Origin: Henriciella sp.
Lineage (GTDB): Bacteria > Pseudomonadota > Alphaproteobacteria > Caulobacterales > Hyphomonadaceae
Assembly (NCBI GenBank): GCA_021776655.1
Contig: JAJFFK010000031.1
Coordinates: 1-64,000 of the forward strand
Length of the DNA stretch: 64,000 nucleotides
Reading direction: 5' to 3'
The notes beneath the pieces were generated by a model that was not told the DNA's origin, ran no database searches, and was given only the letters and a program-made list of their open reading frames with translations. Each line of letters opens with the position of its first letter. The first letter of the stretch is position 1. Below, one piece after another: positions 1-64,000 of the stretch. The position numbers and the translations under genes were made by a program.

Positions 1-68
1 CCCCCTGTGGTAATCAGGAAAGGCTCAAAGAAACCCCATTCCACATCTGACATCAAACCACGAACCAT
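1..68 (-). CDS. IS5-family transposase, N-terminal fragment (cut by window edge)
   Basis: Only the first 22 codons are visible, starting ATG at 68, and the ORF track omits it. The peptide contains MSDVEWGFFEPFL, which matches the N-terminal 'L(T/S)DxEWxxxEPxLP' signature of IS5-type DDE transposases (DUF4096-like region). A GGAGG sits 6 bases before the ATG. The catalytic DDE residues would lie outside the window. Family assignment rests on this short motif plus the CTAG-type target at the element tip. Confidence 0.75.
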   Translation of the reverse strand, partial: MVRGLMSDVEWGFFEPFLITTG

Positions 69-138
69 GACAGCCTCCGTAAAAGAAAGCTTGAATCATG
101 CTTCGAGACATATGGGAATCCACTTTGTCAACAGAACC
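1..138 (-). mobile_element. End of an IS5-family-like insertion sequence (partial)
   Basis: The element runs off the left window edge. Its inner tip on the minus strand reads GGTTCTGTTGACAAAGTG and directly abuts a CTAG at 138-141. Cutting at CTAG with TA duplication is known for the IS427/IS1031 branch of the IS5 family. Seventy bases inside the tip a transposase-like reading frame begins. On the outer side of the junction a lipoprotein methyltransferase frame is broken mid-motif, so this is an insertion and not an ancestral gene. The other end and the second TA copy lie outside the window. Confidence 0.8.
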
Positions 139-445
139 TAGTCCAATAACCACCGCCAGGGATGAGATCACCGATGCGATCGCCTGGTGCAATTTCGGCG
201 AATGCCAAAAGCTCAGCCGGCATGCGTCTCACGTCCGTGCTGCGATGATCTGCGGGCCGAGCGGCATCACTCACGGCGGCATCAATCAAACTGGTTACAA
301 CAGCGACCTCGGGCGGCGTTTCGACATCCGCAGGTGCATCAACTGGATCACCATTGCCGCACGCAGACAAAATCAACAGGGCGCTGGCAGCCGCCAGAAG
401 TGGCAAGCCTCCGCGCTTGCAGCTAAAATCACGAAGTCGCGTCAT
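128..445 (-). pseudogene. Lipoprotein SAM-dependent methyltransferase gene, truncated by the IS
   Basis: Start ATG at 445 has GGAGG 7 bases upstream; the upstream in-frame ATG at 514 lacks one. Residues 1-29 are a lipoprotein signal peptide with lipobox LSAC, followed by a Pro/Asp-rich linker. The segment around 'PAELLAFAEIAPGDRIGDL' leads into the SAM-binding glycine motif (PGGGYWTR). This pattern is typical of an alphaproteobacterial class I methyltransferase lipoprotein of about 270 residues. The frame breaks right after GGGYWTR, at CTAG 138-141; the last codons and the TGA at 128-130 come from the IS end. Most of the methyltransferase fold is lost from this side, so the gene is almost surely inactive. 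The remainder should lie beyond the IS. Confidence 0.75.
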
Positions 446-658
446 GTCATTTCCTCCAGTTGAAGCTACCTTAGTCGAGTAGCTAGGGTTCTCAAGGCTG
501 ATGTCGATTTCCAAATGAAATGAGGCAAGGACGATAGATCAGACTCAAAGTCCAATGCCTCCTTTTGCGCTCCCCCTTCCAGACCCCAAGAACATCCCTC
601 GCCTCGTGATACCGCTGCCTGTCTTCCCAAGACGACGTTTCGGCTTATACGCTTCCCT
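446..658. other. Intergenic region between the broken lipoprotein gene and trpC
   Basis: These 213 bases separate two divergent genes and must hold the trpC promoter and probably that of the lipoprotein gene. I see no tRNA, no convincing trp leader peptide with tandem Trp codons, and no strong terminator. Small ORFs listed here (466-684, 545-799) look like chance frames, with no family signature and no ribosome binding site. Confidence 0.4.
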
Positions 659-1453
659 ATGACCACCATTCTCGACAAGATCATCGCCTATAAGCGTGAC
701 GAAATTGCCACACTGAAGCGCGAAACGACCATTTCGGCGCTGCTCAATCAGTGCGCCGACATCGCGCAGCCTTTGGGCTTCGAACAGGCGCTCATCCAAC
801 AGGTTTCTGGCGGTAATAATGCACTGATTTGCGAGATAAAACGCAAATCTCCATCAGCGGGTGAGATTTTGCCCGGCGCCAATCCGACCGATATAGCACT
901 TGAGTATCAGGCTGGCGGCGCGGCCTGCCTGTCGGTTTTAACCGACGGGCCGAGCTTTGGCGGCAGTCTGGCTGATTTCCGCGCGATCCGGCAAAAAGTC
1001 GACCTGCCAATGCTGCGAAAAGACTTCATGATCGACCCCATTCAAGTCGTCGAGGCGCGCGCCAATGGCGCTGATGCTGTACTGGTTATTATAGCTTGCA
1101 CCGAGGACGTGCTGGCCCGAGACCTGATCCAGTCAGCGCATGATCTCGGCATGGATGTCCTTCTCGAGACCCATGATGCGACTGAGTTGGAACGCGCTGC
1201 AGACCTGCCTGTGACCTTGATCGGGATCAATAATCGCGACCTGAAACGAATGGTCACCGACCTCTCGATAACCGAGGATTTGGCACACTTAATCCCCGAT
1301 AATTGCGCCCTGGTGTCAGAAAGCGGGATTCGCGACCCAAATGACATTATTCGCCTGCGAAACACCAATGCGCGCCGTTTTTTAATCGGCGAAAGCCTGA
1401 TGAAACGCCCGGACCGGCAACGCTATTGCACAGCCCTCGTTGCGGCAAAATGA
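659..1453 (+). CDS. trpC: Indole-3-glycerol phosphate synthase
   Basis: TrpC closes the ring of carboxyphenylamino-deoxyribulose phosphate to form indole-3-glycerol phosphate in cytosolic tryptophan synthesis. At 264 residues it is the normal length for a monofunctional TrpC. The (beta/alpha)8 signatures are in order: CEIKRKSPSAGEI (catalytic Lys) near residue 60, LRKDFMID near 120, LLETHD, IGINNRDL near 180 and VSESGI near 220. The ATG at 659 gives the usual N-terminus (ILDKIIAYKRDEI) but has no clear Shine-Dalgarno. trpC is commonly preceded by trpD in alphaproteobacteria; here it follows an IS-damaged gene on the other strand and so probably has its own promoter. It overlaps the next gene by ATGA. 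Confidence 0.95.
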   Translation: MTTILDKIIAYKRDEIATLKRETTISALLNQCADIAQPLGFEQALIQQVSGGNNALICEIKRKSPSAGEILPGANPTDIALEYQAGGAACLSVLTDGPSFGGSLADFRAIRQKVDLPMLRKDFMIDPIQVVEARANGADAVLVIIACTEDVLARDLIQSAHDLGMDVLLETHDATELERAADLPVTLIGINNRDLKRMVTDLSITEDLAHLIPDNCALVSESGIRDPNDIIRLRNTNARRFLIGESLMKRPDRQRYCTALVAAK

Positions 1454-1992
1454 GCCTCTGTCTGCGCCGATTTACCAAGCCCGAAATAGCCGGATTGAAA
1501 GCCTGGTTTCCGACCGAAGAAGATGTTCTCTTATGGGCTGGCGCGAGCCTGTCTTACCCCGTTCGCGACAGGGATATCAAAGCGCTCATCAAGGCCCATT
1601 CAGTCGCCGAACCGGTGCAGGAAATCTGGACTGTAATTGCTGGAAATGAGACCTGCATTGGTCATCTGCAGATCGCGTATAATCACCGACTGCACCAAGC
1701 CACACTTGGCCGCGTTGCAATCGCTCCAGACCAACGGGGCAAAGGGTATGCGACCGCTCTGGTACAATTGGCGGTCATCAAGGCTTTTGAGCGCAATTGG
1801 ATAAATCGAATTGAATTAAGGGTTTACGACCATAATGCACGCGCCATTTCGGCTTATCTTCAAGCTGGTTTCGTCTATGAAGGCAAGCGCCGTCAGTCCA
1901 CGCCGATTAACCAAACCTATTGGAACACCGACGTGATGAGTATTTTACGGTCAGAATATCAGGGGTTTGACAAAAGAACAGAAGGCGAATAA
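1450..1992 (+). CDS. GNAT-family N-acetyltransferase
   Basis: A 180-residue protein of the GCN5-related acetyltransferase fold, transferring an acetyl group from acetyl-CoA to an unknown amine. Motif A is clear near residues 88-110: VAIAPDQRGKGYATALVQ, with the QRGKGYA pyrophosphate-binding loop. Motif B follows as LRVYDHNARAISAYLQAGF. The best start is ATG 1450, which overlaps the trpC stop as ATGA; the ORF-track start at 1426 lies inside trpC. Coupling with trpC suggests co-transcription, but nothing links it to tryptophan synthesis. Its substrate could be a protein N-terminus, an amino acid or an antibiotic. Confidence 0.85.
   Translation: MSLCLRRFTKPEIAGLKAWFPTEEDVLLWAGASLSYPVRDRDIKALIKAHSVAEPVQEIWTVIAGNETCIGHLQIAYNHRLHQATLGRVAIAPDQRGKGYATALVQLAVIKAFERNWINRIELRVYDHNARAISAYLQAGFVYEGKRRQSTPINQTYWNTDVMSILRSEYQGFDKRTEGE
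1976..1990 (+). promoter_or_regulatory. Possible LexA operator (SOS box) upstream of lexA
   Basis: GAAC-N7-GAAT lies 41 bases upstream of the lexA start, overlapping the end of the GNAT gene. The alphaproteobacterial SOS box is GAAC-N7-GAAC, so this matches 7 of 8 conserved bases. Autoregulation of lexA makes the position sensible. The last base differs, and I have not scored it against a matrix. Confidence 0.45.
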
Positions 1993-2031
1993 ACAAAAAG
2001 AGAACAGATTCGTGAGATTCGGAGAAAAACT

Positions 2032-2709
2032 TTGCTGACATCGAAACAAAAAGAGCTGCTCCTTTTCATTCATGAGCGCATCAAGGATGATGGTGTTTCA
2101 CCGTCTTTCGACGAGATGAAAGAGGCTCTCAATCTGGCTTCAAAGTCAGGTATTCATCGTCTCATCGTTGCGCTTGAAGAGCGCGGGTTTATCCGTCGCC
2201 TGCCAAATCGTGCCCGTGCACTTGAAGTCCTGAAATTGCCCGATAGTGCAACCCTAACTGCACCGCCGCGTGGTCGCCAGGCGTTTCGTCCCAGCGTTGT
2301 CGGTTCGGCAAAACCTCGCATGGGCGACAACACGATCCCGGTCCTTGGTCGTATCGCTGCGGGCGTGCCGATTGAGGCCATCCAACATGAGATTGATCGT
2401 GTTACACCGCCGATTGAATTTGCAGATAGCGATGCGCATTATGCGCTTGAAGTCAAAGGTGACTCGATGATTGATGCCGGCATTCTTGATGGCGATATTG
2501 TCATCCTGCAGCGGACTGACAGTGCTAATTCAGGTGAAATTGTTGTCGCCTTGATTGACGAAGAAGAGGCCACACTGAAACGCCTGCGCAAGAAAGGCGC
2601 CTCGGTCGCCCTCGAAGCGGCCAATCCGGCTTATGAAACCCGGATTTTTGGCCCAGACCGGGTGCGGGTACAAGGGCGCTTGGCGGCACTTATTCGCAAA
2701 TATGATTAG
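2032..2709 (+). CDS. lexA: LexA, SOS-response repressor and self-cleaving protease
   Basis: LexA represses DNA-damage genes until RecA-stimulated self-cleavage. The 225-residue protein has a winged-helix N-terminus ([21 protein letters not shown]) and a C-terminal S24 peptidase domain. The Ala110-Gly111 scissile bond sits in GRIAAGVP, the catalytic Ser145 in GDSMIDAG, and Lys183 in EEATLKRL. The start is TTG at 2032, giving the family-typical [16 protein letters not shown] lies 5 bases before it. A weak initiation codon would suit a repressor needed at low copy. A near-consensus SOS box lies 41 bases upstream, suggesting autoregulation. It ends 30 bases from the convergent comEC stop. Confidence 0.95.
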
Positions 2710-2739
2710 GGCTGACACGCCAGGAAATTTGGGCGCTAC

Positions 2740-4860
2740 CTAGTTGCGGCGACATGAGTTCCAGGGCCGCTCTCCGCAGAGCGGCCTTTGTACGTGACGG
2801 ATCACAGCATCGCGCACGCGCCAACTTTGCCCATTTGCGGCCTGTACATCCTGCCATGTCGCAGCCTCTACTCCGCATGTCGGCTCTCGGCTGACCGATA
2901 GTATCAGGTCAGCTTCGGAGAGCTCGTGGCAGGTCGTTGCAAATCCAGCCGGCACAAGCGCAATTTGTTGCCCTGCGCTGGTTCGCCAACATATTTGATC
3001 TACGCACGCGCCCGTCACTGGATCATCGATGAATCTAAGCGGTGCCAGGCCATCTCCCTCAACCAGTTCAATCCGCTCTACAGCGCCGTTTGGTCCAACG
3101 ATGAAAACCTCACCCGATGGCGCCCAATGAACCGCTGCGGCTGGCGATACTGTCCATACCAGGATGCCTGCGATAAGCGGAACTAGGCCGCCAAGAACCC
3201 GTTTTCTCCACCCCACCAAGACCGCGCTCAAAACCAGTGCGGTTGTAAACAATCCAAGAGCGCTGCCAGGCATAGGTTTGCCAATTGACACCCCGCCCGG
3301 TAGCGCACCGTTGAACGTGTGCGCAATCCACAGAACCGCTTCCAAACTGTAGCCGAACAAGCGCAACGGCGCGTCGCTTAAGCCAAACGGCGCCAACACA
3401 AGCGAGGCACCCGCGAGTGGCGCGCTGACCAAAGATATGATCGGCATGGCCATCAAATTTGCCACCAGGCCGAGTCCAGCGACCCGGTCAAAATGGTAGA
3501 GCGCGTACGGCATAGTGGCGATCCCGGAAACAAGCGACGTGACAACTAGGGATTTCAGCCAGAATCCAACTCCTTTTCCAGTACTACGTCCACTCTTCCG
3601 ACGCCCCCTTTGCCAAGCCTCATAAGCCGCGATCAGCGCACCAGTTGCAGCGAATGACATCTGAAAACCTGGCGTCAGAACACTCCATGGCGACAGGATC
3701 ACAACAATAATCATCGCAATTGATAGAGACCTTAGACTCAACGCTGAGCGATCCACAAGAATTGCGCCAAACAGCACCGCTGCCATAATGAAAGCCCTTT
3801 GTGTAGAGATGCTCGCCCCTGACAAAACTAAATATATCAGACTGGCAAACAGCGCGGCGACCGCGGCGGGCTTTTGCACCGGGATGCGAAGCGCGATCGG
3901 TTCAATCAGTGCAAGCACCCGCCAGACCATTAAATAGACCAAGCCACCCACGATCCCCATATGCAGGCCCGAGATCGCCAGAAGGTGCGCCAATCCAGAG
4001 CCCCGAAGCGCCTCCTGATCAGTTGAGGCCATGAAACTACGGTCCCCCGAGGCAAGCGCAGCGGCGAAGCCTCCGGCGCGTGTTCCGGCCGCCTGATGGA
4101 CATGATGCGCGAGGTTTCGGCGTTGTTGCGCAATCCACAAAGCCCCTCTATCTGGCCCTGCTTGCGGCTCGCCCAATGCGCCGCCGCGACAACGACCCTG
4201 AACATAACCGACCGCGCCTAATCCTTCAAAATAGGCTTGCCGATCAAACGCATAATCGCCCTTGACGATTGGTCCTGGCGGCGGACGCAAAACAACCCAG
4301 CACCGGACAAACCGGCCCGCTTCAACTTGCAACCGGGTCGTATGCGTGACCCGAACCCGGTCTGGCAGAGCGCTTTGTGGCAGATTGTCAATCGCATGAA
4401 CTAGCAACCGGAGGCGCACACCGCGCCGGGCCGGTTCGACATCTTCTACCCAGCCTTCAAGCATGACTGGGCCAATGGTCTGCCCGACGATCGAATGTGA
4501 TACTCTAAGCGTCGCCAGTTTGCCTGACAAAGCGCCGCCAAACACCCCGACCGTGACCGTCATAAGCGCCAAAACGAGTGGCGGCACGGTGATGCGCTGC
4601 ATGACAATAGTGACAAGCGTGACGTTGACGAAAAATGCAGCAATCAAAGGGTACAAAGCAGGCTCGATCCAGACCGAAATATACCAGGCTGCTCCAGCAC
4701 ATAGTCCAAATGCAAATAAAAGCGGATACCGCCCCTGTGCATCAAGAAAAATTATTGCGCGAACAAAACGTCTCAGCCCGGTCTTCTCCCCCTTGCGCAA
4801 GCGCGCGCCAGCGTGTTCATGCAAATCAGCATCAACCAAGTGACCGGCAAGGGGCTTCAT
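2740..4860 (-). CDS. comEC: ComEC/Rec2-family inner-membrane DNA-uptake channel
   Basis: ComEC moves single-stranded DNA across the inner membrane in natural competence. This 706-residue protein has an N-terminal DUF4131 region with membrane helices, then the Competence domain with the hallmark LLAISGLHMGIVGGLVY, many hydrophobic helices, and a short soluble C-terminal part. The C-terminus lacks a recognisable HxHxDH metallo-beta-lactamase motif, which is common in alphaproteobacterial members. The start is uncertain: ATG 4860 is used here, ATG 4917 would overlap gltX, and internal GTG/TTG codons are possible. Between lexA and gltX it keeps a conserved alphaproteobacterial order. No other competence genes are in the window. 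Confidence 0.88.
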   Translation of the reverse strand: MKPLAGHLVDADLHEHAGARLRKGEKTGLRRFVRAIIFLDAQGRYPLLFAFGLCAGAAWYISVWIEPALYPLIAAFFVNVTLVTIVMQRITVPPLVLALMTVTVGVFGGALSGKLATLRVSHSIVGQTIGPVMLEGWVEDVEPARRGVRLRLLVHAIDNLPQSALPDRVRVTHTTRLQVEAGRFVRCWVVLRPPPGPIVKGDYAFDRQAYFEGLGAVGYVQGRCRGGALGEPQAGPDRGALWIAQQRRNLAHHVHQAAGTRAGGFAAALASGDRSFMASTDQEALRGSGLAHLLAISGLHMGIVGGLVYLMVWRVLALIEPIALRIPVQKPAAVAALFASLIYLVLSGASISTQRAFIMAAVLFGAILVDRSALSLRSLSIAMIIVVILSPWSVLTPGFQMSFAATGALIAAYEAWQRGRRKSGRSTGKGVGFWLKSLVVTSLVSGIATMPYALYHFDRVAGLGLVANLMAMPIISLVSAPLAGASLVLAPFGLSDAPLRLFGYSLEAVLWIAHTFNGALPGGVSIGKPMPGSALGLFTTALVLSAVLVGWRKRVLGGLVPLIAGILVWTVSPAAAVHWAPSGEVFIVGPNGAVERIELVEGDGLAPLRFIDDPVTGACVDQICWRTSAGQQIALVPAGFATTCHELSEADLILSVSREPTCGVEAATWQDVQAANGQSWRVRDAVIRHVQRPLCGERPWNSCRRN

Positions 4861-4869
4861 TTCCGACCT

Positions 4870-6351
4870 ATGAGCATCATTACCCGTTTTGCACCTTCGC
4901 CGACTGGCATGCTCCACATTGGCGGAGCGCGCACTGCTCTATTCAATGCGCTTCTGGCTCGCCATCACAAGGGAAAATTTCTACTTCGCATTGAAGATAC
5001 GGATAAAAAGCGTTCAACAGAGGCCGCGATAGAGGCTATTCTGGAGGGTCTGGCTTGGCTTGGCCTCAGCCCAGATGACGCCCCCGTCTTCCAAACTGAT
5101 AATGCGGCTCGCCATGTTGCCTGCGCCGACGCCATGGTCGCATCTGGCAAGGCATTTCGCTGCTACACAACCCAGGAAGAGCTGCAAACTCGCCGTGAAA
5201 ACGGTGAAGCCAAACGCGCAGCGGCAAAAGTCGAGGGCGTGAGCGATGAGCAAAAAGCCACCCTGCTTGAAGAGGCAAGTATCCTGCTTGCGCCGTACCG
5301 CTCGCCGTGGCGCGATGGTGGTGAGGCCCCTGGCCCCGAGGCACAATTCACAGTCCGCTTGCGCGCGCCGGACAGTGGGAATATTACGGTCGCTGACAGC
5401 GTTCAGGCAAGCGTGTCGATTGCATGCGAAGAGATTGACGACCTGATCCTGCTGCGCGCCGATGGAACGCCGACCTATATGCTTGCCGTCGTGGTTGATG
5501 ACCATGATGCCGGGATCACACATGTTTTGCGCGGCGATGATCATTTCCGCAATACATTCCGGCAAATTCCCATTTACCAAGCGATGGGATGGGACTTGCC
5601 GCGCTTTGCACATGTTCCGATGATTCACGGTGATGACGGAGCGAAATTGTCAAAGCGGCATGGCGCTTTATCTACTCTGGCCTATCGCGACATGGGCTAT
5701 TTGCCAGAAGCTCTAAACGCTTACCTGCTGCGTCTAGGCTGGAGTCACGGCGATCAGGAAATCTTTTCGATGGACGAAGCCGTTGAAATGTTCAGCCTGG
5801 CAGGCTTGAACAAATCCCCTTCGCGAATGGACATCGACAAGTTGAATGATGTGAACGCCGCTTTCATTCGGCAAGCGGATGAGGATCGATTGCTGACCCT
5901 GCTCATGCCCGAGATCGCTAAGTTAACCGAGGTCACCGATGTGCTCGAAGCGCGCGTGAAAGCGTCACTTGGGAGCATGAAGGAACGTGGCTCCACGCTG
6001 CTGGAACTAGCTGAGTCTTGCAGGTTTCTATGGGACAGCAATGCTGACCACTTGAACAAGAAGGCCCGCAAGGCCCTTCGCGAAGAAGGGCTCACGCATC
6101 TCACACAACTCCGCGAGGCACTGGACCAAACCGAAATCTGGTCTATTGAAGCGGTACAAGACGTGTTGGACTCGTATTGCACCGCACACGCCTTATCTAT
6201 GGGGCAAGTCGGACCACCGCTTCGCGCGGCACTGACCGGCGGCCTTCCTGCGCCAGATCTCGCGCCTATCACCACTTGGCTTGGCCGCGAAGAAGTTTTG
6301 GCGCGAATTGACAGACATCTGCCGGGTTTGCCCGGTACCGAACAAAAATGA
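4870..6351 (+). CDS. gltX: Glutamyl-tRNA synthetase
   Basis: Charges tRNA-Glu (and in many alphaproteobacteria also tRNA-Gln) with glutamate in the cytosol. The 493-residue class I synthetase has its HIGH-type motif in FAPSPTGMLHIGGARTALFN at the N-terminus and its KMSKS-type motif as KLSKRHG near residue 260. A C-terminal anticodon-binding domain follows. ATG 4870 is chosen because the family begins a few residues before TRFAPSPTG; the track start 4813 adds an unconserved leader. Its start faces that of comEC only 9 bases away, so its promoter probably lies inside comEC. gltA follows after 18 bases. Confidence 0.95.
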   Translation: MSIITRFAPSPTGMLHIGGARTALFNALLARHHKGKFLLRIEDTDKKRSTEAAIEAILEGLAWLGLSPDDAPVFQTDNAARHVACADAMVASGKAFRCYTTQEELQTRRENGEAKRAAAKVEGVSDEQKATLLEEASILLAPYRSPWRDGGEAPGPEAQFTVRLRAPDSGNITVADSVQASVSIACEEIDDLILLRADGTPTYMLAVVVDDHDAGITHVLRGDDHFRNTFRQIPIYQAMGWDLPRFAHVPMIHGDDGAKLSKRHGALSTLAYRDMGYLPEALNAYLLRLGWSHGDQEIFSMDEAVEMFSLAGLNKSPSRMDIDKLNDVNAAFIRQADEDRLLTLLMPEIAKLTEVTDVLEARVKASLGSMKERGSTLLELAESCRFLWDSNADHLNKKARKALREEGLTHLTQLREALDQTEIWSIEAVQDVLDSYCTAHALSMGQVGPPLRAALTGGLPAPDLAPITTWLGREEVLARIDRHLPGLPGTEQK

Positions 6352-6369
6352 CATTGCTAGAGGGCTGAT

Positions 6370-7674
6370 ATGATCAACAAGACAAAACGGAACGGAACAG
6401 CGATCCTGAAGATCAAGGGTAAAACAATTGAACTCCCGATCTATAGCGGCACCGATGGACCCGATGTCATCGACGTTAAATCGCTTTATGCAGAAACCGG
6501 TGTATTTACGCTGGACCCCGGATTCACGTCGACAGGCTCGTGCGAATCTCAGATCACCTTTATCAACGGCGAAGAAGGTATCCTGCTACATCGTGGCTAC
6601 CCGATCGACCAATTAGCCGAAAATTCGGGATTCCTGGAAGTTAGCTACTTGCTACTGAACGGTGAGTTGCCAAACCAAGCGCAATTCTCAGAATTTTCTC
6701 ATCGGATTACCCAGCACACGATGTTGCACACCCAGATGGATAGGTTCTTTTTGGGGTTCCGTCGTGATAGCCACCCAATGGCAATGTTGACCGGAACAGT
6801 TGGCGCCATGTCGGCTTTTTATCCCGACTCCATGGACAATACAGATCCTGATGAACGCCGACTCGCCTCCATACGTCTCCTGGCCAAAATGCCAACCCTG
6901 GCGGCCCGTATATACAAGTACAGCGTTGGTCAGCCGTTTGTTGATCCCCTCAACGAGCTTGGCTACGCAGAAAATTTTCTGCGCATGTGTTTCTCCATTC
7001 CGGCAGAGAAATATGTCAGCAATCCAGTTCTGGTTCGCGCCATGGATCGCTTGCTGATATTGCAGGCTGACCACGAACAAAACGCTTCAACATCTACTGT
7101 TCGTTTGGCCGGGTCTTCGGGCGCGCACCCTTATGCATCAATTGCAGCCGGGGTCGCATCACTCTGGGGGCCTAGTCATGGCGGCGCCAACGAGGCTTGC
7201 CTTAGAATGCTCCACGAAATTGGCTCTGTGGATCGTATTCCTGAATTTATTGCCCGCGCCAAGGACAAGGATGATCCATTCCGCTTGATGGGATTTGGCC
7301 ACCGCGTGTATAAAAATTATGACCCGCGTGCGAAAGTCATGCAGCAAACCGTGCATGAGTTAGTGAGTGAATTAGATGTAAAGACCAGCCCCGTCATGCA
7401 AATTGCCATGGAGCTTGAACGGATTGCACTTGAAGACGAGTATTTTGTTGAAAAGAAACTCTATCCAAATGTCGACTTCTATTCAGGCATTGCCATGGAC
7501 ACGATTGGGTTTCCAACTGACATGTTCACCGTCCTGTTTGCCCTCGGTCGGACCGTCGGTTGGGTCTCGCAACTCAACGAGATGATCGAAGATCCGGCGC
7601 AGCGTATTGGCCGTCCGCGCCAAATTTATACCGGTCCAGCCAAACGTGATTACGTGCCTATTTCGAAGCGCTGA
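6370..7674 (+). CDS. gltA: Type II citrate synthase
   Basis: Condenses oxaloacetate and acetyl-CoA to citrate at the entry to the TCA cycle. At 434 residues it is the hexameric, NADH-sensitive length class. Catalytic and substrate residues lie in [13 protein letters not shown] (His), [15 protein letters not shown] (His, Arg) and [11 protein letters not shown] (Asp). An AGAGGG ribosome binding site precedes ATG 6370, 18 bases after gltX, so the two are probably co-transcribed. The last 17 bases overlap the end of the convergent lpxB gene, so the two transcripts must read through each other's 3' ends. Confidence 0.96.
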
Positions 7675-8821
7675 ACAGTCCCAAAATCGCTTTAGCCGCA
7701 ATTTGTGGTGCGGCTCCAAAGCCCTCTTCCATGCGGGAGAGGGCTTTGTTTTGCGCCGCCAACTGGCTTGCCATTACGCCTGGTTCGGACAGCAAAGACA
7801 ATGCTTTTGAAGCAACCTTGTCTCCGTGAAGCTTGGTTTGAATAAACTCTGGTGCGACCTCAGTATCGTCTGCAGCAATATTCAGAAGCGTAATATGGTT
7901 CGGTTTGTACAGGAAAAACCGTGCTAGCGCCCACGTAATCCAGCCAGTCTTGTATCCAACCAGAAACGGCGTTCCTTGCACCGCAAGCTCGCTGGTCACC
8001 GTTCCAGAACAAGCCAGTGCCAGATCTGCCGCCGCCATCAGGTCGGCGCGGTTAGCGTCTTCATCGGCGATCAATCCCCAGTCGGCAACCTCGCCAAACC
8101 GTTCGAGAAACAGCCCCCTTACAGGCGGCGCAGGCGCAAATACAATCACGGCATCAGGGCGCTCCGCTTTAATCAGACGCGCCGCATCGACCAAGACAGG
8201 CGCGACGCGGTCGATTTCACTGCGGCGACTGCCAGGCAAAACCAGTACAAGCTCTGCATGAGACGATAATCCCGCCTTTCGCCGGAAGGCTTCGCCATCA
8301 CCTGGCCGGGTCCGACTGAGGGCTGGATTACCCATGACGGTAACTGGCAACCCGTATGGCTGATAATACGGTTCTTCCATCGCGTGGATGCAAATCAGAT
8401 GATCAACTACAGATGCCAATGTTTTGGCACGCCCTGCCCGCGTTGCCCAAACTTGCGGCCCAACGAGTTTGACTAGCTTGATATTTGGGGCACGTTTGCG
8501 GATGCGTTGGGCAACCCGCAGCATAAAGCCCCAGGAATCGATCAAAACGACAATATCCGGCTGGAACGCAATAATCGCGTCCGCCGCAGCATCAGCGAGT
8601 TTGACCACAATCGGATAGGCTTTCACGCCCTCGAACAGACCAAGTATTGAGAGCGGCGCAATATCTATCGGTGATACAATTCCGGTCTTTGCGCTCTCTT
8701 CACCGCCAATTCCCGCGAAAATAATGTCTGGCTCTACGGCCACCAGCGCTTCGATCAACTCACGTGCCAGGAGATCGCCGGACGGTTCAGCCGCCACCGT
8801 ATAAATACGGGGCGAAACCAT
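7658..8821 (-). CDS. lpxB: Lipid-A-disaccharide synthase
   Basis: A peripheral inner-membrane GT19 glycosyltransferase that joins lipid X to UDP-diacylglucosamine to form the lipid A disaccharide. The 387-residue protein starts with the typical [17 protein letters not shown]. It has [14 protein letters not shown]-type and [17 protein letters not shown] motifs near residues 90-130, and [19 protein letters not shown] near 270, as in the family. The start codon ATG 8821 overlaps the lpxI stop (TGATG); a GTG one codon upstream is an alternative. It is the last gene of the rseP-lpx block and overlaps gltA tail-to-tail by 17 bases. Confidence 0.95.
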
Positions 8822-9660
8822 CACGGCCAGTCCTTGTCAAAGCCATATATGAACACGCCCAGAGCTTCAGCTCGCTGGCCAATGCTTTCCGCATCTAGCA
8901 GTAAGACACCGCCTGCTTCGACCCCAATTCCGGCCAACCCAGCGGCGGCTGCACTTTCGACTGTCGCGGTTCCGATTGTCGGTAGATCCACACGGCGCTC
9001 CTGTATCGGTTTTGGGCGCTTGACCAGGACGCCGCGTGGGTTTTCCGCTGTACCTCGCCAGTTTTTGTCCAGGGCAGTACACCGTTCCAGCATCGCTTGA
9101 GTCCCCTCTTGAGCCTCAACGCACAGGACCAGGCCATCCACAACAATTGCCCCCTGACCGATGTCCAGTCGCCCAATCTCCAGCGCAACATGTGCCGCTT
9201 TACGTAAATCAGTATATTGATCTGCGTCCGGCAGCGCGCCTGCGATAACGCCTTCATGTGCGAGCGTCGGTCCACCCACTTTATCTGCACCCACAATTTC
9301 AAACCCTTCCGCTTCGAACGTTTCAACCATTATGCGAAGCAGGGCATCATCGCCCTTGCGCGCTGCGACCAGAACCTTTGGTAACAGGGAAATCCCCTTC
9401 AAATCTGGCTTCATTGACGACAGGTCCGGTCGCTTCACAATTCCCGCAAAACAAACCTGAATACAGCCAGCTTGTTTGAAACTCTTCAAGATCTTGCCGA
9501 TTTCCGCCACACCGCAAATATCGCCGGGATATTGATCAAGCAAAGGTTCTATAAACCCTTTGAGGCGGACGATATACACACCCTGCCCGCGCTGAACCGC
9601 AGCCTCGGCGACCTGAACGGGGAGTTGCCCCAGCCCGGCAATGATACCCAAAGGAGCCAT
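8821..9660 (-). CDS. lpxI: UDP-2,3-diacylglucosamine pyrophosphatase LpxI
   Basis: Hydrolyses UDP-2,3-diacylglucosamine to lipid X and UMP, replacing LpxH in alphaproteobacteria. The 279-residue protein (DUF1009 family) begins GIIAGLGQLPVQVAEAA and contains the family segments GGPTLAHEGVIAG and KRPKPIQERRVDLPTIG. ATG 9660 is preferred to the upstream in-frame ATG because GAAGGA sits 7 bases before it and it lies just after the lpxA stop. The position between lpxA and lpxB is the classical one and supports the lipid A role directly. Confidence 0.94.
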   Translation of the reverse strand: MAPLGIIAGLGQLPVQVAEAAVQRGQGVYIVRLKGFIEPLLDQYPGDICGVAEIGKILKSFKQAGCIQVCFAGIVKRPDLSSMKPDLKGISLLPKVLVAARKGDDALLRIMVETFEAEGFEIVGADKVGGPTLAHEGVIAGALPDADQYTDLRKAAHVALEIGRLDIGQGAIVVDGLVLCVEAQEGTQAMLERCTALDKNWRGTAENPRGVLVKRPKPIQERRVDLPTIGTATVESAAAAGLAGIGVEAGGVLLLDAESIGQRAEALGVFIYGFDKDWP

Positions 9661-9671
9661 CGCGTGATCCT

Positions 9672-10463
9672 TCAACGCGGCAGGCAAAGTGCCCGGTTCT
9701 TGTTGGTTCGAATGAAGTCGACAATCTGCATCACTTCTGCAACCTCCCCAAATGTTTCCGCAGTATCTTCAAGTCGCTCCGTAAACGTGCCTTCTTTGGC
9801 GTAAAGCAGTCGGTAGGCCGCGCGCAAATCGTGTATGGTTTTCCGGCTGAACCCACGTCGCTTCAGACCAACCACATTCAAGCCTGCCAGGTGCGCGTGG
9901 TTGCCTACGACTGATCCAAACGGAATAACATCGGACACAAGAATTGACCCACCGCCAACAAATGCATGCTCGCCGATCCGGCAAAACTGGTGCACCGCAA
10001 CTGCACCGCCCATCCAGACATTATCGCCAACTGTAACGTGCCCACCAATATGGGTGTTGTTGGCGATCACACATTTATCGTCAATCTGGCAATCGTGTGC
10101 GGCATGCGTGTGCGCCATGAACAGGCAGTCAGTGCCTATTCTTGTCATGCCACCATGCTCTGGTGAGCCAGTATGAAGGGTTACGTGCTCTCGCAAGATC
10201 GTGCGTGCGCCGACCTCCAAACGAGAATCCGGGTTGGCCTTATAGCCAAGGACCTGCGGCGGACCACCAATCACTGCGCCAGGATAGACCTCGACGTTTT
10301 CGTGCAAGATGGAGTGGCCAGTCACCATCGCCTTTGGATGAATGGTTACACCATCACCCAGCTGTACGAATGACGCCACATGCGCGTAAGCACCTACCGA
10401 AACCCCTTGGCCCAACTCAGCACCGTCTTCAACAATCGCCGTGGAATGTATGTCTACACTCAT
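9672..10463 (-). CDS. lpxA: UDP-N-acetylglucosamine O-acyltransferase
   Basis: Catalyses the first step of lipid A synthesis, adding a 3-hydroxyacyl chain from ACP to UDP-GlcNAc in the cytosol. The 263-residue protein is mostly left-handed beta-helix hexapeptide repeats (for example IGTDCLFMAHTHAAHDCQI, with the catalytic-type His), then an alpha-helical C-terminus (GLKRRGFSRKTIHDLRAAY). ATG 10463 forms an ATGA overlap with the lpxD stop, so this start is favoured over 10505 in the track. fabZ, which normally separates lpxD and lpxA, is absent. Confidence 0.95.
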   Translation of the reverse strand: MSVDIHSTAIVEDGAELGQGVSVGAYAHVASFVQLGDGVTIHPKAMVTGHSILHENVEVYPGAVIGGPPQVLGYKANPDSRLEVGARTILREHVTLHTGSPEHGGMTRIGTDCLFMAHTHAAHDCQIDDKCVIANNTHIGGHVTVGDNVWMGGAVAVHQFCRIGEHAFVGGGSILVSDVIPFGSVVGNHAHLAGLNVVGLKRRGFSRKTIHDLRAAYRLLYAKEGTFTERLEDTAETFGEVAEVMQIVDFIRTNKNRALCLPR

Positions 10464-11470
10464 TCCGAGCGCTTTTTCTTTGGTGCAACCTGTTTTTTCA
10501 ACCATGCAACTTCACGCAAGTATTGCCGCATTGGCTTTGCGGGCGTTCCTCCCCACGCTTCATCGCGAGGAATGTTCCGAAAGATGCCTGTAGACGCCGC
10601 TAATGTGGCCCCTTCTCCAATATCAACATGATCCGCTATTCCAACGCGCCCGCCCATTTGAACGCTATCTCCCACCGTCACTGACCCGGAAATACCGCCA
10701 AAGCTCGCTATCAGAACATTTTGGCCAAGAATAACATTATGTCCAATCTGGCAGAGATTATCGATCTTGGTGCGTTCTCCAATCATCGTGTCCGCAAAAG
10801 CGCCGCGATCGATACACGTGTTTGCTCCAACCAGAACATGATCCTGGATAATGACACGCCCCCATTGTGGAATGTTTTCAGCTCCCTCTGGCCCACCAGT
10901 GACACCAAACCCGCTCTCACCTATGCGCGCGCCGGACAATATGGTGACAAAATCGCCGATCAAAGCGCATCGAATGGACGCGTTAGCGCCGACCTTGGTA
11001 TGGCAACCGATCTGGACACCCGGCCCGATAACCGCATTTGGTCCAATCTGAGCATGTTCGCCGATCGCTGCACCAGCACAAACAACCGCACCTGGCGCCA
11101 GTATGGCTGTCTCGTGCACGTCTGGATCGCCGCCCACATCGTCCCATTCACGCAGTTTGTGAAGCACATGCCCAGCTTGGATATGAGCCCAACGCGGCCG
11201 CGAAACAATCAGTGCTGCGACACCCTCTGGCAAGCCGACGGCAGCTGCCTCAGAAACAAAGCAGGCACCAGCCACAGGGCTGATGCTTGCAGCTGTCTTG
11301 GCTGCCGCCCCTTCATGAAAACAGATGTCTCCCCGTCCTGCGGAATTGGCGGGGGCAACACTGTCAATCTGGGCACCGGCATCGCCTGAGAACACCGCCC
11401 CGGTCAATTTCGCTAACGCACCGAGGGTCGTGGCACCCAAAGGCTCAAAGAAGCGGGGATCGACCGGCAT
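10460..11470 (-). CDS. lpxD: UDP-3-O-acylglucosamine N-acyltransferase
   Basis: Adds the second, N-linked hydroxyacyl chain in lipid A synthesis. The 336-residue protein has an N-terminal uridine-binding domain (RFFEPLGATTLGALAKLTGA) and a hexapeptide-repeat beta-helix, with the catalytic His segment NLCQIGHNVILGQNVLIASFGGISGS near residue 240. A C-terminal basic helix ends KKQVAPKKKRSE. It starts 12 bases after skp and overlaps lpxA by ATGA, implying translational coupling of the two acyltransferases without FabZ in between. Confidence 0.95.
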   Translation of the reverse strand: MPVDPRFFEPLGATTLGALAKLTGAVFSGDAGAQIDSVAPANSAGRGDICFHEGAAAKTAASISPVAGACFVSEAAAVGLPEGVAALIVSRPRWAHIQAGHVLHKLREWDDVGGDPDVHETAILAPGAVVCAGAAIGEHAQIGPNAVIGPGVQIGCHTKVGANASIRCALIGDFVTILSGARIGESGFGVTGGPEGAENIPQWGRVIIQDHVLVGANTCIDRGAFADTMIGERTKIDNLCQIGHNVILGQNVLIASFGGISGSVTVGDSVQMGGRVGIADHVDIGEGATLAASTGIFRNIPRDEAWGGTPAKPMRQYLREVAWLKKQVAPKKKRSE

Positions 11471-11482
11471 AATAACCCAATA

Positions 11483-12097
11483 TTACTGAGCTGGTGGCGC
11501 TGGCTGAACCGGGACCTTCTGGCGCACGACGGTGATCGTAGGAGTTGCAGCATCCATCTTCACGATAACTGCATCGGTCATATCAACACTTTCAGCCGCG
11601 AATGTAACGCCAGCACGATCAATCATGATTTGCGCGCCGCTCTCATCTACAACTGCCTGCAAAACAGGCAAGAGCGCGTTGGAATACTCGTTCCAGGCAA
11701 CCCGCTCTGTCAGGGCGAGGTCTTGAGATGACAGTTGGCGAGCCATCTCGAACTTGCGAACATTGATGGCATAATTAGTGACTTGTGTTTGTAGAGCAGG
11801 ATCAGACTGCGCCGCAGCCAGCAGGGCTTCCGTTGTCGCGCCTTCTGGCATTACGGCAGCAAGCGCGTTGCGTTCGGTTGTCAGAGCATCAGCAGCCGGC
11901 TGCAATTCGCGTGTCATGGCACCTTCGATACCTGAGACTTTTGTTTGAATATCTTGACCAGCCTTGCTATCGCGCCGAACGCGAGCATGGTCGACAACAA
12001 TGACCGCTGTTGCTTGCGCAACGGCAACCGGGGTCGCAACTGCAACTGAACTAAGTCCAATGGCGAGAACTGCCAGAATTGATTTGAATGGGGACAT
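11483..12097 (-). CDS. skp: OmpH/Skp-family periplasmic chaperone
   Basis: Periplasmic holdase for unfolded outer-membrane proteins on their way to the BAM complex. The 204-residue precursor has a signal peptide (basic N-terminus, hydrophobic core ILAVLAIGLSSVAVA, cleavage near ATPVAVAQA). The mature part is rich in Ala, Gln and Glu, fitting the coiled-coil tentacles of the OmpH fold, and ends in a Pro/Gln-rich tail. Sequence identity within this family is low, so position directly between bamA and lpxD carries much of the call. Confidence 0.85.
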   Translation of the reverse strand: MSPFKSILAVLAIGLSSVAVATPVAVAQATAVIVVDHARVRRDSKAGQDIQTKVSGIEGAMTRELQPAADALTTERNALAAVMPEGATTEALLAAAQSDPALQTQVTNYAINVRKFEMARQLSSQDLALTERVAWNEYSNALLPVLQAVVDESGAQIMIDRAGVTFAAESVDMTDAVIVKMDAATPTITVVRQKVPVQPAPPAQ

Positions 12098-12126
12098 GAG
12101 TAAGCCTCGTATGAGAATAGATTAAG

Positions 12127-14703
12127 TTAAAACCGCGTCTGCGTACTAAAACGGAACGTTTCCGTCCTGTCGTACACTTCCGCCCGAAGAATTTCAGAAA
12201 AGTCGAACCGGATCGGTCCGAACGGCGAATCCCAGCCAATTGATAGGCCCACAGTTGCACGCATAGACAGCGCGTCCTTGATCTGTTGCACTGCAGGCGT
12301 CGCACCGAAGCCGTTGAATCGACCCGGCTGCGTAACAAAGAAAATTGGATCAACAATATCAGCATTATCCAGAATACCTACCGATCCAATCTCTGCGAAG
12401 AAAGCGGTATCGATGCCGTACTCTTCAGGCATGTAATTTGGGAAGGTAAGCTCAGCTGTACCTTGATAATAGGCCTTACCGCCAAGCGCATTCAGCGCTT
12501 TGACATCGATCACATTGCCTTGTGTATCTGCCAAGACATTGACGACGCGGGGTCCAAGACCAGCAACGTCAAAGCCGCGAAAGGTCGAGCCGCCACGAAA
12601 GAAACGGTTATTGATCCGAATACTGTCATCATTACCAAACGGTTCAATATAACCACCAGAAACACGCAGACTGGCGCGGACGCCTTTGAATATCCCCCGA
12701 TATGTGGCTCCAGTAACCTCGGTCCGCAAATACTGCACATCACCGCCAACACCAGCGAGATCCTGGCTTAGTGAGAAGTCAAACCCACCGGTTGGAGTAA
12801 TTGGGTCATTACGCCGATCCCAGTTGAACGAGTAGCCAATGATCGATGCAAGATCAGAGCGCTCGCTATCACAAATCGTTGGTCGAAACAGGAAAACCTC
12901 ATTGCATTGGTCAACAATACTTGTCCCAATCGGCAGCGGCGTACGATCTATCGGGATCGCTTGCGTAATCGCCGTATCATCTGAAGGATCATTAGGCGTC
13001 GGTGGGTTATTAAGGTCAACAACCACGTTTTCTGTGGCCAATCCGCCGGTTGAATCCAGAATAACAAGATCCCGGTTGCGCACGTTAATCGTATCAGATT
13101 GCAGACGATAGCGCAGGCTTATTCCAGTATTGTCTGTGATCGGAAATCCAAGCGAAATCCCGCCACCGATGGTTTCGGACTCAAAATCCGAGACATCAAG
13201 AAAGTTCGAACGCGAGGAGAACAAGTCGAACCCAGCAGACAGGTTACGCCCTAAGAATCGTGGTTCGCGGAACCGAAAATCAATCAGTTGCTGACGGTCG
13301 GACGCAGAAATACGGGCAATAATCGATTGCCCTCGGCCACGCAAATTGCGCTGCGATATGCTGAGATCGATCAGAAACGAATCAACCGAGGAAAAACCTG
13401 CAGCTGCCGACAATTCGCCAGTGGCTTGTTCTTCAACCGCAATCTCCACGATCGTACGGTCTGGCTTCGAACCGGGCGTTTCTGTAATTGTCACATCCTT
13501 AAAGAAGCCAAGTGCCCGTGCACGGTTTCGCGATCGATCAAGCAAAACGCGGTTAAAGGCATCGCCCTCAGAAACCCGTAATTCGCGACGAATAACCTGG
13601 TCGAGCGTACTGGTATTCCCAACAATATTGATCCGCTCAATATAAACCCGAGGCCCCTCATCCAACGCGAAAATAACATTGACTTTCTGGGTTACTGGAT
13701 CGGCATCAAGCTGTGGGGTCACATCAACAAAGGCATAACCAGCAATCCCGGCCGCAAAGGTTAGCGTATCAATGGTGCTTTCGATCAGGTCGCCACGAAA
13801 CAGATCACCGTCCTTGAAAGACACAACACGTCGAAGCGCCGTGCCATCGAGCTTGTCGAGGGCGGTTTCAACTTTGACCTCGCCAAAGCTGTACTGTTCG
13901 CCCTCATCGATCGTGTAGGTGACGTAAAAGTCCTCGCGATCCGGTGTCAGGTCGGCGACAGCAGAGATGACGCGGAAATCGTAATAACCCTTATTTTGAT
14001 AATATTGACGCAGCAATTCACGGTCAAATTCAAGTCGGCTAGGGTCATAATTGTCATTCGAACTAAAGAACCGCCACCAGCGCGACTGCTTGGTGACGAC
14101 CTCAGAACGAAGACGCCGGTCAGAGAAAATTTCATTGCCGATAAAATTGATCGCCCGCACCCCCGTCACGGGACCTTCGACAACCACGAAGACCAGATCG
14201 ACGCGGTTTTGATCAAGCGGCTTGTATTGCGGTTCAACGGTCGCTGAGAACCGTCCTGACTTTCTGTACAGATCGAGGATACGCTGAACATCAGCTTGAA
14301 CGCGCGCTGCAGTAAAAATACCGCGCGGGGATGCCTGGACCTCCTCGCGCATTTTGTCATCATCAATGGCCTTGTTGCCCTCGAACAAGACCCGATTGAT
14401 GATCGGGTTTTCGACCAGGCGAACGATCAGGTCTGATCCGGATTTATCAAATGACGCATCCGCAAAAAGGCCCGTCGCGAAAAGCGTTTTCAGAGACAGG
14501 TCAATTCTGTCCGGATCAAACACATCGCCTGGTTCGACCAGCAAATAAGACAAAACCGTGCGGTCCTCAATGCGCTGATTACCTTCTACTTTAATGCTTC
14601 GGATCGTTTCGCCGGACTGCGCATACGCAGCCGGTGTGGCGCTCCCCCAGATGGCGACCACACACGTCATCGCCATAAAGGCAGCAGCAAATACACTACG
14701 CAT
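12127..14703 (-). CDS. bamA: Outer-membrane protein assembly factor BamA
   Basis: BamA folds and inserts beta-barrel proteins into the outer membrane. The 858-residue precursor has a signal peptide (start ATG 14703; the track's 14796 runs into rseP) ending near AAYAQSGE. POTRA repeats follow (first IRSIKVEGNQRIEDRTVLSYL), then a C-terminal 16-strand barrel with the conserved RGF-type loop (FRGFDVAGLGPR) and the terminal aromatic signature ending in Phe. A GGAGG lies 12 bases before the ATG, a little far. It sits downstream of rseP and upstream of skp, a conserved envelope-biogenesis order. Confidence 0.95.
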   Translation of the reverse strand: MRSVFAAAFMAMTCVVAIWGSATPAAYAQSGETIRSIKVEGNQRIEDRTVLSYLLVEPGDVFDPDRIDLSLKTLFATGLFADASFDKSGSDLIVRLVENPIINRVLFEGNKAIDDDKMREEVQASPRGIFTAARVQADVQRILDLYRKSGRFSATVEPQYKPLDQNRVDLVFVVVEGPVTGVRAINFIGNEIFSDRRLRSEVVTKQSRWWRFFSSNDNYDPSRLEFDRELLRQYYQNKGYYDFRVISAVADLTPDREDFYVTYTIDEGEQYSFGEVKVETALDKLDGTALRRVVSFKDGDLFRGDLIESTIDTLTFAAGIAGYAFVDVTPQLDADPVTQKVNVIFALDEGPRVYIERINIVGNTSTLDQVIRRELRVSEGDAFNRVLLDRSRNRARALGFFKDVTITETPGSKPDRTIVEIAVEEQATGELSAAAGFSSVDSFLIDLSISQRNLRGRGQSIIARISASDRQQLIDFRFREPRFLGRNLSAGFDLFSSRSNFLDVSDFESETIGGGISLGFPITDNTGISLRYRLQSDTINVRNRDLVILDSTGGLATENVVVDLNNPPTPNDPSDDTAITQAIPIDRTPLPIGTSIVDQCNEVFLFRPTICDSERSDLASIIGYSFNWDRRNDPITPTGGFDFSLSQDLAGVGGDVQYLRTEVTGATYRGIFKGVRASLRVSGGYIEPFGNDDSIRINNRFFRGGSTFRGFDVAGLGPRVVNVLADTQGNVIDVKALNALGGKAYYQGTAELTFPNYMPEEYGIDTAFFAEIGSVGILDNADIVDPIFFVTQPGRFNGFGATPAVQQIKDALSMRATVGLSIGWDSPFGPIRFDFSEILRAEVYDRTETFRFSTQTRF

Positions 14704-14734
14704 CAAACTCTCGATCCTCCCTTGCAAGCCGCTA

Positions 14735-15907
14735 TCAGCCTGCTGACCTGTTGAACAGGCCAGTTTCCAAAATGTCACCCCAAGTGATGAAAACAAACAT
14801 CGTCAATAACAGACCTAGGCCCGCCATCAATGCCACTTCCTGCACCTTTTCAGGCATCACCTTTCCGGTCACTGCTTCATAGGCGTTAAACACCAGATGT
14901 CCGCCATCCAAAACAGGCAATGGCAGTAGATTGAAGAAGCCAATACCGATTGAGACAGCCGCACAAATGCCAATTATGTTCCAGAACAGCGACGATAGTC
15001 TGATTTTAATGGGGACATCAGTTCTTTCCATCGTCAGCGTCACCAATCGCCGACCAGCATCTCCGATACCAACCGGTCCGGTTAGCGTGTTCAGCGGCTC
15101 CTTACCGGTCACAATTCGCGATAGCATCGACGTTGTCATGACCAGAACTTCACCGGTTCTAGTCACCCCCATACCTAGCGCTTCCACAGGATTAAGAGAC
15201 CTATGAGTGGTTGAGTCCCGTAAACGACTATAACTGATGCCAATTGTCCCTTGTGGGACCGATTGACCGATTTGGTTGTCGCGCACCCTGCGCGTAGGGG
15301 TCACCGTCAACTCAACCAATTCGCCACTGCGCTCCATAACCATTGGCAACGCAACACCGGTCGCATAGACAATTGCCAGTGTAATGTCGGCTTCAGACTG
15401 AACCGGTTTCCCGTCAATCTCGACGAAAATATCGCCAACCTCCATGCCCGCGACGATCGCTGGATCCCCTTCAGCCAAACCGACCACGGTCAGTCTTGTT
15501 TTTGTTACGCCGTTGAACCCAAACAACAAAGCGAACAAAACAATAGACAAAGCAAAGTTCGCGGCGGGGCCTGCTATCGATACGATTGACCGGCCACCAA
15601 CGCTGATTTGCGGATACGGCTTGCCGACCGGCCCGGCCTCGACCTTACCCGCATCACCAGGCAATTGACTCTCGCCAACAAATTTCACGAACCCACCGAG
15701 CGGAATCCAATTGATGCGCCAGCGTGTGCCGCGCTTATCAGTACGCTGATAAATTGGCCGCCCGAAACCGATAGAAAACGATTCCACCGCCGCTCCGAAC
15801 ATGCGTCCTGCGAAATAGTGTCCAAGCTCGTGGATGACGACGACAATGCCAAGCATGAAAACCAGACTCAGCAGAAAGATTGGACCTTGGGTCAGTATAT
15901 CAGCCAA
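14735..15907 (-). CDS. rseP: RseP/YaeL-type site-2 zinc metalloprotease
   Basis: An inner-membrane intramembrane protease that cleaves anti-sigma factors or remnant signal peptides. HELGHYFAGRMF near residue 30 carries the zinc ligands. The third ligand region is NLLPLPVLDGGHLVF near residue 310, and a PDZ domain (VVGLAEGDPAIVAGMEVGD) lies between. A TTG start at 15907 is proposed: it follows the dxr stop and has AGGAG 6 bases upstream. The ORF-track ATG at 15943 lies inside dxr and lacks such a site, but adds only 12 residues. Between dxr and bamA, as in most alphaproteobacteria. Confidence 0.93.
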   Translation of the reverse strand: MADILTQGPIFLLSLVFMLGIVVVIHELGHYFAGRMFGAAVESFSIGFGRPIYQRTDKRGTRWRINWIPLGGFVKFVGESQLPGDAGKVEAGPVGKPYPQISVGGRSIVSIAGPAANFALSIVLFALLFGFNGVTKTRLTVVGLAEGDPAIVAGMEVGDIFVEIDGKPVQSEADITLAIVYATGVALPMVMERSGELVELTVTPTRRVRDNQIGQSVPQGTIGISYSRLRDSTTHRSLNPVEALGMGVTRTGEVLVMTTSMLSRIVTGKEPLNTLTGPVGIGDAGRRLVTLTMERTDVPIKIRLSSLFWNIIGICAAVSIGIGFFNLLPLPVLDGGHLVFNAYEAVTGKVMPEKVQEVALMAGLGLLLTMFVFITWGDILETGLFNRSAG

Positions 15908-15920
15908 TTCAAACTCCTGT

Positions 15921-17117
15921 TCAGTGATTACGTGCTTCAGCAAGAAGTGCGCCTGTTATGGCTGTCGCTTCTGCTTCCATCATCATAATCGCCTCTAAAC
16001 TATCACACGCTTGACTGGCCATCGGTCCAGATACAAATCGATCCAGAGCCGCTTCGACAACCCAGCTTATGTCGAGGAAACGACATTGGCCTGTGAGAAA
16101 CGCAGTTACAGCGCCTTCATTAGCGCAATTTAATACTGTTGGCGCGCCGCAACCAAGCTGCAACGCCTGTCGACAAAGCCCAATCGCGGGAAACCGAACC
16201 GGGTCCAATGCCTCAAAATCCAGCTGCGCCAGCGTAACAAGATCGAGCCTTGCGACGGATGTGGATAAGCGTCTATCAGGCCACGTCAGCGCGTGCGCAA
16301 TCGGTGTACGCATATCAGGTTCACCCATTTGGGCCAGCACCGATCCATCGCGATAAGAGACCAGAGAATGGATAATTGATTGGGGGTGAACCACAACATC
16401 TATCTGGTCTTCCGGTACATCAAACAAGTAAGCTGCCTCGATCAGTTCCAACCCTTTATTGAACAAAGTTGCACTGTCGATTGAAATCTTCGGGCCCATG
16501 TCCCAGCGCGGATGCGCAAGCGCCATTTTAGGCGTGGCGGTTTGCATGACCTCTAGTGAAGTTTGCCGAAACGGCCCGCCGGATGCGGTAAGAATCAGTT
16601 TTTCCACATCACCGCGACGCTCCATGACCTGAAACATCGCATTATGCTCAGAATCCGTGGGCACAATCGCAGCGTTATGCTGTTTGGCCCGCTGGTTGAG
16701 CAGCGGGCCAGCACAGACCATGCTTTCCTTGTTCGCCAGCGCGATGGAATTTCCGGCCTCAACAGCTGCCAAGGTCGATGGCAAGCCAACAATTCCAACA
16801 ATCGCAGCTAACACCCGGTCTACCGGTCGTTGCGCCGCTTCAATAACCGCACTCGGCCCGCTGGCGGTTTCAATCCCGGTTCCAGACAGAAGGCCAGCCA
16901 GTTCTGAACCTTTGCTATCATCCGCGATGACGGCTAACCGCGCCCGATATTGCTTGGCTTGGCGGGCCAATGCCACGACATCACGACCAGCGACCAGCGC
17001 TTCAATCTGGAAGGCCGGTGTCTCACTCTGGGCATTGGCGTGTTCAACAACCGAGAGCGCTGACGTCCCAATAGATCCAGTTGAGCCCATGATCGAAATA
17101 TTTCGAGGTTGGCTCAT
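15921..17117 (-). CDS. dxr: 1-deoxy-D-xylulose-5-phosphate reductoisomerase
   Basis: Converts DXP to 2-C-methyl-D-erythritol 4-phosphate with NADPH, the committed step of the MEP isoprenoid pathway. The 398-residue protein opens with the NADPH loop GSTGSIGTSAL. It carries PTDSEHNAMFQ and TASGGPFRQTS near residues 155-190, and MDMGPKISIDSATLFNKGLE-like metal-site segments near 210-230 (here WDMGPKISIDSATLFNKGLE). The flexible lid contains VHPQSIIHSLV. It overlaps cdsA by ATGA. Placed beside uppS, it supplies precursors to the same isoprenoid route. Confidence 0.96.
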   Translation of the reverse strand: MSQPRNISIMGSTGSIGTSALSVVEHANAQSETPAFQIEALVAGRDVVALARQAKQYRARLAVIADDSKGSELAGLLSGTGIETASGPSAVIEAAQRPVDRVLAAIVGIVGLPSTLAAVEAGNSIALANKESMVCAGPLLNQRAKQHNAAIVPTDSEHNAMFQVMERRGDVEKLILTASGGPFRQTSLEVMQTATPKMALAHPRWDMGPKISIDSATLFNKGLELIEAAYLFDVPEDQIDVVVHPQSIIHSLVSYRDGSVLAQMGEPDMRTPIAHALTWPDRRLSTSVARLDLVTLAQLDFEALDPVRFPAIGLCRQALQLGCGAPTVLNCANEGAVTAFLTGQCRFLDISWVVEAALDRFVSGPMASQACDSLEAIMMMEAEATAITGALLAEARNH

Positions 17118-17935
17118 TTGATCAATCCCAGCAAAGCCGCGACACCAGGCGCACCGCCAAGGACGGCCACGCCAAACACCGCCGCGACACCCAGGCCATC
17201 AACCCGGTCCATCACACCGCCATGCCCCGGCAACAGGCCGCTAGCATCCTTGACCCCCAACCGGCGTTTGAGAACACTTTCAAACAGATCTCCGAGCTGC
17301 GCCACCACTGAAACCAGGCCACCAGCAGCAATCCAGGCAAGGGCATGGCCGCCGGTGACATACGCAGCAAGCAATCCGAACAGCGCACTGAACAAGGCAC
17401 CACCAATCGCCCCGCTCCACGTCTTTGATGGTGAAGCCCGCGACAAGGACGGACCGCCCAATGTCCGACCCGTGAAAAAGGCAAATGTGTCCGATGTCCA
17501 AACCAGTATCATTAGGATCAGGGCGGCAGTGGCCCCCTCCCAATGTTCCCCCGATTGCAGGATGAACAGCGCAAGAGGCATGCCGGCAATGTAGAATTGT
17601 CCAAACCCAGCCTTCATGCGTTCCCTTGCTAAAGGATGTGCCAGGGCTGCAATCACTGCGCAAATAGCGAGTGTTCCCAAGCCAATCGCAGGACTGAACA
17701 CAAAAACCGCAAGTGTCGGCAAACCCGCCAAGCTCGTCATCACCGTCATCGACGGCGAATTGGTCATCCGCACCCATTCATACGCCATGATCGCAGCAAA
17801 CAAGGCGCATGCGACCGCCAAAACGACGCCGCCTGTCCACACCACAAATACTGCAAATGGAACGAGAAATGCCGCAGATATCGCCCTGAGAGCCAACTCT
17901 TTTCGGCGCGCCACAGTCCAAGTTGTCGCCGTCAT
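17114..17935 (-). CDS. cdsA: Phosphatidate cytidylyltransferase
   Basis: Inner-membrane enzyme making CDP-diacylglycerol from phosphatidic acid and CTP, the branch point for all phospholipids. The 273-residue protein is strongly hydrophobic with about seven or eight membrane helices. Near the C-terminus it has the CDP-diglyceride synthase signature in the form SKTWSGAIGGALFS...DLFESVLKRRLGVKDASGLLPGHGGVMDRVDG, whose last part matches S-x(2)-K-R-x(4)-K-D-x(5)-P-G-H-G-G. It lies 2 bases after uppS and overlaps dxr by ATGA. Confidence 0.95.
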   Translation of the reverse strand: MTATTWTVARRKELALRAISAAFLVPFAVFVVWTGGVVLAVACALFAAIMAYEWVRMTNSPSMTVMTSLAGLPTLAVFVFSPAIGLGTLAICAVIAALAHPLARERMKAGFGQFYIAGMPLALFILQSGEHWEGATAALILMILVWTSDTFAFFTGRTLGGPSLSRASPSKTWSGAIGGALFSALFGLLAAYVTGGHALAWIAAGGLVSVVAQLGDLFESVLKRRLGVKDASGLLPGHGGVMDRVDGLGVAAVFGVAVLGGAPGVAALLGLIK

Positions 17936-17937
17936 GA

Positions 17938-18702
17938 TCAGGCCGACCCAGTGGCCAAGCCACCAAACCGTCTTTCGCGTCCCTGGAATTCCTCAATCGC
18001 TTGCTGCAAATGCTCGCCTCGAAAATCAGGCCATAGAACATCCATGAAAATCAATTCCGAATAGGCCGATTGCCAGATCAGGAAATTACTCAGCCGCGAC
18101 TCTCCAGACGTCCGGATAACCAGATCAGGATCAGGAATTCCGGCTGTGTCCAGATAGGTCGCGAACACATCTTCATCCAAAGTTGACGGATCGACGCTCC
18201 CGATTTTGATGGCGATCGCTAATTGCCTGGCTGCCCGCATGATTTCTTCACGGCCGCCATAGTTGAACGCGATGCAGAGGTTGAACTTGGTGTTGTCCTT
18301 TGTTCGTTCCTCAGCTTGATCGACCAGCGCCTGTACATCCTTGGGTAAGCCATCGCGCGTTCCGAGCACCCGGATCCGAACCCCTTCGCGCGCCAGTTGC
18401 CCCAAATCACGCTTCACATAAGCTTTTAGAAGGCCAAAAAGCGCATTCACCTCTGATACCGGTCGGTGCCAGTTCTCCGTCGAAAACGAGAAAACGGTCA
18501 AATATGAGAGACCCAATTCTTGCGCGGCTTCAACCGTCTTGCGCAAGGCCTCGACCCCGCGCTCATGTCCAACCGCGCGGGGCAGACCACGTGCCGACGC
18601 CCACCGCCCGTTACCATCCATAATGATCGCAACATGTTTCGGTGTCGCCGGTCGTTCCTGACCACCGGATCCCGATTGGGAGGCAGGCGAGACAGAACTC
18701 AA
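17938..18702 (-). CDS. uppS: Undecaprenyl diphosphate synthase (cis-prenyltransferase)
   Basis: Elongates farnesyl diphosphate to the C55 carrier lipid used for peptidoglycan and O-antigen. The 254-residue protein has the signature [20 protein letters not shown] near residues 23-42, [10 protein letters not shown] near 80, and the C-terminal [12 protein letters not shown] before the last helices. The start appears to be TTG at 18702, overlapping the frr stop as TTGA; the leader before the conserved core is unconserved, so a downstream start cannot be excluded. Encoded between frr and cdsA. Confidence 0.95.
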
Positions 18703-19253
18703 ACTTGCATAATCTCCGCGTCTTTAGCCTTCAATGTATCGTCGACAAGCTTGACGAATGTGTCGGTGAGTTTCTGCACCTCATCGGACTTTGAATGCAA
18801 TTGATCTTCATTGATCTCATTATCCTTTTCCATTTTCTTGATCGCATCCATGCCATCACGGCGAACATTGCGAACCGCGACACGAGCAGATTCGGCGTAT
18901 TTGCCAGCAACTTTCGTCAACTCGACGCGTCGTTCCTCGTTCAGCGGCGGAATCGGAATACGCAGATTCTGACCATCGACCACGGGGTTCAACCCAAGTC
19001 CGGCTTCTCGGATCGCCTTGTCGGCAGCAGCAACAATGGTTTTGTCCCAGATACTCACCGCGAGCATGCGCGAATCCATCACCGAAACCGAGCCAACCTG
19101 GCTCATTGGAACCGATGCGCCATAGGCCATGACTTGAACCGTATCGAGCAAATTGATTGAGGCACGGCCCGTGCGCAACCCAACCAGTTCCGACTGCAAC
19201 GCTGAAATCGCGCCTTCCATGCGTCGTTCAATATCCTTTTTATCATAACTCAT
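18699..19253 (-). CDS. frr: Ribosome recycling factor
   Basis: With EF-G, RRF splits post-termination ribosomes. At 184 residues it is the standard length, with the tRNA-mimic three-helix bundle and a beta/alpha domain. Landmarks are [31 protein letters not shown]-type segments near residues 26-55 and [14 protein letters not shown] near 105. It is 10 bases downstream of pyrH and overlaps uppS, the usual pyrH-frr-uppS series. Confidence 0.96.
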
Positions 19254-19263
19254 TGGTCAATCC

Positions 19264-20004
19264 TCAATTACCCGAAATTACGGTACTGTTGCCTCGTCCC
19301 ATCAGGACGTCTTGCAAAGCGCCCTTATTGTGTAGGGAGAAAATGACGATCGGTATATTCGTTTCGCGCATCAGGCTGACCGCCGTTGCATCCATCACTC
19401 TCAGATTTCGCTCTAGCACATCCTGGTAGGTCAGTCTGTCATATCGCGTCGCATCAGGGTTGGTTTTCGGATCGGCGGAATAAACGCCGTCCACCTGCGT
19501 GCCCTTTAACATGGCATCACAATGCATCTCGGCTGCACGTAGGGCGGCGCCAGTGTCCGTCGTAAAATAGGGGTTACCCGTTCCGGCAGCGAAAATGACG
19601 ATCCGACCTTTCTCCATATGCCGGATCGCACGGCGACGTATGAAGGGTTCACAAATTTCATCCATTCTCACACCGGACTGAACCCGGGTTTGAATGCCAA
19701 TCGTCTCGAGCGCGCTTTGCATCGCCAAAGCATTCATGATCGTCGCCATCATGCCCATCGAATCGGCTTGGCTTCGCTCCATCCCAGTCGCGGCGCCCGC
19801 CAGTCCTCGAAAAATATTACCGCCGCCAATCACCAGACATATTTCAACGCCCAGTTCCTGGGCTGCGGCGATCTCTTCTGCGAAATTCAAACAGGTCGGC
19901 ATGTCGATGCCATACTCGCCATCGCCAACGAGTGCCTCACCTGAGATTTTCAGAAGAACACGCTGAAATCTCGGCTCACCGGCAGTTTCCGATTCGGTCG
20001 GCAT
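19264..20004 (-). CDS. pyrH: UMP kinase
   Basis: Phosphorylates UMP to UDP, the first kinase step toward UTP and CTP. The 246-residue amino-acid-kinase-fold protein has [16 protein letters not shown] at the N-terminus (phosphate-binding Lys), [24 protein letters not shown] near residue 60, and [19 protein letters not shown] near 140, all characteristic of bacterial hexameric UMP kinases. It is separated from upstream tsf by 356 bases containing a terminator and a MITE-like element, so it probably now relies on its own promoter or on read-through. Confidence 0.96.
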
Positions 20005-20035
20005 TCGACGTCTCCCCTATATCTCACACCCGCAT

Positions 20036-20074
20036 AAAAGATTCCCGGCCACCTGTCATGGGGTAGCCGGGAAT
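20036..20074 (-). terminator. Rho-independent terminator downstream of rpsB-tsf
   Basis: On the minus strand a 13-bp stem (ATTCCCGGCTACC with GGTGGCCGGGAAT, one G-U pair) encloses an 8-base loop. C and then TTTT follow (+ strand aaaa at 20036-20039). It sits between tsf and pyrH, both on this strand, and would end or attenuate the rpsB-tsf transcript. The U-run is short, so partial read-through is likely. Confidence 0.7.
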
Positions 20075-20095
20075 ATTAGACATATAAAAGAGACT

Positions 20096-20363
20096 TAGGG
20101 TCAGGACCTATTAATCTCACCACTTTGGCGCTGTCCTGACGCGGTGCTGATTAGGAAGAGACTTGCAGGAATGGCTAGCCCTTTCAAAAGTCTCTGACGA
20201 CAGGCAGCACCGCGTCAGGGCAGCGTCCCGCAGGGATCGCTTCATCTGGTCCACTGACAGCGTTGGAAAGCCTTGAAAGTAAACATACTTCCTGCGGCTC
20301 TCCGCCTTGTCAGCAAACCAGATGAAACGACCAAAGTGGTGAGATTAATAGGTCCTGACCCTA
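20096..20363. mobile_element. MITE-like element with 31-bp perfect terminal inverted repeats
   Basis: A 264-bp element (20098-20361) is bounded on both sides by TA. Its ends are perfect 31-bp inverted repeats at 20098-20128 and 20331-20361, outer part GGGTCAGGACCTATTAATCT. Inside are two further hairpins. Hairpin A pairs 20129-20149 with 20205-20225 (20 of 21 bases) and contains a nested 8-bp stem. Hairpin B pairs 20241-20250 with 20317-20326, plus CTGACA with TGTCAG. There is no transposase gene, so it would be non-autonomous. The TA flanks fit a TA-targeting transposase. It is inserted in the tsf stop codon. Confidence 0.8.
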
Positions 20364-21260
20364 GCTCTTCGTCATAGACGCAACTTCAGCGGCAAAGTCA
20401 TCTTCTGCCTTCTCAATGCCGTCGCCGAGCTTGTACATGACAAAGCCTGACAGTTCAGCGCCAGCGTCATTTAGAAATTGAGCGACCGTTTGATCTGGGT
20501 TCATCACAAATGGCTGCTCAACCAGAACAACTTCTTTGTAGAATTTCCGAATACGCCCTTCGATCATCTTCTCGACGACATTAGCAGGCTTTCCGCTTCC
20601 CAGAGCCTGATCCGTCAGGACCTGACGCTCGCGGTCAACCAAAACTGGATCAAGGTCGGCAACTGTTGCCGCCGCTGGCGAAGTCGCGGCCACGTGCATC
20701 GCGACTTTGCGTCCAATCTCGGCCAAATCACCTGACCCGTTCAGCGCGACCAGAACGCCAATCTTGCCCATGCCGGGCGCTTCTGCACCATGAATATAAG
20801 ACGCGACGCTATCAGCGGACACTTTAACCGTCCGGCGGATCGCCATGTTTTCACCAATGGTGGCAACCATGCGCTTGACCATGTCGGCAACATTGCCATC
20901 GCCATCTGGAGATGGTGCGCCTGTAACAGCCTCCAGAGTTCCATCTGTCGACAAGGCAATCTTGGCAACGTCATTCAGGGCCGCCTGGAATGTTTCATTG
21001 CGCGCAACAAAGTCAGTCTCGGCGTTTAGTTCGACCAAAGCGCCTGATTTGCCGTCGCTGGAAATGATCGCCGCAACCAGGCCGTCCGCTGCGGTACGGC
21101 CAGATTTTTTGGCCGCCTTGGACAGGCCTTTCGCGCGCAGCCAATCAACTGCGGCTTCCATATCACCTTCGCTCTCAACAAGCGCTTTTTTCGCATCCAT
21201 CATGCCAGCGCCACTACGGTCACGCAGGCTTTTGACGAGGGCAGCAGTAATCTGAGCCAT
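20361..21260 (-). CDS. tsf: Elongation factor Ts
   Basis: Nucleotide-exchange factor that regenerates EF-Tu-GTP. The 299-residue protein starts [26 protein letters not shown] (UBA-like domain) and includes the EF-Tu-contact segment [13 protein letters not shown] near residue 75. ATG 21260 has AGAAGGA 8 bases upstream; the track's start at 21419 extends into rpsB out of frame. The stop codon TAG is partly made by the MITE-like element: the flanks show the original stop was TAA. The coding sequence therefore appears intact. It is co-transcribed with rpsB, 31 bases upstream. Confidence 0.96.
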
Positions 21261-21291
21261 CGAAATAATCCTTCTGTTGATACAGGTTCGT

Positions 21292-22182
21292 TTAAGCTTC
21301 GGTCTTGTCTTCTGTCGCAGCCGCTTCGGCCGGTGCATCTGCAGGTGCGTCTGGCGCTGGGGCAGCTTCTGCCTCAGCTGCAGGCGCAGCTTCCGCTTCA
21401 GCTGCGACCGCCGCATCAACAGCGGCCAAATCAGCCTCGGTCAATGCATCCACATCCTCTGCCTCACCGAGGTCAATGCCTAGCCCAGCTGACGATTCCG
21501 CCAATCCATCGAGGACGGCATCGGCAACCAGATCACAGTAAAGCGTGATTGCCCGCGCGGCGTCATCATTGCCCGGGAACGGGAAATCGGCATCAGCAGG
21601 GTCACAATTGGTATCGACAACCGCGACGATTGGAATGCCTAACTTGCGGGCCTCCTTGATTGCAATGGCTTCTTTGTTTGTATCGATAACAAAAATCAGA
21701 TCCGGCAGGCCGCCCATATTTGCAATACCGCCTAGAGCCTTGTCGAGTTTGTCACGCTCACGCTCAAGGTTGAGCAGTTCTTTTTTTGTCAAACCAGACT
21801 GGTCAGTATCCGTAAACATTTCTTCAAGCTCGCGCAGACGTTTGATCGAGTTTGAAACCGTTTTCCAATTGGTCAGCGTGCCGCCAAGCCAGCGGTGGTT
21901 CATATAGTATTGTGCGCAGCGTTGGGCCGCTTCAGCAATCGGTTGCGAGGCCTGACGTTTGGTCCCAACGAACAGAACACGGCCACCTTTGGCCACGGTA
22001 TCACGGACTTGCAAAATCGCCTGATGCAAAAGCGGCACAGACTTGGACAGGTCGAGAATATGAATACCGGAACGCGCGCCATAGATGAATGGCTTCATCT
22101 TGGGGTTCCAGCGGTGAGTTTGGTGGCCGAAATGGACCCCTGCTTCGAGGAGTTCACGCATCGTAAATTCTGGCAAAGCCAT
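21292..22182 (-). CDS. rpsB: 30S ribosomal protein S2
   Basis: Small-subunit protein that binds S1 and the 16S platform. The core is complete: [24 protein letters not shown] at the N-terminus, [22 protein letters not shown] and [12 protein letters not shown]. At 296 residues it is longer than the roughly 240 of E. coli because of a C-terminal tail of about 50 residues made mainly of Ala, Glu, Asp and Pro. AAGGAAA precedes ATG 22182. S2 often autoregulates rpsB-tsf; two palindromes lie in the leader. Confidence 0.96.
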
Positions 22183-22198
22183 GACTATTTTCCTTCAT

Positions 22199-22241
22199 CC
22201 GGTTAACCGGCACGGACCTTGATCGGTTTTCACATGAAAAC
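22199..22241 (-). promoter_or_regulatory. Palindromes in the rpsB leader
   Basis: Two dyads lie just upstream of the rpsB ribosome binding site: the perfect 12-base palindrome CCGGTTAACCGG at 22199-22210 and GTTTTCA-CA-TGAAAAC (mirrored 7-bp arms) at 22226-22241. They could be leader RNA hairpins for S2 feedback or an operator. The role is inferred from position only. Confidence 0.35.
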
Positions 22242-22330
22242 TGACACCGGATCGTCCGCGCATCGGGGGTGTGGCCGGGTGTATACAGGCTTTTTCTCAA
22301 GCTGCAACACCCCCGGTTCAGCCGCCATGT

Positions 22331-25300
22331 TCAAGCCGCTTTTGGATCAACCCGCGCCACACCTGGTGCCGTTTTCAAAGCCCGCAAAGCCTCCAGCCCT
22401 GTGGCGTAAGTATCAGGCAAACGAAGCGTCACAATCTGGTTGTCATCGACCGGCATATGAACGTAGATTTTGCCCCGGTCAGCGCCCGGTGCAGATTTCA
22501 GTCGAGCCGCAATCGCAGCCAATCCCGCAATGTCTGCACCGCGTTCAAGCTGCACCGATAAAGCCGGTGACTTCTTACCAATCCTGGCTTGGTCGATGGG
22601 CTGTACACGCCGCGCCGATAATCGGATTTCATCCTCGCGCCGGCGCACTTCGGTGACAATCACCACCGCCTTTCCCGGTTCAAGTTGATCCCGGCACTCG
22701 GCCAGCAATTCGGGCATCACCATCAATTCAATCTCGCCCGTTGGATCAGACAGGGTGAGGAAAGCGAACTTACCGCCATTGCGCGCTGGCTTTTCCATCC
22801 GGCGGCGAACAACGCCAAGCAATTCAAGCGGTTGTCCATCTGTAGCGACATTGGCGACATCCATGGCCAAAGTGATACGCCCCTCTTCCAGACTATCGAG
22901 AACATCGTCGAGCGGGTGCCCGCTGAAATAGAAGCCAATCGCTGCAAACTCATAATCCAGCTTCTGTTGCACATTCCAAGCAGACGCGTTGGGCAAAGCC
23001 ACTTTCATGTCTGGCTCGCTATTTCCAAACAAGCCACCCTGCCCACCTGCCCGATCCTCGGCTGAAGAGGCCGAAGCCGCCGCCAGGGTTGGGGCTGCAG
23101 CCAGCGCGCGCGCGCGGTTCGCTTCGAGGCCATCAAACCCACCCGCTTTGGAGAGTTGCTCAATACACTTCTTGTTGACATCGCGCGGATCAACCCGGTC
23201 GGAGAACCCATGCAAGTCGGCAAAGTGTCCGCCACGTTCACGCTCGGCCACAAGGTTTTTCATCGCTTCCAGGCCAACCCCTTTCAGCGCCCCGAGCGCA
23301 TAAACAATCGCGCCATCGCGAACGTCAAAATCAGCACTGGAATTGTTCACGTCTGGAGCAATTACAGGGATGTTCAAGCGCTTTGCCTCTTGGAAAAAGG
23401 CCGCCAATTTGTCGGTATTATGCAAGTCCAGGCTCATCGAAGCTGCCAAGAATGCCACCGGGAAATGGCGCTTGAGATAACCGGTTTGATAGCCAATCAT
23501 GGCATAAGCGGCGGCATGCGACTTGTTGAAACCATAGCCAGCAAACTTTTCCATCGTATCGAAAATATCGTTGGCCAGCGGCGCTGCCATGCCTTTGCGT
23601 TCGGCCGCCCCTTCGATGAAGCGCTTTCGTTGAGCGACCATCTCCTCGAGTTTTTTCTTGCCCATTGCCCGGCGCAACAGATCCGCTTCGCCAAGCGAAT
23701 AACCGGCAATCTCTTGCGCCATTCGCATGACCTGTTCCTGATAGACCGGCACGCCATACGTCGCTTCAAGGATGGGTTCGAGATCAGGATGCTGATAGCG
23801 CACCGTTTTAGGGTCATCCTTGCCGGCGACATAGACCGGAATATTGTCCATCGGGCCCGGTCGATACAGCGAGATAATCGCAATTACATCCTCGATATTG
23901 CCGGGGCGAACCTTGCGCAGCGTATCGCGCATGCCCTGACCTTCGAGCTGAAACATGCCAAGCGTGTGGCCAGACGCCATCAGCGCATAGGTCTCCGGGT
24001 CATCCAAACCATCCCATTCCGGCCCAACATCCCCACCATCACGACGAATAAAGCGGAGGGCGCGGTCGATTACGGTTAGGGTTTTCAGGCCGAGGAAGTC
24101 GAACTTTACCAAGCCCCCCAATTCGGCCCATTTCATGTTGAATTGAGTGGCAGGCAAGTCGGCGCGCGGGTCGCGGTAGAGCGGCGCAATTTCCATCAAA
24201 GGGCGGTCACCAATCACTACACCCGCCGCGTGTGTCCCGGCATTTCGGTACATGCCCTCCAGTGCCAGCGCGGTCTGCAGTAATTCACCAACGCGAGGAT
24301 CCTTGTCCTTCTCGTCGTCAAATTTTGGTTCGTCGAGAATAGCATCCTGCAGTTTTGGCGGGTTGGCCGGATTGAACGGAATGAGTTTGGCCAGCCGGTC
24401 AACCTGGCCATAAGGCATCTGCATCACCCGCCCGACATCACGCACCACCGCCTTGGCTTGCAGCGTCCCAAAAGTGATGATCATGGCGACGCATTCAGCA
24501 CCATATTTATCGCGAACATAGCGGATCACCTCGCCGCGTCGCTCCTGACAGAAATCGATATCAAAGTCAGGCATCGACACCCGCGCCGGGTTCAGGAAAC
24601 GCTCGAACAGCAAGTCAAAGCGCAAGGGATCAAGGTCGGTAATGGTCAGCGCCCAGGCAACCAGCGACCCGGCCCCGGAGCCACGTCCCGGACCAACCGG
24701 AATACCCTGATCCTTGGCCCATCTTATAAAATCCGCGACGATAAGAAAATAGCCTGGAAAGCCCATTTTCTCAATAATACCAAGCTCATAGGCGAGACGC
24801 TCAGTATAGGTTTCACGCGACGCATAGAGCTGCAGCGCTGCAGACAACCGTGTCTCCAAACCCGCTTCTGCTTGCGCCCGTAACAGGTCAATTTCAGAGC
24901 TTGAACCATCACCAAAGTTCGGCAAAATTGGCGCATGCATCGTCGCGCGGACAGAGCATCTCCGGGCAATTTCAACGGTGCTTTCGAGCGCCTCTGGAAG
25001 GTCAACGAACAGCTCACGCATCTCTTCTGGCGTCTTGAGATATTGCGTTTCCGCGACACGCGGGCGGTCATCTTCGCCAAGATATGTCCCGTTCGAAATA
25101 CACATCATCGCATCATGCGCAGCGGCGTTGGAGGGCTGCATGAAACGGGCGTCATGTGTGGCGACTATTGGCAATTCAAGCTCATAAGCGAGGGCCAGAA
25201 GGCCGGGCTCGCAGGCGGCTTCTTCTGGCGTGCCATGGCGGGTGATCTCAACATAGCAACGGCCCGGAAACGCGGCGGCGAGTGTCGACAAAACAGCGCG

Positions 25301-25750
25301 CGCATCGTTCATCCGGTCCCGCAAAATATGCCGCGCCACATCACCGTTAGCGCCACCCGTTAAGACAATCAGGCCGTCTGTTTGCGCGTGGAAATAGTCC
25401 TGAGGCAAACGCGGAACACCATCTTCAGAGGTCAGATACGCATAAGAAGACAAGGCCATAAGCCTCTGATATCCTTCTGTATTTTGAGCATAAACAGACA
25501 ATTGCGTCAGGGTTTCCTGGTGCGCGCTATCGGTCACGTCGAAACAGCAGGCCATGATCGGTTGAACCCCGGCACCGGCCAGGCTTTCGGACAATTCCAG
25601 CGCGCCGAAAAGAGTGTTTCTGTCGGTCACCGCAACCGCTGGCATGCCTTGTGCCACACACCATTTGGTCAAGTCCCTGGTGCCAATCATGCTCTCCAAA
25701 AGCGAGAAACTGGTACGGATCGCGAGGTGGACAAAAGGCGGCTGATCCAT
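22331..25750 (-). CDS. dnaE: DNA polymerase III alpha subunit
   Basis: Replicative polymerase catalytic subunit, acting in the cytosolic holoenzyme. The protein is about 1140 residues. It opens with a PHP domain (PFVHLAIRTSFSLLESM). The C-family polymerase core carries the aspartate motif MPDFDIDFCQERR near residue 395 and GPGRGSGAGSLVAWAL just before. A tandem HhH region follows, then an OB domain (LELLGVVRRRMEKPARNGGKFAFLTLSD). ATG 25750 has GAGG 9 bases upstream; ATG 25756 is too close to it and the track's 25831 is unsupported. The 157 bases to lolD show no clear terminator. Confidence 0.96.
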   Translation of the reverse strand: MDQPPFVHLAIRTSFSLLESMIGTRDLTKWCVAQGMPAVAVTDRNTLFGALELSESLAGAGVQPIMACCFDVTDSAHQETLTQLSVYAQNTEGYQRLMALSSYAYLTSEDGVPRLPQDYFHAQTDGLIVLTGGANGDVARHILRDRMNDARAVLSTLAAAFPGRCYVEITRHGTPEEAACEPGLLALAYELELPIVATHDARFMQPSNAAAHDAMMCISNGTYLGEDDRPRVAETQYLKTPEEMRELFVDLPEALESTVEIARRCSVRATMHAPILPNFGDGSSSEIDLLRAQAEAGLETRLSAALQLYASRETYTERLAYELGIIEKMGFPGYFLIVADFIRWAKDQGIPVGPGRGSGAGSLVAWALTITDLDPLRFDLLFERFLNPARVSMPDFDIDFCQERRGEVIRYVRDKYGAECVAMIITFGTLQAKAVVRDVGRVMQMPYGQVDRLAKLIPFNPANPPKLQDAILDEPKFDDEKDKDPRVGELLQTALALEGMYRNAGTHAAGVVIGDRPLMEIAPLYRDPRADLPATQFNMKWAELGGLVKFDFLGLKTLTVIDRALRFIRRDGGDVGPEWDGLDDPETYALMASGHTLGMFQLEGQGMRDTLRKVRPGNIEDVIAIISLYRPGPMDNIPVYVAGKDDPKTVRYQHPDLEPILEATYGVPVYQEQVMRMAQEIAGYSLGEADLLRRAMGKKKLEEMVAQRKRFIEGAAERKGMAAPLANDIFDTMEKFAGYGFNKSHAAAYAMIGYQTGYLKRHFPVAFLAASMSLDLHNTDKLAAFFQEAKRLNIPVIAPDVNNSSADFDVRDGAIVYALGALKGVGLEAMKNLVAERERGGHFADLHGFSDRVDPRDVNKKCIEQLSKAGGFDGLEANRARALAAAPTLAAASASSAEDRAGGQGGLFGNSEPDMKVALPNASAWNVQQKLDYEFAAIGFYFSGHPLDDVLDSLEEGRITLAMDVANVATDGQPLELLGVVRRRMEKPARNGGKFAFLTLSDPTGEIELMVMPELLAECRDQLEPGKAVVIVTEVRRREDEIRLSARRVQPIDQARIGKKSPALSVQLERGADIAGLAAIAARLKSAPGADRGKIYVHMPVDDNQIVTLRLPDTYATGLEALRALKTAPGVARVDPKAA

Positions 25751-25907
25751 GCTCATTTTCCTCATAATCCTCAAAAACACCCGAAATAGGGGCACGATTC
25801 GTGCTGGAAAGGTGCTGGATTCATGCAACATAGCTGCGTGATGAGCGCCTTAGTCTTGCACGGCAAAATTTGGATTAGCAGATTTTAGATAAGAACAAAA
25901 GCAGAAC

Positions 25908-26588
25908 TTACCGAAAATCTGTGAGTTTTCCGTCTTTCAGGGTCAACACCCGGTCCATGTGCTTGATCAGAGACATGTTATGCGTGGCGATCAGGACCGC
26001 CGCCCCCTCGCTGCGCGCCATTCGTATCAAGCTGGCAAACACCCGCTCGGTGGTCTCTGGGTCGAGATTTCCCGTCGGCTCATCGGCGATAACCAGACGC
26101 GGATCATTGACCAGCGCGCGCGCAATCGCGACGCGTTGCTGCTCACCGCCCGACATCTGACCCGGCTGGTGAGGCATCCGGTCCGTCAGACCCATTTCGT
26201 CGAGCAAAGATGCCGCTTTGTGGCGGGCGTCTTTACGCGAGACCCCACCGACCATTAGTGGCATGGCGACATTATCGCGGGCATCGAATTCCGGTAGCAG
26301 GTGGTGAAACTGATAGACAAAGCCAAGCTTCTCTCGGCGCAAGGCGGTGCGACCGGCATCGTTCAGGTCCATACAATCCCGGCCTTCGAGCAGAACGCGT
26401 CCTCCTTCTGCCTTTTCGAGCAATCCCGCGGTGTGCAGCAAGGTGGATTTGCCCGAACCAGATGGCCCGATCAGACCCACCAACTCACCCTGATTGAGGG
26501 TTAGATCAGCGCCGTCAAGCACACGTAGAGCCCCCGCTTCGGATTGGTATTCGCGCACTATTTTGCGCAATTCCAGGATCGTCGTCAT
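25908..26588 (-). CDS. lolD: Lipoprotein-releasing ABC transporter ATPase LolD
   Basis: ATP-hydrolysing subunit that powers extraction of outer-membrane lipoproteins from the inner membrane. The 226-residue protein has Walker A GPSGSGKST near residue 42, a Q-loop (GFVYQFHHLLPEFDARDNVAMPL, the MacB/LolD-type segment), signature MSGGEQQRVAIARAL near 145, and Walker B LVIADEPTGNLD. ATG 26588 shares one base with the lolC stop (TGATG), so the permease and ATPase are translationally coupled. Confidence 0.94.
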   Translation of the reverse strand: MTTILELRKIVREYQSEAGALRVLDGADLTLNQGELVGLIGPSGSGKSTLLHTAGLLEKAEGGRVLLEGRDCMDLNDAGRTALRREKLGFVYQFHHLLPEFDARDNVAMPLMVGGVSRKDARHKAASLLDEMGLTDRMPHQPGQMSGGEQQRVAIARALVNDPRLVIADEPTGNLDPETTERVFASLIRMARSEGAAVLIATHNMSLIKHMDRVLTLKDGKLTDFR

Positions 26589-27898
26589 CACTCGAACCTC
26601 AACGCTTCAACCGGGTCGAGACGCGCCGCCGCCCAGGCTGGCCAGATCGTCACCAGCATCGACATGCCCATCGCCCAGAGGGTGACGAAGATGACCTCAA
26701 ACCAGTTCAGCTCCGCCGGCAGCCCGTCAAGGCCGTAAACGGTGGGCGGAAACAGTTCGCGCCGGATCACCCAACCGATAAATTCTTCCACTGCCGTGAT
26801 GTTGACCACGATCAAAACACCGAGCGACGCGCCAATCAGCGCCCCGGTCAGGCCGAGCATTGCGCCAATCATGATAAAAACCCGCATCACCGATCCGCGC
26901 CCGGCGCCTATCGTCCGCAATATCGCGATATCGCGGGTCTTGTTTTTGACCAGCATGACAACGCCCGTAATAATGTTGAGCGACGTGATCACAATCAGGA
27001 TCAGCATAATGATCATCATCATCCCGCGCTCGGTATTCAGCGCGCCGAAATAAGCGGCTTTCTCGATCTTCCAGTCATAAGCGGCATATTGATAGCCGGT
27101 CAGTTCGTTGACGGCCTCGACGGCAGGGTCGGTAATCATCGGATCGGGTATGCGAATATCAATCAGGTCATATTGCCCCCGTTTGCCGAAAAAAAGCTGC
27201 GACTGCTGCATCGGCATCAGGATATAGAGCTTGTCGAGTTCTACGCTGCCGGTCTGAAACAGACCGCCAACCGTGTAGGTCTTGCGGCGCGGCACGATCC
27301 CGGTCGGGCCGCGTATGCCGTCCGGTGTCACCAGTGTCAGGCGCGATCCTGGATAGGCGCGCAGATCCTGCGCCAGGAAACGGCCGAGGAAAATCACGTC
27401 GCCGCCATTCTTGCCCACTCCAAACCCAAGCTGCTGCGCCTCAACTTCCCCGCCGATAATAATTCCCTGCTGGCCCGCCTCTTCGTCGCCAGAACTGAGA
27501 AAGGGCAGATTGCCGAGATCCTGCATCCGTACGCCGCGAACCACGGCGCCGCTTTGGCGCTCGCCCGTACTTGCCAGCACCTGGCCCTGCACTATCGGCA
27601 TGGCGATCTCGATCTCATCAAGCGCGGTGAGTTGCACGGACAAGTCATCAATCGTCTCTACAGGGCTGTCTTCAACCTGCACAAAAACATGGCCTTGCCC
27701 GCCGAGTAGCGCGTCAAGCAATGTGCTCCGAAAACCGCTCATCACTGACATGATGATGATCAGCGCCATCACGGCCAGCATAATGCCAACAAAGGAAATG
27801 ATCGAAACCACAGACACCCCGCCACTCGCCCGGGTTGCGCGCAAGTAGCGCCAGGCAAGTGTCCGCTCAAGGGCGCCAAAGGGCGGTGTCGTGGCCAT
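26588..27898 (-). CDS. lolC: Lipoprotein-releasing ABC transporter permease LolC/E
   Basis: Inner-membrane permease partner of LolD. The 436-residue protein has the MacB/FtsX topology: one N-terminal helix (VSIISFVGIMLAVMALIIIM), a large periplasmic domain, then three C-terminal helices (IIMLILIVITSLNIITGVVMLV onward). The family motif AILRTIGAGRGSVMRVFIMIG lies near residue 320. ATG 27898 is used because it follows the proS stop by 7 bases. Only one permease gene is adjacent, as is usual for alphaproteobacteria where a single LolC/E-like (LolF-type) protein may form a homodimer. Confidence 0.92.
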   Translation of the reverse strand: MATTPPFGALERTLAWRYLRATRASGGVSVVSIISFVGIMLAVMALIIIMSVMSGFRSTLLDALLGGQGHVFVQVEDSPVETIDDLSVQLTALDEIEIAMPIVQGQVLASTGERQSGAVVRGVRMQDLGNLPFLSSGDEEAGQQGIIIGGEVEAQQLGFGVGKNGGDVIFLGRFLAQDLRAYPGSRLTLVTPDGIRGPTGIVPRRKTYTVGGLFQTGSVELDKLYILMPMQQSQLFFGKRGQYDLIDIRIPDPMITDPAVEAVNELTGYQYAAYDWKIEKAAYFGALNTERGMMMIIMLILIVITSLNIITGVVMLVKNKTRDIAILRTIGAGRGSVMRVFIMIGAMLGLTGALIGASLGVLIVVNITAVEEFIGWVIRRELFPPTVYGLDGLPAELNWFEVIFVTLWAMGMSMLVTIWPAWAAARLDPVEALRFE

Positions 27899-27905
27899 GT
27901 GAAAG

Positions 27906-29231
27906 TTACGCTCCGGTGATCTTGGCGATTGCCGCATCAAGGGTGAGGTCTTGTTTCTCTCCGGTCGCTCGGCGTTTCAGCTCGACCTTGCCCTCTTTGA
28001 CGCCGCGCGGGCCGATGGTGATTTGCCAAGGCAGACCAATCAGCTCCATGCGGCCAAATTTAGGCCCGGCGCGATCAGAGGTCTCATCATACAGAACGTC
28101 TTTGCCTGCTGTGGTGAGTTTGGCATAGGCGGCATCGGCAACCGCCGCGCAGGCCGCGTCATCCGGCTTCATTGAAATGATGCCGACATGGAAAGGCGCA
28201 ACATTATCAGGCCAGATGATGCCATTCTCGTCATGGCTCGCCTCAATGATCGCGCCAACCAGACGCGACACACCAATGCCGTAAGAGCCGCCATGAATTT
28301 CAGCCAGATTGCCGTCAGCGGTTTGCACTTCGGCTTTCATCGGGTCGGAATATTTTGTCCCGAAATAGAAGATATGACCAACCTCGATGCCGCGTGCCTC
28401 GACGCGGCTGGCTTCCGGGATGGCATTGTAAGCCGCCTCGTCATGCTTCTCGTCAGTCGCGGCATAATATCTCGTGCGCTTGTCCATCTCGGCGGCGAGC
28501 GCGGCCTCATCATCGAAGTCGAAGTCGCGGCCGGGCGGCGGCACGTCGAGGACAGCCTTGTCACAGAACACTGCGCTTTCACCGCTTGTCGCTAGGATCA
28601 GGAACTCATGGCTAAGGTCGCCGCCGATGGGGCCGGGATCAGCCTGCATCGGGATGGCGGTAATGCCCATCCGGTCGAACGTATTGAGATAGGCGGCGAA
28701 CATACGCTGATACGACACGCGAGCGGCGGCCTCATCGACGTCAAAGCTGTAAGCGTCTTTCATATAGAACTCACGGCCCCGCATCACGCCGAAGCGCGGG
28801 CGCACCTCGTCGCGGAATTTCCATTGCTGGTGATACAGGTTGAGCGGCAGCGCCTTGTAGGATTTGACATAGGCGCGGAAGATGTCGGTGATCACCTCCT
28901 CATTGGTCGGGCCATACAGCATGTCACGCCCGCCGCGATCGGTGATGCGCAACATCTCTTCGCCGTAAGCATCATAGCGACCAGATTCGCGCCACAGGTC
29001 GGCCTGTTGCAGCGTCGGCATAAGCATTTCAATCGCGCCCGCCCGGTTCATCTCCTCACGCACGATCTGTTCGATCTTTTTCAAGACCAGAAAGCCGAGC
29101 GGTAACCAGGAATAGATGCCCGCACCATTCTGGCGGATCATCCCGGCACGCAGCATCAGCTTGTGGCTGACAATCTCAGCGTTGGCAGGCACGTCCTTGG
29201 AGACAGGCAGGAAGAATTTTGACAGGCGCAT
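27906..29231 (-). CDS. proS: Prolyl-tRNA synthetase, short alphaproteobacterial form
   Basis: Charges tRNA-Pro. The 441-residue class II synthetase has motif 1 and 2 regions ([50 protein letters not shown]) and a C-terminal anticodon-binding domain. It lacks the roughly 180-residue YbaK-like editing insertion of E. coli ProRS, as expected for alphaproteobacteria, which then rely on free-standing editing proteins. Start ATG 29231 (MRLSKFFLP) fits the family. A tRNA-Pro(GGG) gene lies at 61.6 kb. Confidence 0.95.
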
Positions 29232-29305
29232 GGGGCAGTACATCCAGTTAATTATTCGGTTATGTGTTATGGGGACTCAGGGCGGCTGCCTAGCCCCAAT
29301 GGCAT

Positions 29306-29539
29306 TTACTGCGCGATCCAGGGCACGACGATGAAATGGGCGATGGCGGTGAGTATCACTGCGCCGCCGGTGGCCCAGAGTATTTTCTTTTTGATCATGG
29401 GTTCGGTGGGCGCGCCTTCTTCGGTGCCTTCTGGGATGTCGCCGTCTTCATATTGACCGCGCACGCCGATCGGCAGCACGATGAAAAAGCTGAGCCACCA
29501 CGAGATAATGAAAATTACGACTGCGCCGACCGGGTCCAT
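29306..29539 (-). CDS. DUF1467 small membrane protein
   Basis: A 77-residue protein with two predicted membrane helices (VGAVVIFIISWWLSFFIVLPIG and the C-terminal LWATGGAVILTAIAHFIVV) and a short acidic loop containing EDGDIPEGTEEGAP. This matches the DUF1467 family, of unknown function, which is repeatedly found next to methylmalonyl-CoA epimerase and proS in alphaproteobacteria. It starts 1 base after the epimerase stop. No catalytic motif is visible. Confidence 0.85.
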   Translation of the reverse strand: MDPVGAVVIFIISWWLSFFIVLPIGVRGQYEDGDIPEGTEEGAPTEPMIKKKILWATGGAVILTAIAHFIVVPWIAQ

Positions 29540-29540
29540 A

Positions 29541-29972
29541 TCAATGCGCCTCTTTCGGGGTTTCCATCAGCTCAATCAAACAGCCATGGGTGTTTTTGGG
29601 ATGCACGAAAATCACCGGCGTGCCGTGCGCGCCAATGCGCGGCTCACCCAGAACGGTCGCGCCGCGCGCCGTCATCACCGCGACGGCTTGATCAATGTCA
29701 GCAACCTCAAAGCAGATATGATGCTGTCCGCCCGCTGCATTTCTGGCGAGGAATTTGGTGATCGCGGTTTTGTCGTGCAGTGGTTCAATCAGCTCTATCT
29801 GGCTATTGGCCAAGTTGACGAAACAGACTTTGAGACCGCGTTCAGGCATATCAAACGGCTCGGTAATGTCGGTTGCGCCGTAGAGCGTGCGGTAGGTTTC
29901 AACCGCTGCCTCGATATCAGGAACCGCCACGCCAACATGGTTGAGGGGGCCGATTTTGAAGTCTTTTGCCAT
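29541..29972 (-). CDS. mce: Methylmalonyl-CoA epimerase
   Basis: Interconverts (2S)- and (2R)-methylmalonyl-CoA in propionyl-CoA catabolism feeding succinyl-CoA. The 143-residue vicinal-oxygen-chelate protein contains two beta-alpha-beta-beta-beta units. Metal ligands are visible at NHVGVAVPD (His), GGQHHICFEV (His) and CLIELME (Glu). The family segment SQIELIEPL is present. Methylmalonyl-CoA mutase and propionyl-CoA carboxylase are not in the window, although the biotin ligase gene is close by. Confidence 0.93.
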   Translation of the reverse strand: MAKDFKIGPLNHVGVAVPDIEAAVETYRTLYGATDITEPFDMPERGLKVCFVNLANSQIELIEPLHDKTAITKFLARNAAGGQHHICFEVADIDQAVAVMTARGATVLGEPRIGAHGTPVIFVHPKNTHGCLIELMETPKEAH

Positions 29973-29993
29973 GCTGATATCTCCGCAATAAGG

Positions 29994-30066
29994 CCCTCAT
30001 CCTGAGCTTGCCGAAGGGCAAGGGCCGCGCCCCAAGCCTCTATCCTCGACAAGCTCAGGATGAGGG
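29994..30066. repeat. REP-like palindromic intergenic repeat
   Basis: Perfect 17-bp inverted arms, CCCTCATCCTGAGCTTG at 29994-30010 and its complement at 30050-30066, flank a GC-rich centre holding CCGAAGGGCAAGG. This arm sequence is one I recall as a widespread dispersed repeat in alphaproteobacterial genomes. It lies between rnj and mce (both minus) and could fold in RNA as a 3'-end stabiliser or weak terminator. Confidence 0.75.
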
Positions 30067-30083
30067 TGTTTTGAATGACCAGC

Positions 30084-31769
30084 TTACACCCTTAGCACGC
30101 TGACATCGACAAAGGGCTTGCGACCGAAGGTCTTTTCGCACTGTCGCTTGACGGCGCGCACGAGGGCTTTTTCGACCTCATCATCATCCAGCCGTTTGCC
30201 GCGTTTGAGCTTGTTGATTGCCTCTTCTGCGGCCTCATCAACGAGGATCAGGCTTTCGTCGGCGCTACTGCCATCGGTTTCCGACAGTCCGCGCGCCGTC
30301 AGGATCGGGCCATCAACCAGATCGCCGTCCTCATCAAGCGCCACAGCAACCGAGACAATACCCCATTGTGACAGGCCAACCCGCTCACGCAGACCTTCGC
30401 TGCCAGCCGGGACCATCTTGTTGCCATCGAGATATAGCCGCCCGTTCGGGACGACATCAATCACTTCCGGTTTGCCCGGCGCGAGGCGGATCAGATCACC
30501 ATTGCGCGGGGTCACCGTCTGGCCGATTTGCAGGCTACGCGCATAAGCGGCGTGCTCGACAATGTGGCGGCGTTCGCCATGCACAGGCACAGAAATTTGC
30601 GGCCGGATCCATTGGTACATCTGGCGCAGCTCGTCACGCGCCGGGTGACCAGAGACGTGGATCGGCTTGTCTTTGCTGCGATCGGTGATCACCCGAACAC
30701 CTTTTTCGGCAAGGGTGTTCTGCATATCGAAAATGCCCTTTTCGTTGCCCGGAATGATCCGGGACGAGAAGATCACACTATCGCCCTCGCCCAGTGTGAC
30801 GTGGCGGTGATCCCCGCGCGTAATTCGGCCAAGGGCAGCGCGCGCTTCACCCTGGCTACCGGTGCAGAGATACAGGATATTGTCATTTGGCAGGCTGCCG
30901 GCGTTTTCCTCTTTGACGAAATCAGGCAGGTTCTTGATCACGCCCGTGGCGACCGCCGCATCTGTGATCTTGTGCATGGAGCGGCCAACCAGACAGACAG
31001 ACCGCCCGGCAGCGCGCGCCGCCTCGATCACGGTCGCAACGCGGGCAATGTTGGACGCAAAAGTAGTGACCGCAATGCGGCCCGTCAGTGAACCGATCAG
31101 CTCTGTCAGGTTCTCACGCACCGTGCCCTCAGACCCGCTTTCGCCGTCCACGAACACGTTCGTGCTGTCACAGACCATGGCGAGCACGCCCGCGTCGCCG
31201 AGCTTCTTCAAAGACGCAATATCGGTTGGCTCGCCTACCATTGGCGCTGGATCAATCTTCCAGTCGCCAGTGTGCATGATCATGCCAAGCGGGGTCTGCA
31301 CGGCCAGCGCATTCGGCTCCGGGATCGAGTGGGTCAGCGTGATATAGCGCACACTAAACGGGCCGGCCTCAACCGAGCCGCCAAGTGGGACGACATTCAC
31401 GTTGATATGTTTCTGCCCGCGCTCGGCCAGTTTACCTGCGATCAGGTGCGCGGTGAACGCGGTGGCATAGAGCGGCGCACGGGTTTTCAGGAGCGGTAGC
31501 AGAAGGCCAATCGCACCAATATGGTCTTCATGCGCGTGGGTCAGGAAGATCGCGTCGATGCGGTCCCCCTGATCCTCGAAGAAAGAAACGTCCGGCGTGA
31601 TCAGGTCAACGCCTGGCGTATCATCACCGCCAAAGGTGACGCCGACATCAATAATGATCCAGCGGCGATTGTTCGCGGGGCCATAGCCATACGCGTTTAA
31701 GTTCATGCCTATCTCGCCGCATCCACCCAATGGCAGGAAGACGAGTTCAGCTTCATTTTTCTTATTCAT
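30084..31769 (-). CDS. rnj: Ribonuclease J
   Basis: Metal-dependent 5'-3' exo- and endoribonuclease for RNA maturation and decay. The 561-residue protein has the metallo-beta-lactamase motif LTHAHEDHIGAIG near residue 77, the beta-CASP domain (VAVTTFASNIARVATVIEAAR; TGSQGEARAALGRI), and the later metal-site segment HVSGHPARDEL near residue 375. A C-terminal domain completes the normal length. Flanked on both sides by palindromic intergenic repeats, so its mRNA carries strong structures at each end. Located between coaX and mce. Confidence 0.94.
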   Translation of the reverse strand: MNKKNEAELVFLPLGGCGEIGMNLNAYGYGPANNRRWIIIDVGVTFGGDDTPGVDLITPDVSFFEDQGDRIDAIFLTHAHEDHIGAIGLLLPLLKTRAPLYATAFTAHLIAGKLAERGQKHINVNVVPLGGSVEAGPFSVRYITLTHSIPEPNALAVQTPLGMIMHTGDWKIDPAPMVGEPTDIASLKKLGDAGVLAMVCDSTNVFVDGESGSEGTVRENLTELIGSLTGRIAVTTFASNIARVATVIEAARAAGRSVCLVGRSMHKITDAAVATGVIKNLPDFVKEENAGSLPNDNILYLCTGSQGEARAALGRITRGDHRHVTLGEGDSVIFSSRIIPGNEKGIFDMQNTLAEKGVRVITDRSKDKPIHVSGHPARDELRQMYQWIRPQISVPVHGERRHIVEHAAYARSLQIGQTVTPRNGDLIRLAPGKPEVIDVVPNGRLYLDGNKMVPAGSEGLRERVGLSQWGIVSVAVALDEDGDLVDGPILTARGLSETDGSSADESLILVDEAAEEAINKLKRGKRLDDDEVEKALVRAVKRQCEKTFGRKPFVDVSVLRV

Positions 31770-31786
31770 AATTCTAGGTTCCGTTT

Positions 31787-31870
31787 CCCCAGCGTAGGCT
31801 GGGGTCTATGGCGATTGAGAATACTGTCAGCCCACTGCCCAGCCGCCATAGATCCCGGCTTTCGCCGGGA
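31787..31870. repeat. Three-hairpin palindromic repeat between coaX and rnj
   Basis: CCCCAGCGTAGGCTGGGG (31787-31804) and TCCCGGCTTTCGCCGGGA (31853-31870) are two short perfect or near-perfect hairpins. Between them GGTCTATGGCG pairs with CGCCATAGATCC, making a cloverleaf-like fold. The CCCGGCTTTCGCCGGGA unit is a dispersed repeat type I recall from alphaproteobacterial genomes. It lies 17 bases upstream of the rnj start, in its 5' leader. Confidence 0.7.
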
Positions 31871-31912
31871 AAATGGGTCTTGGTTACAAGGTTTCAGGTA
31901 TCGCTCCCGCTA

Positions 31913-32686
31913 TTATTCTTTCATATTTCGGCGGTAGACCTCCAATAGGCCAACCTCCATCAGGTTATGTTCGAAATGATCTATGGTCTCACTTGCGCCT
32001 TCAAACAGCGAGGCAACGCCCCCTGTCGCGATCACGCTGATTGGTGCGCCATATTCGGTTTTCACCCGGCGGACCAAACCATCGATAAGCTCGGTATATC
32101 CCCAAAATACGCCCGACTGCATTGCCGAGACCGTATCTTGCCCAATTACCTTTTCCGGGCGCTGAATTGCGATCCGGGGTAGCTGTGCTGCGGCGTCATG
32201 TAGTGCACGAACCGACAAATTGATACCCGGAGAAATGATTCCGCCCTCAAAACCACCATCCGGGCCGATAATATCGAAAGTTGTCGCCGTCCCGCTGTCG
32301 ATCACCAGCAGTGCGCCTGGATACATTTTATGCGCGCCAATTGCTGCGACCAGGCGATCCGCGCCAACTTGCTCAGGGCGCCGGATACGGATCGGCACGC
32401 CAATCTTCACATCAGGATCACCGACGAAGATCGCCTCGGTCTTAAAATAGCGCCGCGACAGGTTACGGAAGTTGAACTTGGCCTGTGGCACAACCGATGA
32501 CACGATACAGGCGTCGATTTCGCTAATCTCGCGACCATCCATCGCCATCAGCGTGCGCAGCCACGCGGCATAGTCATCGGCGGTCCGGGTCGGATCCGTG
32601 GAGCTACGCCATTGACTTAGCCAGTCCGCGCCATCGTGCAGCGCAAAGACTGTATTGGTATTTCCGATATCAATAACCAGCAGCAT
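31913..32686 (-). CDS. coaX: Type III pantothenate kinase
   Basis: Phosphorylates pantothenate, the first step of coenzyme A synthesis; the type III enzyme is insensitive to CoA feedback. The 257-residue ASKHA-fold protein starts [16 protein letters not shown] (phosphate-1 loop). It carries [12 protein letters not shown] near residue 106 and [12 protein letters not shown] near 128, the defining type III motifs. Its ATG shares a base with the birA stop (TGATG). Together with BirA it forms a cofactor pair downstream of nuo. Confidence 0.95.
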
Positions 32687-33426
32687 CAGCCTTCAAACCT
32701 CACCAGTTCCACATCTCCCGCCCTTATGGTGTGCCTTGTGCCATCCGGCAATCGCAAGATCAGGCCACCATCTTCGGCGAGGGTTTCAAATAGACCTTCC
32801 AAACGCGCGTCTTGCGGCCCGGCCCGCACTGTTTGGCCAAGCCCTTCCGCCACAGCCAACCAATCGCGCAACGTCTCGGCGAACTGATCGCGGGCCTGTT
32901 GCAACCGCTTGGCAAATGCCGGGCGCAAGACCTCAAGCACGTGATCAGGCTGCAAGCCAGCAGGCGCGCCCAGCGCGTGTAATGACATTGCAGCTTGATC
33001 GGTGCCGCCCGGTACGTGTTGCACATTCAGACCAATTCCGGCGGTTATCCAGACCGCGCCATTGGTCTCACCCGACTCGACCAGAATGCCGCACAATTTG
33101 GCCCCTTCCACGCGCACATCATTGGGCCATTTCAAGCGCACAACGATCTCTGGCAGCACTGCTTTGATCGCATCAACCACGGCCAGCGCGGCGACAAACG
33201 GAACGCGTGTGGCTTGTTTCAAGCCATCCGGTTCAACAAATAATGTTGTGGTGAACAGATTGCCCGGCGGCGACAGCCATTGCCGTCCCAAGCGGCCCCG
33301 TCCGGCGCTTTGCTGGCGCGCGGCGATCCATAACGGCCCCTGCTCACCCGCGCGGGCGCGGCGGCGCGCTTCTTCGCTCGTGCTATCAATGTCGTCGTAC
33401 CAGTAAACTGGCGCGTGGGGTGTCAC
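32686..33426 (-). CDS. birA: Biotin--[acetyl-CoA-carboxylase] ligase
   Basis: Activates biotin as biotinyl-AMP and attaches it to carboxylase carrier domains. The 246-residue protein has the catalytic loop [21 protein letters not shown] near residue 40 and [20 protein letters not shown] near 98. It lacks the N-terminal winged helix of E. coli BirA, so it is a ligase only and not a repressor. It overlaps nuoN by ATGA and coaX by TGATG, so it may be expressed from the nuo transcript. Confidence 0.94.
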
Positions 33427-34853
33427 GGCAGCACGCTCCCGGCTGCCGACTGCGCCAATTGCATCAGCGGCGCGGCAAAGACGAACAGGCCGATACTGGC
33501 TAGCGCCGACAGATACACCGTTGAGGACACCCAGCCCTCAACCGGCTCGAAATCCTCAACCGGCTCATTCACCCACATGATCCAGATCAGGCGCAGATAA
33601 TAGTACATCGCAATCACCGAACTGAAGATCAGGATAATCACCAGCGGCACCAGACCGGCATTCCAACCGGCTTCCAGCACGGACAGTTTGCCAATGAAGC
33701 CGAAGGCGAGCGGAAACCCTGCAACCGAAATCAACAAGATCGTCAAGGCGAACGCCAACCCTGGCTGACGACGGATCAGGCCGGACAGCTCGTCAATATT
33801 CTCAACCATGCCGCCCTCTCGGCGCATCGACAAGACGCCGCCAAACAGGCCGATTGAGGCGATGACATAAGCGGTCATGAAGACCAGAACCGCCGCGCCA
33901 CCTATCGCTGCGCCCGCCGCCACCGCGACCAGTGCGTAGCCCATATTGGCAATCGAGGAATAGCCGAGCAGGCGCTTGATATTGGTCTGGATAAGCGCAC
34001 CAAAGGCCCCGACCAGCATCGAGGCCGCAGCAATGATACCGATAATCATCTGCCAGTTCTCGAACGCCACGACTTGCGGGAACGCGGTGTACATGATGGT
34101 CGCAAACACCACCATGCTGGCCATTTTCGGGGCCGTGGCAAAGAACGCGACAACCGGGCTTGGCGCGCCTTCATAGACATCCGGCGTCCAGACATGCATC
34201 GGCGCTGCAGAGACTTTGAAGGCCAGTCCGGTAATCATCAGAACCATACCAAACATCAGGCCTAGCCCCGGATCAGCCGCCGCGATCGCTTCGTAAGATG
34301 TACTGCCCGAAAACCCGTAAACCAGCGAAATCCCGTACAGTAAAATCCCCGACGCCAGTGCCCCCAGCACGAAATACTTCAGGCCAGCTTCGGCGGAACG
34401 CGGACTATCACGGTGAAATGAGGCTAGGACATATGATGACAGGCTGAGCATCTCGACCCCAAGATAAAGGGTCATCATATCGCTCGCGGACAGGATCACG
34501 CCCATGCCCAGAGATGCAAAAATCACCAATAGCGTGAACTCATAGCGCTGCGTCTCATGCCGTTTCAAAAAGCCTTCAGCCATTAGCAATGCCAGCGCAC
34601 CGCAAGTGTAGCTGACCGTTTTGGCAAAGCTGGCAAAGGCGTGAGTATGGATCAAGCCATCAAAAGCGCGGCCACCTTGCCAATAGACAATTGACAGGCC
34701 CGCCGCTGCAATCAGAACCAGCGCGCCAAGCCGGAACGAGATCGTATTGAAGCGATCTTTGAACACGGCCCCGACAAGGACACCAAGCAATCCGGCAGAG
34801 GCCAGTAGCAGTTCTGGCGCAAACGCGGCGATAACGGCTTCAAGGTCAAACAT
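33423..34853 (-). CDS. nuoN: NADH-quinone oxidoreductase subunit N
   Basis: An antiporter-like proton-pumping membrane subunit of respiratory complex I. The 476-residue protein has about 14 helices and the proton-antiporter core with the conserved Glu in [16 protein letters not shown] and Lys in [26 protein letters not shown]. Last gene of the nuo operon, 5 bases after nuoM and overlapping birA by 4 bases. Confidence 0.96.
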
Positions 34854-34858
34854 CGCGT

Positions 34859-36346
34859 CTATCCTCCGGCCAATCTGGCCAGCGCGTGCAAGGTCGAGCC
34901 GCGCGTAATGTCAAAAATCAAGTTCGGCATAATGCCTAGAATAATTGTCCCGGCCGCCAGTGGCACAAGCGTGATCAACTCTTTGGTATTGATCTCCTTG
35001 ATCCCCTCCAACGCTGGATTGGTGATCGGACCGAACACCACACGCCGGTATAGCGTCAGCATATAGACCGCCGACAAGATCACCCCAAGCGCCGCGCCTG
35101 CCGCTGCCCAGGTCGAAGCCTGGAACGTCCCGACCATGGTCAGAAGCTCACCCACGAACCCACTGGTGCCGGGCAATCCGACATTCGCCATCGCAAACAG
35201 CATGAACAGGCTGGCATAGATCGGCATCTTCTTGACCAAGCCGCCATAGGCTGAAATCTCACGCGTATGCATCCGGTCATAAACCACGCCGACAATCAGG
35301 AACAGCGCCGCAGAGATCAAGCCGTGCGAGATCATCTGGTAGACTGCGCCCTGCACCCCGATCTCGGTGAACGAGAAAATGCCCAGCGTGACAAAGCCCA
35401 TATGCGCCACCGAGGAATAAGCGATCAACTTCTTCATATCGGTCTGACGCCACGCCACCAGCGAGGCATAGACAATCGCAATCACTGATATCGTAAACAC
35501 GAACGGCTGAAACAGAAGGCTGGCATCGGGAAACATTGGCAAGCTGAACCGCAACATGCCATAGCCGCCCATTTTCAACAGCACCGCCGCCAGGATCACC
35601 GAGCCCGCCGTCGGCGCCTGAACATGCGCATCCGGTAGCCAGGTATGCACCGGCCACATTGGCAGCTTGACCGCGAATGAGGCAAAGAAAGCCAGCCATA
35701 ACCAAGTCTGAACGCCGGGATCGAACTGCACCGTTTCCAGCACCATGATATCTGACGTGCCCGCCGCCAGGTACATGTAAACCACAGCCGCCAGCATGAA
35801 AAGTGAGCCGAACAAAGTGTAGAGGAAGAACTTGAACGACGCATAGAACTTGTCGGCCCCGCCCCAGACACCAATGATGATAAACATCGGGATCAACCCA
35901 GCTTCGAAGAAGACGTAGAAGACCACCAGATCGAGCGAGCAGAACACGCCGATCATGAACGTCTCAAGGATCAGGAACGCCGCAACATATTCAGTGATCC
36001 GATGCTTGATCGAGCCGATACTGGCAATCAAGGCAATCGGGGTCAGGAAGGTGGTCAGCAAAATCAGCAGGATCGACATGCCATCTATGCCGAGCTTGTA
36101 TTGAATACCCGCATACCACGGAACTTCCTCGACGAATTGATAGCCCAGTGCGCTGTGATCAAAGCCGAAGAAGACAACCAGCGAGACCAGGAATGTCGCG
36201 ACCGAAAAGACCAGACCCGCATACATGATGCGATTATCCTGCGCGTCCTCGCCGGTTTGGCCCTTGGTCAGAGCCTGTACCAGCAGGATCAGGATCGCCC
36301 CGGCCATTGGCAGGAAGGTCATCGCAGATAGAATTGAAAAACCCAT
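34859..36346 (-). CDS. nuoM: NADH-quinone oxidoreductase subunit M
   Basis: An antiporter-like membrane subunit of complex I. The 495-residue protein carries the key Glu in [22 protein letters not shown] near residue 147 and the Lys/His loop [27 protein letters not shown] near 230, both conserved for proton transfer. Its start codon shares one base with the nuoL stop. Confidence 0.97.
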
Positions 36347-38457
36347 CAGCCTGCGCCTCCGCTGCGCCAGAACAAGAGTGCGCCGAAGATCAAGGCCGCG
36401 CCAATAATCACGAAGGCATAGTGATAAATATAGCCGGTATGCATCGCCGACAAACGGCGCGAACCCCAGCGCACAAGCCCGCTCATGCCGTCCGGGCCAA
36501 TCCGGTCGATAACTTTCTTGTCACCCCTCCAGAACATGTCGCCAAGCCAGGCAAGGGGTTTGATAATCGTCGCATTGTAAATCTCGTCAAAATACCATTT
36601 ATTCTCGAACAGGCTGTGCAACGGCCCGCCACCATCAGCGACCCGCTTGCCAAAGCCACGATTGAACAGATACGTAAACGTCGCGATCAGGAAGCCGGTT
36701 ATCGTCACCGCCAAGGGGGCCCAGAACACCCAGTTGAACTGGGCCTGATGCTTGATCTCTTCGATATTGTGGATGACGTGATTGTCAGCGGCGCGGTACA
36801 GTGCTTCGCCCCAGAACGCCTCACCATGATGGAACATCGGCGTGTAGAACATATAGCCCGCGAACATCGCCCCAAGCGCGAGCAGCCCGAGCGGAATCAA
36901 CATGCTCAGCGGCGATTCATGTGGATCACCACCATCTGCGTGATGATCGTCATGAGCGTGGTCCTCACTCTGCGCCAGCTCAGCGCGCGGGCCGTGGAAC
37001 GTCATATAAATCAGACGCCAGGAATAGAATGAGGTCAGCAGCGCCGCCAATATCCCCATCGCAAAGGCAAAAGTCGCAAATGAGACCCCGGACTGGCTTG
37101 CCGAAAACGCGCTCTCAATGATCGCATCCTTGGAGAAGAAGCCAGAGAATCCAAGCTCAGTATGCGGAATGCCGAGGCCGATAATCGCAATCGTACCGAT
37201 CAGCATGGCGGCGTAAGTCAACGGCATGAAACGCGCGACACCGCCCATCTTGCGCATGTCCTGCTCATGATGCGAGCCATGGATCACCGAACCGGCACCA
37301 AGGAAGAGAAGCGCCTTGAAGAAGGCGTGCGTGAACAGGTGGAACATCGCCGCCTCATAGGCCCCAATCCCGGCAGCAAAGAACATGTAGCCAAGCTGTG
37401 AACAGGTCGAATAGGCAATGACGCGCTTGATATCGTTCTGCGCCATTGCGACAGTCGCGGAGAAGATCGCGGTCACCGCCCCGGTCAGCGCAATCATCGC
37501 CGCTGCATACGGCGCGTGTTCGTAAATCGGCGACATCAGACAGACGAGATAGACCCCGGCTGTCACCATCGTCGCGGCGTGGATCAGAGCTGACACCGGC
37601 GTCGGACCTTCCATCGCATCGGGCAGCCAGACATGCAGGAAGAACTGCGCCGACTTGCCCATCGCGCCAATGAACAAAAGCACGCCGATCACTTCCAGCG
37701 CTGGCAAGTTCATGCCGAGGAAAGGCAGCACAATCTCACGTACCGGCCCCGGCTCGGCCAATGCCAGCGGCACCAGCTCAGCGTTTTGCTTGATCGCGCC
37801 AAGCACGCTCTCAAACTCGACCGATCCAAAGATCACGAACACCGCCATGATGCCAAGCGCGAGGCCGAAATCACCGACGCGGTTGGTCACGAACGCCTTG
37901 ATCGCAGCAGCGTTTGGTGCGTCTTTGGTATACCAGAACCCGATCAGCAAGTATGAGGCCAACCCGACCCCTTCCCAGCCAAAGAAGAGTTGAATGAAAT
38001 TATCGGCCGTCACCAGCATCAACATCGTGAAGGTAAATAGCGACAGATATGAGAAGAACCGTGCGCGGTGCGGATCGTCGGCCATATAACCCCAGCTATA
38101 CAGATGCACGAGACCAGAAACGCTGGTAATCACCGCCATCATGACGATGGATAAGGCATCGACGCGGATCGCCCAATCGGCCTGAAACTGGCCAACATCA
38201 ATCCAGCTCATCAGCCGGATAATATGCGTACCGGCCTGATGCGCCGCCTCTGCGCCATGACCATCCGTGGCCTGCGCATCGCCGCCAAATGTGTAGCTGA
38301 ACAGCTGAATGACGGAGAGCACACCGGCAAAACCAACCGTTGCCGTCGTGATCAGCATCGCCCCGCGATCGCCAAGGAACTTCGCCAGAAGTCCAGCGAT
38401 CAGGGCCGCAACACCCGGTGCAAGCACAATGAAGAGAAGGAAATTATCGCCCAGCAT
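36346..38457 (-). CDS. nuoL: NADH-quinone oxidoreductase subunit L
   Basis: The distal proton-pumping subunit of complex I, with the long lateral helix. The 703-residue protein has LFFGWEGVGLASYLLIGFWY near residue 140 (conserved Glu), AQFFLHVWLPDAMEGPTPVSALIHAATMVTAGVYL near 240, and a histidine-rich loop (HAHDDHHADGGDPHESP) near residue 510 that is unlikely to be catalytic but is distinctive. It ends with the amphipathic region and final helix (FVIIGAALIFGALLFWR). Confidence 0.97.
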   Translation of the reverse strand: MLGDNFLLFIVLAPGVAALIAGLLAKFLGDRGAMLITTATVGFAGVLSVIQLFSYTFGGDAQATDGHGAEAAHQAGTHIIRLMSWIDVGQFQADWAIRVDALSIVMMAVITSVSGLVHLYSWGYMADDPHRARFFSYLSLFTFTMLMLVTADNFIQLFFGWEGVGLASYLLIGFWYTKDAPNAAAIKAFVTNRVGDFGLALGIMAVFVIFGSVEFESVLGAIKQNAELVPLALAEPGPVREIVLPFLGMNLPALEVIGVLLFIGAMGKSAQFFLHVWLPDAMEGPTPVSALIHAATMVTAGVYLVCLMSPIYEHAPYAAAMIALTGAVTAIFSATVAMAQNDIKRVIAYSTCSQLGYMFFAAGIGAYEAAMFHLFTHAFFKALLFLGAGSVIHGSHHEQDMRKMGGVARFMPLTYAAMLIGTIAIIGLGIPHTELGFSGFFSKDAIIESAFSASQSGVSFATFAFAMGILAALLTSFYSWRLIYMTFHGPRAELAQSEDHAHDDHHADGGDPHESPLSMLIPLGLLALGAMFAGYMFYTPMFHHGEAFWGEALYRAADNHVIHNIEEIKHQAQFNWVFWAPLAVTITGFLIATFTYLFNRGFGKRVADGGGPLHSLFENKWYFDEIYNATIIKPLAWLGDMFWRGDKKVIDRIGPDGMSGLVRWGSRRLSAMHTGYIYHYAFVIIGAALIFGALLFWRSGGAG

Positions 38458-38466
38458 AGTCTCGTC

Positions 38467-38778
38467 CTACCCCTTCATCAGATCGACGCTCTCGACCGCG
38501 ATATCGCCGCGATTGCGGAAATACACGACAAGAATAGCCAGCCCGACCGCCGCCTCAGCCGCCGCAACGGTGAGCACCAGCATGGCGAAAATCTGTCCGG
38601 CAATTGTCCCGGAATAGACCGAAAACGCGATCAGGTTGAGATTGACCGATAGCAGGATCAACTCAATCGACATCAGGATAACGATGATATTCTTGCGGTT
38701 CACAAAGATACCGACAACCCCGATCGTAAACAGGATCGCAGATACAGTCAGGAAGTGATTGATGGTCAGCTCACCCAT
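38467..38778 (-). CDS. nuoK: NADH-quinone oxidoreductase subunit K
   Basis: A small membrane subunit of complex I with three helices, 103 residues. The conserved Glu residues lie in [20 protein letters not shown] and [19 protein letters not shown]. Encoded 3 bases after nuoJ and 9 before nuoL. Confidence 0.96.
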
Positions 38779-38781
38779 AGC

Positions 38782-39375
38782 TTAAATCCCCTTGCCCGGC
38801 TCAACTGGGACAGCCTCGGTGGCATCCTTGCGGCGGCGCGCTGTTTGTTGCGCAATGTTCTGGCGCTTGATCCCCGCACGCTCGCGCAAGGTCAGGACAA
38901 TCGCCCCGATCATCGCCACTAGCAGGATCAGTCCGGCGAGCTGGAACAGCAGAAAATACTGCGTGTACATAACCTGACCGATGGCCTCGGCATTGGTTGC
39001 CGCGCCGGGGGCGGCCTCAAAATCAATCGTGCCATCGGTTTCACGCGCAAAGCTTGCAAGCGCGATCTCTGCAATGAAAGCAATCCCGACCAGCCCGGCA
39101 AATGGCCAGTAGCGCAGCGAGCCCTGCTTCATCTCAACAAAGTCCACGTCCAGCATCATCACCACGAACAGGAACAAGACGGCCACCGCGCCGACATAGA
39201 CAACCACGAGCAGCATCGCCAAAAACTCTGCGCCAATCAGGACCAGCAGCCCGGCCGCCGTAAAGAAGGTCAGGATCAACCAGAGCACCGAATGCACCGG
39301 ATTGCGCGCGATGATTACCGACAGCGCAGACACGGTCACAATGGCCGCAAATATATAAAAGGCGATCAGTTCCAC
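38782..39375 (-). CDS. nuoJ: NADH-quinone oxidoreductase subunit J
   Basis: A membrane subunit of complex I with five helices, 197 residues. The family segment NPVHSVLWLILTFFTAAGLLVLIGAEFLAMLLVVVYVGAVAVLFLFVVMMLD contains the helix-3 pi-bulge region important for coupling. A charged C-terminal tail follows the last helix. A 61-base gap separates it from nuoI, the longest spacing within the operon apart from the inserted genes. Confidence 0.96.
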   Translation of the reverse strand: MELIAFYIFAAIVTVSALSVIIARNPVHSVLWLILTFFTAAGLLVLIGAEFLAMLLVVVYVGAVAVLFLFVVMMLDVDFVEMKQGSLRYWPFAGLVGIAFIAEIALASFARETDGTIDFEAAPGAATNAEAIGQVMYTQYFLLFQLAGLILLVAMIGAIVLTLRERAGIKRQNIAQQTARRRKDATEAVPVEPGKGI

Positions 39376-39436
39376 GGCTTCAGCCCCAATCTTTCCTCAG
39401 CGTTTCAAACGCCATCCAAATTACGAGTGCGCGTGC

Positions 39437-39922
39437 TTAACGGTACGGCGCATCCAGTTCCAAATTCTTTGCGATCAGTCGCTCCCAACGGTCACCATTG
39501 GCGAGCAGCCTGTCCTTGTCATAATAAAGTTCTTCGCGGGTCTCTGTCGCAAACTCGAAATTCGGGCCTTCGACAATCGCATCAACCGGGCATGCCTCTT
39601 GGCAGAAGCCGCAATAGATGCATTTGACCATATCAATGTCATAGCGCGTGGTGCGGCGTGAGCCGTCTTCGCGCGGTTCGGCCTCAATCGTGATCGCTTG
39701 CGCCGGGCAGATCGCTTCACACAATTTACAAGCAATGCAACGCTCTTCACCATTGGCATAGCGGCGCAAGGCATGCTCGCCGCGAAAGCGCGGGGAGAGC
39801 GGGTTTTTCTCAAACGGATAGTTCACGGTCGCCTTGCGCCGCCCCATTTCCCGAACTCCGAGCCACATCGCTGTGAGGAAGTCGGTCAGGAAAATTCCAC
39901 GAAGAAGCTGCGCTATATTCAT
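39437..39922 (-). CDS. nuoI: NADH-quinone oxidoreductase subunit I
   Basis: Peripheral-arm subunit carrying iron-sulfur clusters N6a and N6b. The 161-residue protein has two 4Fe-4S motifs, [12 protein letters not shown] and [16 protein letters not shown]. An N-terminal amphipathic stretch docks it on the membrane arm. ATG 39922 overlaps the nuoH stop as ATGA; the track's 40000 is inside nuoH. Confidence 0.97.
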
Positions 39923-40995
39923 CCCTGAACCCCCACATAAACCACGTACCCGCCCGTGATGACGACCGCCGCCAATGCCGTCGGCAGGAAGATTTTCCAA
40001 CCCAGGCGCATCAGCTGATCATAGCGATAACGCGGCACCACCGCCTTGATCAGCGCGAACAAGAAGAAGAAGAACAATGTCTTGGCCATGAACCAGGCCA
40101 AATGGCCAAGATTGACCATCCAGACCGGGAACTGGTTCACAAAATCACTGCCAAACGGCACGACGCCATGCCAACCGCCAAAAAACAGGATCGCCATCAT
40201 CGCGCACATCAGGACGATATTGAAATACTCGCCCAGCATGAACAGCAGATACGGCGTCGAGGAATACTCAACCTGATAGCCGGCGACCAATTCTGATTCC
40301 GCTTCGGGCAGATCGAATGGCGGGCGATTGGTCTCCGCCAGCGCCGACACAAAGAACATCACAAAAGCCACCACCATGACCGGGAACAGCAAGATGTTGT
40401 TGAAGCTCAAAATATGCCAGGTCCAGAAGCCGCTGCCCTGATGATCGACAATCGCGGTCAGGTTCATCGAACCAGACACCAGGATGACATTGATAATGAT
40501 CAGGCCGATTGAGACCTCGTACGAGACCATCTGCGCCGCCGAGCGCAAGCTGCCAAGGAACGGATATTTCGAGTTCGAGGCCCAGCCGCCCATGATAATC
40601 CCGTAAACGCCCAGCGATGACACTGCAAACAGGTACAAGATACCAACATTCAGATCCGAAATGACCCAGCCCGGCGCGACCGGGATCACCGCCCAGCCCG
40701 CAAAGGCCAGCGCCACAGTCATCACTGGCGCGAGCAGGAACACAGTCTTGTTCGCCCCGGCTGGAATGATAATCTCTTTCAGCAGAAACTTGCCAAAATC
40801 AGCGAAGCTCTGCAACAGGCCGAACGGGCCGACCACGTTCGGGCCTTTGCGCATCATCACCGATGCCCAGACCTTGCGGTCCAGCAGCAACAGGAAGGCA
40901 ATCGAAAGCAGAACCACCAGCGCAAACAGGCCGATCTGACCCATGACGAGTAGCCAGCCTATCAGTACGCCATTGTTTTCGATCAAACTACTCAT
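39919..40995 (-). CDS. nuoH: NADH-quinone oxidoreductase subunit H
   Basis: The membrane subunit forming the quinone entry chamber of complex I. The 358-residue protein has eight or nine helices and the conserved motifs [28 protein letters not shown] near residue 48 and [24 protein letters not shown] near 230. It starts 9 bases after nuoG and overlaps nuoI. Confidence 0.97.
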
Positions 40996-41004
40996 CGCGC
41001 CGCC

Positions 41005-43104
41005 CTACTCCGCCGCCACAGCGGTTTCAAGACCCTGTTTTTGCATCGAACACTCCGCCATTGTCCTGGACGCCCGCGCCACGGGGTTGGTCAGGTAAAA
41101 ATCGCCAATCGCCGCGCCGAATGGCCGCGCCGCATCGACCGATCCGGCCACCTCAATCGGCGCTTTCAGAGCGTCCACCCCGCTCGCACCCGGCGCAAAC
41201 CCAAGCCCGGAGAAAACAGCGTTCGCGTCGCGCAATTGGTCACGCAATGCATCCGCCGAATCGTAAGGCAGTGTCTTGGCCAACACATCCGACAGGGCCC
41301 GGAAAATCGCCCAGCCCTCACGCGCCTCGCCCTTGGGCTGTACCGCGCGATGGGTCATCTGCACCCGGCCCTCGGTATTGACATATGTCGCCGCCATCTC
41401 GGTATAGGCCGCGCTTGGCAGAATGATATCCGCCGCTGCCGCCCCGGCATCACCGTGCGAGCCAACATAGATCACTTTAGTATCGCCCAGTTTCGATAAG
41501 TCAGCCTCATCCGCGCCAAGCACAACCAGTGTCTCAAGATCACCAGCCAGCATCGACGCAGTATCAACCCCCGCCTCACCCGGCACGAAGCCAACATCCA
41601 GCGCGCCAACCCGGCCAGCCGCGCTGTGCAGCACGCCAAACCCGGCCCAATCCTCGGTAACCGCCTGAACCTCAAGCGCGTAATCATGCACGGCTTTCAG
41701 GATCGCCGCGCCATCATCGCGGCACAGCACGCTCTCGCCGACCACAATCATTGGCCGTTTGGCATTACGCAGGGCTTCAGCCATCTCGCTATCGCGCCCG
41801 AACAGACCATCGAGCGCACCGGGGTCATCGCCGAGATGCTCATAATCATAGGTCAGATCAACGGCCTCACCGATCAGGCCAACTTTCAAATCATTCCATA
41901 GCCAGGCCTTGCGGATACGGGCATTCCACACCGCTGCTTCCTTGCGCGGGTTGACCCCGATCAGCAGCAGCGCATCGGCCTCCTCGACACCCATCAGGGT
42001 CGGGTTGAGGAGATAACGCTCACGCACGCCGTCAGTGCCATATTGCGCCCCTGCCGGGCGACAATCGGTGTTCTGCACACCCAGCGCACGGGCAAGATCG
42101 AGCGCCGCTTTGGCTTGCTCAACCTCGATCAGATCACCCGCGATAAAGCCGATTTTGTCGGCGGGAGCGGACAGCGCGTCTTTGGCCGCCGCAAACGCTT
42201 CACCCCAATTGACCGGGGTGAGCTTGCCACCTTTTCGCACATAGGGCGTATCCAGGCGCTGGCGGGCGAGGCCATCCCAGATGAAGCGCGACTTGTCTGA
42301 TAGCCATTCCTCGTTCACTTCCTCATTGACCACCGGCATGATCCGCATCACCGCGTCGCCCTTGGCATCAACTCGGATCGCACTGCCCATCGCGTCCATG
42401 ATATCTATGCTCGCCGTTTTGCGTAGCTCCCAGGGCCGCGCATTATAGGCGTAAGGTTTCGAGGTCAGCGCCCCGACCGGGCAAAGGTCGATGACATTGC
42501 CGGACAGTTCCGAGGTCAGGCTTTGTTCGAGATAGGTCGTGATCTCAGCACCCTCACCGCGCGAAATCATCCCGATCTCTTCGACGCCAGCGACCTCAGC
42601 AGCGAAGCGCACACAGCGTGTACACTGAATACAGCGGGTCATGATCGTGGCGACCAGCGGGCCCATATTCTTGTCTTCGACCGCGCGCTTGTTTTCTGCA
42701 TAGCGGCTGGTTGAGCGGCCATAGGCGACGGCCTGATCCTGCAAGTCACATTCGCCGCCCTGATCACAGATCGGGCAATCAAGCGGGTGATTGATCAGCA
42801 GGAATTCCATCACGCCACTGCGAGCTTTTTCGACATAATTGCCATTGGTCAGGATGTTGGGCGGCGTGCCGTCCGGGTTCATCCGCATATCACCAACCGT
42901 CTGCGCACAAGACGCAATCGGTTTCGGCGCGCCCTGCCACTGAACCAGACACATCCGGCAATTACCCGCGACAGACAGGCGTTCATGATAACAGAAACGC
43001 GGAATTTCAGCGCCCGCTTCCTCACACGCCTGCATCAGGGTGTAACTGCGCGGCACCTCAATATCCTGGCCATCAATGTTGAGTTTGAAAAGATCGTCAG
43101 TCAT
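41005..43104 (-). CDS. nuoG: NADH-quinone oxidoreductase subunit G
   Basis: The large peripheral subunit of complex I carrying several Fe-S clusters. The 699-residue protein has an N-terminal 2Fe-2S ferredoxin domain (CYHERLSVAGNCRMCLV), the His-Cys cluster region (HPLDCPICDQGGECDLQD) and a 4Fe-4S pair (RCIQCTRCVRF...NVIDLCPVGALTSKPY). A molybdopterin-oxidoreductase-like domain, without cofactor, follows. It is preceded by two small extra genes that separate it from nuoF. Confidence 0.97.
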   Translation of the reverse strand: MTDDLFKLNIDGQDIEVPRSYTLMQACEEAGAEIPRFCYHERLSVAGNCRMCLVQWQGAPKPIASCAQTVGDMRMNPDGTPPNILTNGNYVEKARSGVMEFLLINHPLDCPICDQGGECDLQDQAVAYGRSTSRYAENKRAVEDKNMGPLVATIMTRCIQCTRCVRFAAEVAGVEEIGMISRGEGAEITTYLEQSLTSELSGNVIDLCPVGALTSKPYAYNARPWELRKTASIDIMDAMGSAIRVDAKGDAVMRIMPVVNEEVNEEWLSDKSRFIWDGLARQRLDTPYVRKGGKLTPVNWGEAFAAAKDALSAPADKIGFIAGDLIEVEQAKAALDLARALGVQNTDCRPAGAQYGTDGVRERYLLNPTLMGVEEADALLLIGVNPRKEAAVWNARIRKAWLWNDLKVGLIGEAVDLTYDYEHLGDDPGALDGLFGRDSEMAEALRNAKRPMIVVGESVLCRDDGAAILKAVHDYALEVQAVTEDWAGFGVLHSAAGRVGALDVGFVPGEAGVDTASMLAGDLETLVVLGADEADLSKLGDTKVIYVGSHGDAGAAAADIILPSAAYTEMAATYVNTEGRVQMTHRAVQPKGEAREGWAIFRALSDVLAKTLPYDSADALRDQLRDANAVFSGLGFAPGASGVDALKAPIEVAGSVDAARPFGAAIGDFYLTNPVARASRTMAECSMQKQGLETAVAAE

Positions 43105-43107
43105 GGA

Positions 43108-43482
43108 TCAGCTATCTTCCGCAAGGTTGAACGCCATCGGGCCGGGTTCGCGAATGAAGCCCCAGGTCGCGGTGCAAATGACAAGGGTCAGGAACAAGGG
43201 CAATGCATGCTCCATCGATTCCTGACGCGCCGCCATCGCCAAATAAGTCACGCAAGACAGAGCGCCGCAAAGGATACTGCCCCACAAGAGCTGCGCCCGG
43301 AACACGCCCCCATAAGCAAACAGGACCATGCCGCCAGTGGTGCAAAACAATGTCAGATAACAGACATCCATCGCTGTCTTGACCGCGAACAAAGGCGCCT
43401 CGTCGAGATAAAGCCCGAACATCAAATGCGCACCATACGCCATCAGCGCCGCGCACCAAAGAAGGGTTAGAATGGCTCTCAT
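43108..43482 (-). CDS. Uncharacterised membrane protein inside the nuo operon
   Basis: I do not recognise this 124-residue protein. It has about four hydrophobic helices (ILTLLWCAALMAYGAHLMFGL; YLTLFCTTGGMVLFAYGG; LLWGSILCGALSCVTYLAM; PLFLTLVICTATWGFI) with short loops. ATG 43482 is chosen over the track's 43677, which runs into nuoF; AAAGGG lies 8 bases upstream. It starts 2 bases after the 36-codon gene and ends 3 bases before nuoG, so it is fully embedded in the operon and should be made with complex I. It could be an accessory or assembly factor, or a passenger. Confidence 0.75.
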   Translation of the reverse strand: MRAILTLLWCAALMAYGAHLMFGLYLDEAPLFAVKTAMDVCYLTLFCTTGGMVLFAYGGVFRAQLLWGSILCGALSCVTYLAMAARQESMEHALPLFLTLVICTATWGFIREPGPMAFNLAEDS

Positions 43483-43484
43483 AA

Positions 43485-43595
43485 TCAACCCTTTCCAGAC
43501 CGCGATAACAAATGAACCAAAAAAACGACTATGAGAACGGGAATCGCCAGAACGATCAGAACCAATAGCAATTGAATTGGACCAACAGCTCCCAT
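43485..43595 (-). CDS. 36-residue single-helix membrane protein inside the nuo operon (small ORF)
   Basis: Not in the ORF track because of its length. ATG 43595 lies 5 bases after the nuoF stop with GGAG 8 bases upstream; the stop TGA is at 43485-43487, 2 bases before the next gene. The peptide begins MGAVGPIQLLLVLIVLAIPV and continues as one hydrophobic helix with a short basic tail (HLLSRSGKG). The start resembles the TatA-like N-terminal pattern (GPxQLLLVL), but there is no amphipathic helix. The tight packing between nuoF and the 124-residue gene, plus the ribosome binding site, argue for real translation. Function unknown. Confidence 0.65.
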   Translation of the reverse strand: MGAVGPIQLLLVLIVLAIPVLIVVFLVHLLSRSGKG

Positions 43596-43600
43596 AATCT

Positions 43601-44908
43601 TTACTCCGCTGCCACGACACCGCCCTGCACCAGCGCTCTTGGCGCTCGGTACTGGGTGATACGGTCTTCGATTTCAACTCGGAAATGGCGGATCAGGCCC
43701 TGTACAGGCCAGGCCGCCGCGTCGCCGAGCGCACAGATCGTGTGGCCCTCGATTTGATGCGAGACTTCAAGCAATTGGTCGATCTCGTCATGCTCGGCCT
43801 CGCCCTTGGCCATCCGGGTTAGCACGCGCCACATCCAGCCAGTGCCTTCACGGCACGGCGTACACTGGCCACAGCTTTCATGCTTGTAGAAATAGGCCAG
43901 CCGGGCAATCGCTGCGATCAGGTCGGTGGACTTGTCCATGACGATCACCGCCGCTGTGCCGAGACCGGATTTCAGGTCGCGCAACGTGTCAAAGTCCATA
44001 TAGGCGTCCATGATCTGCTCTGCTGGAACCATTGGCACTGATGAGCCGCCGGGGATCACCGCTTTAAGGTTCTCCCAACCGCCGCGAATGCCGCCGCAAT
44101 GCGTCTCGATCAGATCCTTGAACGTGATCGACATTTCTTCTTCGACATTGCACGGGGTGTTGACGTGACCAGAGATGCAAAACAGCTTTGTCCCGGTATT
44201 GTTCGGGCGGCCAAAACCGGCAAACCAACCCGCACCGCGCCGCAAAATGGTTGGCGCAACCGCAATAGACTCAACATTATTCACCGTGGTTGGCATACCA
44301 TAGAGGCCAGCATTGGCCGGGAATGGCGGCTTCAGGCGCGGCTGGCCTTTTTTGCCTTCAAGGCTTTCCAGAAGCGCGGTTTCCTCGCCGCAAATATACG
44401 CGCCAGCACCGTGATGGACGTAGAGCTCGAAATCCCAGCCATTCTTGTTGTTCTGTCCGATCAGTTTGGCTTCATAGGCCTCTTTGACCGCCTTTTCGAG
44501 CGCCTCGCGTTCAGCAATATATTCGCCGCGCAGATAGACATAGCATTTATGTGCCCGCATGGCGCGGCTGGCGACCATGCAGCCCTCAATCAACAAATGC
44601 GGATCGTGGCGCATGATCTCACGATCCTTACAAGTGCCGGGCTCGGACTCGTCGGCATTGACGACAAGATAATGCGGCCGGGTTTCACTGACCGTCTTGG
44701 GCATGAAGGTCCATTTCAGGCCGGTCGGGAAGCCCGCGCCGCCGCGCCCGCGCAGGCCGCTTTGCTTGATCTGATCGCAAATCCACTCTGGCCCCGCGCC
44801 CAGCATTTCACGCGTCAGGTGCCACGCCCCGCGCCGCTTTGCGTCCTCAAGATCCGGCGAATGAGCGCCGTAGAGATTGGTGAAAATGCGGTCTTTATCT
44901 TGCAGCAT
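43601..44908 (-). CDS. nuoF: NADH-quinone oxidoreductase subunit F
   Basis: The NADH-binding subunit of complex I with FMN and cluster N3. The 435-residue protein has the FMN/NADH motif [20 protein letters not shown] near residue 52, [19 protein letters not shown] near 173, and the 4Fe-4S motif [15 protein letters not shown] near 345. Its start shares a base with the nuoE stop. It is followed by the 36-codon gene and not directly by nuoG. Confidence 0.97.
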
Positions 44909-45948
44909 CAGTCTTCACCCTCGTCCTTCGAGGACTCAACCTCGCCTGCGTCAACGCGTTTGGAAAACGCCGTTTCCTCACCCGCCGCTAGTGTTTTGGC
45001 CTGCGCAATCCAGTCTTCTCGTTCGACCCGGCCCGGAAACGATAACTCATTTTCGACCCATGCAATATTGACCGGCGTCCAGGCAGCAACCTGGCTGAAC
45101 TTGTAGAAGCCGAGCGCATTCAGCGCCGTCTCGTTCACTGGCCCAATGCCCTTGATCCGCTTGAGATCGTCTTCCTCGCCCGCCGCAACTTTAAGCGCCT
45201 CTGGCTTTTCGCCCGTAGCTGCCGGTTTTGTCGTCTCGATCAAAGTTTTCTTGGCGGGTGCAGGCGTCTTGGGCTCAGCCGGAGCCGGCGCATCACTTGG
45301 CAGGTTTGGCAGTGTTTTGACCGCCTTGCTGCGCGACCCGTCATACAGCTCTGCTTCGACCAGCGACTTCGCGCCGCCCTCAGGTGCAGAGTTCAGCCGG
45401 TCAATAAATGTACCGGGCTTCACATCAGCGCCGTTCTGCAGTTTGGCAAGAATTTCAGTGAGGCTGTCTGGCGTCAGGTCTTCGTAATAATAGTCATTGA
45501 TCTGAACCATGGGCGCATTGACGCAAGCGCCCAGACACTCAACCTCTTCCCAGGATAGGCGGCCATCATCGGTGACGTGCATCTTCGGGCCGATCTTCGC
45601 CTCACAAACCGTCTTCAAATCATTCGCGCCGCGCAGCATGCATGGGGTCGTGCCACACAATTGAATGTGGTGTTTGCCAACTGGCTGGAGCCGGAACATC
45701 GTATAGAAGGTCGCCACTTCGTAGACGCGGATATATGGCATTTCAAGGCGATCCGCGACTTCGCGCATAGCCGGTTCGGACAGCCAACCGGCATTGTCCT
45801 TTTGCGCGAGCCATAGCAGCGGAATGACGCCAGACCGCTTCTTGTCGTCCGGGTATTTGGCCAGCCAGAACGCAATTGTCGGCTCGGTCTCCGGCAGAAA
45901 AGCAAAACTGTCGCCGCCCGCCTCAATATCAAATCTACGCAGCGCCAT
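44908..45948 (-). CDS. nuoE: NADH-quinone oxidoreductase subunit E with C-terminal extension
   Basis: Thioredoxin-like 2Fe-2S subunit (cluster N1a) of complex I. Residues 1-165 form the canonical domain, with cluster cysteines in [12 protein letters not shown] and [11 protein letters not shown]. At 346 residues it is about twice the E. coli length. The extra half is a Pro/Ala/Lys-rich linker followed by a helix-hairpin-helix-like domain ([19 protein letters not shown] ... WIAQAKTLA), as seen in many alphaproteobacterial NuoE proteins. The role of that domain is not established. Confidence 0.96.
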
Positions 45949-47153
45949 TAGCGGTCAATCTCCCCGAACACGATGTCTAGCGAGCCGAGGATGGCCGAGA
46001 CGTCGGCCAATTGGTGGCCTTTGCATAAATGATCCATGGCGGCGAGGTGGGGATAGCTCGGCGCGCGCACTTTCACCCGGTACGGACGGTTGCTGCCATC
46101 GGCGATCAGATACACCCCGAACTCACCCTTCGGCGCTTCAATCGCGGTGTAAGTCTCGCCTTCCGGCACGTGGAACCCTTCGGTGTAGAGTTTGAAGTGA
46201 TGGATCAGGGCTTCCATCGAATTTTTCATCTCAGCCCGGCGCGGCGGCGAGGCTTTCGTGCCCTGGGTTAGAATGTCGCCTTTTGGCATATTCTCGATGC
46301 ACCATTTGATAATCTCGTTCGAGACCTGCATCTCATCCATGCGGCAGACATAGCGATCATAATTATCGCCATTCTTGCCAATGATGACCGGGAAGACGTT
46401 ATGCGGAATCTCGCTGTAAATCTCATACGGTTGGGACCGGCGCAAATCCCAGGCGAGGCCCGATCCGCGCGCCATCACGCCAGAGAAACCCCATTGCATG
46501 ATGGTCTTTTCATTGACCACGCCAATATCAACATTGCGCTGTTTGAAGATCCGGTTTTCCGAAATCAGGCCTTCGAAATTCTCCATCATCTTGGGAAATT
46601 CGGCGCAGAAGGCCATAATGTCGTCGATCAGTTTCTGATCAATATCCTGATGCACACCGCCGGGCCGGAAATAGGCCGCATGCATGCGCGAGCCACTGGC
46701 GCGCTCGTAGAAACCGATCAGCTTTTCACGCTCTTCAAACGCCCAGGTGATCGGGGTCAGCGCGCCGCAATCGAGGATCTGAGTACTGACATTCAGCAGG
46801 TGATTGAGGATCCGGCCAATCTCGGAATAGATCACCCGGATGAAGCTGGCACGGCGCGGCACTTCAAGTCCAAGCATACGCTCAATCGCCAGACACCAGG
46901 CATGTTCCTGGTTCATCGGTGCAACATAATCGAGCCGGTCAAAATACGGCAGACCTTGAAGGTATGTCTTATATTCGAGCAATTTCTCGGTACCGCGATG
47001 CAACAGACCGATATGACAATCAACCCGGTCAACCAGCTCACCATCAAGGTCCAGCACCATCCGCAGCACGCCATGCGCCGCCGGATGCTGCGGCCCGAAA
47101 TTCATCGTGAACGTGCGATCCTGTTCAGGCAGGAGTTTCATGTCATCCGCCAT
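45948..47153 (-). CDS. nuoD: NADH-quinone oxidoreductase subunit D
   Basis: The 49-kDa-type subunit forming the quinone site with NuoB. The 401-residue protein has [22 protein letters not shown] near residue 18 (conserved His), the segment [14 protein letters not shown], and the C-terminal [14 protein letters not shown]. It is separate from NuoC, unlike the fused E. coli NuoCD. It shares single bases with both neighbours (TAATG). Confidence 0.97.
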
Positions 47154-47782
47154 TAGGCGCCCTCCTCCTCAGCATCATCGGCTTTTTCATCACCCGGAAT
47201 GACGGCTGCAATGCCTTCCCAAGGGCTAAGGAAATCGAAGTTGCGGTATTCCTGCGTCAACTCAACCGGTTCATGCACGATACGCTTTTTCAGGTCGTCA
47301 TAGCGAATTTCGGTATAGCCGGTGAGCGGGAAATCCTTGCGCAGCGGATAGCCCTCAAAGCCATAATCGGTCAAAATCCGGCGCATATCCGGGTGGCCGG
47401 CAAACCGCACGCCGTACATGTCAAAGGCTTCGCGCTCATACCAGTCGGCAGACGGATGAAGCTTGGTCAGCGTCGGCACAGCGCTTTCTTCATCGGTACG
47501 AATCTTGACCCGCACCCGGTGGTTCATGCGCATTGACAGGAAGTGATAGACCACCTCGAACCGCTGCCCGCGCTCGGGATAGTCAACCCCGCAAATATCA
47601 ATCAGCGTCTCAAAGCTGCACATCACATCGCGCTTGAGGAAATCGGCCAGTGAGGCAATCGCATCGCGTTCGGCATATAGCGTCAGGTCACCAAACATGA
47701 CGTCGAACTTGCGTACCGCATCAGGCATTTTCTCAGCGATATACTCGCCCAGAATATCCAGCGCTTCGGTCTGTTCACTCAT
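47153..47782 (-). CDS. nuoC: NADH-quinone oxidoreductase subunit C
   Basis: The 30-kDa-type peripheral subunit of complex I. The 209-residue protein carries the family signature [46 protein letters not shown] 47782 ([16 protein letters not shown]) with GGAG 9 bases upstream is preferred; the track's 47962 start lies inside nuoB. Confidence 0.96.
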
Positions 47783-47795
47783 GTCCCAAAGCTCC

Positions 47796-48365
47796 CTAGC
47801 GCTCGATTGAGCCTTCACGGCGGATTTTCTTCTGCAACTGCAAGAAGCCATAGACCAAAGCCTCAGCGGTCGGCGGGCAACCCGGCACGTAAATGTCAAC
47901 CGGAACAATCCGGTCACAGCCGCGCACAACGCTATAGCTATAGTGGTAATAGCCGCCGCCATTCGCGCACGATCCCATCGAGATCACATAGCGCGGCTCA
48001 GGCATCTGGTCGTAAACCTTACGCATTGCCGGGGCCATTTTATTGGTCAGCGTCCCGGCAACGATCATCACATCCGATTGGCGCGGTGAGCCACGCGGGG
48101 CAATGCCGAACCGCTCCAGATCATAGCGCGGGTTCGCCGCTTGCATCATCTCAACCGCGCAGCAAGCGAGGCCAAAGCTCATGAACATCAGCGAGCCGGT
48201 ACGCGCCCAAGCGATCAGGTCATCAGCGCCCGCGACGAAATATCCCTTATCGGCCAGATGGTCCGACAGACCGGCATAGAACGGGTCATCAGCGCGGACA
48301 TCTGCGCCGCCCTCAATACCGGCTCGGCCAGCGCCAAGTGCATAGGGTTTGAAATCATCCGCCAT
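47796..48365 (-). CDS. nuoB: NADH-quinone oxidoreductase subunit B
   Basis: Carries cluster N2, the last electron donor to quinone. The 189-residue protein has the unusual adjacent cysteines in [11 protein letters not shown] near residue 64, and further ligands in [36 protein letters not shown]. It is 12 bases after nuoA. Confidence 0.97.
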
Positions 48366-48377
48366 CGCCCGCGCTCC

Positions 48378-48752
48378 CTAGTGCCACTCGAGTGCGCCGC
48401 GACGCCACTCATAGATGAAGCCAACCGTCAGAACACTGAGAAACAGCACCATAGACCAGAACCCGAACACGCCAATGGTCCCAAGGCTGACCGCCCATGG
48501 AAACAGAAAGGCGATCTCCAGGTCAAAGATAATGAATAGAATCGCGACCAGATAGAAGCGAACGTCAAACTTCATCCGGGCATCATCGAAGGCGTTAAAG
48601 CCGCACTCATAAGCAGAGTTTTTCTCAGGATCCGGATTGTGTGGCGCAAGCACCGCTGCCCCGACAATGAACAGAAGCGAGATGATCGTGCCCAGTCCCA
48701 AAAACAGGAGAACCGGCAAATAATCGAGGGCGAGGCGCTGAATATCAGTCAT
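48378..48752 (-). CDS. nuoA: NADH-quinone oxidoreductase subunit A
   Basis: First gene of the nuo operon; a three-helix membrane subunit of 124 residues. The family segment [41 protein letters not shown] (here beginning AYECGF) contains the loop that gates the quinone site. The 268 bases upstream to the next gene hold no other gene I can support and presumably contain the operon promoter. Confidence 0.97.
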
Positions 48753-49020
48753 ACGAACTAAGGTCTCCCGTTGACCGGATAGAATGTGTCTGTGCGATAA
48801 AACGCTTTCGCGCCAAGCGCAAGATCGTCTGCCCTGTCTGACTAGCCTTTTTCAGCGGCAATTTCCTCCCTATTTTCTGCGACCTGGCGTCACGCCACTG
48901 CGAGACGCTCGTAACAAGAAAACCAAACCTCGTTTAAGGCCCAAATTTCTCGAATTATCAGATCATCGTTTATGCCTGATCCTTGATCAACAGGAGGCGA
49001 AATTTCCGGTGAGCACAATA

Positions 49021-49632
49021 CTATCTGATTTCGCCTGTACCCGGATCGAAGACCAGCACACGGCCATCAACGGTTGTTGCGGTGACGACCCAGCGCTCAG
49101 TGAAGACCACGCCATCCACACTCACGGTTTTGACCAGTTTCGGCGCTTCAGAAAAAATCGTGTAGTGAGAGACGGATGCTGACACATTTTCATAAGCAGA
49201 AAATGATCCCGACTGTGCCTTCTCAGGCCCTGAAATATCCAGTGTGGAGTAACTCTTGATCAGGTTACCACCTTGATAAAATGCAATCGCCAGATGATCG
49301 GCTTGCGGATCATGACCACGATGCCAGGAGCCCAAACGTATGATTGTATTGCCTATCGGATGGCACAAAACAAATATTCTCCCGCTGAACCAGTCGTAAC
49401 TCTCAACCAATTCATCCTGACCCCTGCTAACACGCAAGACATCGGTGCGGCCCTGTTGGCGCAGGCCCGACTGAGGATCGACATCGTGATCCGGTATAGA
49501 TTTCGCGTAGCACCGCCCGTAAGGACCGGCAGAGACGTTCGCCACATTACCGGCTTCCTGATCAGCTAAAGCAACAGATGCCGAGGACACCAGAGTAATA
49601 GAAAACAGCAAAAGTCGAATAAGCAAGTTCAT
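49021..49632 (-). CDS. Secreted protein of unknown function
   Basis: A 203-residue protein with a signal peptide (MNLLIRLLLFSITLVSSASVALADQ, cleavage after ALA). The mature part has the segments AGPYGRCYAKSIPDH, ELVESYDWFSGRIFVLC and SASVSHYTIFSE, which I recall from uncharacterised proteins of related alphaproteobacteria; no domain name attaches. Two cysteines (CYAK, VLCHP) could form a periplasmic disulfide. The C-terminal DGRVLVFDPGTGEIR suggests a beta-rich fold. It is monocistronic, between nuoA and the divergent mnmH. Confidence 0.65.
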   Translation of the reverse strand: MNLLIRLLLFSITLVSSASVALADQEAGNVANVSAGPYGRCYAKSIPDHDVDPQSGLRQQGRTDVLRVSRGQDELVESYDWFSGRIFVLCHPIGNTIIRLGSWHRGHDPQADHLAIAFYQGGNLIKSYSTLDISGPEKAQSGSFSAYENVSASVSHYTIFSEAPKLVKTVSVDGVVFTERWVVTATTVDGRVLVFDPGTGEIR

Positions 49633-49752
49633 GGAGATGACTATAGAATAAAACCCTCCGGAGCGACAGTCCGCGTCTCTGCGTAGGCGGCTGTGCAGTC
49701 AGAATAATCGATATGCCCTTGTTGCCGCAGCCAAGACTGCATACTGGACGGT

Positions 49753-50820
49753 ATGACTTTTGTGATCGCTGACTTGTCGGACCTGACCGCCCTGCCTTTT
49801 GACGAGATTATTGATGTCAGATCGCCTGCTGAATTTGCCATTGACCACCTCCCCGGAGCGATCAATCTGCCTGTCCTGAGCGATGCTGAGCGCGCCGAAG
49901 TCGGCACGATCTACGTCCAAGACAGCAAGTTCAGAGCGCGCAAGGTCGGAGCGGCCCTGATCGCACGCAACGCAGCCCAGCATATAGAGACCCATTTGGC
50001 CGACAAGACCGGCGAATACGCGCCGCTGATCTATTGCTGGCGCGGCGGGCAAAGATCGGGATCATTTGCAACCATCCTCAAACAGATCGGTTGGCGCGTA
50101 CAGACTTTGCAGGGGGGGTACACGTCTTATCGACGGGCGGTTGTACGCATCCTGTATGCGCAACCCTTTCCCTGCAAAGTGATTTTGGTTAGCGGCAATA
50201 CCGGCACAGCAAAAACCGAGTTTCTGCTCGAATTACAGGCGCTTGGCCAGCAGGTTATCAATCTTGAAGGTCTCGCCAATCATCGCGGCTCACTGTTTGG
50301 CGCGCGCGCAACGCAGCAACCCTCGCAAAAAGCTTTCGAAACAGAAATTGCCGGCCAAATGGCGCAGTTTGACCCCGAACGCCCCGTGCTGGTCGAGGCA
50401 GAATCAAGCCGGATAGGAGAATGCCGCCTGCCCCCGGCGCTATGGAATGCGATGAAAGTCGCGCCGCGCATCGAAATAGAAGCTTCGATAGACGCCCGCT
50501 CAGCCTATCTCGCCAAGACCTATCGCGACATTACCAGCAATGCGGATCAACTCAGTGCGATGATCAATCGCTTGCGCCGATACCACGCGGCTGAAACAAT
50601 CGAAGATTGGCAAACGCTCGCTGAGAGCGGCAAGTTTCAGGCCCTTGCCGCCGAGCTGATGCTCCAACACTATGATCCGCGTTACACCAAGCAGGGGTCA
50701 CGCAGCAAACGCGCGCCGGCCCGCACTGTGCCACTCGGCGATCTGTCACCCGAAACCGTACAGAGCGCTGCACGTGAGATGATCTCGCTCATTCCATCCG
50801 TCGCTAACTCACAGCAATAA
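49753..50820 (+). CDS. mnmH: tRNA 2-selenouridine synthase
   Basis: Replaces the sulfur of 2-thiouridine at the wobble position of Lys, Glu and Gln tRNAs with selenium from selenophosphate, by way of a geranyl intermediate. The 355-residue protein has an N-terminal rhodanese domain (IIDVRSPAEFAIDHLPGAIN) with the catalytic Cys in YCWRGGQRS near residue 95, and a C-terminal P-loop domain (VSGNTGTAKTEFL) near residue 147. The P-loop reads GNTGTAKT where GxTGxGKT is usual, so Ala replaces the Gly before Lys. Its last 17 bases overlap the end of the convergent selD fusion, which makes its selenophosphate donor. Confidence 0.93.
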   Translation: MTFVIADLSDLTALPFDEIIDVRSPAEFAIDHLPGAINLPVLSDAERAEVGTIYVQDSKFRARKVGAALIARNAAQHIETHLADKTGEYAPLIYCWRGGQRSGSFATILKQIGWRVQTLQGGYTSYRRAVVRILYAQPFPCKVILVSGNTGTAKTEFLLELQALGQQVINLEGLANHRGSLFGARATQQPSQKAFETEIAGQMAQFDPERPVLVEAESSRIGECRLPPALWNAMKVAPRIEIEASIDARSAYLAKTYRDITSNADQLSAMINRLRRYHAAETIEDWQTLAESGKFQALAAELMLQHYDPRYTKQGSRSKRAPARTVPLGDLSPETVQSAAREMISLIPSVANSQQ

Positions 50821-52990
50821 ACGGCTCGCCCTTGGTGATTTCACCAATCAAAGCAGCAGGCTCGCCAGCATTGCGCAGCATTTTCAGCGCTGCCTGCACT
50901 TGACTTGCCGGGATCGCGGCGAGTAATCCGCCTGCGGTTTGCGGATCGAACAAGAGATCAGACCGGGCGCTATCGGGGCGCGACATGTGCTCGCTTATGG
51001 CTGCATTGGCTGACCAGATCGTCGACTTGACCCCAGCTTGTATCAGCTCTTCTGCGCCAGGCAGAACCGGAACCGATGCCAGATCCAGCTTTGCTGCCAC
51101 GCCGGACGCTTCAAGCATTGTCAGCAAATGCCCGGCCAAGCCAAATCCCGTAACATCTGTCATTGCCTGCGCGTGCGGGGACAGAATCTCTGATGCGCGC
51201 GCCTGTGGGCGGACCATGCTTTTCAGCGCCGTCTCAACGTCGTGCCCTTCGGCCAAGCCGCGCATTTCACCGGCGAGAATAGTGCCCGTACCGATTGGCT
51301 TTGTCAGGACAAGCGCGTCGCCAGGCCGCGCGCCAGCCAAGCCAATCGCCTGGCCCTCAACCAGCCCTGTAACTGTGAAACCAATGGTCAGCTCAGCACC
51401 CTGACTAGTGTGCCCACCGGCAATATCTGCGCCAGAAGCCGTAACCACCGCGCCTGCTCCAGCCATGATCTCGCGCAACATATCGGCCTGCATTTCAGGC
51501 GACATACGCGGCAGAACCAGATTCGCCAAAGCGATTTGCGGCGTCGCACCCATCGCCCAAATATCGCCCATCGCATGCACAGCGGCAGTCCTGGCCATCA
51601 ACCATGGGTCCTCGACAAAAGCGCGTAAGTGATCGCTCGTCACAACTTGCTGGCCGCTGCCATGCTGCAAGACCGCCGCATCATCGCCCGGTCCGCTCAG
51701 GACATCGCTGCGGTTCGGCGCTGGCAGATGGCTCAACCCCGCTTGCAACGCGCCGTGCGCCAGTTTCGAGCCGCAGCCACCACATAGCGGCCCGTCACCG
51801 ATTGCCGCCTCAACGCCAAGTGCGATCGCCTCCGGTAACTCTGGGGCAGCCATATCAGGATAGGTCCGAAACTGGTGCATGAACTTTTGGTCGATACGGT
51901 CTTTCAGCCGCCACAGCCATTGGCCCTTGAAGGTCACGCCAAACTTGTCCGCCACCGCCGATTTACGCCCAGTTGAGATCAGTTTGAGATAATCGCGCTG
52001 CGGCTGAAAGCGTTGCATAGGCTTGCCGGTTAGGCACGCTCGCAAATTGTCATACAGGATCGGCGCTTCACGCACCGCAAACACGCCCGCTTTCGGACGC
52101 GGCGCGTGGCTAAGGTGAGCGCAATCGCCAACCGCAAAGATGTCACTATGACTGGTCGAGCGCAGGGTGGCATCGACATTGATATAGCCGTTGTGCAAAT
52201 CCAGGCCGGTGGTCTTGAGCCAGTCATGTGGCCGGGCTCCGGCGGCGCTGACAATGAAGCTGGTGGGCAGTTGCGAACCATCCGTTAGTTGGACGCTCTT
52301 GGCTGACACACTCGCCACGTCTGCGCCGGTTTGAAGCGCCACGCCGGATCGTGACAGCTCGGCCAGCAAGGCGCGGCGCGTGCCCTTTGCCAGCTCGCGC
52401 AGGCCACGTGTCCCAGCCTCCAGCAAGACAACGCACGGCGACCCGCAATCAAGCTCAGCCAGCCGGTGCGCCATGGCCAGTGCCAGTTCTGCACCCGCAA
52501 CACCGGCTCCGATGACCGCTACATTTGGCGCAGCGTGCCCTGCTTGGACCGCCGCAACAAACCCATCCCAAGCCGCCGAGTAAGGCCCGAGTGGTTTGGC
52601 GGCATGCGCATGCTCTGAAAACCCCGAAATGTCAGGCAAGTCCGCCGTGATCCCAATATCAACCGATAAAGCATCATAGGAAATATAAGGTCGCTGGGAG
52701 AACATGACTCGTTTGCGCTCTGTATCAATTGCGATGGCATGGTCGAGCACAAGGCGAGCACCCGCATGTCTGGCCAGACGCACCAGATCTATATCCAACT
52801 CACCGCGCTGATAATGACCAGCGACATAACCAGGCAACATGCCGGTATAGGGCGCGGTCACATGCGGATCGATCACTGTGAGCCTTACCCCTGCCAGCGG
52901 CGTCATTCCCCACTTTCGCAACACGAGGGCATGGGCATGGCCGCCGCCAATCAGGACGAGTTCACGGGTCAGGGGCAGCGGCATACTCAT
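50804..52990 (-). CDS. selD: Selenide, water dikinase fused to an N-terminal FAD/NAD(P)-dependent oxidoreductase domain
   Basis: The 728-residue protein has two parts. Residues 1 to about 385 are a pyridine-nucleotide-disulfide/NDH-2-like domain: FAD motif LVLIGGGHAHALVL, NAD motif VAVIGAGVAGAELALAMA, and IFAVGDCAHL before the end. From about 390 onward is SelD: GPLCGGCGSKLAHGAL with the catalytic Cys/Lys near residue 402, GPGDDAAVL, and ADIAGGHTSQGAELTIGF. SelD makes selenophosphate from selenide and ATP; the oxidoreductase half is thought to feed reduced selenium or sense redox, but is not proven. The active-site residue is Cys, not selenocysteine. With mnmH alone present here, the likely use is selenouridine. 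Confidence 0.93.
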   Translation of the reverse strand: MSMPLPLTRELVLIGGGHAHALVLRKWGMTPLAGVRLTVIDPHVTAPYTGMLPGYVAGHYQRGELDIDLVRLARHAGARLVLDHAIAIDTERKRVMFSQRPYISYDALSVDIGITADLPDISGFSEHAHAAKPLGPYSAAWDGFVAAVQAGHAAPNVAVIGAGVAGAELALAMAHRLAELDCGSPCVVLLEAGTRGLRELAKGTRRALLAELSRSGVALQTGADVASVSAKSVQLTDGSQLPTSFIVSAAGARPHDWLKTTGLDLHNGYINVDATLRSTSHSDIFAVGDCAHLSHAPRPKAGVFAVREAPILYDNLRACLTGKPMQRFQPQRDYLKLISTGRKSAVADKFGVTFKGQWLWRLKDRIDQKFMHQFRTYPDMAAPELPEAIALGVEAAIGDGPLCGGCGSKLAHGALQAGLSHLPAPNRSDVLSGPGDDAAVLQHGSGQQVVTSDHLRAFVEDPWLMARTAAVHAMGDIWAMGATPQIALANLVLPRMSPEMQADMLREIMAGAGAVVTASGADIAGGHTSQGAELTIGFTVTGLVEGQAIGLAGARPGDALVLTKPIGTGTILAGEMRGLAEGHDVETALKSMVRPQARASEILSPHAQAMTDVTGFGLAGHLLTMLEASGVAAKLDLASVPVLPGAEELIQAGVKSTIWSANAAISEHMSRPDSARSDLLFDPQTAGGLLAAIPASQVQAALKMLRNAGEPAALIGEITKGEPFIAVS

Positions 52991-53051
52991 GGCTGAAGGC
53001 TTTCACATGCAGCAACCAGCAATGACAAGTCTCGATCTGCTTAGATCACGC

Positions 53052-54044
53052 TCACAGCCGATAAATTCGCCGCGCAGTGCCCGTGAACAGCATGTCCTTT
53101 TCGGCCTCGGAATAATCTGCGGCAATCTTTTTCAGTCCGTTCCACAAGACTTCGTAACTGATCGACAGGCGATCCACCGGAAAGTTGCTTTCGAACATGC
53201 AGCGCTCTGGCCCAAAACAGTCGATCATGTGGCTGTAGTAGCGTGCCTGCGCGTCAACGAACTCATCCGAACTTGGCGGCATGTCACGCGTGTTCCAGCC
53301 AAAACCATTGTCCGGCATCGCCAGGCCACCAATCTTGGCATAGACGTTCGGGCATTCGGCAATCGCGGCCACATCATCTTTCCAGACCGCAAAAATCTCA
53401 TCGCGCTGCCCCTCAAACCGTCCGACCCCTAGCGGCGTTCCAAAATGGTCGAGGATCATGGTCGTACCTGGCACAGCTTTGGCGAGGTCGCGGAAGGCCA
53501 GATTCTGGTGGTGGTAATGCCACGTGTCATAGGTCAAGCCACGTTCACCCAGTCGGGCGACACCGCGCCGGAAGTCTGCGTGCAGGTACAACCCTTCTGG
53601 TGCAAGCCCCGGAATAGTCAGGGCGTCTGGTTGCGGGTCACTGGCGCCAGCATGGCGGATGCCGCGAAACAGGCCTTGAGCCGCCGTTTCATGCGCATCG
53701 AGACAATCATCAAGGTCAGATCGGGTAAGGTCTGCATGCGCGATGAGACCGGCAATCGTCGCGCGCGCAGGATCCTCACGTGAGCGGATCGCCGCAGCGG
53801 TCACAAACTCGGTTTCACCGACAGGTTTTAAATGATCCGGGCCAGCGCTGCGATAGGCTGAGCCGCATTCCATAAAGACGGTCTGGGTGACCTTGTGGCC
53901 TGCGCCAGTGTCTGACCAAAGTTGATCCAGATTATAATGCATCGCGACTTGCGGCCAAAGATGGTGGTGCGGATCAACAATTTCTCGGTCCGGGTCAATT
54001 ATGTCTTCGCGAACCTGGGACAGCCAGTCATTATTGTCGAACAT
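53052..54044 (-). CDS. Amidohydrolase 2 family metal-dependent hydrolase
   Basis: A 330-residue TIM-barrel hydrolase of the amidohydrolase-related family that includes lactonases (fuconolactonase, 4-sulfomuconolactonase) and decarboxylases. The first metal motif is IVDPHHHLWP near residue 23. MILDHFGTP near 205 and the last-strand Asp in MFESNFPVDR near 283 complete the site. ATG 54044 is preferred; the track's 54092 has no support. It lies 61 bases upstream of selD on the same strand and diverges from the acyl-CoA synthetase gene across 117 bases, so it is probably linked to that catabolic gene. Substrate unknown. Confidence 0.85.
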   Translation of the reverse strand: MFDNNDWLSQVREDIIDPDREIVDPHHHLWPQVAMHYNLDQLWSDTGAGHKVTQTVFMECGSAYRSAGPDHLKPVGETEFVTAAAIRSREDPARATIAGLIAHADLTRSDLDDCLDAHETAAQGLFRGIRHAGASDPQPDALTIPGLAPEGLYLHADFRRGVARLGERGLTYDTWHYHHQNLAFRDLAKAVPGTTMILDHFGTPLGVGRFEGQRDEIFAVWKDDVAAIAECPNVYAKIGGLAMPDNGFGWNTRDMPPSSDEFVDAQARYYSHMIDCFGPERCMFESNFPVDRLSISYEVLWNGLKKIAADYSEAEKDMLFTGTARRIYRL

Positions 54045-54161
54045 CAAAACGCCTCCTGCTCTAACCATATCGCCAATTCGTGGTTCGGCCATGCTTCCCT
54101 CGGGTTATCTCTCGCCAAGGTGGGATGTTGCGCTAAGTTCAGTGAAAACCGGGAGATGAGT

Positions 54162-55784
54162 ATGGTGGCGAGTATCTGGAATTTCGGTGATCTCCTGGAT
54201 GAAGTAGGCAAAGCCCTGACACAAGCCAACCCCGCCCTGATCCACGGCGAGCGGATTATCTCCTGGCCAGAGATGACACGGCGCTCAAACAATATCGCGC
54301 GGGCCCTGCGCAACCGAGGGGCCGAAACCGGCGACAAGGTCAGCATGTATATGCGCAATCAATGCGAATATATGGAAAGCATCGCGGCCAGCTTCAAAGC
54401 CCGCCTGACGCCGGTAAATGTCAATTACCGCTATCTCGACGATGAGCTGACCTATATTTTCGACAATTCAGACAGCGTTGCAGCCTTCTACGACGTTGAA
54501 TTTCGCGCCAATGTCGACCGGGTTCGCGGGCGCCTTCCCAAGATCAAAACCTGGGTTGAAGTTGGCGGCGATGGCGATACACCAGATTTTGCCATCGCGT
54601 ATGATGATCTGGCGGCTGATGGCAACGGCGCGACCTTGGAGCTTGAGCGCTCCGGTGACGATCTGATGTTCTTGTACACTGGCGGGACAACCGGCCTGCC
54701 GAAAGGTGTGATGTGGCCGCATCAGACCTGGCGGCAAGCCAGCCTCGATGGTTTGCGCCGGATGCTTGGTTTTGCCCCGTCGAACATGGCTGAGCATCTT
54801 GCGCTTGTCGATCAGATGGGCCGGCATGGCCGACAACTCCCAGCCTGTCCTCTGATGCATGGCACTGGCCTGTTTACGGCGCTCGCGACCCTGCTGAATG
54901 GCGGCGCAATCGTCACCCTCACCCAGATGAGCAAATTCGACCCGGTAAACCTGTGGCAAACTGTTGAGCAGCATGGTGTGACCGCAACGGCGATTGTCGG
55001 TGATGCCTTTGCCAAACCGATGCTGAAAGCGCTGGAAGACAATCCCGGCCGCTTTAACCTCTCCTCCATCCAGACAATTTCCTCGTCTGGTGTGATGTGG
55101 AGCATGGATGTCAAACAGGGCCTGATCAAGCACATCCCGCAAGTTGCCTTGATGGATAGTTTCGGTGCCTCCGAAGCGGTTGGGTTTGGCATGTCGGTGA
55201 CGACGGCGGAGTCTGGCCAAGAGACCGCTAAGTTCGAAATCGGCGAGCATTGCAAAGTGTTCTCTGAAGACGGCCGCGAGGTTGAACCTGGTCGCGGCGA
55301 AGCTGGTTTCATCGCACGTGGCGGCGCGGTTCCGCTTGGCTATTACAAGGACGAGAAAAAATCCGCTGAGACGTTCAAGACAATCAATGGCGTGCGCTAT
55401 TCCATTCCTGGTGACTGGTGCACGGTTGAGCGCGATGGCACACTAACGCTGCTCGGGCGGGGGTCGATCTGCATCAATTCCGGCGGCGAAAAGATCTACC
55501 CAGAAGAGGTCGAGGAAGCACTGAAAGAGCACGACGCCGTTGAGGATGCCCTCGTGATCGGACTCGCTGATGAAAAATGGGGACAGGCAGTCACGGCAAT
55601 CGTTGCCTGTCTGCCCGGCCAGACTGTCGATGAGGACGCTTTGCGCGCCTTTGTGCAGACCCGGCTCGCCCGCTTCAAAGCCCCCAAACGCATCTTGTTC
55701 AAAGACAATCTCGACCGGGCCGCTAATGGCAAGGCCGATTACAAGATGATCAAGGCGTTCGCAGAGCAAGCCCTCGGCCTATAG
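54162..55784 (+). CDS. Acyl-CoA synthetase (AMP-forming, fatty-acid or ring-acid CoA ligase)
   Basis: Activates a carboxylic acid as acyl-AMP and then acyl-CoA. The 540-residue ANL-superfamily enzyme has the P-loop-like LYTGGTTGLPKGVMW near residue 168, the A5-type MDSFGASEAVGFG, GDWCTVERDGTLTLLGRGSICINSGGEKIYPEEVE near 430-455, and the catalytic Lys in NLDRAANGKADYK at the C-terminus. The real start is ATG 54162 with GGGAG 6 bases upstream; the track's 53922 runs into the divergent amidohydrolase. It resembles FadD3/FadD-type ligases that act on steroid-ring or branched acids, but the substrate is not readable. Confidence 0.9.
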   Translation: MVASIWNFGDLLDEVGKALTQANPALIHGERIISWPEMTRRSNNIARALRNRGAETGDKVSMYMRNQCEYMESIAASFKARLTPVNVNYRYLDDELTYIFDNSDSVAAFYDVEFRANVDRVRGRLPKIKTWVEVGGDGDTPDFAIAYDDLAADGNGATLELERSGDDLMFLYTGGTTGLPKGVMWPHQTWRQASLDGLRRMLGFAPSNMAEHLALVDQMGRHGRQLPACPLMHGTGLFTALATLLNGGAIVTLTQMSKFDPVNLWQTVEQHGVTATAIVGDAFAKPMLKALEDNPGRFNLSSIQTISSSGVMWSMDVKQGLIKHIPQVALMDSFGASEAVGFGMSVTTAESGQETAKFEIGEHCKVFSEDGREVEPGRGEAGFIARGGAVPLGYYKDEKKSAETFKTINGVRYSIPGDWCTVERDGTLTLLGRGSICINSGGEKIYPEEVEEALKEHDAVEDALVIGLADEKWGQAVTAIVACLPGQTVDEDALRAFVQTRLARFKAPKRILFKDNLDRAANGKADYKMIKAFAEQALGL

Positions 55785-55787
55785 GCT

Positions 55788-56993
55788 TTAGCGAACCCAG
55801 GCCCCCGGTGCATTAGTGCGATAACCGATCGCCCGATAGGCCGCATCAATCAGGCTCTGGCCACGCTCGTTCAGCAAAATTCCGTTACCCATCTGGGTCA
55901 TCGTATAGCTGAAAGCCAAACCGCATTCAGGATCAGCAAACCCGATTGAGCCACCGGCGCCGACATGACCAAAAGCCTTGTCACCGATGATTGCCGACTG
56001 CCGATTACCGGGATTTGCGAGGCCGCGATTGTCCATTGATTTCATGAAGCCGGGCCCAAATCGTGACGGGATCAGCAAGGTGGCGTCCTGACGTGTCGCG
56101 GTTGTCACCATGCTCATATGAGCAACCCGGTCTTTCGACACCAGAGAGCCGTCATTGACCGCCAATGGCGTATACATCGTAACCTGCCCGCGCGCATTCG
56201 ATATCCCACCCGCACCGCCAATTTCCGCCTGATAAGAACCGGGGCCATCGGGTGTCCAACCACCGCCATTCAAGAATGCCAGTGCCTGAATTGAAGTTGG
56301 ATCAGACATCAGCGCAGTTATGAAATCGCTGAAGGCGTCACCGGGCTGTGGGGCATAAGGCATCACTGGCGCAACGGTGCGGTCGAAATCATCCGGCACG
56401 CCGATCCAGAAATCAGCGCCGAGCGGGCCTGCCACTTCGTCGCGAAAGAAAGTGCCAAGTGACTTGCCGGAGACGCGGCGTACAAGCTCGCCAACCGTCC
56501 AGCCAAAATTGACCATGTGATAGCCGTTGCGTGTCCCCGGTTCCCAGAACGGTTCCTCGTCTTCCATCCGCGAGATCATATAGTCCCAGTCCAGAAAGCC
56601 GCCATCCTTCACCGATTCCCTCAACGCAGGCAGCGCGCTTTCGTGGTTCAGCATCATCGCAACCGTGGTCTTGTCCTTGCCGTGCTTGCCGTACCCTGGC
56701 CAATAATCTGTGACCAGCGCGTTCAAATCCAGCTCACCACGATCAATCAGGATATGCGCACAAAGCGCGGTGGCGGCCTTGGTACAGGAAAACACAACTG
56801 AGACAGTATCTTCCTGCCATGGGTCCTGACTGCCCTGATCCACAACCCCGCCCCAGAGATCGACCAGCTTTTCACCGTTCAAGCTCAGACAAACCGATGC
56901 ACCACTTTCACCGCGCTCGGCGAAATTACGCTCAAATTCTTCTCTCAACTCAGTGAATTTTGGATCATTGGTTCCAGAAACAATGCCGCTCAT
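55788..56993 (-). CDS. Serine hydrolase of the beta-lactamase/EstB family
   Basis: A 401-residue penicillin-binding-protein-like esterase. The nucleophile motif S-x-x-K is FSCTKAAT near residue 93, and the Tyr motif is GYHMVNFGWTVGEL near 170. There is a GHVGAGGSIGF segment near 340 in place of KTG. No signal peptide is seen, so it is probably a cytosolic esterase or lactonase and not a resistance beta-lactamase. ATG 56993 has GGAG 8-9 bases upstream. It ends 3 bases from the convergent acyl-CoA synthetase stop. Confidence 0.88.
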   Translation of the reverse strand: MSGIVSGTNDPKFTELREEFERNFAERGESGASVCLSLNGEKLVDLWGGVVDQGSQDPWQEDTVSVVFSCTKAATALCAHILIDRGELDLNALVTDYWPGYGKHGKDKTTVAMMLNHESALPALRESVKDGGFLDWDYMISRMEDEEPFWEPGTRNGYHMVNFGWTVGELVRRVSGKSLGTFFRDEVAGPLGADFWIGVPDDFDRTVAPVMPYAPQPGDAFSDFITALMSDPTSIQALAFLNGGGWTPDGPGSYQAEIGGAGGISNARGQVTMYTPLAVNDGSLVSKDRVAHMSMVTTATRQDATLLIPSRFGPGFMKSMDNRGLANPGNRQSAIIGDKAFGHVGAGGSIGFADPECGLAFSYTMTQMGNGILLNERGQSLIDAAYRAIGYRTNAPGAWVR

Positions 56994-57187
56994 GAGATAT
57001 CTCCACTCGGTTTTCTTGATAATTGCGTGGCCAAGCTGGCGCTTGCAAGCCTGCCGTAGGGCAAAGCTCACAAAATCATGCCGGACAAGTGATCCAAAGA
57101 CACAAATGTTTCAAATTAGCGATCTATCAAAACCAAATGCATGCATTATTTTCACCTGCCCAGCACAACTTCTATCCGTAGGCAGTC

Positions 57188-58780
57188 ATGATTTCAGATT
57201 TCAATTCATTTACCGGTCCGACTGAGTTCGATTGCGACGTTTGCATCATCGGCGCTGGCGCTGCGGGCGTCACGCTGGCGCGTCAGCTGAGTTCGAGCAA
57301 GCTCAATGTTCTTTTACTGGAAAGCGGGGGAAGCGATTTCGAGCCGGACGTCCAGGAACTTGCGATCGGTGAGAGTAGCGGATTCTCTTATTACGAGCTT
57401 GAGCATGCCCGCTTACGCTTCTTCGGCGGAACCTGTGCGATTTGGGGTGGCCGCACTGCGCAGCTCGACCAGATCGATTTTGAACAACGTGATTGGATTC
57501 CACATAGCGGCTGGCCGTTCGAGAAAGAAACGCTCGCGCCCTACTATCATCGAGCGCAGGAACTGTTGGAAATTCCAGCCGTCGCCAACAATCAATTGCC
57601 TGGGTTTGCCAATCCCTTTGACGAGGAAAAACTGAAAACGGCATTCTGGCAGTTTGATGAAAAATTCGATCGGTTTGCCCTGCACTGCAACATAGACCTG
57701 GGTCAAAAACCTCGCGTGTCGATCCTTATGCATGCCACTGTGACGCGACTCATTACGTCCGAAAACGGCCAAGCCATACAGACGGTGGAGATCAAGAACC
57801 ACAAAGGCATGCAAGGCGTGATAAGGGCGCGCACTTTTGTTCTGGCAACAGGTGGTCTTGAGGTTCCGCGCTTGCTGTTATCATCGAAATCCGCGAGCCA
57901 TCCAGAAGGGGTCGGCAACAATAACGACCTGGTTGGACGCTATTTCATGGAGCACCCACGCGCCCGAGGCGCGCGGATCGTCCCCAAGAATGCCAAAGCC
58001 TTGTTCAAGCTTCTGCCTGAAGTGACGCGCCACCACGGTGATCGCTATGGTATGCTGCTGCGCCCTGGCGAGACGTATCAGGAGCAAGAGGCCCTCCTGA
58101 ATACCGGGTTCACCCTGTCTGTGCGCAAGAATCCCGGCGAGACGGAAGAAGCCTATAAGCGCTTGTACAACACAATTCGTCACGGCATATCGCCGAATAA
58201 GTTTGGCCGGGCCTTGTGGAAAGTCATCCGCCGCGCCGCGTTCAACATTGAGGATTCTCTGGGGACGTATTTGCGTACATCGCAATGTAAAAAGCCCAGT
58301 TACGGCCTGTACGCCATCTTGCGCGCCGAACAGGCCCCGAACCCGCAAAGCCGGGTCAAGTTGAGCGAAGATCGCGATGGGCTTGGCATGGCAAGGATCA
58401 ATCTCGACTGGCAGCTTTCGGACCTCGATAAGCACAGCGCAAATGGCGCAATTAGCGCACTCGATTCAGAACTTCGGCGCCTGGATATTGGGCATGCAGA
58501 ACCGGCCCCGTGGCTGAATGGCAGCGGTAAGACATGGGAGTTTGACCCACTCGCCAGTAGCCATTCAATCGGTGGGTATCACCATATGGGAACCGCCCGC
58601 ATGGCAGATAGCGCAAAGCAAGGTGTAACCGATGCTGACGGACGCGTGCATGGGGTCGAGAACCTCTACATTGCAGGCAGCGCCCTGTTTCCAACCAGCG
58701 GCTGGGCCAACCCAACCCTCACAATATTAGCAATGACCCTACGCCTCGCCGATAAGCTGGAAACAACTGCCGCGACATAA
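57188..58780 (+). CDS. GMC-family FAD-dependent oxidoreductase
   Basis: Oxidises an alcohol or sugar, with FAD as cofactor. The 530-residue protein begins after a short lead with the Rossmann motif CIIGAGAAGVTLARQL near residue 20. The GMC segment GGTCAIWGGRTAQLD lies near residue 78, and the catalytic C-terminal pair is YHHMGTARM (His) and TSGWANPTLTILAM (Asn, FAD contact). No signal peptide or heme-binding partner is adjacent. It belongs to the small bacterial GMC branch that also includes fructose/sorbitol dehydrogenase-like and polysaccharide-associated enzymes; the substrate is unknown. It ends 8 bases before the tRNA-Phe gene on the opposite strand. Confidence 0.9.
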   Translation: MISDFNSFTGPTEFDCDVCIIGAGAAGVTLARQLSSSKLNVLLLESGGSDFEPDVQELAIGESSGFSYYELEHARLRFFGGTCAIWGGRTAQLDQIDFEQRDWIPHSGWPFEKETLAPYYHRAQELLEIPAVANNQLPGFANPFDEEKLKTAFWQFDEKFDRFALHCNIDLGQKPRVSILMHATVTRLITSENGQAIQTVEIKNHKGMQGVIRARTFVLATGGLEVPRLLLSSKSASHPEGVGNNNDLVGRYFMEHPRARGARIVPKNAKALFKLLPEVTRHHGDRYGMLLRPGETYQEQEALLNTGFTLSVRKNPGETEEAYKRLYNTIRHGISPNKFGRALWKVIRRAAFNIEDSLGTYLRTSQCKKPSYGLYAILRAEQAPNPQSRVKLSEDRDGLGMARINLDWQLSDLDKHSANGAISALDSELRRLDIGHAEPAPWLNGSGKTWEFDPLASSHSIGGYHHMGTARMADSAKQGVTDADGRVHGVENLYIAGSALFPTSGWANPTLTILAMTLRLADKLETTAAT

Positions 58781-58788
58781 GAGAAAAA

Positions 58789-58863
58789 TGGTGCCCGGGG
58801 GCGGATTTGAACCACCGACACGCGGATTTTCAATCCGCTGCTCTACCCCTGAGCTACCCGGGC
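58789..58863 (-). tRNA. tRNA-Phe (GAA)
   Basis: 75 nt including encoded CCA. Acceptor GCCCGGG pairs with CCCGGGC. The anticodon stem GCGGA/TCCGC holds the loop TTGAAAA with anticodon GAA. The T-arm contains GGTTCAAATCC. It lies between the convergent GMC gene and the FAH-family gene. Confidence 0.96.
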
Positions 58864-58943
58864 GGGCCAGTTGGGGAAACGGGGTATTAGCGCCCCTTCC
58901 CCGGCTTGTCCAACCTGGATTATGGGTTTTTGCAGGTGCCGAC

Positions 58944-59954
58944 TCAGATTGCTTCTACAACCTGCTCTATTGCGCCAAAAATCGAGTGCCCGGCACCGTC
59001 CAGCACCTCGATTCGCACTGAATCACCGACTTTCATGAACGGCGTTTCGGCGGTTCCACCAGCAATCGTCTCAATCATTCGAATCTCGGCGATGCAGGAA
59101 TAGCCCAGCCCGCCATCGCGAACCGGCTTGCCAGCGCCGCCATCAGCATCCTTGTTCGAGACTGTACCCGATCCAATCACTGTGCCAGCGCTAAGCGGCC
59201 GGGTCTTGGCTGCGTGAGCGACCAGACGCGCCAGCGAGAATGTCGCATCAACGCCTGCCTCGGCACGGCCAAACGGCTCGCCATTATAATCCACGCGCAA
59301 TGGCAGATGGACCAGCGCATCGCGCCACGCCTCGCCCAGCTCATCCGGTGTCACCGCCACCGGCGAAAACGCACAAGGCGGCTTGGATTGGAAGAAGCCA
59401 AACCCCTTGGCCAGCTCACCGGGAATCAAGCCGCGCAGCGACACATCATTACACAGCATGATCAGTTTGATGTGCCCGGCGGCGTTTGCCTCACTCACCC
59501 CCATCGGCACGTCATCGGTGATGACCGAGATCTCCCCCTCCATATCGCAGCCCCATGCTGGATCGCCCAGCGGAATCGCATCACGCGGACCAAGAAATGC
59601 ATCTGAACCGCCCTGATACATCAATGGATCATCATAGAAACTCGCAGGCACTTCAGCGCCGCGAGCTTTACGCACCAGCTCAACATGGTTGATGTAGGCC
59701 GATCCATCTGCCCACTGAAAGGCGCGTGGTAGCGGGCTCTCACAATCATGCTCATGAAACCGGAAAGTTGGCACAGAGCCCAGTTCAACCTGCTGCGCCA
59801 AAGCCGCTAATTGTGGCGCGGCAATATTCCAAGCATCCAAAGCTACCTGCATTGTTGTCGCGATCCGGGCGGCATCTGTGCACCGTGTCAGGTCGCGCGA
59901 TACAACTACCAATCGACCATCTCGCGAGCCATTTTTGAGCGTGGCAAGTTTCAT
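58944..59954 (-). CDS. Fumarylacetoacetate hydrolase family protein
   Basis: A 336-residue FAH-superfamily protein, which hydrolyses or decarboxylates carbon-carbon bonds in oxo-acids, usually in aromatic or amino-acid breakdown. The metal-binding acidic cluster is seen in WGCDMEGEISVITDDVP near residue 150, followed by LCNDVSLRGLIPGELAKGFGFFQSKPPCAFSPVAVTPDELG (KGFGFFQSK is typical) and GSGTVSNKD near 265. ATG 59954 has AGGAG upstream. It closely follows the bacterial type annotated as fumarylacetoacetase-like, but hmgA and maiA are not adjacent, so a role in tyrosine catabolism is only possible. Confidence 0.88.
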   Translation of the reverse strand: MKLATLKNGSRDGRLVVVSRDLTRCTDAARIATTMQVALDAWNIAAPQLAALAQQVELGSVPTFRFHEHDCESPLPRAFQWADGSAYINHVELVRKARGAEVPASFYDDPLMYQGGSDAFLGPRDAIPLGDPAWGCDMEGEISVITDDVPMGVSEANAAGHIKLIMLCNDVSLRGLIPGELAKGFGFFQSKPPCAFSPVAVTPDELGEAWRDALVHLPLRVDYNGEPFGRAEAGVDATFSLARLVAHAAKTRPLSAGTVIGSGTVSNKDADGGAGKPVRDGGLGYSCIAEIRMIETIAGGTAETPFMKVGDSVRIEVLDGAGHSIFGAIEQVVEAI

Positions 59955-60024
59955 ATCAGCCTCTCCTGTCAAGTTCGGCTTGTTCTAGCGCCATCGGTTG
60001 CATTTTCAACCAGTTCCAGAGCGA

Positions 60025-61266
60025 CTAAGAGTAGCGCACGTCCGCCTTCTTCGCAGCGCCCGCTTGTGCCGCAACAGTCGCGACGCTCACCTCTAGATCA
60101 CCAAGATAATTGTCAATGACATCGGTATGTTTCGGCGACAGCATCAAGTGCAAGCTCGGCGGCTCCTTGGTCACCGATGTAAACCAGCCACGGCGGTATA
60201 TCTCGCCGTAAATGGCAAACGCATGATGCTCAGGATGAGCAAAGGCGATCAGGCCGAGCATTGGGTTGCCGAGGATTTTGAAGCCGAGCCGTTTCACCCC
60301 CTCCTCAACGCGCTCCCGGGTTTCACAAACCTGCCCTTGCAGGCGTTTATACCCGTCTACACCCAAGACATTCATCACTGCCCAGGCCGCCGAAATTGCA
60401 CCGCCAGGCCGTGTGCCAGCCAAGGTCGGTGTCTTCATTGGCGCACCTGCCCAACACGCCAGATCGAACGGCATATGTGCGTAAAGCTCCTCGCTGCGAA
60501 ACAGCACGGTCGAAGCGCCCTTCGCTGCGTAGCCATATTTGTGCAGGTCAGCGCTCATCGATAGCACCGCTGGCACTTCGAAATCGAAGGCAGGCACCGG
60601 CACGCCGTTCATCCGGGCGAACGGCGCGAAATAACCACCAACACACGCATCAACGTGCAGCCAGACGCGCTTGCGCATCGCCACCTCACCGAGCACCTCA
60701 ATCGGGTCAATAATCCCATGCGGAAAGTTTGGCGCAGAGCCAACCAGCATGATCGTGTCGGCGTCGCAAGCCTCGCCCATTGCCTCAACATCCGCCTCAT
60801 ATGTGCCATCCGCGCGTACAGCGATGCGGCGCACGTTAATATCCATGAGATGGCAAGCCTTATCGAAAGCCAGATGCGCCGACTGCGGAATAACGATGTT
60901 CGCTCGCCCCGTTGCGCGACCATCGGCGCGGGCATAGTCGCGCGCCGTCTTGATCGCCATGGTGATTGAATCGGTACCACCCGATGTCATCGCACCTGTC
61001 GCCCCCTCTGGCCCATGCAGCAAGCCAAGTGCCATCGAGATTACATCTTTTTCCATTTGCGCCAGTGATGGAAAGGCCAGCGGACCAAGCCCATTTTCGG
61101 ACATATAGGCCGTATAGGCCTGTTTCTGGATCGCCGCGATTTCCTCACCCGCATTGAACACATAGACCGCCGTCTTGCCGTCACGCCATTTGGCATCGCC
61201 GTCGCCGCGCGCCATCATTTCGCTCTTGATTTCGGCCCAATCACGGCCCTTGATCGGCATCTGCAT
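60025..61266 (-). CDS. PLP-dependent group II decarboxylase / sphingosine-1-phosphate lyase-like protein
   Basis: A 413-residue fold-type I PLP enzyme. The cofactor Lys is in MSADLHKYGYAAKGAS near residue 235, with the PLP Asp in WLHVDACVGGY and the phosphate-binding MTSGGTDSITMAIKTARDY near 90. This pattern and the SADLHKYGYAxKG context are closest to sphingosine-1-phosphate lyase-like members and not to classical glutamate decarboxylase. There is no N-terminal membrane helix as in the eukaryotic lyase. Start ATG 61266 has GGAGG upstream; the track's longer start enters tRNA-Leu. The substrate could be a phosphorylated amino alcohol or an amino acid. Confidence 0.85.
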   Translation of the reverse strand: MQMPIKGRDWAEIKSEMMARGDGDAKWRDGKTAVYVFNAGEEIAAIQKQAYTAYMSENGLGPLAFPSLAQMEKDVISMALGLLHGPEGATGAMTSGGTDSITMAIKTARDYARADGRATGRANIVIPQSAHLAFDKACHLMDINVRRIAVRADGTYEADVEAMGEACDADTIMLVGSAPNFPHGIIDPIEVLGEVAMRKRVWLHVDACVGGYFAPFARMNGVPVPAFDFEVPAVLSMSADLHKYGYAAKGASTVLFRSEELYAHMPFDLACWAGAPMKTPTLAGTRPGGAISAAWAVMNVLGVDGYKRLQGQVCETRERVEEGVKRLGFKILGNPMLGLIAFAHPEHHAFAIYGEIYRRGWFTSVTKEPPSLHLMLSPKHTDVIDNYLGDLEVSVATVAAQAGAAKKADVRYS

Positions 61267-61325
61267 GCAGGCCTCCTCCAGTTCAACACAGCATGCGCGA
61301 TATTTTATCAGATGGCGAGAGGGTG

Positions 61326-61413
61326 TGGTGCCCGCGGCCGGACTTGAACCGGCACTCCTATACAGGAAAGGGATTTTAAGTCCCTCGTGTCTACCAAATT
61401 CCACCACGCGGGC
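61326..61413 (-). tRNA. tRNA-Leu (UAA)
   Basis: 88 nt including encoded CCA, a class II tRNA with a long variable arm. Acceptor GCCCGCG pairs with CGCGGGC. The anticodon stem AGGGA/TCCCT holds the loop CTTAAAA with anticodon TAA. The T-arm contains GGTTCAAGTCC. It is 59 bases upstream of the PLP enzyme on the same strand. Confidence 0.96.
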
Positions 61414-61556
61414 ACGCGCGATGTGGTTAGCGTCAGACGCATACAGAAACAACCTGATTTCCCAACTTGTCAGTAATTATATGTATGCAATGCCGATCAG
61501 ACACAGAAAAGCCCATTGCAATGTCGAGCCCGCATCGCGTATACAAGCGCTCGTGT

Positions 61557-61633
61557 CGGAGCGTAGCGCAGCCCGGTAGCGCACCGGTCTGGGGGACCGG
61601 GGGTCGCAGGTTCGAATCCTGCCGTTCCGACCA
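61557..61633 (+). tRNA. tRNA-Pro (GGG)
   Basis: 77 nt including encoded CCA. Acceptor CGGAGCG pairs with CGTTCCG (one G-U). The D-arm contains AGCGCAGCCCGGTAGCGC. The anticodon stem CCGGT/ACCGG holds the loop CTGGGGG with anticodon GGG. T-arm GGTTCGAATCC. Divergent from tRNA-Leu, 143 bases apart. Confidence 0.96.
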
Positions 61634-61679
61634 TTCACTGCAAAATTATTCAGGTATCTGATCCAGTCGATCAGGTCGA

Positions 61680-62180
61680 TCAGGCCGCTTTTTTGAACCT
61701 GGCGGCATCAAGGCGCGCTTTGATATCGGTCAGGTCGGCAAGCACAGCCGCAAGCCCGCGTTCGGTTTCAGGCGACACGTCTGGCGCATCACCCACTTTG
61801 AAAGCGGCGCGGACATTTTCTTGCAATTGACGTGCGGGACTAGCCATAGGTCTAGCATTCACAGATTCGGCCGGCGCGACAATCAGCGCATCGCCGTGCG
61901 TGACAGATTCCACGCCTTGCTCACCGAGCAGTTTTGCTGCGCCTTTCAGCGTCATGCCCTTATCGTGCACCAAAGTCTGGATCGCGCGCAAGGCCGCCAT
62001 ATCTTCAGGCCGAAACATCCGGCGACCATCGCGGCGCTTAAGAGGCTTGACGAACTTTGTGAACTTGCCTTCCCAATAGCGCAGCACATGTGGCTGGAGC
62101 CCCAACTCGTCTGCTGCCTCACCGATTGAACGGTAAGCGTCTGCCGATTTCTCGATTTTGCGGGCAGCAGATTTTGTCAT
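61680..62180 (-). CDS. MerR-family transcriptional regulator
   Basis: A 166-residue regulator with an N-terminal MerR winged-helix domain (YRSIGEAADELGLQPHVLRYWEGKFTKFVKPLKRRDGRRMFRPEDM) and a less conserved C-terminal part without metal-binding cysteines, so it is not a metal sensor of the classical type. The HVLRYWEGKF variant, in place of IRYYE, marks the subgroup encoded after ihfA in the alphaproteobacterial plsX-fabH-ihfA operon. Its targets are unknown. It lies 18 bases after ihfA. Confidence 0.92.
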   Translation of the reverse strand: MTKSAARKIEKSADAYRSIGEAADELGLQPHVLRYWEGKFTKFVKPLKRRDGRRMFRPEDMAALRAIQTLVHDKGMTLKGAAKLLGEQGVESVTHGDALIVAPAESVNARPMASPARQLQENVRAAFKVGDAPDVSPETERGLAAVLADLTDIKARLDAARFKKAA

Positions 62181-62198
62181 GGATAAGATCTTTCGGGT

Positions 62199-62489
62199 CT
62201 ATCCTCCGACGCGGGTTTTGAGCATCGGAGAGGGTTTGAAGGTCACAACCCTGCGTGCCGAAATCGTTGCCTCAATCCCTGTCTTGGGATTGCGCCCTTC
62301 ACGGGCCGCCTTGCGGCGAACACTGAAATTGCCAAAGCGAGACAGCTTTACTGAGCCTTCATCTTCAAGGCTCTCGCTGATCATCTCCAACATACGGTCT
62401 AGCAGGTCGGAGGATTCCTGACGTGTCAGCCCGACCTCACGCACAATGGCGTCGGTTAGCTCTACACGGGTCAAAGTTGTTGCACTCAC
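62199..62489 (-). CDS. ihfA: Integration host factor alpha subunit
   Basis: A DNA-bending nucleoid protein that pairs with IhfB. The body matches the HU/IHF fold: TLTRVELTDAIVREVGLTRQESSDLLDRML, then VKLSRFGNFSVRRKAAREGRNPKTG with the intercalating-Pro arm (GRNPKTG), and ISARRVVTFKPSPMLK. A GTG start at 62489 is proposed, with GAGGAG 10 bases upstream and a length of 96 residues close to E. coli IhfA. ATG 62507 lacks a ribosome binding site. The gene lies between fabH and merR. Confidence 0.93.
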   Translation of the reverse strand: MSATTLTRVELTDAIVREVGLTRQESSDLLDRMLEMISESLEDEGSVKLSRFGNFSVRRKAAREGRNPKTGIEATISARRVVTFKPSPMLKTRVGG

Positions 62490-62549
62490 AGTTGTCAGGC
62501 TCCTCATCGTTAACAATAAGGGGCCAGTCGTTAACGAAGTACGAAAGGA

Positions 62550-63524
62550 TTACAGGCGGAAAAGGCTTGCGCCCCAAGAAAATCCGCCACCCATCGCCTC
62601 GCTCAGGATCAAATGGCCCGGTTGAATACGACCATCGCTGACAGCTGTATGTAAGGCAAGTGGAATCGACGCCGCAGACGTATTGCCATGCAGCGCAACC
62701 GTCGACACGACTTTGTCTTCATCCAGTTTCATTTTCTTGGCCACACCGGTCAAAATACGTTGATTGGCTTGATGCGGCACGAACCAGTCAATCTCCTCGA
62801 CCCGCGTATTGGTGTCTTCCAGAACGACCTTGATTGCGTTTGAAATATTTGTCACCGCATGACGGAACACTTGATTACCAAGCATCCGGACATGCCCGAT
62901 TGTACCGGTCGATGAGACGCCGCCATCAACGTGTAGCAGATCACTCTTTGTCCCATCGGTCCGTATGTGATGCGCGAACACGCCGCGATCACCCGCGTCT
63001 GCATCGGTCTCAGCGGTCATGACAATTGCGCCAGCGCCATCGCCAAATAGAACACATGTGCCCCGGTCCGACCAGTCCAAGATACGCGTGAACGTCTCCG
63101 CTCCAATCACCAGAGCGGTCTTGAACAAACCAGTCTTGAGCATGGAATCGGCCGTCGCCAGCGCAAACAAAAAGCCAGAACACACCGCCTGAACATCAAA
63201 CGCAGCGCCGCCAGTCATCCCCAACTTGGCCTGCACAGCAGTGGCGGTCGCTGGAAACGTCTTGTCCGGCGTCGTCGTCGCAAGCACAATCAAATCGAGT
63301 TGATCCGCAGCTATACCTGCTGATGCCAGGGCACCTTTCGCCGCCGCCACTGCGAGATCCGAGGTGAGCTGACCATCGGCCGCGATATGGCGCTGTTTGA
63401 TGCCAGTGCGTTCCTGAATCCATTGGTCAGAAGTTTCGACAATCGTCGATATTTCATCATTGGTCATGATCCGCTCAGGCAAGTAAGCGCCTGTGCCACG
63501 GATAACACTTCGGATCCGGCTCAT
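62550..63524 (-). CDS. fabH: 3-oxoacyl-ACP synthase III
   Basis: Starts type II fatty-acid synthesis by condensing acetyl-CoA with malonyl-ACP. The 324-residue thiolase-fold protein has the catalytic Cys in [18 protein letters not shown] near residue 113, His in [11 protein letters not shown] near 250, and Asn in [16 protein letters not shown] near 280. It overlaps plsX by ATGA, so initiation of fatty acid and phospholipid synthesis are coupled. Confidence 0.96.
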
Positions 63525-64000
63525 TGAGCGGCCTCTCTCAAATCATCATCCTCGCTGGCCCGTGCAAGACCGGAAGCGACTTCCTCCATGTATCGGCTGC
63601 TGGCAAGATCAGCCGCAAGCGCCAGCGCCGTAGCGTAGCCTTCAGCATCGGTGGTGCCATGGCTTTTGACCACGACCCCGTTCAGGCCGAGCAACACCCC
63701 GCCATTCACTCGTGATGGGTCCATCTTCGTTCGCAGTTTTTTCAGACCTGAAGAAGCCATTAGCGCGCCCATTTTGCTGGCAACGCCTTCGGTCAGGGCT
63801 TCGCGCAAATAGGTTGCAACCAGGCGCGCAGTGCCTTCTGCCGCTTTCAATGCGACATTGCCGGTGAACCCGTCTGTCACCACCACATCGACGGCACCCA
63901 TCGGAATATCATTGCCCTCAACATAGCCTCTGAAATCAAGGCCAAGTGACGGTTCACGCAAGCGCTCTGCGGCCAGCTTCAGCGTATCGCGGCCCTTTTC
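63521..64000 (-). CDS. plsX: Phosphate acyltransferase PlsX (cut by window edge)
   Basis: Transfers acyl groups from ACP to phosphate, giving acyl-phosphate for PlsY. Only the last 159 codons are visible, open to the window edge. The TTG listed as a start at 63961 is an internal Leu codon, because the frame continues upstream with [14 protein letters not shown]. The family segment [33 protein letters not shown] is clear, as is [22 protein letters not shown] near the C-terminus. It overlaps fabH by ATGA. Confidence 0.95.

Follow-up and report, generated by a model that had tools for sequence, protein, structure and literature searches.

In the 64-kb window (the whole stretch of DNA analysed, 64,000 nt long), a 36-codon open reading frame (ORF) directly downstream of nuoF was identified which, with a rough probability of 0.55, represents a real, young, species-restricted (orphan) gene for a single-helix membrane microprotein. 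The ORF and the genes surrounding it are the following:

43595..43485, minus strand: 36-codon ORF, ATG start and TGA stop, predicted single-helix membrane peptide
43601..44908, minus strand: nuoF (NF010120 and TIGR01959)
43601..43609, minus strand: last codons of nuoF, GCG GAG TAA; the GGAG within them, 8 nt ahead of the peptide ATG, acts as ribosome-binding site and is also conserved in relatives that lack the peptide
43482..43108, minus strand: ORF for a 124-aa four-helix membrane protein, the true downstream neighbour of the peptide
41005..43104, minus strand: nuoG (Fer4_NDSU1, NADH-G_4Fe-4S_3, Molybdopterin)

The 36-codon frame and its hydrophobicity

The peptide (36 aa, MGAVGPIQLLLVLIVLAIPVLIVVFLVHLLSRSGKG) starts with an ATG located 5 nt 3' of the nuoF TAA and preceded at 8 nt by GGAG, and its TGA falls 2 nt short of the ATG of the four-helix ORF. 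The first-pass annotation had described this start codon, the ribosome-site spacing and both gaps, all of which were confirmed on the minus strand; it had also taken nuoG for the next gene, whereas the 124-aa four-helix ORF comes first and nuoG only after it. Length within 15–70 codons, one hydrophobic helix and a start codon with a ribosome-binding sequence, the features by which microproteins are recognised, are all present in the ORF. No match above cut-off was obtained against Pfam and NCBIfam models, including those for CydX and other named small-protein families.

The helix is predicted at approximately residues 6–31. According to the positive-inside rule, the positively charged end of a membrane helix faces the cytoplasm. 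Since the N end of the peptide is without charges and its C end carries R/K/H, an N-out/C-in topology is predicted from the sequence.

Codon-usage and chance statistics were computed on the 64-kb window. The best 19-residue Kyte-Doolittle mean of the peptide was 3.59, a value reached in none of 20,000 dinucleotide shuffles (ORF body shuffled, start fixed), which bears out the strong hydrophobic helix noted in the first pass. In addition, this was the sole ORF of 25–60 aa in the window combining a Shine-Dalgarno (SD) sequence and an ATG or GTG start with a mean of 2.2 or more. Shuffling the window under a first-order Markov model gave an expectation of 0.15 such ORFs at this threshold and none at 3.0 or above. 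The hydrophobicity of the frame is thus far beyond chance.

The same shuffles bear on a quite improbable alternative, namely that the ORF is a non-functional by-product, either a T-rich insert left open by chance or a stranded fragment of a membrane-protein gene, perhaps translated and under no selection. T-rich DNA readily gives transmembrane frames (PMC7005711), 38% of the shuffles stayed open, with 28% of the open ones containing a helix-grade segment (mean of 1.6 or more), and the atypical codon usage and lack of conservation reported below also speak for this explanation. Against it stand the complete absence of the observed hydrophobicity among the shuffles, and the exactness with which the frame fills the gap between its neighbours, with spacers of 5 and 2 nt.

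The ribosome-binding sequence is less informative than its spacing would suggest. GGAG is formed by the GCG-GAG (Ala-Glu) end of NuoF and was found in 46 of the 61 loci compared (window included), whichever gene follows; being encoded by the end of NuoF and kept regardless of the next gene, it provides no independent evidence for the peptide. In some relatives (e.g. locus L007) the same 8-nt GGAG spacing serves nuoG itself. With this spacing, a non-random hydrophobic frame and tight packing in the operon, the earlier proposal of an unannotated gene for a small membrane peptide is upheld.

Absence of the frame from relatives and the extra block

Relatives of the peptide were sought in 29 genomes of the genus (window species included), 105 of the family and 385 sampled from the class. 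The other 28 genomes of the genus contained no match (best E 0.27), and nothing of note was found in the family (best E 0.03) or in the sampled class genomes (best E 0.014), where the best hits were in both cases a single helix inside a larger frame. Two weak class-level matches, in genomes G482 and G469, were rejected as they lie within frames of 416 and 114 aa; the stretch in G469 is a helix among multi-helix proteins, and no complex I gene was recognised in the 3 kb shown. Plasmids and phages gave no match to the peptide, and only weak matches were obtained in PHROGs (E 0.018), so that an origin from either was dismissed. A literature search for alphaproteobacterial ORFs already named at the nuoF-nuoG junction returned nothing useful.

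Twenty-five other nuoF-nuoG spacers of the genus could be read, of which 10 were nearly empty and 15 contained a single four-helix gene only (~126 aa, starting 2–18 nt after nuoF and ending at nuoG). A short hydrophobic frame at the place of the peptide was present in none of the 25. The first-pass annotation had named the lack of a conserved reading frame at this position as the observation that would count against it, and such a frame is absent from 25 of 25 genus loci as well as from the family and class searches. For the four-helix gene of the window, a single clear orthologue was found, at locus L004 (genome G022; 45% identity, E 5e-28). There the gene starts 2 nt after nuoF and a 113-nt block is absent, the spacer measuring 383 nt compared to 496 nt in the window; the difference is one extra block, essentially the peptide gene. 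Within its four-helix gene, the L004 locus also has one GTG frame, which is unrelated and not hydrophobic.

NuoF is conserved at 87–93% in the genus and ~80–91% in the family, and the nearest NuoF to that of the window species is 93% identical. In the NuoF tree, the window species sits on a long, poorly supported branch without a close relative. Given this isolation, and given that the one match detected for the four-helix neighbour shares no more than 45% identity with it, the peptide could have an orthologue that has diverged or was not sampled, and what looks like a recent insertion could instead be an older gene that other lineages have lost.

The block is bounded by a direct repeat and contains a related inverted segment:

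43588..43599, minus strand: GATTATGGGAGC, first copy of the direct repeat, lying across the start codon of the peptide
43475..43486, minus strand: GATTATGAGAGC, second copy of the direct repeat, lying across the four-helix gene's start codon
43526..43538, minus strand: GUUCUCAUAGUCG, a segment of the peptide ORF with a predicted 13-bp pairing to UGAUUAUGAGAGC (43487-43475)

The two direct copies (12 nt, 11/12 identical) are spaced by exactly 113 nt. Among random SD-ATG pairs of the window, 0.24% show a repeat this good, a figure to be read with the repeat having been spotted post hoc. If the repeat is collapsed, the locus takes on an arrangement like that of L004, as expected had a sequence been inserted or duplicated there and left a short repeat behind. 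Altogether, positions 43475-43599 (minus strand) hold three related 12-mers, two direct ones over the start codons and one inverted inside the peptide frame (~43526-43538), and these may be a sign that the insert arose by template switching or duplication.

The block also stands apart in composition. Its GC3 was 0.405, compared to 0.64–0.75 in all thirteen neighbouring operon genes, membrane subunits included, and its standardised GC3 ranked among the lowest 0.5% when compared with 35-codon stretches taken from long ORFs of the window. The insert is T-rich (T fraction 0.41), a skew seen in 0.25% of 111-mers in the window. Codon usage of the peptide was unlike that of the host, with a log-likelihood resembling random synonymous choice, which weakens the case for long selection. 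Protein and DNA searches revealed no second copy of the peptide or insert in its own genome, ruling out a copy of another gene or mobile repeat of the same genome; taken with the atypical GC3, this makes it likely that the insert is foreign or young. Capture of the helix from another gene is possible, with no source found in the species' own genome. A displaced first helix of the four-helix gene was excluded, since relatives have four helices and no room upstream for a fifth.

Translation at the junction and the four-helix gene

Under the favoured explanation of a young orphan gene, a piece of ~113 nt would have entered the junction of nuoF and the four-helix gene in the lineage of the window species, leaving the 12-nt direct repeat across both start codons. 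The new 36-codon frame would have taken over the ribosome site and start context formerly used by the four-helix gene. We infer that ribosomes ending nuoF re-initiate immediately on the peptide start, 5 nt on, and that those ending the peptide meet the four-helix start 2 nt on, where the last codons of the peptide, GGAAAGGG, would provide the new ribosome site of the four-helix gene. Given the 2-nt stop-start gap and GGAAAGGG as a ribosome site, the three genes may be read as a coupled unit. The peptide itself would insert into the cytoplasmic membrane as a single helix, N-out/C-in. Its task could be that of a coupling element only, of a partner of the four-helix protein or of a partner of complex I.

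The predicted 13-bp RNA helix masks the peptide stop codon (UGA) together with the AUG of the next gene. Helices of such length were seen at 0.26% of ATGs in the window, while masking helices measured 4–10 bp at the other tested operon gene starts and 5–8 bp at four-helix starts in relatives. This unusual length, together with the stop-start distance of 2 nt, is in line with a leader or coupling ORF in which translation matters and the product does not: RNA of the peptide frame would mask the four-helix start, and translating ribosomes would open the helix. We regard this explanation as unlikely. The whole 181-nt junction fold was no more stable than shuffles (z -0.65), the local fold reached z -2.0 on a stretch picked afterwards, and 3–4% of synonymous recodings of the peptide yielded an equally long helix. 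Moreover, a leader would leave the extreme hydrophobicity unexplained, and Rfam contained no match for the junction RNA, by which a known RNA element was discarded. With the whole fold ordinary and 3–4% of recodings equal, coupling through RNA structure is only suggested by the folding model.

The four-helix protein had no match in Pfam, NCBIfam or PDB, and its structure prediction from three sequences was poor (pLDDT 57). By sequence, it seems to belong to a rapidly evolving family of Hyphomonadaceae genes linked to nuo, situated at the nuoF-nuoG junction and encoding proteins of 124–135 aa with 'WC' in helix 1, 'LW' after helix 2 and a C-terminal tail like FNPVKEF/INPAEEF. Relatives were found at loci L002, L003, L004, L009, L013, L017, L021, L024 and L026, and also at L029, L031, L032, L037, L040, L041, L043, L046 and L101. 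For a complex-I-linked accessory protein, the four-helix protein is a better candidate than the peptide.

Across Alphaproteobacteria (loci L033-L178), the nuoF-nuoG junction ranged from overlapping genes up to 2.8 kb, and the spacers held unrelated small membrane proteins, lipoprotein-like and other ORFs. The junction is an insertion hotspot inside the operon.

Two further observations concern nuo genes of this collection. NuoE of the window (44908-45948, minus strand) is 346 aa long and matches the 2Fe-2S thioredoxin-like family only at residues 28–171, approximately half of the protein being a C-terminal extension. The contig at L106 bears the name of a cyanobacterium, Pseudanabaena biceps; its nuoF is 78% identical to the alphaproteobacterial one of the window, and the record is probably contaminated.

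Comparison with known small membrane proteins

Bacterial intergenic transmembrane microproteins (ismORFs) are mostly hydrophobic and 15–70 codons long (PMC11188072, The Cryptic Bacterial Microproteome). The peptide shares their length range, intergenic location and hydrophobicity, and they form the best class for it, although ismORF families are defined by purifying selection across strains whereas the peptide is known from one genome, without orthologues.

Small subunits of respiratory complexes offer a second comparison. CydX of cytochrome bd oxidase (37 aa) resembles the peptide in length, in its one hydrophobic helix, in its location beside respiratory-complex genes and in being often unannotated (PMC4325964), but more than 300 CydX homologues are known with their partner (PMC4325964) as opposed to one genome for the peptide. 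NdhP and NdhQ of cyanobacterial NDH-1 are likewise one-helix proteins below 5 kDa, in a relative of complex I (PMC4131877). Unlike NdhP, which is needed for NDH-1L assembly, the peptide is missing from relatives that have complex I genes, and the PDB search gave no sequence match between NdhP/NdhQ and the peptide. These precedents, along with the position between nuoF and nuoG and the extreme hydrophobicity of the single helix, are what speaks for a role resembling that of NdhP/NdhQ or CydX, in which the peptide, encoded within the operon of its partner, would pack against the membrane arm as a small accessory subunit or assembly factor, the partner being complex I or else the adjacent four-helix protein. 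We consider such a role rather unlikely, as the peptide is absent in every relative despite the conservation of NuoF, and no solved complex I chain was matched: among PDB chains, only weak helix matches to Vpu fragments were obtained (E 0.15 or worse). In the 2.3 Å structure of complex I from the alphaproteobacterium Paracoccus, moreover, the extra subunits are only NDUFS4, NDUFS6, NDUFA12 and a PIMT (PMC11522691), and no single-helix accessory subunit of mitochondrial type is reported (PMC11522691). Conservation with the complex, the defining property of subunits such as CydX and NdhP/NdhQ, is lacking for the peptide in the genomes compared, and it is its position, and nothing besides, that suggests a complex I role. 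That the peptide is a functional, newly evolved single-helix subunit or regulator of complex I (or of the neighbouring four-helix protein), arisen from a short insert capturing the ribosome site and start-codon context at the end of nuoF, is very unlikely.

The first-pass annotation had linked the peptide to the single-helix accessory subunits of mitochondrial complex I, which are similarly hydrophobic with one transmembrane helix. That link is not supported: the mitochondrial subunits show no sequence match to the peptide, which is not conserved in the alphaproteobacterial genomes searched, and descent was rejected on the lack of conservation and of a PDB match. A recent species-specific addition is more likely than an ancestor of mitochondrial complex I subunits.

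For now, the young orphan gene favoured here belongs with the numerous orphan small ORFs already known. Should its product be made and be of use, the locus would offer a traceable case of a membrane microprotein joining a complex I operon, with one relative still showing what was presumably the earlier arrangement, in which nuoF is followed directly by the four-helix gene. In Hyphomonadaceae, small membrane-protein genes are gained and lost at the nuoF-nuoG junction.
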